Shown in pieces: positions 1 through 38,179 of a stretch of 38,179 nucleotides of DNA. How positions within the stretch are numbered: the first letter of the stretch is position 1; each line of letters opens with the position of its first letter. Origin of the DNA: an uncultured Bacteroidota bacterium. GTDB taxonomy: Bacteria > Bacteroidota > Bacteroidia > Bacteroidales > Bacteroidaceae. Location of the stretch: assembly GCA_947168315.1 (NCBI GenBank), contig CAMVLL010000013.1:1-38179 (forward strand). The letters run 5' to 3'. The translations under genes and the position numbers were made by a program. The notes beneath the pieces were generated by a model that ran no database searches, had not been told where the DNA came from, and saw nothing but the letters and a program-made list of their open reading frames with translations.

Positions 1-667
1 AATAATCGTGATTGCCTAAAATAGAGACTATTCCATCGTTGGTCTTTAACTGTTTGAGTATCGGCATAAACTCGTCAAGCTCCTTCGCCTCATTGTTGAC
101 CAGGTCGCCAGTGAAGGCAATCAGATCTGCCTTTTGCTCATTACAAAGGTCAACAGCCTTTTGCATCGCCTTTCCATGGTCTGTCCAACTACCAATGTGG
201 ATGTCGGAGAGTTGGATGATACGGTAATTATCGAAGTCTTTCGGTAAACCGGATAATTCGATGCTAACTTCTTTTACCTGGAAGTGCTTTTTGCCTTCGA
301 CAGCACCATAAATCAGGCAACCTAACCCATACATTGCAGCCAGACATGCAATCATCTCTGAGAATCGTTTCTTCTTGGCGAAATAGGTTATGGGCCAAAG
401 GATGACCATCAGTACGGTAAAGATAGCCTTTGGCATGGCGACTATCATCAGAATCAGGATGTACGTACTCAGTCTCTGCATGCTGTCCATGCTGAAATCG
501 TGGGTAAGGTAGATGATAACCATCCCAATCAGCAATAGAATGGTAGGAATCCAGTATACATATCTGATCCATTTCCTTGGATTTTGGTTGATATATTTTC
601 TTCCGATATACCAGTCGGGTATCAAAAGCAGAAGAATAAGAAAAAGCATTGTTCTTTCTAATACCAT
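1..667 (-). CDS. Membrane-anchored metallophosphoesterase (YkuE/YaeI-like), 3' end beyond window
   Basis: The reading frame is open from an ATG at 667 to the window edge, so about 222 N-terminal codons are visible and the C-terminus is missing. The first ~120 residues contain about four hydrophobic segments (for example LFLILLLLIP near the start and ILLLIGMVIIYL), so the protein is anchored in the inner membrane. The catalytic domain follows: a D-x-H motif (LSDIHIG), then TGDLVNN and GNHDY, the metal-binding blocks of calcineurin-like phosphoesterases. Relatives of this layout hydrolyse phosphodiesters or lipid-linked phosphates, but the substrate cannot be told from what is visible. It lies 10 nt downstream of the MetH reactivation gene and is probably the last visible gene of the same operon. 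The family is clear; the specific function is not. Confidence 0.85.
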   Translation of the reverse strand, partial: MVLERTMLFLILLLLIPDWYIGRKYINQNPRKWIRYVYWIPTILLLIGMVIIYLTHDFSMDSMQRLSTYILILMIVAMPKAIFTVLMVILWPITYFAKKKRFSEMIACLAAMYGLGCLIYGAVEGKKHFQVKEVSIELSGLPKDFDNYRIIQLSDIHIGSWTDHGKAMQKAVDLCNEQKADLIAFTGDLVNNEAKELDEFMPILKQLKTNDGIVSILGNHDY

Positions 668-677
668 AATCCTATAT

Positions 678-1547
678 TTAAATGATGTTACCTAAAAGAA
701 ATTTCTGTGCTGTCTCGATGTCGAATCCTCTTCGTCGGGCATAGTCGCTTAATTGTTGTTGGTCGATTTTCCCAACGGAGAAATAATAGGCTTGAGGATG
801 CGCAATCATGAATCCGCTGACCGAAGCATGAGGTATCATCATCCCATTGTCGGTGAGTGTGATACCGATTTGTCGCATATCAATAAGTTGATTCAGGATA
901 AAGTTGATGGACAAGTCGGGCAGGGAAGGATAGCCAATGGCAGGCCGTATTCCCTGATATTTTCCTTGCAACAGTTCCTTGATGGACAAAGACTCATCAG
1001 GAGCATATCCCCAAAGTTCTTTTCGAACGGTCAGGTGCAGTTTTTCGGCTGTAGCCTCGGCCAGTCTGTCCTCAATGGTTTGAACTAACAGTTCATTTTC
1101 CGACGAAGGGTTATTATAATGTACGGATGTCGCGAATAGTCCGATGTGATCGGTACCTGTATGCAAAGGTCGTACAAAGTCGCTTAGGCACACCAATGGT
1201 TGGTCATCCGATGTCGCTGTCTGTTGGCGGAGCATCGGGATACGTTGTTGTCCGATAATGAGGTCATCATCCTCAGAGTTAGCCTCCATGAGTTGGAAGA
1301 TGGCAAAGGTCTTTGCCGTATGATCCATTTCCCTCAGCAAATTTTGGGCTTCTTGAAACAGCTGGATGGCCTCTTTTGCTTTGGGCATCTCTTCTTGAGG
1401 AAAGGAGTGTACCCATTGGTTATAACAAGCTTCGCAGGTATGAATATCAGCGATTGTCGCATATTTGGCGGGAAAGCCCCATGCGTGAAAGAAATATATC
1501 CAATTGATATATTCGCATACATCGTGTATGGCGTATTCTTTGATCAT
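678..1547 (-). CDS. Stand-alone cobalamin-dependent methionine synthase (MetH) reactivation domain protein
   Basis: This 289-aa protein matches, over its whole length, the C-terminal S-adenosylmethionine-binding reactivation domain of MetH. In the family that domain reductively methylates oxidised cob(II)alamin. Visible matches to the E. coli MetH C-terminus, from memory, are INWIYFFHAWGFPAKY (14-29), CLSDFV (120-125), the KELWGYAPDESLS region (176-188), the SAM-binding R-x-x-x-G-Y motif at 201-206 (RPAIGY) and ASVSGF (241-246). There is no homocysteine, folate or B12-binding domain in this frame, so it must act in trans on a MetH encoded elsewhere, or do something else. Relative to E. coli it has an insertion near residues 37-50 that contains two cysteines. 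Its ATG overlaps the stop of the dihydroorotase gene by 4 nt, which indicates translational coupling. Confidence 0.88.
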   Translation of the reverse strand: MIKEYAIHDVCEYINWIYFFHAWGFPAKYATIADIHTCEACYNQWVHSFPQEEMPKAKEAIQLFQEAQNLLREMDHTAKTFAIFQLMEANSEDDDLIIGQQRIPMLRQQTATSDDQPLVCLSDFVRPLHTGTDHIGLFATSVHYNNPSSENELLVQTIEDRLAEATAEKLHLTVRKELWGYAPDESLSIKELLQGKYQGIRPAIGYPSLPDLSINFILNQLIDMRQIGITLTDNGMMIPHASVSGFMIAHPQAYYFSVGKIDQQQLSDYARRRGFDIETAQKFLLGNII

Positions 1548-2873
1548 CGGTTGAAGGTTAACATCGCTCCGCGATAGTCGGCATCCACACGACCGTCATC
1601 ATAAACCAGATGTCCGTTGACGAAGGTTTTCTCAACTTTTGCCTTGAAAGTGTGTCCTTCCATCGGACTCCATTGGCATTTGCTTAGGATATTCTCCTGA
1701 CAGACTTTCCATGGTTTGTCAGGATGAATCAGTACGAGATCGGCTTTATAGTCAGGACGGATAAAACCGCGCTGTTCTATTTGAAAGAGTCGGGCAGGAG
1801 CATGGCACATTTTCTCGACCACCTGTTCGATGGTCAACACACCTTGCTCTGCCAGTTCCAACATATTGACCAGTGAGAACTGGATCATCGGCATTCCAGA
1901 AACCGCTTTGAAGGCACCGCCTTGCTTTTCGCTGAGCAAATGTGGGGCATGATCGGTGCCAATGGTATCGATCATATTTGTGGTGATAGCTTTTCGTAAG
2001 GCATCACGATCAGATTTTGTCTTGATGGATGGGTTGCATTTGATGCGTGATCCCAATGTCGAATAATCATCGTCGCAGAAGAGTAGGTGCGATACCGTCA
2101 CCTCAGAGGTGATATGCTTTTCGTTCATGGGCTTGTCCTCGAACAATTGCAATTCCTTTTCGGTGGTGATGTGCAGGATATGCAGCCGACTACCAAATTC
2201 CTGTGCCAACCTGACGGCCAGAGCCGATGATTGGAAACAGGCTTCCGTATTTCGGATGGCAGGATGGTGACAAACGTCGGGATCATCCCCATAACGTTTG
2301 CGAAACGCATCCATATTGTCCTTAATAATGGATTGATCTAGCAATTAGGATAGGTGATTGTCGGAAAATACTCTTCAAAGCATCCAATCGGTCGACCAGC
2401 ATATTGCCTGTGCTGGCTCCCATGAACAGTTTTACACCACATACGGTACGCTTATCTAGTTCAGAAAGCAGATGAGCGTTCGAGTTCGTCGCACCAAAGT
2501 AAAACGAATAGTTGGCAACGCTCATCTGTGCGGCATCATTGAACTTATCTTCAAGTGCTTCCAAGGTGGTCGTTTGTGGATTCGTGTTAGGCATGTCCAT
2601 GAACGAAGTCACTCCACCGGCTACGGCAGCCATACTCTCGGTGTGCATGTCGGCTTTATGCGTCAGTCCTGGATCACGAAAGTGCACGTGCTCGTCGATG
2701 ACACCCGGAATCAAGTATAATCCCTCAGCATGAATCAGTTCATCACACGGATATTGAGGATTCTCATCTTGTGGAAGGACCTCCGCTATCCGCTCATCCT
2801 CGATTACCACGGAACCGACGAAGCGTTTTCCTTCATTAATAATCAGGGCGTCCTTAATGCACGTACGTTTCAT
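1544..2873 (-). pseudogene. pyrC: Dihydroorotase gene (pyrC type) broken by an inferred 11-nt deletion
   Basis: Dihydroorotase closes carbamoyl-aspartate to dihydroorotate in UMP synthesis. The first part (ATG at 2873) has the metal-binding HVH motif (H62, H64), FRDPGLTHK, the MPNTNP block and VKLFMGASTGNML. The frame then shifts at about 2338/2339 and stops at 2322. The rest continues in another frame with LHILHITTEKE and GTDHAPH, the last metal and substrate motifs, ending at 1544. In the family the junction reads A-T-H-C-E-D; here only the A and the D survive, with one base between them. That fits loss of 11 of 12 nt and removes the conserved His that binds zinc. Restored, the protein would be about 446 aa, a normal length. 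A TTG at 2344 could start the second part, but neither part would be catalytic. A sequencing or assembly error remains possible. It overlaps both neighbours by 4 nt. Confidence 0.85.
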
Positions 2874-3619
2874 GCTTTTTTCTTTTGAGGATAACTGTGG
2901 AAGAGGCTATGCAACTTCAGTTGGATGACGCCGAAGAACGCTTCTCCGAAGATGCTGGTGTTCATTTTTGAGGTACCCAACTGACGGTTGACAAAGATAA
3001 CCGGCACTTCGACAATCTTAAATCCACATTTATAAGCGGTAAACTTCATCTCGATTTGGAAGGCATAGCCTTTGAATCGGATCTTATCCAAGTCGATGGT
3101 CTCCAAAACCTCGCGACGGTAACACATAAATCCGGCGGTGGTATCATGGATAGGTATTCCTGTGATAAGTTGCACGTATTTCGATGCGAAATACGACATC
3201 AAGACTCTGCCCATCGGCCAGTTTACCACATTGACACCAGAGATATAACGTGATCCGATGGCAGCATCATATCCTTCCTCAGCACATTTTGAGTAGAGTT
3301 TGGGGAGATCGTCCGGGTTATGGCTGAAATCGGCATCCATCTCGAAGATATAGTCATACTGATGTTCAATAGCCCATTTGAAACCAGCGATATAAGCAGT
3401 TCCTAGTCCCAGTTTTCCCTTCCGCTCAATCATGAACAGTCGGTCAGGAAACTCTGTCTGCAATCGGCGAACGATGTCGGCCGTTCCATCCGGCGAGTTA
3501 TCCTCAACCACTAAGATATGGAAGATATGCTCTTTATTGAAAACCGTCCGAATGATGCTCTCAATATTTTCCTTTTCATTATAAGTAGGAATAATGATAA
3601 TGCTATCCGATTTGTTCAT
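2870..3619 (-). CDS. Polyprenyl-phosphate mannose synthase-like GT2 glycosyltransferase
   Basis: A 249-aa family 2 glycosyltransferase resembling dolichyl/polyprenol-phosphate mannose synthases, which move a sugar from a nucleotide donor to a lipid phosphate on the cytoplasmic face. The nucleotide-binding start is IIIIPTYNEKENI (7-19), followed by VVEDNSPDGTA and the metal-binding EMDADFSHNPDDLP segment with its D-x-D. HDTTAGFMCYRREVL and the later FVNRQLGTSKM segment are typical of the DPM1 group. No C-terminal membrane domain is present, so this is the short soluble form, ending in a basic KKK tail. It lies 12 nt downstream of the S41 protease gene and overlaps pyrC by 4 nt. The donor sugar and acceptor are inferred from the family only. 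Confidence 0.88.
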   Translation of the reverse strand: MNKSDSIIIIPTYNEKENIESIIRTVFNKEHIFHILVVEDNSPDGTADIVRRLQTEFPDRLFMIERKGKLGLGTAYIAGFKWAIEHQYDYIFEMDADFSHNPDDLPKLYSKCAEEGYDAAIGSRYISGVNVVNWPMGRVLMSYFASKYVQLITGIPIHDTTAGFMCYRREVLETIDLDKIRFKGYAFQIEMKFTAYKCGFKIVEVPVIFVNRQLGTSKMNTSIFGEAFFGVIQLKLHSLFHSYPQKKKA

Positions 3620-3631
3620 GATGAGATGATA

Positions 3632-5026
3632 TTATGGATTATTGATAATGATTCCTGGTTTACTCTTGCTACTCAACGAGGTCTGAATAATCTGAGGAAC
3701 AGATTTGAAAGACTCTATGTTAGAAGTCGTCGTAGTGCTTCCTGCAATCAAGGATAATGTCTTTTCCAGGAGCGCCTCACGTTCATCACCCAACGGATAA
3801 AGGTGAGAGACGATTCCACGTTCGCTGATTTCATAATCTGGAGTGATTCCATTGACATAATCAGCCTCTCCTTTTGCATTCAGAATGTAATATGTCACCG
3901 GCCAAACAATGAAGTCGTGCACATCGTCATCGAATGGCTCCATTCCGACAGGTTTCCCGAATGTTTTCTCGCCGACAAGGATTACATTACTGTTTCCCAT
4001 GTAAGGTCGGAGACAGTTGATGAGTGCTTCGGATGCAGAGGCCGTATATGTAGAAGTGAGCACGTACAATCTGGATAAATTCAAGTTGTTGGCCATTTGC
4101 GAACTAAAGTTATACGTCTTGTCTTCAACATAAGAGGAGCCATTGCCTTTCAGTTGACAGAAAGATTTTCCCAACGCTGAGGCCGGTGCGAGCAAGCTAC
4201 TCAACTCTATGGCACACGAAAGGTAACCACCCGTATTATATCGTAGGTCCAAGATAAACTCATCGACTCCTTGTGCCTTGAATTTAGCAAAAAGTGCTTG
4301 CATTTGTTGGCTATATTCTGTTTCTGAAGAATTGTCGTAAGGTCCTGTACTAAACTGGTTATAAACTAAATAAGCTATTTTCTTTGAACCAATAGTATAA
4401 ATAGAGTCGAGGAAGAACGGGTTAATCTCGACAAAGTGAGACGCTCCGATGGTGACATCGTTTTTCACCACCCAAACTTGCACGTCATCATCCGATAAGA
4501 CAACTTCTGATAGTGTGAGGGTGATGCCATCTCCATTCAACAGTTCATTATAGTTGTTGACTGTAAGCGCGGAACCGTTAATGGAAGAGATCCAATCGCC
4601 CCGTTCCAGTCCCGCTTCGGAGGCGGGAGAGTGAGGCATCACATAGAGTACACGGGCATAAACATGTGCCGTGGTACCTAATGGGTCGGTCATCACTTCG
4701 AAATCAAAGCCATACGTGGATTTATGGTCGATATTGACACGTGTCGCAGCCGCATCCTTCCGTTCGATATACGAGAAAGAATCCCCTTTTCCGTTCAGCG
4801 CCTTGGAATAAAGTCGTTGTTTCAGGTAGGATTCCTCTCCCTTGAAGTAATCTTTCTCAGTAACGCTTCCTAGGTTGTCGTTCCAGAGGTAGTATTTCTC
4901 CAGAACTTCATCTATCCAGCGGTTTCCCGAGGTCAGTTCGTAATACTCATGACTTCGGTCTTCCCCACAAGAGATGAGCAGAGAAACGGTACAGAAGAAA
5001 GAAATGTAAAGTAAAAACTTATTCAT
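3632..5026 (-). CDS. S41-family (C-terminal processing) peptidase, lipoprotein
   Basis: A 464-aa protein with a signal peptide ending in a lipobox (LISC, lipidated Cys20), so it sits in the envelope. A PDZ-like domain spans about 100-185 (Y-G-F-D-F near 105, then the MPHSPASEAGLERGDWISSING block at 130-151). The S41 protease core follows: KKIAYLVYNQF, FILDLRYNTGGY and TYTASASEAL with the probable nucleophile Ser330, then GEKTFGKPVG with the probable general base Lys358. The Ser-Lys spacing is 28, against the 25 I recall for E. coli Tsp, so there is a small insertion. Members cleave proteins near hydrophobic C-termini; the substrate is unknown. It is the first gene of the minus-strand group that continues to the window start, with a promoter-like element just upstream. 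Confidence 0.88.
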   Translation of the reverse strand: MNKFLLYISFFCTVSLLISCGEDRSHEYYELTSGNRWIDEVLEKYYLWNDNLGSVTEKDYFKGEESYLKQRLYSKALNGKGDSFSYIERKDAAATRVNIDHKSTYGFDFEVMTDPLGTTAHVYARVLYVMPHSPASEAGLERGDWISSINGSALTVNNYNELLNGDGITLTLSEVVLSDDDVQVWVVKNDVTIGASHFVEINPFFLDSIYTIGSKKIAYLVYNQFSTGPYDNSSETEYSQQMQALFAKFKAQGVDEFILDLRYNTGGYLSCAIELSSLLAPASALGKSFCQLKGNGSSYVEDKTYNFSSQMANNLNLSRLYVLTSTYTASASEALINCLRPYMGNSNVILVGEKTFGKPVGMEPFDDDVHDFIVWPVTYYILNAKGEADYVNGITPDYEISERGIVSHLYPLGDEREALLEKTLSLIAGSTTTTSNIESFKSVPQIIQTSLSSKSKPGIIINNP

Positions 5027-5057
5027 GTACTTCGCGGTAATATCATTGTTCTTAATG

Positions 5058-5089
5058 CAAAACTACTAAAAGTTTTGTTTTACAGCAAC
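5058..5089 (-). promoter_or_regulatory. Bacteroidetes-type promoter for the S41 peptidase operon
   Basis: Read on the minus strand there is a TAGTTTTG match to the -7 consensus TAnnTTTG (plus 5058-5065) and, 20 nt upstream, GTTG in place of the -33 TTTG (plus 5086-5089). Transcription would start near 5052, about 25 nt before the ATG at 5026. The -33 element lies inside the last codons of the upstream TPR gene. Confidence 0.5.
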
Positions 5090-7299
5090 TCATCGGGCAG
5101 GAACTTTAATTTCTCAGGGTTGACTCCTTGTGCTATCAGTATTTGCATGTCTTCCCAATAATCATTTAGGAAATCCTCAAAGTCATTGCTCGATTCCACT
5201 GCATTCTTATAATAGATAATGGCTTGTTGGGTATTATCAAGGACTAACTGAATATGGGCTGCGTTCATCCAATCCTGCTTAGACGGTTTCTTTTCTTCCA
5301 AAACCATATCGTAATATTTCTTCGCCTCTTCAGTTTTACCGAGGTTGAAGTAACACCATCCAATGGCTCTTCGAGCATCCAACGGTTTCTTGCTCAAGTA
5401 TTCCACTTTGAAGAAATATGATAGTGCTTCTTCATAGCGGCCCAACTCGAGAAGACAACGTCCGGTCTCCAAAGTGATACGTAAGTTGTCTGGATTCTGT
5501 GCCTCAACACGTTTGAAATAGTCCAAAGCCTTTTGCATATGGAGTGATTTCATATAGCACACGGCCATACGATGCAGAATCCAAGGATCGTTTGGCTCTA
5601 ATGTCTCCGCCTCCTGATAGCGATCCACAGCCATTTCATAACGTGAGAGTCGTTCTAAGGCATAACCACCCTTCTGGTAGTATTCTACATTTGTATTATT
5701 CATCTTCGACAGTTGTAAGAAGAGGAGATTTGCATCTACAAAATATTCTTTGTCGAGTAAAAAATCAGCGATACTTTTCAGAATGGTCTCGTCGTTGAGA
5801 ATTTCACCTAAATCATTGTTTTCCCAAAGGGCAAATTCGTCGTCGAAAACATCATATTCTTCGGCTTTATAAATCCATAACTTATAGAACCGGTATAGGT
5901 CGTGGATATACTGTCGACTGATTTGCTGTGCGGAAGTGTTATGGATGAGTTTCTCGTTAATCATCTCTTGTTGTTGTTCCGACAAGGCTTCCGATTGTTC
6001 ATTGAATTGCGCGAGCATTTCCTTCTGCAATTCCAATGGAGTCATGAGCAGATTAAAGCACATCGAATATTTATCTGAGTTACAGAACATATCCGAATCG
6101 AGTATGAGCTTGATGATAATAGAGTCGTTATTGCCAATCTTCTCTTCTAGTTCGTCCAATCCTGTATAATGAATATCGAATGGATAGAACCAATGGGATA
6201 TCTTCGTGAAGAAAGGATATCGTTTCAGCATGGAGAAAGGTCCCATATACATGTCTGCACCCGACTTTTGTAAGTCATCCAGTTCTTTGAAACTCTTTTC
6301 TATCCTGGCATCATTCGTCCACGACTCCCAAGAAGGGTTTCGTTTCGGATTATCCTCGCTGAGCATCTCATCAGTAAACAGTTTGGTATCGTTGAAGTTC
6401 TTCATGACGTTCGGGATAATCTCATTCTGCATCTTCTCATCAATTTTTTCCGTCTCACGGGTGAGAAGAATCTGCATCTGGATGTTATACAGGTTATGGA
6501 TGAAGTTCGGATTATCCTTAAACTCTTTCAATATGAACTGAGCCTGTGGATAAAGTATGATGCGTTCGTGATAGAATAGCGACATCAAAGCTAATCCCAC
6601 GATAGCACGTTGATTAATCATGATGTTCTCGTGCTGATAAGCATGGGCAAGGAAAAGGTATTTTCGTATGTCGAACCAACGTGTGGCAGCCATTGTCACG
6701 GCACTTACCAATACGCAGATGTCGTTTACTGGAACGACAACTGAGTGAAGAATCTCCATAATTGCCGATTCAGTCTCCTTGTTCCAAGGAGTAGATATCC
6801 ATATCTGTTCGAAGAGCTCGTTAAGGTACTTCTCATGTCGCTCTTTGATTGCTGAAATCTCTTTTTTTTGCTTATCCATGTCTGGATAAAGTATAGAAAC
6901 AGTAGCCATATCTTCAGTGTAGCTCTCCAGTCCCTCACGGATCTCCTCGAAGGTGTGTCCTGGATTATCCTTATATTTCGTTTGGATACGGTTATAGAGA
7001 GTGGCCGATTGCTTACTGCCTTTCGCGTTTCTCGCCCAGTCCATCAATTCATAGGTCCTGGCGATAATTTTAGCATATTGTTCCGATAAGTTTGGGTCTT
7101 TGTAGCCTTTCTTATCGTAATCCAACATTAATTCATAGGATGTGCTTATGGTTTCAATCTCAGATTTAAGTTTCCAGTCATTCGTTGAGGCTGCCATCGC
7201 TTGAATCTGTACAATAGCTTCTTTAAGTCGGTTAGAGGAAATGAGACTTACAATAGTTTCTATCTCTTTTCCTAAAAAATGTACGTAATCATCTGTCAT
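5080..7299 (-). CDS. Large tetratricopeptide-repeat protein of unknown function
   Basis: A 739-aa soluble protein with no signal peptide or membrane segment that I can see. The N-terminal two thirds are helical, charged and not recognised. The C-terminal part, roughly residues 540-700, is a run of TPR units with the usual spacing: one ending LEPNDPWILHRMAVCY, then MQKALDYFKRVEAQNPDN, YEEALSYFFKVEYL and TEEAKKYYDMVLEEKKPS. Such repeats form a protein-binding superhelix, so a scaffold or adaptor role is likely, but no partner is indicated. It is transcribed divergently from mfd. A -7-like element (TATTTTTG on the minus strand, plus 7341-7348) lies about 40 nt before the ATG, without a clear -33. 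I assign no function. Confidence 0.8.
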   Translation of the reverse strand: MTDDYVHFLGKEIETIVSLISSNRLKEAIVQIQAMAASTNDWKLKSEIETISTSYELMLDYDKKGYKDPNLSEQYAKIIARTYELMDWARNAKGSKQSATLYNRIQTKYKDNPGHTFEEIREGLESYTEDMATVSILYPDMDKQKKEISAIKERHEKYLNELFEQIWISTPWNKETESAIMEILHSVVVPVNDICVLVSAVTMAATRWFDIRKYLFLAHAYQHENIMINQRAIVGLALMSLFYHERIILYPQAQFILKEFKDNPNFIHNLYNIQMQILLTRETEKIDEKMQNEIIPNVMKNFNDTKLFTDEMLSEDNPKRNPSWESWTNDARIEKSFKELDDLQKSGADMYMGPFSMLKRYPFFTKISHWFYPFDIHYTGLDELEEKIGNNDSIIIKLILDSDMFCNSDKYSMCFNLLMTPLELQKEMLAQFNEQSEALSEQQQEMINEKLIHNTSAQQISRQYIHDLYRFYKLWIYKAEEYDVFDDEFALWENNDLGEILNDETILKSIADFLLDKEYFVDANLLFLQLSKMNNTNVEYYQKGGYALERLSRYEMAVDRYQEAETLEPNDPWILHRMAVCYMKSLHMQKALDYFKRVEAQNPDNLRITLETGRCLLELGRYEEALSYFFKVEYLSKKPLDARRAIGWCYFNLGKTEEAKKYYDMVLEEKKPSKQDWMNAAHIQLVLDNTQQAIIYYKNAVESSNDFEDFLNDYWEDMQILIAQGVNPEKLKFLPDELL

Positions 7300-7419
7300 T
7301 TTTGCCCTTTTAAAAGTTTATAATTAGTGTCTAGTGCATGCAAAAATAGGGAATTTTTCAAATACTCTCAATAAATTCATAAAATGAATGAGATTATTAA
7401 TTAATTTTGTGGTGATTTA

Positions 7420-10400
7420 ATGATTATGGATATTTTAGATTTACAACGTTTATATACCTCTCATCCAAATAGTTCAGCCATGACATCCTTGTTGCAGGAT
7501 GCATCCGTACGGACTATTTTCTTGGGCGGATTGCATGCTTCGGCAGCTTCTTTGTTCTTTTCAACCATTTTCCAATCCACATCGGTTCCTGTGCTCTTTA
7601 TTCTGAACGATTTAGAGGAAGCCGGCTATTTCTATCACGATTTGGTGCAAGCGAATGGTGATAAGGACATCCTTTTTTTCCCGTCTTCTTATCGCAGGGC
7701 CATCAAATATGGGCAGTCGGATGCTGCCAGCGAGATCCTGCGTACCGAGGTGCTGAACCGTTTACAGAACGGTGATGCCTTTTCCGTCGTGACTTATCCG
7801 GAGGCTTTGGCCGAAAAAGTGGTCTCTGCGCAGCGGATGGATGAGCATACCTTGAAGTTGAAGGTTGGAATGGACTATGGTGTGGAACATCTGGAGGAAG
7901 TTTTGTTTGAGCATGGCTTCAATCTGGTGGATTATGTGTATGAGCCGGGACAGTATGCTGTTCGTGGAAGTATTGTCGACGTATATTCTTTCTCTTCAGA
8001 ATATCCTTATCGTATCGATTTCTTTGGGAATGAGATTGATAGTATACGTACATTTGAGGTGGAGACCCAACTCTCGAAGGAGAAAAAGGACGTGGTGGTC
8101 ATCGTACCGGAGTTGCTTGGAAAGGAAACGAGTGGAAGTGTACCCTTTCTGAGCTATTTACCAGAGCAGACATTGGTGGCTTGTAAAGATCTCTTTTGGG
8201 TAAAGGAGCGCATTCATACTGTCCATGATGAGATTATCTCACCTCAAGCTGTGCATGCTTACGAAGGTGATAAGAGGGATTTGTTGAAGATAGGCGAATC
8301 GCTGATTGACGGTCCTGATTTTTTAAGCGCTGTCATGCCGTTCAAGCGTATTGAGTTCGGTAATAAGCCAATCGACGTTCCCGATGCTTCCTTGTCGTTC
8401 GACATTGATCCACAACCGCTCTATCATAAGAACTTCGATTTGGTCAGTAACTCCTTGACTGACTACATTGAAAGAGGCTATACCATATATATATGTACTG
8501 ATAGCCAGAAGCAAGCGGCTCGTTTGAAAGATATATTTGAGGAAAGAGGTGACCATATCACGTTTAAGGAGATCAGCAAGACTTTGCACGGAGGATTTGC
8601 CGACAATCAGTTGAAGTGTTGTATCTTCACGGACCATCAGATATTTGACCGTTTCCATAAATATAACCTTCGTAGCGAGAAAGCACGCAATGGAAAGGTT
8701 GCCTTGACCTTAAAGGAGCTGAACGAATTTGAGATTGGCGATTATATCGTTCACATTGACCATGGTATCGGAAAGTTTGGCGGATTGATTCGTATGCCGA
8801 ACGGTAACACTACGCAGGAAGTGATAAAGATTATCTATCAGCATGATGATGTCGTTTTCGTATCTATTCATAACCTGCATAAGATATCAAAGTATAAAGG
8901 TAAGGAAGGAGAGGAGCCTCGCCTCAGTCGTCTGGGTACCGGCGCTTGGGAAAAGATGAAGGATCGTACGAAGAGCAAGATCAAAGATATTGCCCGCGAC
9001 CTCATTAAACTCTATTCTCAGCGGAAACATGAAAAAGGTTTCCAATATTCTCCTGACGGATACTTACAACAAGAGTTGGAAGCAAGCTTCCTTTATGAGG
9101 ATACACCCGATCAGTTGAAGGCAACACAAGATGTGAAGGCAGATATGGAGAGCGATCGCCCGATGGACCGCCTAATATGTGGAGATGTAGGCTTCGGAAA
9201 GACGGAGGTGGCTATGCGTGCAGCCTTCAAAGCAGTAACAGATGGCAAACAGGTGGCAGTCCTTGTCCCGACAACAGTCTTGGCTTTTCAACATTATCAG
9301 ACCTTTACAGACCGATTGAAGGATTTCCCTTGCAAAGTGGATTATCTGAGTCGGGCTCGTACTGCAAAAGCTATCACAGAGATAAAGAATGACTTGGCGT
9401 CAGGCAAGATAGATATCATCATTGGAACACATAAACTGATTGGGAAGAGCATCAAGTTCAAGGACTTGGGCCTACTAATTATTGATGAGGAACAGAAATT
9501 CGGAGTCAGCGTGAAGGAAAAACTTCGTCAAATGAAGGTGAATGTGGACACGCTGACTTTGACAGCCACACCTATTCCACGTACCCTTCAGTTCTCATTG
9601 ATGGGAGCGCGCGATTTATCCGTCATCCAAACTCCACCGCCCAACAGATATCCAATCCAGACCGAGGTTCATGGCTTTAATGAGGAGATTATCACTGAGG
9701 CAATCAACTTCGAGATGAGCCGAAACGGGCAAGTTTTCTTTGTGAATAACCGCATTGAGAAGTTGTACGAGTTACAACATCTTATACAAACGAATATACC
9801 CGACTGTAGGGTGGCTGTAGGACATGGACAGATGGAGCCTCCAGAACTGGAGAGGACGATAACCGATTTCGTGAATTATGATTACGATGTCTTGGTTTCG
9901 ACAACCATCATTGAGAGTGGTATTGATATTCCTAATGTGAATACCATCATCATAAACAATGCTCAGAACTTCGGCTTGAGTGACTTGCACCAGTTGCGTG
10001 GACGTGTGGGACGAAGCAACAAGAAAGCGTTCTGCTATCTTTTGGTTCCAATGGATGGTGCCTTGACACCGGAAGCTAAACGGCGGTTGGATGCCATCGA
10101 AAGTTTCTCTGATTTGGGCAGTGGTATTCATATCGCCATGCAAGATTTGGATATTCGTGGCGCAGGAAATATGCTGGGAGCTGAGCAGAGTGGATTTATT
10201 GCCGACTTGGGATATGAAACCTATCAAAAGATTCTTTCAGAAGCTGTTCATGAGTTGAAAGAGGAAGAGTTTGCTTCCTTGTATGCTGATGAGGCCCAAC
10301 AGCGAAAGCAATTAATAGAGAATAATTTCTTTGTGGAGGATTGTCAGATCGAGAGCGATTTGGAACTTTTGTTCCCAGAACTGTATGTTCCGAGTAGCAG

Positions 10401-10788
10401 TGAACGTATGTTGTTGTACCGTGAGTTGGACGGTTTGGAAGAAGATAAGGATGTGGACGCATTTAGAACCAGATTACTCGACCGCTTTGGTAAGATTCCT
10501 GAAGAGGCAGAAGAGCTTCTGCAGATTGTACCTCTAAGGCGGATTGCCAAACGTTTGGGAGTGGAGCGAATCTTCCTGAAGTCTGGACAGATGACATTGT
10601 TCTTGGTATCTAATTTGAAGAGTCCTTATTATCAGAGTGACTTGTTTGGTAAGCTAATAAGTTATATTGGGAAGTATCCGCATAATTGTATGTTGCGCGA
10701 GAAGAACGAAAAACGAAGTATGATAATTAAGAACGTGAAGTCTGTTCATCGAGCAGTAGATATTCTGAGAGAAATGGAAAGTCTATAA
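7420..10788 (+). CDS. mfd: Transcription-repair coupling factor Mfd
   Basis: Mfd removes RNA polymerase stalled at DNA lesions and recruits the UvrA repair machinery. The 1122-aa length is normal. The N-terminal UvrB-like region (about 1-340) includes YEPGQYAVRGSIVDVYSF. The RNA polymerase-interacting domain is near 437-460 (IGDYIVHIDHGIGKF). The translocase follows, with Walker A GDVGFGKTEVA (Lys594), DEEQKFG at 689-695, TATPIPRTLQFSL, STTIIESGIDIPN and QLRGRVGRSNKKAFCYLL. The C-terminal regulatory domain contains the RMLLYREL segment. The ATG at 7420 is followed by another at 7426, and either could be used. A -7-like TAATTTTG (7402-7409) lies only about 10 nt upstream, implying a very short leader, but no good -33 is visible. 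No clear terminator follows; 10789-11076 is AT-rich intergenic sequence. Confidence 0.97.
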   Translation: MIMDILDLQRLYTSHPNSSAMTSLLQDASVRTIFLGGLHASAASLFFSTIFQSTSVPVLFILNDLEEAGYFYHDLVQANGDKDILFFPSSYRRAIKYGQSDAASEILRTEVLNRLQNGDAFSVVTYPEALAEKVVSAQRMDEHTLKLKVGMDYGVEHLEEVLFEHGFNLVDYVYEPGQYAVRGSIVDVYSFSSEYPYRIDFFGNEIDSIRTFEVETQLSKEKKDVVVIVPELLGKETSGSVPFLSYLPEQTLVACKDLFWVKERIHTVHDEIISPQAVHAYEGDKRDLLKIGESLIDGPDFLSAVMPFKRIEFGNKPIDVPDASLSFDIDPQPLYHKNFDLVSNSLTDYIERGYTIYICTDSQKQAARLKDIFEERGDHITFKEISKTLHGGFADNQLKCCIFTDHQIFDRFHKYNLRSEKARNGKVALTLKELNEFEIGDYIVHIDHGIGKFGGLIRMPNGNTTQEVIKIIYQHDDVVFVSIHNLHKISKYKGKEGEEPRLSRLGTGAWEKMKDRTKSKIKDIARDLIKLYSQRKHEKGFQYSPDGYLQQELEASFLYEDTPDQLKATQDVKADMESDRPMDRLICGDVGFGKTEVAMRAAFKAVTDGKQVAVLVPTTVLAFQHYQTFTDRLKDFPCKVDYLSRARTAKAITEIKNDLASGKIDIIIGTHKLIGKSIKFKDLGLLIIDEEQKFGVSVKEKLRQMKVNVDTLTLTATPIPRTLQFSLMGARDLSVIQTPPPNRYPIQTEVHGFNEEIITEAINFEMSRNGQVFFVNNRIEKLYELQHLIQTNIPDCRVAVGHGQMEPPELERTITDFVNYDYDVLVSTTIIESGIDIPNVNTIIINNAQNFGLSDLHQLRGRVGRSNKKAFCYLLVPMDGALTPEAKRRLDAIESFSDLGSGIHIAMQDLDIRGAGNMLGAEQSGFIADLGYETYQKILSEAVHELKEEEFASLYADEAQQRKQLIENNFFVEDCQIESDLELLFPELYVPSSSERMLLYRELDGLEEDKDVDAFRTRLLDRFGKIPEEAEELLQIVPLRRIAKRLGVERIFLKSGQMTLFLVSNLKSPYYQSDLFGKLISYIGKYPHNCMLREKNEKRSMIIKNVKSVHRAVDILREMESL

Positions 10789-11076
10789 AACTGAAATATT
10801 TCCTATTCGTATTTGAAAAAGCCGAAACCTTTTACATAAAAATCATGCATAAGCCCTCGAATCTGTGTCACCCATTCTTTTTTTTGTGCATAGACAATAT
10901 TGCTTCTTCATTTTTTTTATAATACAAAATCGTTGAATGAGCATATCCTCGTAGCGTTTTCTGCTTTAATAAATCAATCTCAGAATATTTTTTGAAAAAA
11001 AGTTTGTTAAAAAAGGACGTATTTTTGACTTTTGCTGCTTTATATAGTAGTAATAGTTTAAAGAAGCATCATTAGA

Positions 11077-11625
11077 ATGGACGAAAAAGAGTTAGCCATA
11101 CGTTGTGGTAGGGGAGATAATGTTGCCAGAAAGATGTTGTACGAGCGATATGCCGGACAATTAATGGCAATATGTCTTCGATACTTTACTGACCAAGAGT
11201 CGGCAAAGGATACACTACACGATGCTTTCCTTCGAATTTTCCGTACTATTGATAGCTTTGAGTACCGAGGTAATGGTTCTTTAAAAGCCTGGTTGAGTAA
11301 AGTTACACACTCCATCATTATCAAACAATTAAGGGAGAACAGTCAGAACATGGAGATACCCGTGGATAATTGGGATTTGTTGGATGCTGATGTGGAGGAA
11401 GAACGTGTGAATGAGATCCCGCAAAGGGTGTTGATGCAGTTTATACAAGAACTGCCGAAACAAAAACGACTGGTGTTCAACCTTTATGCTTTTGGAGAGC
11501 TGAGTCATAAAGAGATAGGTGAGATACTTGGTATTTCTGAACGAGGTTCTTCCTCGGAACTGTCACGAGCAAGATTACTATTAATGAATAAGATAAAGCA
11601 ATATAAAGAAAAAAAGAATCAGTAA
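11077..11625 (+). CDS. ECF-type RNA polymerase sigma factor
   Basis: A 182-aa sigma-70 family protein with only regions 2 and 4, the extracytoplasmic-function layout. Region 2 covers about residues 20-95 (YFTDQESAKDTLHDAFLRIF, then SLKAWLSKVTHSII). Region 4, about 120-175, has LPKQKRLVFNLYAFGELSHK followed by EIGEILGISE and SSSELSRARLLL, the DNA-recognition helix-turn-helix. It directs polymerase to a regulon that cannot be read from this window. The next gene starts 3 nt after its stop and looks like its anti-sigma partner. A TATTTTTG -7-like element (11020-11027) lies about 50 nt upstream, with TTTG at wrong spacings (13 or 25 nt), so a house-keeping promoter is uncertain and an ECF-type autoregulated promoter is possible. 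Confidence 0.92.
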   Translation: MDEKELAIRCGRGDNVARKMLYERYAGQLMAICLRYFTDQESAKDTLHDAFLRIFRTIDSFEYRGNGSLKAWLSKVTHSIIIKQLRENSQNMEIPVDNWDLLDADVEEERVNEIPQRVLMQFIQELPKQKRLVFNLYAFGELSHKEIGEILGISERGSSSELSRARLLLMNKIKQYKEKKNQ

Positions 11626-11628
11626 TAT

Positions 11629-13002
11629 ATGAAACAAGATCAATGGTATAATGATTTGCGCAAACGGATGGAGGATTACTCTGAACCTGTCCCTGCTGAC
11701 CTCTGGAATCAGTTGGAACAAGAGTTGAATGTCCTTGAACGTCCTAAAACGATTCCATTTTGGAAACGTTGGCAAGCAGTTGCCGCAGCAGTTGTCGTTG
11801 CTGTTGCCTCTTCTTCCTTGTGGTTTGTGCTTCGTCCTTCGTCTGATTCAGTAGGACTGACAGCAGAGACTTCACAACCAGAACAAATGGTCGAAAATAT
11901 AACGGAAAACTCGTCTGTTTCTACTTTGGAGGATGCTTTCCCAAACGAAGAGAAGATTCGTCAGAACAATAAATCTTCATATGCTACAGTTAGAAAGAGC
12001 TCACCGTTGGTAGCACAACTGATTCCTACTCAAAAACAGGATGAGATGGTAGACGAACAGATCACTACAGATCAACAAGTGGAAGTCGCTGTTGAGAAGC
12101 CGTTGTCTGAAAAGCAAGAGAAAGATGCAGCAAAAAAAGAAAAGTCATCGGTTGTTGAGCAAAAGCCAGTACGGAAAACCTATCAAAAGTCTTCAACACA
12201 GCCTACGGTTTATCCTTCATCAAAGAATAGGAAAGGATGGACGGTTGATATCTATTCGGGTGGAGGACAGATGAGTTCGAACTCTGTAAATGATTACCGT
12301 GTGTTCTCATCAATGGCGTACGCTTCGAAGAGTAAAATAATGTATGATGAAGGTTCTCTATCGATGCCGATCTATAGTGATGGAGATTACTATAATGCAG
12401 GAGGCTCCTCATTAGTTCGAAATCCATTGGGTTATGCCTTCGATAAAGTTGTTTCAGGAAATTCAGATAACAATCATATAGAAACGGAATACAAGCATAA
12501 AACTCCTGTAACCTTTGGTATGTCGTTACGATTCTACTTGGACGAGAAGTGGGCATTGGAAACCGGTCTGATGTATACTTTATTATCGTCCGATTTACAC
12601 TCTGGTAGCAATGATAATTATTATACCCAAGAGCAACGTCTGCATTATGTCGGCATTCCGGTAAAAGCAAGTCGTACGCTTTGGGAGAATAAACGTTTCG
12701 ACATCTATGTATCAGCAGGTGGTGCCGTTGAGAAATGTGTATCAGGTACTTTAGAAAGTGTATATACGTTAAGGGAGGAGAGTAATATTAAAAGTAAAAC
12801 CGACTTGGACATCGACCGTTTGCAATGGTCGGTGAGTGGAGCTGTCGGTGCTCAACTCCATCTGACGAATAAACTTGGCGCATATGTTGAGCCTGGCGTC
12901 AACTATTACTTTGATGACGGCACAAATATTCAGACTATCCGTAAAGAACATCCGCTGAATTTCAACTTAAAATTGGGATTGAGATTGAATATAGGTCGAT
13001 AA
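11629..13002 (+). CDS. Probable dual-membrane anti-sigma factor (inner-membrane helix plus outer-membrane beta-barrel)
   Basis: This 457-aa protein has three parts. Residues 1-46 are a charged cytoplasmic segment (VPADLWNQLEQEL) placed like anti-sigma domains that bind region-2/4 sigma factors. Residues ~47-69 form one strongly hydrophobic helix (VAAAVVVAVASSSLWFVL). Residues 70-205 are a low-complexity Ser/Gln/Lys/Glu linker long enough to cross the periplasm. Residues ~206-457 consist of alternating beta strands with glycine turns (VDIYSGGGQM, TFGMSLRFYLDEKWALETGL, GAYVEPGVNYYF, NFNLKLGLRLNIG), as in the Bacteroidetes outer-membrane beta-barrel family. Anti-sigma factors spanning both membranes (Dma proteins) are reported from Bacteroides thetaiotaomicron, and this fits that layout. 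It follows the ECF sigma gene by 3 nt. The anti-sigma role is inferred from position and architecture. Confidence 0.78.
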   Translation: MKQDQWYNDLRKRMEDYSEPVPADLWNQLEQELNVLERPKTIPFWKRWQAVAAAVVVAVASSSLWFVLRPSSDSVGLTAETSQPEQMVENITENSSVSTLEDAFPNEEKIRQNNKSSYATVRKSSPLVAQLIPTQKQDEMVDEQITTDQQVEVAVEKPLSEKQEKDAAKKEKSSVVEQKPVRKTYQKSSTQPTVYPSSKNRKGWTVDIYSGGGQMSSNSVNDYRVFSSMAYASKSKIMYDEGSLSMPIYSDGDYYNAGGSSLVRNPLGYAFDKVVSGNSDNNHIETEYKHKTPVTFGMSLRFYLDEKWALETGLMYTLLSSDLHSGSNDNYYTQEQRLHYVGIPVKASRTLWENKRFDIYVSAGGAVEKCVSGTLESVYTLREESNIKSKTDLDIDRLQWSVSGAVGAQLHLTNKLGAYVEPGVNYYFDDGTNIQTIRKEHPLNFNLKLGLRLNIGR

Positions 13003-13073
13003 TCTTTGTTTAATCGTGGCAGATGGCAATCTAAAGGCAATCGTTCGTATCTAAGAAAATAAAAAAAGGAATC

Positions 13074-13117
13074 AAGACTCGGAATTATTATGATGATAGT
13101 TTCGGGTCTTTTTTTAT
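13074..13117 (+). terminator. Rho-independent terminator of the sigma/anti-sigma operon
   Basis: AAGACTCGGAA (13074-13084) pairs with TTTCGGGTCTT (13100-13110) in an 11-bp stem with two G-U pairs, followed by a run of T. The T-run merges into the -7 element of the next gene. Confidence 0.8.
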
Positions 13118-13122
13118 TTTTG
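13115..13122 (+). promoter_or_regulatory. -7 element (TATTTTTG) of the alcohol dehydrogenase gene
   Basis: An exact TAnnTTTG match 20 nt before the ATG at 13143, starting inside the T-tract of the preceding terminator. No convincing -33 TTTG is seen at the expected distance because that space is taken by the terminator stem. Confidence 0.4.
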
Positions 13123-13142
13123 TATCATCAATAGAAAAAGAT

Positions 13143-14282
13143 ATGAATAAGTTTGATTATCAGTTCCCTATCCGGATTCATTTTGGACAGGGATGTTTTG
13201 AGGATTCTTTGCGTAAGGAGCTCCGTAGCTGTGGGCAGAAAGTGCTATTTGCTTATGGAAAAAGCTCAATCTGGCGTACTGGTCTATACGATCGTGTAAT
13301 GTCGTTATTACACGAGGCTGGAAAAGAGGTGGTAGAGTTTGGAGGAATCATGCCAAATCCCACTTATGCAAAGGTGCAGGAAGGTGCTCATATCGTTCGT
13401 GAGCAGAAAATCGACTTTATCCTGGCCGTAGGCGGAGGGAGTGTAAGCGATTGTTGCAAGATTGTTTCTGCTCAAGCTAGACTTAATGAAGATATTTGGG
13501 ATTATGAAAATCAGAAATGTCTGAAGCCGACGGATTTTGTGCCGATGGGCGTAGTTGTGACTGCCAGCGGAACCGGGTCGGAAGAGAATAATAGTGCGGT
13601 CATCACTCATGAGGAGTTGCGTATAAAACAAGATCTGTGGGGACCATATCCGGAATTTTCTATCTTGGATCCGGATTTGACGAAGACTGTTCCGATGAAA
13701 CAGGTCATCAGTGGTGCGTTCGACTCACTTAGCCATTGTATGGAGACATATTTTGGACGTCCATACGAGACAAATGTCAGTGATGAGATCAATGAATCCG
13801 TTCAACGTAACATTATTCGTAACCTTCGTCGGATAGCAAAGAATCCTGAAGATGATTTTGCACGGTCAGAACTGATGTGGGATTCGGCAATGGCCGAGAA
13901 TAATATCCTAAAGATTGGGAAGCAGACCGATTTCCAGTGTCATATGATCGAACATCAGTTGGGTGCCTATACCGATTGCAATCATGGTCAAGGTCTGGCT
14001 GTACTACATCCTACGCTGTATCGTCATATCTATCCGTTTGCAAAAGAAAAGTTTACTCGCTGGGCGCAAGTGGTGTGGTTCGTTCAGAATGCTGAGGATG
14101 GAATTGACGCGCTAGAAAACTTGATTCGTGAGGTCGGACTTCCAACTTCTCTATTTGAGATGGGTATTTCACTGGATGAAGAAACCGTGCAAGCCATTGC
14201 CGAATCAACGATTATACGTCCGGGATGCTGCAAACAATTGACTGCTGAGGAGATTGTAGAGATATTTAGGAAATGTATTTAA
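13143..14282 (+). CDS. Iron-containing alcohol dehydrogenase, YqhD/BDH type
   Basis: A 379-aa group III alcohol dehydrogenase, a cytoplasmic NAD(P)H-dependent enzyme reducing aldehydes to alcohols. The nucleotide-binding GGGS is at 97-100. The metal ligands are Asp194 and His198 (AFDSLSHCME), His267 (CHMIEHQLGAY) and His281 (CNHGQG). These four positions are the same numbers I recall for E. coli YqhD, so the match is close and full length. YqhD-like enzymes prefer NADPH and act on many short aldehydes; the true substrate here (butanal, methylglyoxal-type or lipid aldehydes) cannot be told. It stands alone between two terminators. Confidence 0.92.
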   Translation: MNKFDYQFPIRIHFGQGCFEDSLRKELRSCGQKVLFAYGKSSIWRTGLYDRVMSLLHEAGKEVVEFGGIMPNPTYAKVQEGAHIVREQKIDFILAVGGGSVSDCCKIVSAQARLNEDIWDYENQKCLKPTDFVPMGVVVTASGTGSEENNSAVITHEELRIKQDLWGPYPEFSILDPDLTKTVPMKQVISGAFDSLSHCMETYFGRPYETNVSDEINESVQRNIIRNLRRIAKNPEDDFARSELMWDSAMAENNILKIGKQTDFQCHMIEHQLGAYTDCNHGQGLAVLHPTLYRHIYPFAKEKFTRWAQVVWFVQNAEDGIDALENLIREVGLPTSLFEMGISLDEETVQAIAESTIIRPGCCKQLTAEEIVEIFRKCI

Positions 14283-14314
14283 TAAAACAAGATAGAATTA
14301 TTCAGATTCGTGAA

Positions 14315-14349
14315 AAAGTTGGAGAAGTACTTGTGACTTCTCCAACTTT
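14315..14349 (+). terminator. Terminator after the alcohol dehydrogenase gene
   Basis: A perfect 14-bp stem, AAAGTTGGAGAAGT (14315-14328) against 14336-14349, with a 7-nt loop, followed by a T-rich stretch. Confidence 0.85.
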
Positions 14350-14362
14350 ATTCTTACCTTTG
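14331..14362 (+). promoter_or_regulatory. Promoter of the rpe-comEC unit, overlapping the upstream terminator
   Basis: TACCTTTG (14355-14362) matches the -7 element exactly. TTG at 14331-14333 lies 21 nt upstream as a partial -33, in the loop of the preceding terminator. The predicted start is near 14369, about 15 nt before the rpe ATG. Confidence 0.5.
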
Positions 14363-14383
14363 CTATGAAATAAAAATGAGACT

Positions 14384-15046
14384 ATGATACCACTTATTTC
14401 ACCATCGTTGCTATCTGCTAATTTCGCATGTCTGCAAGACGATATAGAACAGATAAATAAGAGTGAAGCTGATTGGCTTCATTTGGATGTGATGGATGGG
14501 GTATTCGTACCCAATATTTCGTTTGGCTTTCCCGTTCTGAAGCATGTTGCCCGTCTTTCTCAGAAACCCTTGGATGTTCATCTGATGATAGTAGAACCAG
14601 AGAAGTTTATCCAGGAAGTAAAGGACTTGGGTGCCATGATGATGAACGTACATTTCGAGGCAACGACACATCTTCATCGTGTCGTCCAACAGATTAAGGA
14701 TGCAGGGATGAAGGCTGCTGTCACATTAAATCCTTCTACACCTGTTTGCATGGTTTCGGATATCATCGCTGACTTAGATATGGTACTGCTGATGAGTGTG
14801 AACCCGGGTTTTGGAGGACAGAAGTTTATTACACACACACTAACTAAAGTAAAAGAAATGAGAGATTTGATTGAACGTACCAATTCACACGCCCTGATTG
14901 AGATTGATGGTGGCGTGAATTTAGAAACAGCCCAGCAATTGGTTAATGCCGGTGCTGATGTCCTTGTAGCCGGCAATGCCATTTTCAAGGCACCCGACAA
15001 AATACAGATGATTCATCAGTTGAAGCAACTTAGACCAGCGGAATAA
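14384..15046 (+). CDS. rpe: Ribulose-phosphate 3-epimerase
   Basis: Interconverts ribulose 5-phosphate and xylulose 5-phosphate in the pentose phosphate pathway. The 220-aa length is normal for this TIM-barrel enzyme. It starts ISPSLLSANFACL and carries WLHLDVMDGVFVPNISFG (metal ligand His and catalytic Asp), LDVHLMIVEP, NVHFEA, MSVNPGFGGQKF (phosphate and substrate loop) and LIEIDGGVN (second catalytic Asp). The stop codon is directly followed by the ATG of the ComEC gene with no spacing, so the two are probably co-translated. tkt and rpiB, which act in the same pathway, are at the far end of the window in a separate operon. Confidence 0.97.
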   Translation: MIPLISPSLLSANFACLQDDIEQINKSEADWLHLDVMDGVFVPNISFGFPVLKHVARLSQKPLDVHLMIVEPEKFIQEVKDLGAMMMNVHFEATTHLHRVVQQIKDAGMKAAVTLNPSTPVCMVSDIIADLDMVLLMSVNPGFGGQKFITHTLTKVKEMRDLIERTNSHALIEIDGGVNLETAQQLVNAGADVLVAGNAIFKAPDKIQMIHQLKQLRPAE

Positions 15047-16558
15047 ATGTTCCGTTCGTATCCCATACTCCTGCTAACGGTTCTGTTGGCAGGAGGTATT
15101 TATTTGTCGGATACCTTTTTTCATTCACCCAACGTCCTCTCTCTGCATTTGGGCATCCTGACAGTGCTGACGCTCGTCCTGCTGATGAGTGCCATCTTTC
15201 GTTCGTATCGTTATCGATGGGTGTTCGGCCTCGTTCTTTTCCTTTGGATGATGACGTTTGGAAGTGTGTTGGTGCAATATGAAAACAGTGTGTTAAGCCC
15301 CACTTGGAACCCAAACCGACAAATATATCACGGAGTCGTCTTAGAACCCACAAGGGAACGAGCCAAGACCTACTGTTGCAGGATGAAGGTAGATAGGAGA
15401 GAAGTGCTTGTTTATATTATGAAAGACAGTCTTTCAAGTCGGATTTCGCCTTTCGACAGTCTGATTTTTCGCACTCAACTATCAGTCCCCGAAGCCAATT
15501 ATTCAAGATCACTTAGTGGTGTAGGCATCGTTTTTCGTGGACAGTGGGTGAATTGTGGAAAGGCACGTTCCAGTATCCGTCAATCTGCCATGAAATGTAG
15601 GACAAATCTTCTTCATATCATTCAAGAATGGGGTATGCCAGAGGAGCAAGGTTTGATTAATGCTTTGGCTGTAGGCAATAAAGCAGAGTTGAATGCTGAT
15701 CAACGTACTCATTTTTCCCAGGCAGGAGTAGGCCATGTGTTAGCTTTGTCGGGATTGCATGTGGGCATTATATGGGGGGTGTTGGTATTCCTGTTGTCGC
15801 CTTTCCGAAAAAGTTTGGCCGGACGGGTGATAAGTTGGGTTGTGATGACCGTTGTCTTATGGGCATATGCCTTTGTAACAGGTTTGGCCGCTTCGGTAGT
15901 GAGAGCCGTGGCAATGTGTTTGTTGATTGAGTTAGGACGGATTCGGCATAGCAGGATATCGACGATCAATATTCTTTCGGCAGTGGCTGGAGGGATGCTA
16001 ATCTATCATCCATATTATTTATACGATGTCGGGTTTCAGTTATCCTTTCTGGCGGTGTTGTCCATCTGTATTTGTTATCGCCCGCTTTGTGATATGATTA
16101 GTTTGTCCAATCCGTTCCTTTCGTATCTGTGGAAGCTTCTTTGTGTTTCGTTTTCGGCGCAAATAGGAACGGCTCCTTTGGTGGCATTTTACTTTGGTTC
16201 CTTCCCTGTATATTTTCTTCTTGGCAACTTGTTGATTACACCTTTGATACCCCTCATTCTATATCTTATCATTTTATCCTTCTCGACAGCCGTTTTGCCG
16301 CCTGTTCACACATGTATGCTTTGGCTTTTGAAACAAACTGCCCATTTTGTGACCTATCTGACCGATCAAATCAGCATGTTTCCGTACTCTGTTATTCGGT
16401 TCACCTCCGTATCATCCTTGAGCGTTGTATGGACCTATCTCTTCCTTGCTTCCATTATTTTTACTTTCTCGTCGCGGAAGAGACAAAATAAAATAGTTAC
16501 GCTGGTTGTCATTTGGCTGGGTACTGTTTTATGTTTGTCGGATGTGTATAGATGCTGA
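15047..16558 (+). CDS. ComEC/Rec2-family DNA-uptake channel protein, without C-terminal nuclease-like domain
   Basis: A 503-aa polytopic membrane protein. Residues 1-70 contain two or three membrane segments, followed by a soluble OB-like stretch (about 75-165). The Competence domain begins near 195 with the family signature spread over NALAVGNKAELNADQRTHF, SQAGVGHVLALSGLHVGIIW and VTGLAASVVRAVAMC, then several more membrane helices to the C-terminus. ComEC forms the inner-membrane channel for single-stranded DNA in natural transformation. The metallo-beta-lactamase-like domain found after the channel in B. subtilis ComEC is absent, which is common for short Bacteroidetes versions. It abuts rpe. 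Whether it mediates DNA uptake here is unknown. Confidence 0.88.
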   Translation: MFRSYPILLLTVLLAGGIYLSDTFFHSPNVLSLHLGILTVLTLVLLMSAIFRSYRYRWVFGLVLFLWMMTFGSVLVQYENSVLSPTWNPNRQIYHGVVLEPTRERAKTYCCRMKVDRREVLVYIMKDSLSSRISPFDSLIFRTQLSVPEANYSRSLSGVGIVFRGQWVNCGKARSSIRQSAMKCRTNLLHIIQEWGMPEEQGLINALAVGNKAELNADQRTHFSQAGVGHVLALSGLHVGIIWGVLVFLLSPFRKSLAGRVISWVVMTVVLWAYAFVTGLAASVVRAVAMCLLIELGRIRHSRISTINILSAVAGGMLIYHPYYLYDVGFQLSFLAVLSICICYRPLCDMISLSNPFLSYLWKLLCVSFSAQIGTAPLVAFYFGSFPVYFLLGNLLITPLIPLILYLIILSFSTAVLPPVHTCMLWLLKQTAHFVTYLTDQISMFPYSVIRFTSVSSLSVVWTYLFLASIIFTFSSRKRQNKIVTLVVIWLGTVLCLSDVYRC

Positions 16559-16634
16559 AAAATATGAATAACTTGTTGAAAATGCTGAATGATAATAAAA
16601 AATGTCGTATCTTCGCAAAGCAAAAATAACCAAG

Positions 16635-17672
16635 ATGTTATCAAGAATTATCGATCAGAATGATATTGACCATTTTAAGAAGTGGTTGGATAGAGCAGAG
16701 CGAATAGTCATTACGACACATACTTCTCCTGATGGTGATGCTATCGGCTCATCATTAGGATTATGGCATTATTTGAAGCTGCAGGGAAAGGATGTGCATG
16801 TGATTATTCCGAATAATTTCCCTGATTTCCTTCGCTGGATGAATGGAACAGCAGAAATTGTACGATATGATAAGCATAAAGAGCAGGCAGACCAACTGAT
16901 TGCCGATGCCGATATTATTTGTTGTCTGGATTACAATGAGATCAGCCGTATTGACGCGGTAGGAGAACCGGTTCTTGCATCGAAAGCAAAGAAAATCATG
17001 ATAGACCATCACTTGCATCCGAGTGATTTCTGTGGCATTATCATCTCTCATCCTGAAATCTCCTCCGCCTCCGAGTTAGTCTTCCGTTTTATCTGTCGTT
17101 TGGGTGGATTTAATGAGATCTCGTTCGAGGCCGCTGAGTGTATTTATTGTGGTATGATGACTGATACCGGAAGTTTTACCTATAATTCAAACAATCCTGA
17201 GATCTACTACATTATCAGTGAGTTAATGTCGAAGGGAATTGACAAGGATGTTATCTATCGCCGGGTTTATAATACCTATTCCGAAGGTCGTCTTCGTTTG
17301 CAAGGCTATGTGCTTTATTGTAAGATGAAACTGTTCCAGGAGTACAATGCAGCCTTGATTACTTTGAGTAGGGAAGAGCAGAAACGTTTCCATTATAACA
17401 AAGGTGATACAGAAGGATTGGTAAACCTTCCTTTGTCGGTGAAGGACATTGTTTTTTCCGCCTTTTTACGTGAGGACACCGAGAAGAAGATGATAAAAAT
17501 ATCATTGCGTTCCACAGGCTCGTTCCCATGTAATCAGATTGCCTCTGAATATTTCGGCGGAGGAGGCCATCTGAACGCATCCGGCGGAGAATTCTACGGT
17601 CCGTTAGAGGAGGCAGAGAACCTTTTCAAGCAAGCATTGGTTAAATATAAGGCCCTATTAAATAAAAAATAG
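16635..17672 (+). CDS. DHH-family phosphoesterase, NrnA-like (oligoribonuclease / pAp phosphatase)
   Basis: From the ATG at 16635 the protein is 345 aa, the usual size for NrnA. DHH-family metal-binding residues are visible in order: THTSPDGDAIGSS (Asp33, Asp35), CLDYNE (Asp99), MIDHHLHP (the DHH motif at 124-126) and MTDTGSF. The DHHA1 domain ends with FGGGGHLNASGG, which binds substrate. NrnA enzymes degrade short RNA fragments and dephosphorylate 3'-phosphoadenosine 5'-phosphate in the cytoplasm. An in-frame ATG at 16602 would add 11 basic residues. I prefer 16635 because family members begin close to it and because a promoter-like TATCTTCG lies at 16608-16615. The function is assigned by family. 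Confidence 0.88.
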   Translation: MLSRIIDQNDIDHFKKWLDRAERIVITTHTSPDGDAIGSSLGLWHYLKLQGKDVHVIIPNNFPDFLRWMNGTAEIVRYDKHKEQADQLIADADIICCLDYNEISRIDAVGEPVLASKAKKIMIDHHLHPSDFCGIIISHPEISSASELVFRFICRLGGFNEISFEAAECIYCGMMTDTGSFTYNSNNPEIYYIISELMSKGIDKDVIYRRVYNTYSEGRLRLQGYVLYCKMKLFQEYNAALITLSREEQKRFHYNKGDTEGLVNLPLSVKDIVFSAFLREDTEKKMIKISLRSTGSFPCNQIASEYFGGGGHLNASGGEFYGPLEEAENLFKQALVKYKALLNKK

Positions 17673-17725
17673 TTATTTAAATATAATTGCCATGTACCGA
17701 TGATGGTATTTAGCAACCAATTTGC

Positions 17726-17733
17726 TACTTTTG
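17726..17733 (+). promoter_or_regulatory. -7 element (TACTTTTG) upstream of the DUF4827-glmM unit
   Basis: An exact TAnnTTTG match with a predicted start near 17740, about 18 nt before the ATG at 17758. No clear -33 is visible at the expected distance. Confidence 0.4.
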
Positions 17734-17757
17734 TGCGATAATTATAAAAGAATTAAG

Positions 17758-18387
17758 ATGAATAAGATAAAAATTGCTTTTTTCATGGCGTGTGTGATGG
17801 TGGGTGGCCTGTGTTTGCAGGCTTGCCATAACGGTAAGACATATGCTGAGCAGAAAGAAGAAGAACGCAAGGCCATAGAACGCTTTATCGATTTGCAAGG
17901 AATCAAGGTGATTACAGAATCAGAATTCTTGGCAAAGGATACAACGACGGATGTCTCAAAGAATGAATATGTCCTTTTCTCGGAAAGTGGTATCTATATG
18001 CAGATTATCGAGCGCGGTGGTGGAGAAATCATGCCGAACGGACGTCACGAAGTGCTGGTTCGCTATGATGAGAGCCGTATTTATATCAATGGTACAGACT
18101 CTTTGACCAGTTACAATTCCGTACGACCGACTCCAGATGAGATGACTGTCCAGAAATCAGGGACCAGCATTCAGGCATCGTTCACAAATGGTTGGATGCA
18201 GAGCGATTATAACTCGTCAGTGGTACCAAGCGGATGGCTCGTTCCGTTCAATTATGTGAAGACTGGTAGAAAGAAATCCGACCGTTCACATGTAAAATTG
18301 ATTGTACCGCATAGCGAAGGCCACATAACAGCCAAAAACTATGTATATCCATGTTTATATGACTTAACATTTCAATTAGGACGATGA
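17758..18387 (+). CDS. DUF4827 lipoprotein, distant FKBP-like fold (GldI-type)
   Basis: A 209-aa protein whose start MNKIKIAFFMACVMVGG leads to a lipobox LQAC with Cys23, so it is an envelope lipoprotein. I chose the ATG at 17758 because a longer frame from a TTG at 17722 would put a polar tail in front of the signal peptide. The C-terminal half has the order of an FKBP-like domain (EVLVRYDESRIYINGTDSL, then VVPSGWLVPFNYVK, HVKLIVPHSEGH and YVYPCLYDLTFQLG), as in GldI-like lipoproteins of Bacteroidetes. The usual isomerase pocket residues are not obvious, so activity is doubtful. It overlaps glmM by 4 nt. The function is unknown. Confidence 0.75.
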   Translation: MNKIKIAFFMACVMVGGLCLQACHNGKTYAEQKEEERKAIERFIDLQGIKVITESEFLAKDTTTDVSKNEYVLFSESGIYMQIIERGGGEIMPNGRHEVLVRYDESRIYINGTDSLTSYNSVRPTPDEMTVQKSGTSIQASFTNGWMQSDYNSSVVPSGWLVPFNYVKTGRKKSDRSHVKLIVPHSEGHITAKNYVYPCLYDLTFQLGR

Positions 18388-19772
18388 CATTAATAAAATC
18401 TATTTCTGGTATACGTGGCACCATTGGTGGCCACGCAGGTGAAGGATTGAATCCTTTGGATATTGTAAAATTCACTTCAGCCTATGCAATCTTAATTAGG
18501 AAAACTACAAAAGTAACAACCAATAAGATTGTTGTCGGACGTGATGCACGTATCTCTGGCGAGATGGTGAAGAACGTAGTCTGCGGTACCCTCATGGGTA
18601 TGGGTTTTGATGTAGTAAACATTGGTTTGGCAACTACACCGACAACAGAATTGGCAGTAACTATGGAGAAAGCTTGTGGCGGTATCATTTTGACAGCCAG
18701 CCATAACCCACGCCAATGGAATGCCTTGAAGCTTTTGAATGAAAAAGGTGAGTTCCTGAACAAAGAAGAGGGTAACGAGGTGTTGCGTATTGCCGAGGCT
18801 GAGGCTTTCGACTTTGCCGATGTGGACCATATTGGTCATTACAAAGAAGATAATTCCTATGATCAGAAACATATTGAAGCCGTTCTGAATCTGAAGTTAG
18901 TAGATGCAGAGGCTGTTCGTAAGGCAGGTTTTAAGGTAGCATTGGATACCGTCAACTCAGTAGGCGGCATTATTCTTCCGAAACTGCTGAAACAGTTGGG
19001 TGTTGAGCAGGTAACGACGTTGTATGGCGAGCCGACAGGTGATTTTCAACATAATCCGGAACCCTTGGAGAAGAATCTGGGTGATATCATGCAGTTAATG
19101 TCGAAGGGCGGTCACGATGTCGCTTTCGTCGTTGACCCAGATGTCGACCGATTGGCTATTATCTGCGAAGATGGCAAGATGTATGGCGAGGAATATACGT
19201 TGGTGACCGTCGCTGATTATATTTTGCAACACACTCCAGGCAATACCGTATCCAATTTAAGCTCTACTCGTGCTCTCCGTGACGTGACACGTAAATACGG
19301 TTGTGAGTATTCAGCATCGGCTGTAGGAGAAGTGAACGTCGTTACGAAGATGAAGGATGTACATGCCGTTATCGGTGGCGAAGGAAATGGAGGCGTGATT
19401 TATCCTGAAAGTCATTATGGCCGTGATGCTTTGGTAGGCATCGCCCTGTTCCTGACATATTTAGCTAAGAAGCAGATGAAAGTGAGCGAGCTTCGTGCCA
19501 CCTATCCTCCATATTTCATTGCGAAGAACAGGATTGACTTGACTCCGGAGACAGATGTGGATGCTATCTTGGCAAAAGTCAAGGAAATCTATAAGGACGA
19601 GGAGATTAATGATATCGACGGTGTGAAGATAGATTTCCCTGATAAATGGGTACATCTGCGTAAGAGTAATACTGAACCGATTATCCGTGTGTATTCAGAG
19701 GCATCTACGATGGATGCAGCCAATGAGATAGGTCAGAAGATCATGGATGTCGTTTATAGTTTGACGAAATAA
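18384..19772 (+). CDS. glmM: Phosphoglucosamine mutase (alpha-D-phosphohexomutase family)
   Basis: Converts glucosamine 6-phosphate to glucosamine 1-phosphate, the step towards UDP-GlcNAc for peptidoglycan and other envelope glycans. The 462-aa length is normal. The phosphoserine loop is TASHNPRQWNALK with Ser106; the metal loop is DPDVDRLA with Asp251, Asp253 and Asp255; the sugar loop is GEGNGG at 332-337; and the C-terminal phosphate-binding loop is RKSNTEPIIRVYSEA. The loops resemble the archaeal/Bacteroidetes type more than the E. coli type, so activity on glucose or mannose phosphates is also possible. The start overlaps the DUF4827 gene by an ATGA. A strong terminator follows. Confidence 0.9.
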   Translation: MTLIKSISGIRGTIGGHAGEGLNPLDIVKFTSAYAILIRKTTKVTTNKIVVGRDARISGEMVKNVVCGTLMGMGFDVVNIGLATTPTTELAVTMEKACGGIILTASHNPRQWNALKLLNEKGEFLNKEEGNEVLRIAEAEAFDFADVDHIGHYKEDNSYDQKHIEAVLNLKLVDAEAVRKAGFKVALDTVNSVGGIILPKLLKQLGVEQVTTLYGEPTGDFQHNPEPLEKNLGDIMQLMSKGGHDVAFVVDPDVDRLAIICEDGKMYGEEYTLVTVADYILQHTPGNTVSNLSSTRALRDVTRKYGCEYSASAVGEVNVVTKMKDVHAVIGGEGNGGVIYPESHYGRDALVGIALFLTYLAKKQMKVSELRATYPPYFIAKNRIDLTPETDVDAILAKVKEIYKDEEINDIDGVKIDFPDKWVHLRKSNTEPIIRVYSEASTMDAANEIGQKIMDVVYSLTK

Positions 19773-19790
19773 GAGATTTTAAAGATAATA

Positions 19791-19823
19791 AAAGGACGTG
19801 CTGAAGAACACGTCCTTTTTTTT
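19791..19823 (+). terminator. Rho-independent terminator of glmM
   Basis: AAAGGACGTG (19791-19800) pairs perfectly with CACGTCCTTT (19809-19818) around an 8-nt loop and continues into a run of eight T. Confidence 0.93.
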
Positions 19824-19825
19824 AT

Positions 19826-19913
19826 GCTTTCCACCTAAGTGACAAGGGCTTTCCACATTGGTGACAAAGGCTTTCCACCTTAGTGACAAGAGCTTTCCAC
19901 ATTGGTGGCAAGC
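19826..19913. repeat. Four tandem copies of a 22-bp unit, alternating in two versions
   Basis: Units start at 19826, 19848, 19870 and 19892. Each begins GCTTTCCAC and contains CAC-N4-GTG followed by RCAA. The four inner tetranucleotides are CTAA, ATTG, CTTA and ATTG, so units 1 and 3 resemble each other, as do 2 and 4, which implies duplication of a 44-bp dimer. The unit is not a multiple of three and there are no spacers, so it is neither coding nor a CRISPR array. It sits between the convergent ends of glmM and a DUF3857 gene. Confidence 0.9.
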
Positions 19914-19916
19914 TTA

Positions 19917-19943
19917 AATATCCCCTCCAAAAGAGGGGATATT
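19917..19943 (-). terminator. Perfect hairpin at the end of the DUF3857 gene, possible terminator
   Basis: AATATCCCCTC (19917-19927) pairs with 19933-19943 in an 11-bp stem with a 5-nt loop. It lies 13 nt beyond the stop of the minus-strand gene. The T-tract on the minus side is short, so it may be a terminator for either strand or an RNA-stabilising 3' end. Confidence 0.6.
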
Positions 19944-19955
19944 ATTATAAGCAGT

Positions 19956-21485
19956 TTATTTCTTGATGACAATCGACTTGTATGCCGGGTTATTCCATAA
20001 GTTCACCAATGCCCGGAATTGAGCATAGTCGCTGGTTGGCACCACTTCTTGGTTCAAGTTGATTGTACGAATCACTTTTACGACATTGCCATCTTGAGAA
20101 AGTTGCAACTTCACATCACCAACCTTGTTGCTGATAGCTTGAGAGTATGGTTTTGTGCTGAGCTTTGTTCCTTCAGGAAGCGTGATGGCGTATTCGCAAG
20201 TCTCGTTCAACATGTTTGGAATCTCGAGGTCTTGTTTACGTTCCGTATTCAGCGTACGAATCATCCAAGTGTCGAATCCCTCTTGTGGAACAGGCAATGC
20301 ATAAACGAGATAGTTTGCTTGCTCGGTTAAGCCTTCTTTATCAGTGTTCAAGTTCTTTTCAGCCTTGAAGTTTACTGTTTCGGGGGCGACTTTTATCTTC
20401 ATCTCATTTCCGTTATTCCAGATGCTGCTCTTATAGCAAAGTTTTGCCAAGTTGCCTTCCGAACCATCCACTGGTGAAGTCAGTTTGTCGTCAGCCTTGA
20501 TAAACACGTTTTGAACGTTTAAAATGCTTGGAGGAACATTTTCTGGGAATGTGAGAACAACTTCTGCAGGAATCTTGGCTGATTTGCAGAGGCTCAACAT
20601 CAAAGCAGCCTTTTCCATGGATGTGCCATAAGCGGAATTGGCTACAATCTGTGCAGGACGAACTTGGTTTGCGTAAGCCAGAGGTATCTGACTGTTGCCT
20701 ACTTCTTTAGAAACATACTTCGTGATGCAACAGATTTTCGGATTTCCCTTGTAGTTGTTGACTGTACTTTCAGCAGCTTTGCTGATAAGCTCGGTGATTG
20801 CCTTTACGCGGGCCTCATTGCTTTGCTGTGTTGATGCAAAGAAATATGGTGAAACAGTGCTTGCGACATTGGTTTCCGGTAGGCGTGCAGGGATGTTCTT
20901 GAAGTTCCATACATAAGTATTGCCCGACTTCTGTGGCTCAACACCAGGCTTGATCGTCTGCTCGTAGGTGAGTGGTTGAGTACTTGTGATGGAGATCTGA
21001 TAATCCTTTATCGGACTGACTTCGTTCATCACCTTATAGATGTCTTGTGAGGCAAGGAATCCAGGTTTTGAGGTGATGGTGTAGTCCAAGTAAACAGTAC
21101 ATCCCAGTTCGAGTCCGGTATGTGTGACAACCATCTCGGTAAGATTGTTATATGCCGGAGCATCTACCGCAAAACTAGGAAGAGAAGGATTGAACGCATT
21201 GCTTGGAGCCTTGATGATGGTACCATCTTTCTGTTTGGTATAGCACTCATTAATCTTCAATGTCTGATAAGCAGGGTTGTAAATGATGAAGGTTTCACCA
21301 TATAAACTGTTGAACGACATGTGTGTGTTCAGTTGAATCTCTTTTTGATAACGGTATTCAGCACTTCCGTCGCTGTTTATCGTATAAGATTCTGCAATCT
21401 TGTTATAGACTGCCTCGTAAGGCTGACCCTTGGATGTCAAGGAAACAGTCAAGCCTAATATAAGTAATAAGATATATTTCTTCAT
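19956..21485 (-). CDS. Secreted DUF3857 protein with a transglutaminase-like domain lacking the catalytic triad
   Basis: A 509-aa protein with an N-terminal signal peptide (KYILLLILGLTVSLTSKGQ), so it is exported. Residues ~25-215 resemble the DUF3857 beta-sandwich. The following part aligns by order with a transglutaminase/cysteine-protease core, but where the neighbour has GVCKDKA this protein has GTSMEKA, so the nucleophile Cys is Ser289. The His block reads NVQNVFIK instead of NHCVVVVK, and no clean Asp block follows. It therefore looks like a non-catalytic paralogue of the adjacent gene. Its ATG lies 7 nt after the neighbour's stop, so both are probably made together and may interact. 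The biological role is unknown. Confidence 0.8.
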   Translation of the reverse strand: MKKYILLLILGLTVSLTSKGQPYEAVYNKIAESYTINSDGSAEYRYQKEIQLNTHMSFNSLYGETFIIYNPAYQTLKINECYTKQKDGTIIKAPSNAFNPSLPSFAVDAPAYNNLTEMVVTHTGLELGCTVYLDYTITSKPGFLASQDIYKVMNEVSPIKDYQISITSTQPLTYEQTIKPGVEPQKSGNTYVWNFKNIPARLPETNVASTVSPYFFASTQQSNEARVKAITELISKAAESTVNNYKGNPKICCITKYVSKEVGNSQIPLAYANQVRPAQIVANSAYGTSMEKAALMLSLCKSAKIPAEVVLTFPENVPPSILNVQNVFIKADDKLTSPVDGSEGNLAKLCYKSSIWNNGNEMKIKVAPETVNFKAEKNLNTDKEGLTEQANYLVYALPVPQEGFDTWMIRTLNTERKQDLEIPNMLNETCEYAITLPEGTKLSTKPYSQAISNKVGDVKLQLSQDGNVVKVIRTINLNQEVVPTSDYAQFRALVNLWNNPAYKSIVIKK

Positions 21486-21492
21486 GATTCAC

Positions 21493-23481
21493 TTATTTTT
21501 CGAAAACCAACATATTATCTGACATAGCTTTGCTAGCTAAGACAGCAGAACGGAATCCACTCCAATCTTCTGCTTCATACACACGTTTTTTAAGCGTTAA
21601 GGTCTGTTTGATAGAGACTTTGTTGCCACGTTGATCGACGGAAGCTGAGAAATCAGCAGCGCCGCTCTTTATAAACTCGCTTTCTGGAGCTTGAACCATC
21701 TTATATCCTGCCGGTAACGTCAGGGTCTCGTTCAATTCCAACAGACGTGAGCATGAGTCGCTGAAGCCATACTCTTTCTCTTCTGCAGAAGTATTTATCC
21801 GCATGTATGATTTTACGCCGCTATACAGCTGACCGCTAATCGGTCTCAACAATAACGAGCCTTCGGCTGTCGTCAATGCATAATTAGGAATGGCGAACTT
21901 CATAACAATCTTGATAGGAGCTGCTTGGTAGTTCTTCGGATCGTTGCCATAATTCACGCTAATCAGTTTTGCCTCGGGTGAAACACGGAGCAATTCGTTC
22001 TCCATCGCATTTTGCCACTGAGTCATATATCCGTTGGTGAAAGCACGGCGTACGGAAGAGTCGGACGTACCTTCAGCTTCTACAGTATACTCACCGGTTA
22101 AGTTACCATTAGCATCCACGTTGCTCTTCACATTCAGTCTGAAATAGTGATTTTCAGGAGCGGAGATTGGCGTAAGCATCAAATCAGAGCCTTCAGGAAC
22201 ACCTGGAAGGTAGTTCTGCTGTTGCTCAGCACTTGACCAAAGCTCGCGACTGAACGGTACCCAAGTCGGATCGAGTGGAATATATTTACCGTTCGACAGC
22301 TTTACGACCACTACGCAATGGTTAAAGTGATCGGCAGGAATAGTCTCGATTCTTGATCCGGCCATTGTCATTGCAGGGTAAGCCTCAAAACCAGCCATAC
22401 GCAAGAAGGAAATCAGCATGGCTGCCTTATCCTTACATACACCGCAACGGTCGGTGTAGTTCATCTTCGTGTTATGGAGGGTGTATCCTTCACCTTTACC
22501 CATGGAGATACCGGAATATCGCATATTGTCGGCTACCCAATGAGTAAGGACAGAGATCTTTTCCATCTCAGTTCTCTTACCTTTGATCAGCTCATCAACT
22601 TTCTTCTGTGCCTCTGGAAGAGGATCGAAACTTCCGAAATCCTCATTCACTTTGTTGAACCACAAAGATTTGTCTTTCCATTCAGCAGTAGATGAGAGCA
22701 TCAACTTAGGAGCGACGTCGAAAAGATCGACCATGTTGCTTTCTTTCTGGAAAGGCATCGCATCGGATACTGAGAAAGAGAGTATCTGACGGTCAGGAGT
22801 CATGCGGACAGCAGAGTGGCATTGTCCTTGATAGAACTCATATTGGATGTTTTTGCTCTTTGGAGCATCAATCGTATAGACTTTTGAGATTGTTGGATAA
22901 GTTACCCAGAAAGGAACGATGTCATAGAAGTTGCCTTTCATTGGCGGAATGAAGCGGTCGTCCATATCAGCGTTTACACTGCCAACAGCACCGCCACCGT
23001 TAAAGTCGGCTCCTAACAGCGCATAAGTGAAACCTTTCTTATTGATTTCGTAATCGACGATGTCACCTGCCTCCAGCTTACCTACTTCAATCATTATTTG
23101 ACGGGCACCCCAATAGATTGCTCTGGCAGGAGCAGCATAGTCGCACGTTTTCTTCACATCGATCTCTTTTTTCGAACCGTCGGCCTTGTATACCGTTACG
23201 CGAGTAAACTGTGCAAAGGCTGTCAATGGATCATAATCATACTTCAGTACGCGATAAGCAAGCGCTCCCGTAGGACTTTGTATCTTAGCTACGTGATGAA
23301 TGTCGAAGTTACCCGATCCGTTTTCGTCAACAATGACGCCGATACTGTCGAGCAAAACTACTACATCCTGCTTTTGCCATGCTGGTTTTTTGTTGAGTTG
23401 CTTTTGCAGAGCTCCCCAGCTTTGTGCCATCGCCGGCATTATGAACGCGGCGAGGACGAGAGAGAAAAATAGTCTTTTCAT
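21493..23481 (-). CDS. Secreted DUF3857 / transglutaminase-like protein with intact triad
   Basis: From the ATG at 23481 this is a 662-aa protein starting with a signal peptide (MKRLFFSLVLAAFIMPAMAQ). An ATG at 23499 would add six residues before it and is less likely. Residues ~30-260 match DUF3857. The transglutaminase core has Cys349 in RCGVCKDKAAML, His388 in DHFNHCVVVVKL and Asp404 in YIPLDPTW, the papain-like triad. A C-terminal beta-rich domain (about 440-662) follows. Such proteins are common in Bacteroidetes and may cleave or crosslink envelope or polysaccharide-associated proteins; no substrate is known to me. It is the first gene of a two-gene unit with its degenerate paralogue. 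Confidence 0.85.
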   Translation of the reverse strand: MKRLFFSLVLAAFIMPAMAQSWGALQKQLNKKPAWQKQDVVVLLDSIGVIVDENGSGNFDIHHVAKIQSPTGALAYRVLKYDYDPLTAFAQFTRVTVYKADGSKKEIDVKKTCDYAAPARAIYWGARQIMIEVGKLEAGDIVDYEINKKGFTYALLGADFNGGGAVGSVNADMDDRFIPPMKGNFYDIVPFWVTYPTISKVYTIDAPKSKNIQYEFYQGQCHSAVRMTPDRQILSFSVSDAMPFQKESNMVDLFDVAPKLMLSSTAEWKDKSLWFNKVNEDFGSFDPLPEAQKKVDELIKGKRTEMEKISVLTHWVADNMRYSGISMGKGEGYTLHNTKMNYTDRCGVCKDKAAMLISFLRMAGFEAYPAMTMAGSRIETIPADHFNHCVVVVKLSNGKYIPLDPTWVPFSRELWSSAEQQQNYLPGVPEGSDLMLTPISAPENHYFRLNVKSNVDANGNLTGEYTVEAEGTSDSSVRRAFTNGYMTQWQNAMENELLRVSPEAKLISVNYGNDPKNYQAAPIKIVMKFAIPNYALTTAEGSLLLRPISGQLYSGVKSYMRINTSAEEKEYGFSDSCSRLLELNETLTLPAGYKMVQAPESEFIKSGAADFSASVDQRGNKVSIKQTLTLKKRVYEAEDWSGFRSAVLASKAMSDNMLVFEK

Positions 23482-23520
23482 TTTCGATATATTAAACATT
23501 TTCTAAAATTCAGCATTACA

Positions 23521-23554
23521 CAAAGGTATATAAAAAGGATGGCAAATTATCAAA
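23521..23554 (-). promoter_or_regulatory. Promoter of the DUF3857 gene pair
   Basis: On the minus strand, TACCTTTG (plus 23521-23528) is an exact -7 element and TTTG (plus 23551-23554) lies 22 nt upstream as a -33. The predicted start near 23515 gives a 34-nt leader to the ATG at 23481 and supports that start. Confidence 0.6.
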
Positions 23555-23660
23555 TTTGTCGCACTTTTTGTTGAAAAATGAAAGATTATTGTATTAAAAC
23601 GTTAGAATAATGTATAGTACGTTCTTTTTTTAGAAAAACAGATGTATGAGCTTTGTCTTG

Positions 23661-24068
23661 TCAGAAGAAATTAAAGAAGAAGAAAACGGCTACATACCTT
23701 GTCGGTATCTCTTTGGCTGAACCAAGGTAGTTATTATTAGCGTTATAGATTCTGCCATTAGCGTCAACTTTTCCGAGATAGCTGTTGTTGCGGTCGTACA
23801 CACGTCCGTTATTGTCAACCTTCCCGAGGAAAGCGTTGTTGCGATCATAGATATGACCGTCTTCTCTGATTTTCCCTAAGAAAAAGTTGCTCCAGTTGTA
23901 TATGTTATCACCAGAGAATTTGCCAAGATAGGAATTGGTATGGTCATAAACCCTTCCACTCTTGTCGATTTTGGCAATAAGTCGGTTGGAGCTGTCATAC
24001 ACCGACTGACCAAAGCCAGCAACAGCTAAGCAAATCAGGAACTGTAGAATGATAATTCTCTTCTGCAT
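23661..24068 (-). CDS. Secreted 5-fold beta-flower repeat protein
   Basis: A 135-aa protein with a signal peptide (KRIIILQFLICLAVAGFGQ) followed by six repeats of about 17 residues with the pattern (V/I)YD-x-x-N-x-x-LGK-(V/I)-D-x-x-GR; examples are VYDRNNSYLGKVDANGR and IYDRNNAFLGKVDNNGR. The two middle copies are nearly identical, a sign of recent repeat duplication. Bacteroides proteins with this repeat are annotated as 5-fold beta-flower proteins, a small radial beta structure. The chain ends in a very hydrophobic tail (VAVFFFFNFF). No function is known. A hairpin separates it from the SlyD gene upstream, so it is probably transcribed on its own. Confidence 0.8.
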   Translation of the reverse strand: MQKRIIILQFLICLAVAGFGQSVYDSSNRLIAKIDKSGRVYDHTNSYLGKFSGDNIYNWSNFFLGKIREDGHIYDRNNAFLGKVDNNGRVYDRNNSYLGKVDANGRIYNANNNYLGSAKEIPTRYVAVFFFFNFF

Positions 24069-24098
24069 ATATTAGTAGTTTTGGTACTCGTTTGAAAG

Positions 24099-24138
24099 AA
24101 GAATCCTCCCATATCGTAATAGAGATGGGAGGATTCTT
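24099..24138 (-). terminator. Terminator after the SlyD-like gene
   Basis: AAGAATCCTCCCAT (24099-24112) pairs with 24125-24138 in a perfect 14-bp stem with a 12-nt loop, just after the slyD stop. The minus-strand 3' flank is moderately T-rich. Confidence 0.8.
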
Positions 24139-24151
24139 TATTTGATTCAGA

Positions 24152-24715
24152 TTAGTGACAATGTTCGCATCCGCAACCATCGTGATGATGGTGACCTTCA
24201 CAATCTTCGCAGCCACAGTCGCAACCGTCGTGGCTCATCATATTGATCATTTCTTGGATTTCCTCATTGGTAGCATCACGCATTTCCGTAATCTGTCCTT
24301 CGAAAGTAAGATCTTTACCGGCATAAGGGTGATTTAAGTCAACGGTTACGTTAGTTGGATCTACCTTTGTGATAGTAGCATAGAACTGGTGACCTTCATT
24401 ATCTTGCAGAGGAACAATAGCTCCTTCAAAAATATGCTCATGGTCGAATTTTCCATCGATGTTGAACATGTCTTTTGGTACGGAACGAACTCCTTCCGGC
24501 ATATATTCGCCGTAAGCTTCGGTAGAAGGAATAGTCAAATTGAAGTTATCGCCCTTTGCCAAGCTGACAACCTCATTCTCAAAACGTTCCAATGCCATGC
24601 CCATACCAGAGATAAACTGGAATGGTCGCTGAACAGTTGCTTCTTCCACTAATGTTTTCTTACCATCTTGCATCACGAAAAGTTTGTATGCAACGGTGAT
24701 GAATTTATTTTCCAT
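24152..24715 (-). CDS. slyD: SlyD-like FKBP-type peptidyl-prolyl isomerase with metal-binding tail
   Basis: A 187-aa cytoplasmic isomerase/chaperone. The FKBP part is split by an insert-in-flap (IF) domain as in SlyD: the N-terminal strand (FITVAYKLFV), FQFISGMGMALERFE (about 33-47), LTIPSTEAYGEY, the IF insert (about 70-120), then VDLNHPYAGKDLTFEGQI. The tail from about 161 is rich in His and Cys (GCDCGCEDCEGHHHHDGCG), a nickel- or zinc-binding module, so a role in metal delivery in addition to folding is likely. A -7-like TATCTTTG (minus strand, plus 24769-24776) lies about 55 nt upstream. Confidence 0.9.
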   Translation of the reverse strand: MENKFITVAYKLFVMQDGKKTLVEEATVQRPFQFISGMGMALERFENEVVSLAKGDNFNLTIPSTEAYGEYMPEGVRSVPKDMFNIDGKFDHEHIFEGAIVPLQDNEGHQFYATITKVDPTNVTVDLNHPYAGKDLTFEGQITEMRDATNEEIQEMINMMSHDGCDCGCEDCEGHHHHDGCGCEHCH

Positions 24716-25016
24716 AAATGCGTTATGTTTTTTGTTATTCTATTCAATGATAATGCCTCTCTCGGCTGCAAAGATAATGGAAAAAATCGAAGATATGATA
24801 ATTCCATTAAAAAAGGTGTACTTTTTGATGAATCCTGATGGATAGGTAGCTTGTTTCAATGTATAGATTCACATATATATTCCAATTAGTAGAAAAAACA
24901 AACGAATATTGTCTCTTAAGAAAAGACAATAACGATATGATTTGCGACAATTCGAAAGATAGATTCGATATTTTGTGATAAATTATTATAGAAAATTAAA
25001 TTTTTCTTTTAAAATA
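24716..25016. other. AT-rich intergenic region between slyD and the ilv promoter
   Basis: About 300 nt without a supported gene. It holds the slyD -7-like element near 24769-24776 and an 8-bp inverted repeat TATTGTCT...AGACAATA (24907-24914 and 24924-24931), followed by two copies of ATTCGA near 24953-24970. These could be operator sequences for the ilv promoter, but they may equally be chance in AT-rich DNA. Confidence 0.4.
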
Positions 25017-25048
25017 TTTGTTTGTTCCAATAGAACCATATACCTTTG
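25017..25048 (+). promoter_or_regulatory. Bacteroidetes-type promoter of the ilv operon
   Basis: TTTG (25017-25020), a 20-nt spacer and TACCTTTG (25041-25048) form a full match to the -33/-7 consensus. The predicted start is near 25055, so the transcript begins just before the leader peptide and attenuator. Confidence 0.75.
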
Positions 25049-25069
25049 TCCCGTCAAAATGAAAAGACA

Positions 25070-25144
25070 ATGAAAAATATTATTCTTAATAACTTGTCAG
25101 TCTTGCATCTTATTCTAATCGTCGTGGTGATTCTACCGGGATGA
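25070..25144 (+). CDS. ilvL: ilv leader peptide (24 codons, rich in Ile, Leu and Val)
   Basis: A short ORF starts with ATG at 25070 and stops with TGA at 25142. Of 24 codons, 15 encode isoleucine, leucine or valine, including nine in a row (LILIVVVIL, 25109-25135) just before the final Pro-Gly and stop. This resembles the E. coli ilv leader peptide in kind though not in sequence. The peptide itself probably has no function; translation of its codons would report the supply of charged branched-chain tRNAs. It begins about 15 nt after the predicted transcription start and ends immediately before the antiterminator arm. An ATG at 25059 opens only a four-codon ORF (MKRQ) whose stop overlaps this start. 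Confidence 0.85.
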   Translation: MKNIILNNLSVLHLILIVVVILPG

Positions 25145-25222
25145 GGAGAAAGGCTGTATAGTTATAGGAATACGAATAGTGTTAGATTTTTAGAGCCTTT
25201 CTCCTTGTGGGAAAGGCTTTTT
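25145..25222 (+). promoter_or_regulatory. Transcription attenuator: antiterminator arm plus Rho-independent terminator
   Basis: Arm 2, GGAGAAAGGCT (25145-25155), starts directly after the leader stop codon. Arm 3, AGCCTTTCTCC (25194-25204), is its exact 11-nt reverse complement. Arm 3 can instead pair with arm 4, GGGAAAGGCT (25209-25218): eight pairs, a bulged T, then two more pairs around a TTGT loop, followed by TTTTT. A ribosome that finishes the leader would cover arm 2, letting the 3:4 terminator form. A ribosome stalled at Ile/Leu/Val codons would leave arm 2 free to pair with arm 3 and keep transcription going into ilvD. Confidence 0.85.
25194..25222 (+). terminator. Attenuator terminator hairpin upstream of ilvD
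   Basis: AGCCTTTC (25194-25201) pairs with GAAAGGCT (25211-25218), with an inner CC/GG extension, and is followed by a short T-tract to 25222. It lies 22 nt before the ilvD start and after the promoter, so it can only act by premature termination of the ilv transcript. Confidence 0.85.
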
Positions 25223-25244
25223 ATATAATTATTATTTTAGAAGT

Positions 25245-27047
25245 ATGAAGCATCCGTTACGAAGTGCCGTTTGCACGGAAGGAAGAAGAATGGCAGGCTC
25301 GAGAGCTCTTTGGGTAGCCAATGGTATGAAGCGTAAGATGTTCGGCAAACCAATCATTGCCATCGTGAATTCGTTCACTCAATTTGTGCCAGGACATACT
25401 CATTTGCATGAGATTGGTCAGATTGTGAAGCAAGAAATTGAGAATATGGGCTGTTATGCGGCCGAATTCAATACAATTGCCATTGACGATGGAATCGCCA
25501 TGGGGCACGATGGCATGTTGTATTCACTTCCGTCAAGAGATATTATCGCCGATTCGGTAGAGTATATGGTCAATGCCCACAAAGCGGATGCCATGATTTG
25601 CATTTCCAATTGTGATAAGATTACTCCAGGAATGTTGATGGCTTCGATGCGATTGAACATTCCGACCGTCTTCTGTAGCGGTGGACCGATGGAGGCTGGA
25701 CGATATAAGAATGAGAACTACGATCTGGTAATGGCCATGATCAAGGGAGGCGATGCTTCTGTCAGTGATGAGGAACTGTCGGAAATCGAGAATATCGCAT
25801 GTCCGGGCTGTGGTTGTTGCTCGGGTATGTTCACTGCCAACTCCATGAACTCGTTGACCGAAGCTATCGGTATGGCTTTGCCAGGAAATGGTACCATTTT
25901 GGCTACTCATACCAACCGTGTTCAGCTGTTTAGAGATGCTGCACGACAGATCGTAACTAATGCAATGAAATATTATGAAGAGGGTGACGAGAGTGTTCTT
26001 CCTCGAAATATTGCAACCAAGGAGTCGTTCTTGAACGCTATGACTTTGGATATCGCTATGGGAGGTAGTACAAATACGATTTTGCACTTGCTGGCCATCG
26101 CTCAAGAAGGAGAAGTTGATTTCCAAATGAACGATATTGATGCTCTGAGTAAGAAGGTTCCGTGTCTGTGTAAGCTGGCACCGAACACACAAAAGTATAG
26201 TGTTCAGGAATGTAACCGTGCAGGTGGTATCCTAGGTATTTTGAATGAGTTGGCAAAAGGTGACTTATTGAACCTCCAGGTAAAGCGTGTGGATGGGTTA
26301 ACCTTGGAAGAGGAACTGAAGAAATATGATATTACGGGTGCGACGGTTGGCGAAGAAGCCAAACGTATCTACAGTTCTGCTCCTGGCGGTCGCTTTAGCA
26401 CAAAGATGGGTAGTCAGTCGGCAACCTATGATTCGTTAGATACCGACCGTTCCAATGGATGTATTCGTGATATCGCTCACGCTTATACGAAGGATGGAGG
26501 TTTGGCAGTGCTCTTTGGAAACATCGCTCAAGATGGATGCGTAGTCAAAACAGCTGGTGTTGATGAGTCAATCTGGAAATTTTCCGGACCTGCAAAGGTC
26601 TTTGACTCACAGGAGGAAGCTTGTGACGGAATCCTTGGAGGAAAAGTTGTGTCAGGTGATGTCGTCGTTATCACACATGAGGGACCGAAAGGTGGACCGG
26701 GTATGCAGGAGATGCTTTATCCTACCTCTTATATTAAATCCAAACACTTAGGTAAAGAGTGTGCCTTGATTACTGATGGACGTTTCAGTGGCGGAACGTC
26801 AGGATTGAGTATTGGACATATCTCTCCTGAGGCTGCCGCAGGTGGAAACATTGGTAAGATTGTGGATGGAGATATTATTGAGATTGACATTCCTAACCGT
26901 ACTATCAACGTTCGACTCTCGAATGAGGAATTAGAGGCTCGTCCGATGAGACCGTTGACTCGACAGAGAGTAGTATCAAAGAGTTTACAGGCGTATGCTG
27001 CATCTGTCAGCTCGGCAGACAAAGGTGGTGTACGAATCATAAAATGA
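25245..27047 (+). CDS. ilvD: Dihydroxy-acid dehydratase
   Basis: Dehydrates 2,3-dihydroxy-isovalerate and 2,3-dihydroxy-3-methylvalerate to the 2-oxoacid precursors of valine/leucine and isoleucine. The 600-aa length is normal. Iron-sulfur cluster and metal motifs are visible: [31 protein letters not shown] with the cluster cysteines, [13 protein letters not shown], and the C-terminal [14 protein letters not shown] and [20 protein letters not shown] with the catalytic serine region. It is the first structural gene of the ilv operon, 22 nt after the attenuator terminator, and no internal terminator separates it from ilvB. Confidence 0.97.
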
Positions 27048-27064
27048 CAATATAAAATACAAAT

Positions 27065-28762
27065 ATGACTAAAGAGTTAATAACCGGAGCAGAAGCCTTG
27101 ATCCGTTCGCTGGAATATCAAGGAGTAAAGACTATTTTCGGATATCCGGGTGGCGCTATCATGCCTACTTTTGATGCACTGTACTATCATTCAGCTACAA
27201 TACGCCATATATTGGTGCGTCATGAGCAGGCTGCAGCGCATGCAGCGGAAGGCTTCGCACGCTCGTCGGGAAAAGTTGGTGTCTGTCTGGTAACTAGTGG
27301 TCCAGGTGCTACGAATACGTTGACAGGCATCGCTGATGCCATGATCGACAGTACACCTATTGTGGTAATTGCTGGACAGGTTGCCTCAGCATTTATGGGA
27401 ACAGATGCTTTCCAAGAAGTCGATCTGGTGGGTGTCACTCAGCCAATTACAAAATGGAGTTATCAAATCCGGAAAGCTTCGGACATTCCTTGGGCTATCG
27501 CACGGGCTTTCTATATTGCACAAAGCGGACGACCAGGTCCGGTAGTCCTGGACTTTACCAGAAATGCACAGACTGAAAGGTTTGAATATGAGCCGATGAG
27601 GCTGGATTTTATTCGAGGATATGATCCTTATCCTACACCTGACATGGAGAACATCCAAAAAGCAGCTGATCTAATCAACCAAGCAGAAAAACCGTTCTTA
27701 TTGGTGGGTCAGGGTGTCGAACTTGGAAACGCTAATGAGGAGTTGAAGGCTCTGATCGAGAAAGCAGATATCCCATGTGGATGTACTTTGCTCGGATTAT
27801 CTGCCTTACCTACCAATCATCGTTTGAACAAAGGAATGTTGGGTATGCATGGAAATCTTGGTCCGAATGTGAAAACCAATGAGTGCGACGTGCTGATTGC
27901 CGTGGGAATGCGATTTGATGATCGTGTGACCGGACGTTTGGACACTTATGCTAAACAAGCGAAAGTCATTCATTTGGACATCGATCAGTCTGAGGTAGGA
28001 AAGAATGTCAAGGTGGACGTTCCTATCATTGGCGATTGTAAGGAAACACTGCCGATGCTTACTGAGCTGGTACATCAGACAACGCATACAGCTTGGATTG
28101 AAAGTTTCAAACCGTACGAGAAAAAAGAATACGAGAAGGTTATCGAAAAGGAAATCCATCCTAAAGAGGGGCCGCTAAACATGGGAGAGGTCGTGAATGC
28201 TGTCAGCGAAGCGGCAAACCATGATGCTATTCTCGTAACGGACGTAGGACAGAACCAAATGATGTCGGCTCGTTATTTCAAATATTCACGAAATAGAAGC
28301 ATCATTACCTCTGGAGGATTGGGAACGATGGGCTATGGACTCCCTGCTGCCATTGGTTGTACGTTTGCTCGTCCCGACCGAAAAGTCTGTGTTTTCATGG
28401 GTGATGGCGGTTTACAGATGAATATACAGGAGTTTGGTACCATTATGGAACAACGTTGTCCGGTGAAAATAATTGTTTTGGATAACAATTACCTTGGAAA
28501 TGTACGTCAGTGGCAAGCAATGTTCTTTGGTGGCCGATATTCGTTCACACCTTTGTTGAATCCCGACTTCATACAGATCGCTGATGCATACGGCATCCCG
28601 GCTAAACAGGTTGTCGATCGTGGTGATTTGAAAGATGCTATTGAAGAGATGCTAGCCTTTGATGGACCGTTCTTGCTGCATGTTTGTGTGAAGGAAGAAG
28701 GAAACGTGTTGCCGATGACTCCTCCGGGTAGCTCGGTCAATGAAATGTTGTTGGAATGTTAA
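27065..28762 (+). CDS. ilvB: Acetolactate synthase, large (catalytic) subunit
   Basis: Condenses two pyruvates, or pyruvate with 2-oxobutyrate, to acetolactate or acetohydroxybutyrate using thiamine diphosphate and FAD. At 565 aa it is full length. It begins TGAEALIRSLEYQGV, then FGYPGGAIMPTFDAL and the catalytic glutamate in VRHEQAAAHAAEGF. Further motifs are VCLVTSGPGATNT and the TPP-binding motif beginning MGDGGLQMNIQEFG and ending VLDNNYLGNVRQWQ. It lies 17 nt after ilvD and 9 nt before the regulatory subunit gene. The enzyme is normally the feedback-controlled entry step of the pathway. Confidence 0.97.
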   Translation: MTKELITGAEALIRSLEYQGVKTIFGYPGGAIMPTFDALYYHSATIRHILVRHEQAAAHAAEGFARSSGKVGVCLVTSGPGATNTLTGIADAMIDSTPIVVIAGQVASAFMGTDAFQEVDLVGVTQPITKWSYQIRKASDIPWAIARAFYIAQSGRPGPVVLDFTRNAQTERFEYEPMRLDFIRGYDPYPTPDMENIQKAADLINQAEKPFLLVGQGVELGNANEELKALIEKADIPCGCTLLGLSALPTNHRLNKGMLGMHGNLGPNVKTNECDVLIAVGMRFDDRVTGRLDTYAKQAKVIHLDIDQSEVGKNVKVDVPIIGDCKETLPMLTELVHQTTHTAWIESFKPYEKKEYEKVIEKEIHPKEGPLNMGEVVNAVSEAANHDAILVTDVGQNQMMSARYFKYSRNRSIITSGGLGTMGYGLPAAIGCTFARPDRKVCVFMGDGGLQMNIQEFGTIMEQRCPVKIIVLDNNYLGNVRQWQAMFFGGRYSFTPLLNPDFIQIADAYGIPAKQVVDRGDLKDAIEEMLAFDGPFLLHVCVKEEGNVLPMTPPGSSVNEMLLEC

Positions 28763-28771
28763 AGAAGAACT

Positions 28772-29350
28772 ATGAATAGGAAATTATATACATTGATTGT
28801 TCACTCCGAGAATATCGCCGGTTTGCTGAATCAGATTACTGCGGTGTTTACTCGTCGACAAATCAATATCGAAAGTTTGAACGTATCAGCATCATCTATC
28901 TCAGGTGTTCATAAATATACAATTACAGCATGGACAACGGAAGATGAAATAGAGAAGGTAAATAAACAGATAGAGAAGAAGATTGATGTGATTAAGTCGA
29001 ATTATTTCACAGACTCGGATATCTATCAACGTGAGATTGCCTTGTATAAACTCTCTACACCCGAGTTTGTACAGAATCCGGAAGCATCAAAGGTGATTCG
29101 TAGCCATGATGCACATATAGTAGAAGTAAACCCAACATTCCTGACAGTAGAAAAAACGGGAGCTGATAGTGAAATCACCAAGTTGTATGAGGAGCTAAGT
29201 GGAATGGGGTGTGTGCTTCAGTTCGTTCGTTCTGGAAGAATTGCTATTACAACGAGTTGTTTTGAGCGAGTAAATGAGTATCTTTGCATGCGTGAAGAGA
29301 AATATCGAAAACAAAAAGCAAAAAAGGATGAATGTACTGAAGAAAGATAA
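28772..29350 (+). CDS. ilvN: Acetolactate synthase, small (regulatory) subunit
   Basis: A 192-aa regulatory subunit that activates the large subunit and mediates valine feedback inhibition in the family. The N-terminal ACT domain (about 3-80) reads LYTLIVHSENIAGLLNQIT, then FTRRQINIESLNVSASSISG. The C-terminal domain (about 85-165) is the usual partner region, with NPTFLTVEKTG and LQFVRSGRIAITT. A charged tail (KYRKQKAKKDECTEER) follows; the thioesterase start codon lies inside its coding sequence, giving a 23-nt overlap. Confidence 0.93.
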   Translation: MNRKLYTLIVHSENIAGLLNQITAVFTRRQINIESLNVSASSISGVHKYTITAWTTEDEIEKVNKQIEKKIDVIKSNYFTDSDIYQREIALYKLSTPEFVQNPEASKVIRSHDAHIVEVNPTFLTVEKTGADSEITKLYEELSGMGCVLQFVRSGRIAITTSCFERVNEYLCMREEKYRKQKAKKDECTEER

Positions 29351-30080
29351 GATAGGAGCCTATCAGTTTGTGGCGGAACCGTTTCATGTAGATTTTAATG
29401 GACGGCTTACCATGAGTGTGCTGGGTAATCATTTATTGAACTGTGCCGGCTTTCATGCTGCCGACCGCGGTTTTGGCATATCTGAACTCAATGAGCATCA
29501 TTATACGTGGGTGTTGTCCCGTTTAGCCATTGAGATGGATGAGTTTCCTTATAAGGATGAACCGTTCAGCATCCAGACATGGGTGGAAAACGTATATCGT
29601 TTGTTCACCGATCGTAACTTTGCTGTTATAGATAAGGACGGGAAACCACTTGGATATGCTCGCTCAGTATGGGCTATGATTGATGTGGACAGTCGAAAAC
29701 CAATGGATTTGGTTGCTATGCATAACGGGCAGATCGCAGAATATATTTGCGATAAGGAATGTCCGATCGAGAAACCAAGTCGTATCAAGGTTACATCCAA
29801 GGAACCGGTTGCCACATACATGACAAAGTACAGTGATATAGATATCAATGGTCATGTGAACAGCATCAAGTACATTGAGCATATCTTGGATTTGTTTCCT
29901 ATCGAGACGTTCAAACAAAAACGTTTAAGACGATTTGAAATGGCTTATGTGGCCGAAAGCTACTATGGCGACCTGCTAAGTTTCTACTGGGATACAGTTG
30001 ATGAACTGGAGTATCACGTAGAAGTACGGAAAAATGATGGTGAGGTTGTTGTTCGTAGCAAGGTCGTATTTACTGAATGA
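29328..30080 (+). CDS. Acyl-ACP thioesterase
   Basis: A 250-aa double hot-dog thioesterase of the FatA/FatB-like bacterial group, which releases fatty acids from acyl carrier protein. The first hot-dog has GNHLLNCAGFHAADRGFGIS and a long helix region with WVLSRLAIEMDEFP. The second has YSDIDINGHVNSIKYIEHIL, holding the D-x-N-x-H-V-N block used in catalysis. The ATG at 29328 is chosen; upstream in-frame codons from 29274 lie deep inside ilvN. The same gene order, with a thioesterase between ilvN and ilvC, occurs to my knowledge in Bacteroides (the BT2075 protein). Why a lipid enzyme sits inside an amino acid operon is unexplained; branched acyl chains are a possible link. Confidence 0.88.
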   Translation: MNVLKKDKIGAYQFVAEPFHVDFNGRLTMSVLGNHLLNCAGFHAADRGFGISELNEHHYTWVLSRLAIEMDEFPYKDEPFSIQTWVENVYRLFTDRNFAVIDKDGKPLGYARSVWAMIDVDSRKPMDLVAMHNGQIAEYICDKECPIEKPSRIKVTSKEPVATYMTKYSDIDINGHVNSIKYIEHILDLFPIETFKQKRLRRFEMAYVAESYYGDLLSFYWDTVDELEYHVEVRKNDGEVVVRSKVVFTE

Positions 30081-30110
30081 TAAAAAACGAAGTACAAATA
30101 ATATTAACGA

Positions 30111-30128
30111 GGGACAACTTAGTTGCCC
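30111..30128 (+). other. Small hairpin in the leader of ilvC
   Basis: GGG-A-CAAC (30111-30118), loop TTA, GTTG-CCC (30122-30128) forms a seven-pair stem with one bulged A, ending 15 nt before the ilvC ATG. It has no T-tract. It could mark an RNA-processing or translation-control site between the thioesterase and ilvC. Confidence 0.5.
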
Positions 30129-30143
30129 ATAAAAAGAAACAAA

Positions 30144-31187
30144 ATGGCACAAATGAATTTTGGCGGTGTGATGGAAAACATCGTGACACGTGAAGAGTTT
30201 CCATTGGAAAAAGCACGTGAAATTTTGAAAAATGAAACAATCGCTGTTCTCGGTTACGGTATTCAGGGACCTGGACAGGCATGTAATTTACGTGATAATG
30301 GATTTAATGTGATTGTAGGTCAACGTAAAGGAAAGACTTACGATAAGGCTGTTGCTGATGGCTGGAAGCCGGGCGAGACTCTTTTCTCTATCGAGGAAGC
30401 TGTTGAACGTGGTACCATTATCTGTATGTTGCTTTCTGATGCTGGTCAAATGCAGGTTTGGCCTACGATCAAGGATATGATCAAGGCACCTAAAACCTTG
30501 TATTTCTCCCATGGTTTCGCTATCAATTGGAACGATCGTACTGGTGTCGTACCTCCTACAGATATTGATGTGATTATGGTGGCACCGAAAGGTTCGGGTA
30601 CTACTCTTCGTACGATGTTTATGGAAGGTCGTGGTATTAACTCCTCTTATGCTATCTATCAAGATGCTACAGGCAAAGCAAAAGAAAAGACTTTGGCTCT
30701 TGGAGTAGGCGTTGGTTCCGGTTATTTGTTTGAAACCACATTCAAACGTGAGGCTGTCTCCGATTTGACTGGTGAGCGTGGTTCTTTGATGGGAGCTATC
30801 CAAGGTTTATTGCTGGCTCAGTATGAGACTTTGCGTGAGCATGGTCATACTCCTTCTGAAGCGTTCAATGAAACTGTTGAGGAGTTGACTCAGAGTTTGA
30901 TGCCATTGTTTGCCGCAAATGGTATGGACTGGATGTATGCTAACTGTTCAACAACAGCTCAACGTGGAGCTTTGGACTGGATGGGACCGTTCCATGATGC
31001 CATCAAACCAGTAATGGAGAAGTTGTATCACAGCGTGGAGACTGGTACAGAAGCTCAGATCTCAATTGATTCAAATTCAAAACCAGATTATCGTGAGAAA
31101 CTGAATGCAGAACTGAAAGCAATGCACGACAGTGAGATGTGGCGTACTGCAGAGACTGTCCGTCAGCTTCGTCCTGAGAACAATTAG
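30144..31187 (+). CDS. ilvC: Ketol-acid reductoisomerase, resembling the fungal/mitochondrial type
   Basis: Rearranges and reduces acetolactate or acetohydroxybutyrate with NAD(P)H, giving the substrates of IlvD. From the ATG at 30144 it is 347 aa, which fits class I. An in-frame TTG at 30123 lies within the leader hairpin and is rejected. The Rossmann motif is VLGYGIQGPGQA, with the cofactor loop GQRKGKTYD. VAPKGSGTTLRTMF, EGRGINSSYA, FNETVEELTQSLMPLF, CSTTAQRGALDW, SKPDYREKLNAEL and the RPEN ending match, as I recall it, yeast Ilv5 more than the E. coli enzyme. It closes the ilv operon and is followed by a strong terminator. Confidence 0.96.
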   Translation: MAQMNFGGVMENIVTREEFPLEKAREILKNETIAVLGYGIQGPGQACNLRDNGFNVIVGQRKGKTYDKAVADGWKPGETLFSIEEAVERGTIICMLLSDAGQMQVWPTIKDMIKAPKTLYFSHGFAINWNDRTGVVPPTDIDVIMVAPKGSGTTLRTMFMEGRGINSSYAIYQDATGKAKEKTLALGVGVGSGYLFETTFKREAVSDLTGERGSLMGAIQGLLLAQYETLREHGHTPSEAFNETVEELTQSLMPLFAANGMDWMYANCSTTAQRGALDWMGPFHDAIKPVMEKLYHSVETGTEAQISIDSNSKPDYREKLNAELKAMHDSEMWRTAETVRQLRPENN

Positions 31188-31201
31188 TTCCCGTGGAGTA
31201 T

Positions 31202-31249
31202 AAACAATGGAGTGCTCATCGAAAGGTGGGCACTCCATTGTGTTTATTT
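31202..31249 (+). terminator. Terminator of the ilv operon, between convergent operons
   Basis: CAATGGAGTGC (31205-31215) pairs perfectly with GCACTCCATTG (31230-31240), extended at the base by AAA/TTT pairs, and followed by a T-rich tail. It may also serve the minus-strand vor operon, whose last stop is at 31281. Confidence 0.88.
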
Positions 31250-31280
31250 AGCATATAGGCGGAATTCAGTCCCCCTCTTT

Positions 31281-31826
31281 TTATTCAACTTTTTTAATAA
31301 TGTCCATACCAATATGAATGGCTTCCTCATTCAATGGAATAAGGTGATGATGGCGCTCAGGAAGTGTCTTCTTCAATGCTTTCAGCACACTTTCGATAGA
31401 AACAACCGGACAGAGTTTCAGTAATCCACCAAGCACCATCATATTAAACGTCTTGGCAATGCCTCTCTCTGTGGCCTCATCCATGGCATCGATGCGATAC
31501 ACTTGAATATCTTCACGAGTCGGAGGCTCGATAATGCCATAACCATCATAGATAAGGATGCCACCAGGCTTAATCTTGCTTTCGAACTTGGCCAATGATG
31601 GTTGGTTCAAAATGATGGCGATGTCATATTGACTGAGAATCGGAGAGGAGATACGCTCATCACTGACAATGACCGTCACATTAGCCGTTCCACCACGTTG
31701 CTCTGGTCCGTATGCCGGCATCCATGTTACTTCTTTGTCCTCCATTAAACCGGAATAGGCCAGAATCTTTCCCATTGATAAGACACCTTGCCCACCAAAT
31801 CCTGCGATAATTATTTCATGTTTCAT
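31281..31826 (-). CDS. 2-oxoacid:ferredoxin oxidoreductase, gamma subunit
   Basis: A 181-aa subunit of the ferredoxin-dependent 2-oxoacid oxidoreductase, which oxidatively decarboxylates a 2-oxoacid to acyl-CoA and reduces ferredoxin, or runs in reverse. It begins IIIAGFGGQGVLSMGKILAY and has the YGPEQRGGTANVTVIVS block typical of gamma chains. The chain ends in the LIPLNEEAIHIGMDII region. It is the last gene of the operon, 39 nt after the beta subunit. The substrate class is decided by the alpha and beta subunits and remains uncertain (2-oxoisovalerate or 2-oxoglutarate). Confidence 0.92.
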   Translation of the reverse strand: MKHEIIIAGFGGQGVLSMGKILAYSGLMEDKEVTWMPAYGPEQRGGTANVTVIVSDERISSPILSQYDIAIILNQPSLAKFESKIKPGGILIYDGYGIIEPPTREDIQVYRIDAMDEATERGIAKTFNMMVLGGLLKLCPVVSIESVLKALKKTLPERHHHLIPLNEEAIHIGMDIIKKVE

Positions 31827-31865
31827 TGTTCTTCAATTAAAGAGGTTTATTTTTACTGGATTCCC

Positions 31866-32642
31866 TTAACGTTGGATTCCGTCAATATCTTTTAAGTCGC
31901 CCAAAGGATAGAACGGAGCCATATTCTCCTCCATCCATTTGTTTGATGCATCTGGTGACATTTTCCAACCCGAGTTACAAGTCGAAACGAACTCTACTAA
32001 ATTTGCGCCCTTCCCTTGTAATGAGTTCTCAAATGCCTTTCGCAAAGCTTTTTTTGCCTTACGGATATGTGCAACCGTATCGACAGCTTGACGAGTCACG
32101 TAACAAGTACCATCTAGTTGGGCAGCAATGTTCGCCATTTTCAATGGGAAACCATGAATCTTCGGATCACGACCGTAAGGACAAGTAGCTGTTTTCATAC
32201 CAATCAAGGTTGTTGGAGCCATCTGTCCGCCTGTCATACCATAGATTGCATTGTTGATGAAGATGATCGTGATATTCTCACCACGGTTCAAAGCGTGGAT
32301 AGTCTCAGCCGTACCAATGCAGGCAAGGTCACCATCACCTTGATAAGTGAAAACTAAACGGTCGGGCCACAAACGTTTGATAGCTGTAGCAACAGCAGGA
32401 GCTCTACCATGAGCAGCTTCTTCCCAGTCGATGTCTAGATAGTTATAGGCAAACACGGCACATCCTACTGGTGATACACCAACCGACTTGTTTTCCATCC
32501 CCATTTCTTCGATAACTTCTGCTATCAACTTATGTACTACACCGTGACTACATCCCGGACAGTAGTGCATCGGGTTGTCATTCATCAACGTCGGTTTCTT
32601 ATAGACTATATTTTCAGGTCTTATGATTTCTTCTCTTGTCAT
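31866..32642 (-). CDS. 2-oxoacid:ferredoxin oxidoreductase, beta (TPP-binding) subunit
   Basis: A 258-aa catalytic subunit carrying thiamine diphosphate. Visible motifs are HYCPGCSHGVVHKL near the N-terminus, SPVGCAVFAYNYLD, HGRAPAVATAIKRLWPD, and the TPP signature TYQGDGDLACIGTAETIHAL followed by INNAIYGMTGGQMAPTT. The extra Cys in ATCPYGRDPK is typical of this family. In Bacteroidetes such enzymes are annotated either as 2-oxoglutarate (Kor) or branched-chain 2-oxoacid (Vor) oxidoreductases; sequence alone does not settle it. It lies 17 nt downstream of the small membrane protein gene. Confidence 0.93.
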   Translation of the reverse strand: MTREEIIRPENIVYKKPTLMNDNPMHYCPGCSHGVVHKLIAEVIEEMGMENKSVGVSPVGCAVFAYNYLDIDWEEAAHGRAPAVATAIKRLWPDRLVFTYQGDGDLACIGTAETIHALNRGENITIIFINNAIYGMTGGQMAPTTLIGMKTATCPYGRDPKIHGFPLKMANIAAQLDGTCYVTRQAVDTVAHIRKAKKALRKAFENSLQGKGANLVEFVSTCNSGWKMSPDASNKWMEENMAPFYPLGDLKDIDGIQR

Positions 32643-32659
32643 AATTGTCTCTCCTTCAA

Positions 32660-32824
32660 TTAAAGCATGAATCGTAGAAAGAATTCAATCAGTTTAATAC
32701 AGATGGCAGCAGCACACACATATATGAAATTAGTAAAAGTAGATGTAAAATAGAGAATTACTGCTACTACTGCTAAGATCATAAAAATGATATTCAATAT
32801 ATTTCTTATTTTATCTGTATTCAT
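32660..32824 (-). CDS. Small hydrophobic membrane protein (54 aa) inside the vor operon
   Basis: An ATG at 32824 opens a 54-codon frame ending at 32660, exactly filling the gap between the alpha and beta subunit genes (7 nt after the alpha stop, 17 nt before the beta start). The peptide has a short polar start (MNTDKIRNIL), then two hydrophobic stretches, about 11-28 (IIFMILAVVAVILYF) and 33-50 (FIYVCAAAICIKLIEFFL). It is therefore likely a two-helix inner-membrane protein with both ends on one side. I recognise no family. Its packing suggests co-translation and perhaps a role in tethering the soluble complex to the membrane. Confidence 0.7.
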   Translation of the reverse strand: MNTDKIRNILNIIFMILAVVAVILYFTSTFTNFIYVCAAAICIKLIEFFLRFML

Positions 32825-32831
32825 GGATTCA

Positions 32832-33917
32832 TTATTTAATAAGTTTTTCTTTTATTGCAGCAACCACTTCGTCAGGATCAGGAACGATACCTCCCAGACG
32901 TCCGAAATGCTCTACCGGTATTTTACATTCTACAGCAAGTTTGACATCTTCAATCATCTGACCGGCATTCAGCTCAAGAGCCATAATACCTTTCATTTGT
33001 TGAGCACGTGCTTTAATGGCTTTTGTTGGGAAAGGCCATATCGTGATAGGACGGAGCAAACCGACTTTGATACCTTGAGCTCGTGCCTCTTCCATCGCTT
33101 TCAAGCCGATACGGGCACAAGATCCGAAGGCTACGATCAAGTATTCGGCATCCTCACATTCAATTTCCTCATAGCGAACTTCGTTCTCCTCAATCTCTGC
33201 ATATTTTTTCTGCAGATGGATATTCCGTTGTTCCATAATCGATGGATCAAGTTCCAATGAAGTGATGATGTTTGGTTTACGTCCTTTCGCTTTGCCATTG
33301 GCTGCCCAAGGACAGCGTGCAATCACTTCTTCATCAGTCAAACGGCGACGAGGCTTAGGAAGAACTACCTTTTCCATCATCTGACCGATAACACCATCAG
33401 CAACGATGATAGCTGGGTTACGATATTTAAAAGCAAGGTCGAAAGCCAGACCAACAAAGTCTGCCATCTCCTGAACAGAGGCAGGTGCTAAAGCAATCAG
33501 ACGGTAGTCACCATGTCCACCACCTTTGACAGTCTGGAAATAATCGGCCTGACTAGGCTGAATTGTTCCTAAACCAGGACCACCACGCATCACGTTTACA
33601 ATCAAACAAGGAAGTTCGGCTCCGGCGATGTAAGAAATACCTTCCTGTTTCAAGCTGACGCCCGGACTTGAGGAAGAGGTCATACACATCTTTCCGGTAG
33701 CAGCACCTCCGTATACCATATTTATTGCAGCTAATTCACTTTCAGCCTGAACGACGACCATACCAGTAGTCTCCCAAGGCTTCATCTCTGCAAGTGTCTC
33801 TAAAACTTCTGATTGGGGGGTAATGGGGTAACCAAAGTAAGCATCCACACCGTAATTGATGGCTGCACGGGCAATCGCCTCATTTCCCTTCATTAATACA
33901 ACATCTTCTCCTGCCAT
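32832..33917 (-). CDS. vorB: 2-oxoacid:ferredoxin oxidoreductase, alpha subunit (VorB/KorA type)
   Basis: A 361-aa alpha chain that binds pyrophosphate and CoA regions of the complex. It starts with LMKGNEAIARAAINYGVDAY, FGYPITPQSEVLE and VVQAESELAAINMVYGGA, followed by MTSSSSPGVSLKQEGISYI and VNVMRGGPGLGTIQPSQADY. The C-terminal domain has LRPITIWPFPTKAI and LELNAGQMIEDV. Proteins of this type in Bacteroides are usually named VorB, the branched-chain 2-oxoacid (2-oxoisovalerate) oxidoreductase subunit. The neighbouring ilv operon makes exactly those 2-oxoacids, which fits, but 2-oxoglutarate as substrate is not excluded. Confidence 0.9.
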   Translation of the reverse strand: MAGEDVVLMKGNEAIARAAINYGVDAYFGYPITPQSEVLETLAEMKPWETTGMVVVQAESELAAINMVYGGAATGKMCMTSSSSPGVSLKQEGISYIAGAELPCLIVNVMRGGPGLGTIQPSQADYFQTVKGGGHGDYRLIALAPASVQEMADFVGLAFDLAFKYRNPAIIVADGVIGQMMEKVVLPKPRRRLTDEEVIARCPWAANGKAKGRKPNIITSLELDPSIMEQRNIHLQKKYAEIEENEVRYEEIECEDAEYLIVAFGSCARIGLKAMEEARAQGIKVGLLRPITIWPFPTKAIKARAQQMKGIMALELNAGQMIEDVKLAVECKIPVEHFGRLGGIVPDPDEVVAAIKEKLIK

Positions 33918-33927
33918 ATCTTTCCGT

Positions 33928-34158
33928 TTATTGTTCTTTTACTCTATACACTGTAATACACCCATCAGGGCAGACGGTAGCACACGAGGTACATCCGGTA
34001 CAAGTGTCATCTTCTATTTGTTGGGCAAATACATACCCTTTCTTATTTACCTGCTTGGTGGTTAAAGCAATGATTTGTAGAGGACAGGCAACCACGCACA
34101 GTGCACAACCTTTACATCTTTCGGTATCTACGACGATAGCACCTTTGATTTTTCCCAT
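33928..34158 (-). CDS. 2-[4Fe-4S] ferredoxin-like delta subunit of the 2-oxoacid oxidoreductase
   Basis: From the ATG at 34158 (MGKIKGAIVV) the protein is 76 aa; a TTG six nt upstream is a poorer start. Two CxxCxxCxxxCP-type motifs are present: CKGCALCVVACP and CTGCTSCATVCP. They bind two [4Fe-4S] clusters that carry electrons from the TPP site to external ferredoxin. It lies 10 nt from both neighbours in the operon and completes the four-subunit complex. Confidence 0.93.
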   Translation of the reverse strand: MGKIKGAIVVDTERCKGCALCVVACPLQIIALTTKQVNKKGYVFAQQIEDDTCTGCTSCATVCPDGCITVYRVKEQ

Positions 34159-34168
34159 ATACAAGTTG

Positions 34169-34444
34169 TTATTGATTATACATGTCTTTATTATAAAACT
34201 CTAATATGTCCATCAGCATCTGACGAGCATGTACAGCCGGACTTTCCGGATTTCTCTCAATCGCTTCCAAATAATGATTCAAGGCCAACTGCCAATCACC
34301 TTTCTTGCGGTAGAGATTACCCAACAGATAATGAACTTCATCATTGTCGGGCTCACGATTAATCATATCATTCAAGTAGGAGAGAGCTGCATTCAAATCA
34401 TCGTTTTGAATCATCTTCTTGATTTTCACTAATCTTTCATCCAT
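34169..34444 (-). CDS. Small TPR protein heading the vor operon
   Basis: A 91-aa protein of two to three tetratricopeptide-like helices: LNAALSYLNDMINREPDN, EVHYLLGNLYRKKGDWQLAL and NHYLEAIERNPESPA. There is no signal peptide, so it is cytoplasmic. It is the first gene of the 2-oxoacid oxidoreductase operon, 10 nt before the ferredoxin subunit, and may aid assembly of the complex; that is inference. A -7-like TATATTTG (minus strand, plus 34466-34473) lies 22 nt upstream without a well-spaced -33. Confidence 0.82.
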   Translation of the reverse strand: MDERLVKIKKMIQNDDLNAALSYLNDMINREPDNDEVHYLLGNLYRKKGDWQLALNHYLEAIERNPESPAVHARQMLMDILEFYNKDMYNQ

Positions 34445-34498
34445 GCTTCTCTTTCCATTTGTTCACAAATATACAATTTATTTGCAAAATCTAACATT

Positions 34499-34542
34499 AT
34501 AGCAAAGAAAATAAAGCACTAAGGCTTTATTTTCTTTGCTAT
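34499..34542 (-). terminator. Very long perfect hairpin at the end of the tkt-rpiB-DUF4468 operon
   Basis: A 19-bp perfect stem (34499-34517 against 34524-34542) with a 6-nt loop ACTAAG. It lies 27 nt beyond the DUF4468 stop and upstream of the vor operon promoter region. The arms are A/T-rich (AGCAAAGAAAATAAAGC), so the stem itself supplies a U-rich 3' side. Confidence 0.8.
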
Positions 34543-34568
34543 GTGATAGGATGTTTGTTGGGGAGTTT

Positions 34569-35693
34569 TCATCGAACTATCTCTCCAACAAACATATTGT
34601 AATTTCCACCATCTTTATTTCCTGCATTGATCTTGGCTGCTTCTTCAGCGTTGATGTTTTGCTGCATCAAGCGTTTGCAATTGATGACTTCAGATGGTTT
34701 GCTCTCACCTTCCTTATAGAAGGAAATAGTAAAGTTTTCGTTCGAGGTAAGCAATAGGTTTGCTATAGCTTTACGAGTGTCGAGAACGATGAAGGCAACT
34801 TTCTTACCAAACATCTCACCATAGCCTCCCCAAGCCTCTTGATCGATCTTGACTTCTTCACCATTTGCTGAGATCATGATACGTGCGGCTTCTTTTGTCG
34901 CAGGTTGAACAACCGGAGCTGCTGGCTTCACTGTCTCTTGGGGAACCACAACAGGCTTCTGAACATCAACAGGTTTTTGTGCTTCTGTTGGTTTCACTGC
35001 TTCAACAGACTTCTGAACCTCAACTGGTTTCTGCGCTACGACAGGTTCTTGTGTGACAACTGGAACTACAGCGGTTTGAGACTTCTGGATGCCAGCACCT
35101 AATTTAATAAGATAATCTCCAAGGGCATTCTGAGCAGACTTGAATAACTCATCCTTTGCGTCAATAGTTTTCCTACGGAACTTGCTACTGATAGGGACAA
35201 GTTTTGTACCCGACTTACGAACGGCGTATTTGTCGGTAATCCATTCCTCAGCTGTATATTTATTATTCTCATGTCCATCATTATATAGGTATCGGATGTT
35301 TGTCATATCGAGATCACATGATCCGTCTTTGCACTGAATAATCAAATGATAGTAGAACCGTGTACGATCCAAAGAAATGAATGAACTGGTGAACACCAGG
35401 TATTCTTCGCCATTGGCAACGATTGTACCTTTGTCTTCCTCATGGAAGAGGATACGTGGATTGAAGAGACCTTTATCTGCTTCTTTGGCCTTGAAGTAAT
35501 CATTTGCCCAGTCTTTCATTACATTGTACAACTCCAGTTGTGTCAAAACAGGAGCATTCAGAGTTGTCTTGAAATGCACTAACCCATCTTCACCAACAGG
35601 AACAGCTCCCAGCAGATATTTACTGTCTTCTTGAGCACGCAATCCAGTAATGATTGCTATGCAACAAACTATAAATAAGATAAACCTTTTCAT
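34569..35693 (-). CDS. Secreted DUF4468 protein with a Pro/Val/Gln repeat linker and a split-barrel-like C-terminal domain
   Basis: From the ATG at 35693 this is a 374-aa protein with a signal peptide (MKRFILFIVCCIAIITGLRA). An ATG at 35702 would add three residues and overlap rpiB. Residues ~30-195 match the DUF4468 type of Bacteroides envelope proteins. Residues ~210-266 are a low-complexity linker of repeated K-P-V-x-x-Q units (VQKPV, AQKPV, TQEPV). The C-terminal ~105 residues contain WGGYGEMFGKKVAFIVLD and ENFTISFYKEGE in the order seen in flavin-reductase-like FMN-binding split barrels, a weak resemblance. It follows rpiB directly, although it is exported while rpiB and tkt are cytoplasmic. 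The function is unknown. Confidence 0.78.
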   Translation of the reverse strand: MKRFILFIVCCIAIITGLRAQEDSKYLLGAVPVGEDGLVHFKTTLNAPVLTQLELYNVMKDWANDYFKAKEADKGLFNPRILFHEEDKGTIVANGEEYLVFTSSFISLDRTRFYYHLIIQCKDGSCDLDMTNIRYLYNDGHENNKYTAEEWITDKYAVRKSGTKLVPISSKFRRKTIDAKDELFKSAQNALGDYLIKLGAGIQKSQTAVVPVVTQEPVVAQKPVEVQKSVEAVKPTEAQKPVDVQKPVVVPQETVKPAAPVVQPATKEAARIMISANGEEVKIDQEAWGGYGEMFGKKVAFIVLDTRKAIANLLLTSNENFTISFYKEGESKPSEVINCKRLMQQNINAEEAAKINAGNKDGGNYNMFVGEIVR

Positions 35694-35694
35694 C

Positions 35695-36141
35695 TTACAC
35701 ATTATTTTTATTTTTGAGTGGTATTTTTTGAATACGTCTTAGGTGACGACCTCCTTCAAATGCTGTTGAAAAGAATTCGTTGAGGATAGGATCAACCTCT
35801 TCTTTCGTGATGAATCTTCCCGGTAAAACCAAGATGTTGGCATCATTGTGCTGACGTGCCAGATGTGCAATCTCAGGAATCCAACATAATGCGGCACGGA
35901 TGCCTTGATGCTTGTTGACTGTCATGCTGATTCCCTCGCCACTACCACAGACAGCAACACCCATTTCACTCTCGCCTGTTTCGACAGACTCAGCCAAAGG
36001 ATGACCGAAATCGGGATAGTCGCAACTATCAGTACTATAAGTTCCAAAGTCTTTAACGGAATATTCGTGCTCTTCTAACCACGTTTTTACATATTCCTTT
36101 ATCTCATATCCGGCATGGTCGGATGCTACGCCTATATTCAT
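35695..36141 (-). CDS. rpiB: Ribose 5-phosphate isomerase B
   Basis: Interconverts ribose 5-phosphate and ribulose 5-phosphate. At 148 aa it is normal length for RpiB. Visible are IGVASDHAGYEIKEYV at the start (the phosphate-binding DHAG), VKDFGTYSTDSCDYPDFGHP, GVAVCGSGEGISMTVNKHQG with the catalytic Cys, and ARQHNDANILVLPGRF. The ATG overlaps the tkt stop by 4 nt, so the two enzymes of the non-oxidative pentose phosphate pathway are translationally coupled. Confidence 0.96.
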   Translation of the reverse strand: MNIGVASDHAGYEIKEYVKTWLEEHEYSVKDFGTYSTDSCDYPDFGHPLAESVETGESEMGVAVCGSGEGISMTVNKHQGIRAALCWIPEIAHLARQHNDANILVLPGRFITKEEVDPILNEFFSTAFEGGRHLRRIQKIPLKNKNNV

Positions 36142-38156
36142 GCTAACAATGCTTTTACCTGGTTATAAACATTCTGTGCAGTGAAACCTAATTTCTCATC
36201 CAGCACTTTGTATGGTGCACTGAAACCAAATGACTCCAAGCCAAAAACTTTTCCGTTCTCACCAACCAAACCTTCTAAATTTACTGGTAAGCCAGCAGTC
36301 AGACCGAATTTCTTAATTGCTTTTGGCAAAACACTCTCCTGATAGTCTGCAGGCTGATTACGGAACAGACCTTCGGATGGAGCAGAAACGATGCGTACTT
36401 TTACTCCATCTTGACGAAGCAACACGGCTCCAGCTTCAAGTGTTGATACTTCTGAGCCTGATGCTACTAGAATCACGTCAGGATTCTCGTCAGATCCTGC
36501 TACAATGTAAGCACCTTTGGCTGCTTGTTCATAGTCGTTTCCTTCAGGAAGCATCTCGATATTCTGACGAGAGAAGATCAGAGCAGTTGGAGTTTCCATA
36601 TTTTCCATAGCCAACTTCCAAGCAACTGTGGTTTCTTCGGCATCTGCTGGACGAAGTACAAGCACTGAATTCTTTCCATGATGGTTCTTCAACTTCTCCA
36701 TCAAACGTATCTGTGCCTCTTGCTCAACAGGTTCGTGTGTCGGTCCATCCTCTCCAACACGGAATGCATCGTGAGTCCAGATGAATTTGACAGGAACTTC
36801 CATCAAGGCAGCTAAGCGGATAGCTGGTTTCATATAATCGGAGAATACGAAGAAGGTACCGCATGCTGTGATGACACCACCATGCAGCATCATACCGATG
36901 CAAATACATGCCATGGCTAGTTCAGCAACACCGGCTTGGAAGAATGCACCGCCAAAATCACCTTTTTTGAAAGCGTATGTTTTCTTGAGGAAACCGTCCG
37001 TCTTATCCGAGTTAGATAGGTCGGCGGATGCACAAATCATATTAGGAACTTGCTCAGCTAAAACGCCAAGAACAGTTGCTGAGGCATTACGAGTGGCAGC
37101 ACCTGCCTTTTGTTGGATGCTCTTCCAATCTACTTTTGGTGCTTTCCCGCTAAACCATTCTGCTAATTGAATGGCTTTATCAGGGTTCTGTGCAGCCCAT
37201 TGTGCTTCTTCTTTATGTCGTTCAGCTACGATTGCTTTCAATTCTTCTTGACGTTTGGTATACAGTTCCTTGACATCCTCGAAGATGGTGAATGGCTCAT
37301 CCGGATTACCGCCCAAATTAATGATGGTATTACGATAAGCATCTCCTCCTAGAGGAGCACCATGTGTCTTGCAATTACGTTCGTAAGATGAGTTATCATC
37401 TTTGCGAGCACCTTTACCCATGATACATTTTCCGATAATCAGTGTCGGACGTTCCTTCTCTGCTTTTGCTTCGTTCAATGCTCTACGAATTTCACCACAG
37501 TCATTACCGTTGATTTCTATGACATTCCATCCCCAAGCACGATATTTGGCAGCAGTATCCTCGTTGATGACGTCTTTTGTCTCGGTCGAGAGTTGGATAT
37601 CGTTGGAGTCGTAGAACATGATGAGATTGTTGAGCCCCAGTGTGCCGGCGATTCGGCCAGAACCTTGAGATATTTCCTCTTGGATACCTCCGTCAGATAT
37701 ATATGCATAAATAGTTTCTTTTTCAAAAGTGGGGTTCCCTGTACGAGTAGCCAGGAATTTAGCAGCAATAGCAGCACCTACAGCAAAGGTGTGACCTTGT
37801 CCAAGTGGACCGGAAGTATTTTCGATACCACGGTTCACGTCTCGTTCAGGATGTCCTGGAGTAGGCGAACCCCATTGACGGAACTGTTGTAGCTCATCCA
37901 AAGTAAATTTTCCGGTTAAGGCCAGAGTGGAATAGAGCATAGGTGACATGTGACCTGGATCAAGGAAGAAACGGTCACGGCCTTCCCATGCTGGTTTTTC
38001 AGGATCATATTGTAGATACTCTGAATATAAAACGTTGATAAAATCGGCACCACCCATAGCACCACCAGGGTGACCGGAATTTGCTTTCTCTACCATTGAA
38101 GCAGCCAGAATACGAATATTGTCGGCTGCGTGATTCATGACTTTGTTATCATTCAT
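36138..38156 (-). CDS. tkt: Transketolase
   Basis: Transfers two-carbon units between sugar phosphates in the pentose phosphate pathway, with thiamine diphosphate. At 672 aa it is complete. It starts with NIRILAASMVEKANSGHPGG, followed by LDPGHMSPMLYS and GPLGQGHTFAVGAAIAAKF. The TPP-binding motif is ISDGGIQEEISQGSGRIAG, ending at MFYDSNDIQLS; the usual GDG is SDG here. The pyrimidine domain has FGGAFFQAGVAELAMA and the GEDGPTHEPVEQ substrate loop. The start at 38156 is only 23 nt from the window end, so its promoter is not visible. It leads the operon tkt-rpiB-DUF4468. Confidence 0.97.
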   Translation of the reverse strand: MNDNKVMNHAADNIRILAASMVEKANSGHPGGAMGGADFINVLYSEYLQYDPEKPAWEGRDRFFLDPGHMSPMLYSTLALTGKFTLDELQQFRQWGSPTPGHPERDVNRGIENTSGPLGQGHTFAVGAAIAAKFLATRTGNPTFEKETIYAYISDGGIQEEISQGSGRIAGTLGLNNLIMFYDSNDIQLSTETKDVINEDTAAKYRAWGWNVIEINGNDCGEIRRALNEAKAEKERPTLIIGKCIMGKGARKDDNSSYERNCKTHGAPLGGDAYRNTIINLGGNPDEPFTIFEDVKELYTKRQEELKAIVAERHKEEAQWAAQNPDKAIQLAEWFSGKAPKVDWKSIQQKAGAATRNASATVLGVLAEQVPNMICASADLSNSDKTDGFLKKTYAFKKGDFGGAFFQAGVAELAMACICIGMMLHGGVITACGTFFVFSDYMKPAIRLAALMEVPVKFIWTHDAFRVGEDGPTHEPVEQEAQIRLMEKLKNHHGKNSVLVLRPADAEETTVAWKLAMENMETPTALIFSRQNIEMLPEGNDYEQAAKGAYIVAGSDENPDVILVASGSEVSTLEAGAVLLRQDGVKVRIVSAPSEGLFRNQPADYQESVLPKAIKKFGLTAGLPVNLEGLVGENGKVFGLESFGFSAPYKVLDEKLGFTAQNVYNQVKALLA

Positions 38157-38179
38157 AGGTTCTTTTCTTTGGTTTATTC

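What the first reader, a model, noticed from the sequence alone, without database searches (positions are those of the whole stretch)
25017..25244. Leader-peptide attenuator controlling the ilv operon in a Bacteroidales genome
Seen directly: a full -33/-7 promoter; a 24-codon ORF with 15 Ile/Leu/Val codons, nine in a row; an 11-nt arm (25145-25155) immediately after the stop codon; its exact complement (25194-25204); and a terminator formed by that complement with 25209-25218 plus a T-tract, all before ilvD. A terminating ribosome would mask arm 2 and favour termination; stalling at branched-chain codons would free it. This is the E. coli ilv logic, with a simpler 2:3:4 design and no evident 1:2 protector stem. 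Attenuation of this kind is best known from Proteobacteria and Actinobacteria; I do not recall a characterised ilv case in Bacteroidota. It also requires transcription-translation coupling and initiation without an evident Shine-Dalgarno sequence.
Basis: partly seen in the sequence, partly recalled or inferred. Interest (0 to 1): 0.9.

Follow-up and report, generated by a model that had tools for sequence, protein, structure and literature searches.

The report
Ribosome-sensing switch before valine-isoleucine genes
In front of the genes that make isoleucine, valine and leucine, this gut bacterium carries a tiny gene whose slow or fast translation probably decides whether the rest is transcribed, a classic kind of bacterial switch that many of its relatives share.

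Summary
A Bacteroides-type promoter precedes a 24-codon ORF (25070-25144) with 15 Ile/Leu/Val codons, then arms 2 (25144-25158), 3 (25191-25205) and 4 (25209-25220) of an antiterminator/terminator pair, then ilvD.

The layout recurs upstream of ilvD in 32 of 32 same-genus regions examined and 65 of 83 regions of an order-wide draw (38 of 48 families), but in 0 of 14 loci titled as other phyla, three of them too short to judge. A finder scores 132 of 195 upstream regions against 1 of 780 shuffles. The arms covary; arm 2 starts about 12 nt past the branched-chain run, and the stop codon lies beside or beyond it.

Best explanation: ribosome-mediated transcription attenuation. His-, Leu- and Trp-rich leaders precede hisG, leuA and trp genes in the order. 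A 2021 flavobacterial paper already reports clues of this kind in the phylum, so this is a new member of a known kind. Translation, termination and amino acid response are untested. Some relatives carry two units in series.

The parts
25017..25020 (+). -33 element TTTG of a Bacteroides-type promoter
   Evidence: sequence; consensus recalled. 98 of the 103 leaders with a -7 box have TTG 14-30 nt before it, no shuffle control made for this
25039..25048 (+). -7 element TATACCTTTG (TAnnTTTG); transcription start expected a few nt downstream
   Evidence: sequence; TAnnTTTG 40-190 nt upstream of arm 2 in 103 of 117 non-redundant leaders vs 10% of mononucleotide shuffles
25070..25144 (+). leader-peptide ORF, 24 codons, 15 Ile/Leu/Val, TGA at 25142-25144
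   Evidence: recurrence; shuffle control
25098..25116 (+). arm 1 inside the leader ORF: 25098-25104 and 25114-25116 predicted to pair with 25147-25156 of arm 2
   Evidence: fold of 25053-25190, -35.1 kcal/mol; synonymous-codon control over 100 leaders
25109..25135 (+). nine consecutive branched-chain codons (L I L I V V V I L): proposed stall site
   Evidence: sequence; stalls at codons 25103-25130 give predicted P(terminator) 0.00-0.02, but the run's last codon, CTA 25133, already gives 0.91
25144..25158 (+). arm 2 (antiterminator, 5' strand)
   Evidence: 2:3 hairpin -23.8 kcal/mol
25191..25205 (+). arm 3, shared by antiterminator (2:3) and terminator (3:4)
   Evidence: covariation
25209..25220 (+). 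arm 4, 3' strand of the intrinsic terminator
   Evidence: 3:4 hairpin -16.3 kcal/mol
25218..25222 (+). T-tract; expected end of the short transcript
   Evidence: sequence
25245..27047 (+). ilvD, dihydroxy-acid dehydratase, first structural gene
   Evidence: NF009103 1018.9 bits
27065..28762 (+). ilvB, acetolactate synthase large subunit
   Evidence: TIGR00118 696.7 bits
28772..29350 (+). ilvN/ilvH, acetolactate synthase small subunit
   Evidence: TIGR00119 91.7 bits
29274..30080 (+). acyl-ACP thioesterase gene within the cluster
   Evidence: PF01643 72.7 bits, PF20791 50.2 bits; the ORF as called overlaps the previous one
30123..31187 (+). ilvC, ketol-acid reductoisomerase
   Evidence: TIGR00465 310.8 bits

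Best explanation
A ribosome-mediated (leader-peptide) transcription attenuator of the ilvD-ilvB-ilvN-[thioesterase]-ilvC cluster. Transcription from the TTTG/TATACCTTTG promoter yields an RNA with the 24-codon leader near its 5' end. If charged Ile/Leu/Val tRNAs are plentiful, the ribosome reaches the stop codon at 25142, its front covers arm 2, arm 3 pairs with arm 4 and RNA polymerase stops near 25222. If they are scarce, the ribosome stalls in the branched-chain run with its front short of arm 2, arm 2 captures arm 3 before arm 4 emerges, and transcription runs into ilvD. With no ribosome, arm 1 in the leader ORF holds arm 2 and the terminator forms by default. Shown here by computation: anatomy, recurrence, covariation, geometry, predicted switch. 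Inferred: translation of the leader, termination in vivo, coupling of ribosome and polymerase, amino acid response.
For: Recurrence (rule with at least 6 I/L/V in ten residues plus terminator): 32 of 32 same-genus upstream regions examined (one further same-genus match not fetched), 65 of 83 order-wide regions in 38 of 48 families (41 adding leaders seen by eye), 0 of 14 regions titled as other phyla, three of these with under 200 nt available. Specificity: 132 of 195 vs 1 of 780 shuffles at threshold 7; 136 vs 7 at threshold 6. 2:3 pairing: 62 of 117 non-redundant leaders pair at 9 of 9 core positions vs 3% of 585 controls in which the arm-2 region was shuffled and searched the same way; own arms bind better than permuted partners, -11.67 vs -10.10 +- 0.18 kcal/mol, 0 of 2000 permutations. 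Covariation: 56 double-change cells for 3:2 vs 9.9 mean (maximum 21) and 82 for 3:4 vs 12.7 (maximum 23) in 500 row permutations; 12 of 100 leaders change arm 3 at two or more columns with both partners following. Geometry: median 12 nt from the last codon of the branched-chain run to the arm 2 core; stop codon ends -7 to +4 nt from arm 2 start in 64 of 100 and +6 to +35 in 36 of 100. Protector stem: arm 2 pairing with its 5' side 0.75 vs 0.58 for synonymous recodings, higher in 92 of 100. Switch: arm 3 is held by upstream sequence before arm 4 emerges with the ribosome mid-run, and not at the stop, in 96 of 100 (11-nt footprint); in the window P(terminator) is 0.00-0.02 for stalls at 25103-25130 and 0.94 at the stop and at the first two codons.
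Against: With arm 4 present at equilibrium only 29 of 100 leaders (11-nt footprint) are predicted to flip, so most need capture of arm 3 before arm 4 is made. In the window the last codon of the nine-codon run (CTA 25133) already predicts termination, 0.91, and stalls at the early codons 25079-25085 give mixed values, 0.15-0.60. In one search the own arm 3 ranks only at a median of 38 among 116 alternatives, and for 57 leaders sorted as lacking CCTTTC the own arm 3 (-10.4) is no better than CCTTTC arms (-10.7); that sorting was contaminated by leaders whose CCTTTC was cut by the hairpin bounds. In one search two 3:2 measures (pair types 22, columns with double change 8) were equalled by the best of 500 permutations. 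The 100 leaders were chosen from 117 for at least 8 of 9 paired 2:3 positions, which inflates permutation contrasts; so does relatedness. Without a ribosome P(terminator) exceeds 0.5 in 99 of 100 at equilibrium, but arm 3 is free of upstream pairing before arm 4 emerges in only 61 of 100. 18 of 83 order-wide regions and 27 of 66 named Bacteroidota loci lack a detected unit, among them 8 of 11 loci titled Prevotella or Prevotellaceae by my count of the rule's output, or 9 with L071, which has a leader by eye; one counted positive of those 11, L061, is probably false. No RNA or protein data were seen. A short ATG ORF (25059-25073) precedes and overlaps the leader start.
Confidence: 0.93

Rival explanations
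1. The ORF encodes a functional small hydrophobic (membrane) protein, and the terminator merely insulates or trims its transcript.
For: About half of the residues are I/L/V (50.6% over 116 leaders), so the peptides are hydrophobic; short ORFs of this kind can be real proteins.
Against: Length, start, end and residues drift between families while I, L and V interchange; in 33 of 100 leaders the stop ends 11 nt or more past the arm 2 start, so the peptide's C-terminus is read from arm 2 itself. In the same order his leaders are His-rich and trp leaders Trp-rich, matching the pathway, not a membrane role. Arm 2 covaries with arm 3.
Confidence: 0.02
2. The terminator is controlled by an RNA-binding protein, small RNA or metabolite (riboswitch or T-box-like), and the ORF is incidental.
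For: The antiterminator/terminator layout alone is shared with riboswitches and T-boxes; a GTATG/GTATA motif within 22 nt 3' of the arm 2 core is present in 38 of 100 leaders against 9% of shuffles and is not explained.
Against: No Rfam family at gathering score in the window; with a permissive threshold 10 matches, all below their gathering scores. The codon runs match the pathway in four operon types, and the distance from run to arm 2 is nearly constant.
Confidence: 0.03
3. The leader acts at translation of ilvD (coupling or occlusion of its start) rather than at transcription.
For: Leader ORFs may raise translation of the next gene by reinitiation in many phyla including Bacteroidetes (PMC4833913, passages).
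Against: The stop codon lies 100 nt before the ilvD start, and a hairpin with T-tract stands between them; in that paper the favoured distance in Bacteroidetes is 11-14 bp.
Confidence: 0.02

Closest known systems
E. coli ilvGMEDA and ilvBN leader attenuators (recalled)
   Same: Branched-chain-rich leader peptide, 1:2, 2:3 and 3:4 stems, terminator before the first ilv gene.
   Different: The cluster here starts with ilvD; initiation without an evident Shine-Dalgarno sequence behind a Bacteroides-type promoter; homology of leader sequences was not tested.
ilvB-II motif of Corynebacterium and the ilvB-OMG and Leptospira ilvB motifs (PMC10272879: abstract and passages)
   Same: uORF rich in branched-chain codons upstream of an ilv gene, with a terminator stem in ilvB-II.
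   Different: Other lineages and gene; those motifs were not aligned with this one here.
Leader-peptide attenuation clues in Flavobacterium psychrophilum (PMC9723704: passages)
   Same: Same phylum, amino acid biosynthesis operons, same proposed mechanism.
   Different: A brief statement in a transcriptome paper; the operons are not named in the passages seen and the supplement was not read.
Tandem attenuators of Salmonella mgtCBR (PMC3641672: search listing and start of abstract only)
   Same: Two short ORFs in one leader region, like the two-unit leaders in some relatives.
   Different: Different genes; the window itself has a single unit.

Membership tests
Ribosome-mediated (leader-peptide) transcription attenuators | Short ORF enriched in codons for the product of the downstream pathway | tested here: met
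   15 of 24 codons I/L/V before ilvD; recurrence and shuffles
Ribosome-mediated (leader-peptide) transcription attenuators | Mutually exclusive antiterminator (2:3) and intrinsic terminator (3:4) | tested here: met
   mixed detail told under evidence against
Ribosome-mediated (leader-peptide) transcription attenuators | Protector stem 1:2 inside the leader ORF | tested here: met
   window fold; synonymous control (0.75 vs 0.58; 92 of 100). Model stopped before arm 4 weaker, 61 of 100
Ribosome-mediated (leader-peptide) transcription attenuators | Ribosome at the stop masks arm 2, ribosome at the regulatory codons does not | tested here: met
   geometry; switch prediction 96 of 100; window codon by codon; equilibrium version only 29 of 100
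Ribosome-mediated (leader-peptide) transcription attenuators | Leader ORF is translated | not testable with these tools
   no ribosome profiling or reporter data
Ribosome-mediated (leader-peptide) transcription attenuators | Premature termination responds to charging of the cognate tRNA | not testable with these tools
   no RNA-seq or 3'-end data
Described Rfam families (amino acid leaders, T-box, riboswitches) | Match at or above gathering score | tested here: not met
   0 matches in the window; 10 matches below gathering score in 24950-25260
E. coli ilv leaders as homologues | Sequence homology of the leader | not tested
   only the working principle is compared

The most novel reading that the evidence does not exclude
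Ribosome-mediated attenuation is a general and old way of controlling ilv, leu, his and trp genes in Bacteroidales (and perhaps the wider class), working with initiation that lacks an evident Shine-Dalgarno sequence and therefore implying close ribosome-polymerase coupling in this phylum; in several lineages two leader-terminator units stand in series before ilvD, giving a two-gate control that I did not find described for amino acid operons in the searches made.
Probability: 0.5. Interest if true: 0.65.

Novelty: new member of a known kind. Interest (0 to 1): 0.5.

Why it matters
If right, many gut and environmental Bacteroidales control branched-chain (and His, Leu, Trp) synthesis by the textbook ribosome-sensing switch. 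The principle is old, but its use across the order would be a natural, testable sign that ribosomes closely follow RNA polymerase in Bacteroidota, and that short leader ORFs start efficiently without an evident Shine-Dalgarno sequence. It could also explain long 5' leaders and unassigned short RNAs before these operons and offer amino-acid-responsive parts for laboratory Bacteroides.

Tried and rejected
The terminator scanner gave no hit and the sigma-70 scan no useful one in 24700-25300. My first terminator finder missed hairpins whose stem ran into the T-tract; it was rewritten and all counts use the rewrite. A MAFFT alignment of the close group (39 distinct of 44 leaders) was too conserved in the arms to show covariation, so the distant set was used. 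Sorting leaders by the string CCTTTC was abandoned because the hairpin bounds cut that string in some leaders; its result went against the reading and is given under evidence against. The automatic rule missed leaders visible by eye (L041, L042, L071, L089, L140, L162, L171, L189) and accepted L061, probably a false hit. In the his/leu/trp check the rule missed L217, L218 and L235, chose wrong starts for L228 and L234 (right ones), and gave mostly poor arm 2 matches for trp; 2:3 pairing for trp is not claimed. The stall table used a frame off by one base; one search is the corrected one. The idea that LHI codons pair with the GTATGTA motif was not tested separately. ilvD upstream regions of 20 more distant class members were judged from their best ORF, nine of them read in full: four (L196, L206, L212, L213) look like similar leaders. 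Rows dropped before counts: 136 leaders reduced to 117 by similarity; 17 of 117 with fewer than 8 paired 2:3 positions left out; L061 left out; L149 left out of the tandem list because its first unit looks like part of an upstream gene.

Full report
What is there. The window carries, before ilvD, a Bacteroides-type promoter (TTTG 25017-25020; TATACCTTTG 25039-25048; consensus recalled), a leader ORF at 25070-25144 (MKNIILNNLSVLHLILIVVVILPG*, 15 of 24 codons I/L/V, nine in a row at 25109-25135), and three arms: 25144-25158, 25191-25205 and 25209-25220, with TTTTT at 25218-25222. The region 25050-25235 folds at -52.6 kcal/mol, z -4.78, with 0 of 200 shuffles as good. Downstream lie ilvD, ilvB, ilvN, an acyl-ACP thioesterase gene and ilvC.

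More than chance. A rule that asks for an ORF with at least 7 I/L/V in ten residues followed within 110 nt by a terminator succeeds in 132 of 195 ilvD upstream regions and in 1 of 780 dinucleotide shuffles; with a threshold of 6 the numbers are 136 of 195 and 7 of 780. The 195 regions comprise close and distant relatives and outgroups and include some duplicates (the same contig from two collections); seven have under 250 nt available. After removal of similar leaders 117 of 136 remain.

Distribution (threshold 6). Same genus: 32 of 32 upstream regions examined, one further same-genus match not fetched. Order-wide draw: 65 of 83 upstream regions, 38 of 48 families, 41 families when leaders seen by eye are added; 84 matches had been found, one sat at a contig end. 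Named Bacteroidota-titled loci: 39 of 66, one of them (L061) probably false. Loci titled as Spirochaetes, Desulfobulbaceae and allies, Akkermansiaceae and Fibrobacter: 0 of 14, three of them with under 200 nt upstream. Of 11 loci titled Prevotella or Prevotellaceae, 8 lack the unit (L049 has only 195 nt), L061 is doubtful, L079 has it, and L071 has a leader by eye that the rule missed; the IlvD of some of these is among the closest to the window's. Of 20 distant class members, four show a similar layout by eye, for example L212 with MYPLVILLSFIILIGFTK and arms of different sequence.

Pairing. Searching each leader for a 9-nt arm 3 and its best arm 2 gives 9 of 9 pairs in 62 of 117 and at least 8 in 100 of 117; shuffling the arm-2 region and searching the same way gives 9 of 9 in 3% and at least 8 in 34% of 585 controls. 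Own arm 2 and arm 3 bind at -11.67 kcal/mol on average, permuted partners at -10.10 with standard deviation 0.18, 0 of 2000 permutations as low; yet the own arm 3 ranks at a median of 38 among 116 alternatives, as expected where many leaders share one arm sequence, and a crude subgroup without CCTTTC showed no preference for its own arms (-10.4 vs -10.7). In register, the 3:2 and 3:4 helices show 56 and 82 cells with changes on both sides against 9.9 and 12.7 on row permutation; the counts of pair types and of changed columns for 3:2 were equalled by the best of 500 permutations. In 12 of 100 leaders arm 3 changed at two or more columns with arm 2 and arm 4 both following. Arm 2 was selected for complementarity and sequences are related, so permutation contrasts are generous; the control repeats the selection.

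Geometry. The end of the last branched-chain codon of the densest stretch is a median 12 nt before the arm 2 core, mostly 7 to 16. The stop codon ends between -7 and +4 nt of the arm 2 start in 64 of 100 leaders and at +6 to +35 in 36. With a ribosome front about 11 nt past the A-site codon (recalled), a ribosome in the run leaves arm 2 free and one at the stop covers it. Folding agrees: arm 3 is held by upstream sequence before arm 4 emerges with the ribosome mid-run and not at the stop in 96 of 100 leaders (96 and 94 with footprints of 9 and 13). With arm 4 present at equilibrium only 29 of 100 flip (34 and 23 with 9 and 13), so most depend on the order of synthesis. The window flips even at equilibrium: P(terminator) 0.00-0.02 for codons 25103-25130, 0.91 at CTA 25133, 0.94 at the stop and at the first two codons, with mixed values 0.15-0.60 at 25079-25085.

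Protector stem. The window RNA before arm 3 folds at -35.1 kcal/mol with 25147-25156 paired to 25098-25104 and 25114-25116 in the leader ORF. Over 100 leaders the arm 2 core pairs with its 5' side with mean probability 0.75, against 0.58 for synonymous recodings, higher in 92. In the model stopped before arm 4 emerges, arm 3 is free of upstream pairing without a ribosome in only 61 of 100, so protection is predicted to be incomplete.

Promoter and start. TAnnTTTG lies 40-190 nt upstream of arm 2 in 103 of 117 leaders against 10% of mononucleotide shuffles; the leader start mostly follows within 14-40 nt. AGGA, GGAG or GAGG 4-18 nt before the start occurs in 2 of 117 leaders.

Other operons. 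In ten chosen genomes of the order (the window's own, four of its family, five from four other families) His-rich leaders with terminators precede hisG in 9 of 10 by eye (7 by the automatic rule), Leu-containing leaders with terminators precede leuA in 8 of 10 by eye, and leaders with WW or WWW lie upstream of trpE in 7 of 8 genomes with sequence available, in six of them about 1,400 nt upstream, before other genes. The window's own genome has MKEVLSHHHHLPNE* before hisG and MKSVNISILLSGIILLLEPSNRK* before leuA; its trpE lies at a contig end.

Two units in series. Seven relatives carry two leader-terminator units before ilvD: L103 (Marinifilum sp. D714), L122 (Labilibaculum sp. K2S), L123, L177, L184 and L195 by script and L046 by eye. 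In all seven the TAnnTTTG matches found lie upstream of both units. Of the six tested, both units have an arm 2 with at least 8 of 9 pairs in L046 and L184, one unit in L103, L122 and L195, and neither in L123.

Literature. No paper found treats leader-peptide attenuation in Bacteroidales as its subject. Searches: in open-licence PubMed Central only. Seen: PMC9723704 (passages): strong clues for leader-peptide attenuation upstream of amino acid biosynthesis operons in a flavobacterium. PMC7366714 (passages): B. thetaiotaomicron 5' UTRs with short ORFs reminiscent of leader peptides, the example given not being ilv. PMC10272879 (abstract, passages): ilvB uORF motifs in other lineages. PMC4833913 (passages), PMC8305728 (passages). 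PMC2965389, PMC1262725 and PMC3641672: search listings only. Lopatovskaya et al. 2010: citation only, not held; from uncertain memory it may already list Bacteroidetes.

Verdict. A known mechanism in a less expected place, with comparative evidence that is strong and no experiment yet. New member of a known kind.

Noticed in passing
L046, L103, L122, L123, L177, L184, L195 (upstream of ilvD): Two leader-ORF plus terminator units in series before ilvD, with TAnnTTTG matches only upstream of both.
   Followed up: partly
L222, L228 (own genome); L216-L235, L238-L245: His-rich, Leu-containing and Trp-rich leader ORFs with terminators before hisG, leuA and trp genes of the same order.
   Followed up: partly
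L047-L049, L052-L054, L057, L096; also L050, L051, L062, L063, L070, L072, L127-L129: No unit found before ilvD in 8 of 11 Prevotella- or Prevotellaceae-titled loci and in these other close IlvD relatives; apparent loss.
   Followed up: no
window 25059-25073: A short ORF ATGAAAAGACAATGA (four codons and stop) overlaps the leader start by ATGA; not present in the L002 stretch, and L003 has a different nearby ATG.
   Followed up: no
within 22 nt 3' of the arm 2 core, e.g. L004, L029, L143: GTATG or GTATA occurs in 38 of 100 leaders against 9% of shuffles; GTATGTAG supplies the stop codon in 9 of 100. Not explained by the 2:3 helix.
   Followed up: partly
L196, L206, L212, L213: Distant class members with a more distant ilvD also show I/V-rich short ORFs before hairpins with T-rich tails, by eye.
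   Followed up: partly
window 29274-30080: An acyl-ACP thioesterase gene sits between ilvN and ilvC.
   Followed up: no
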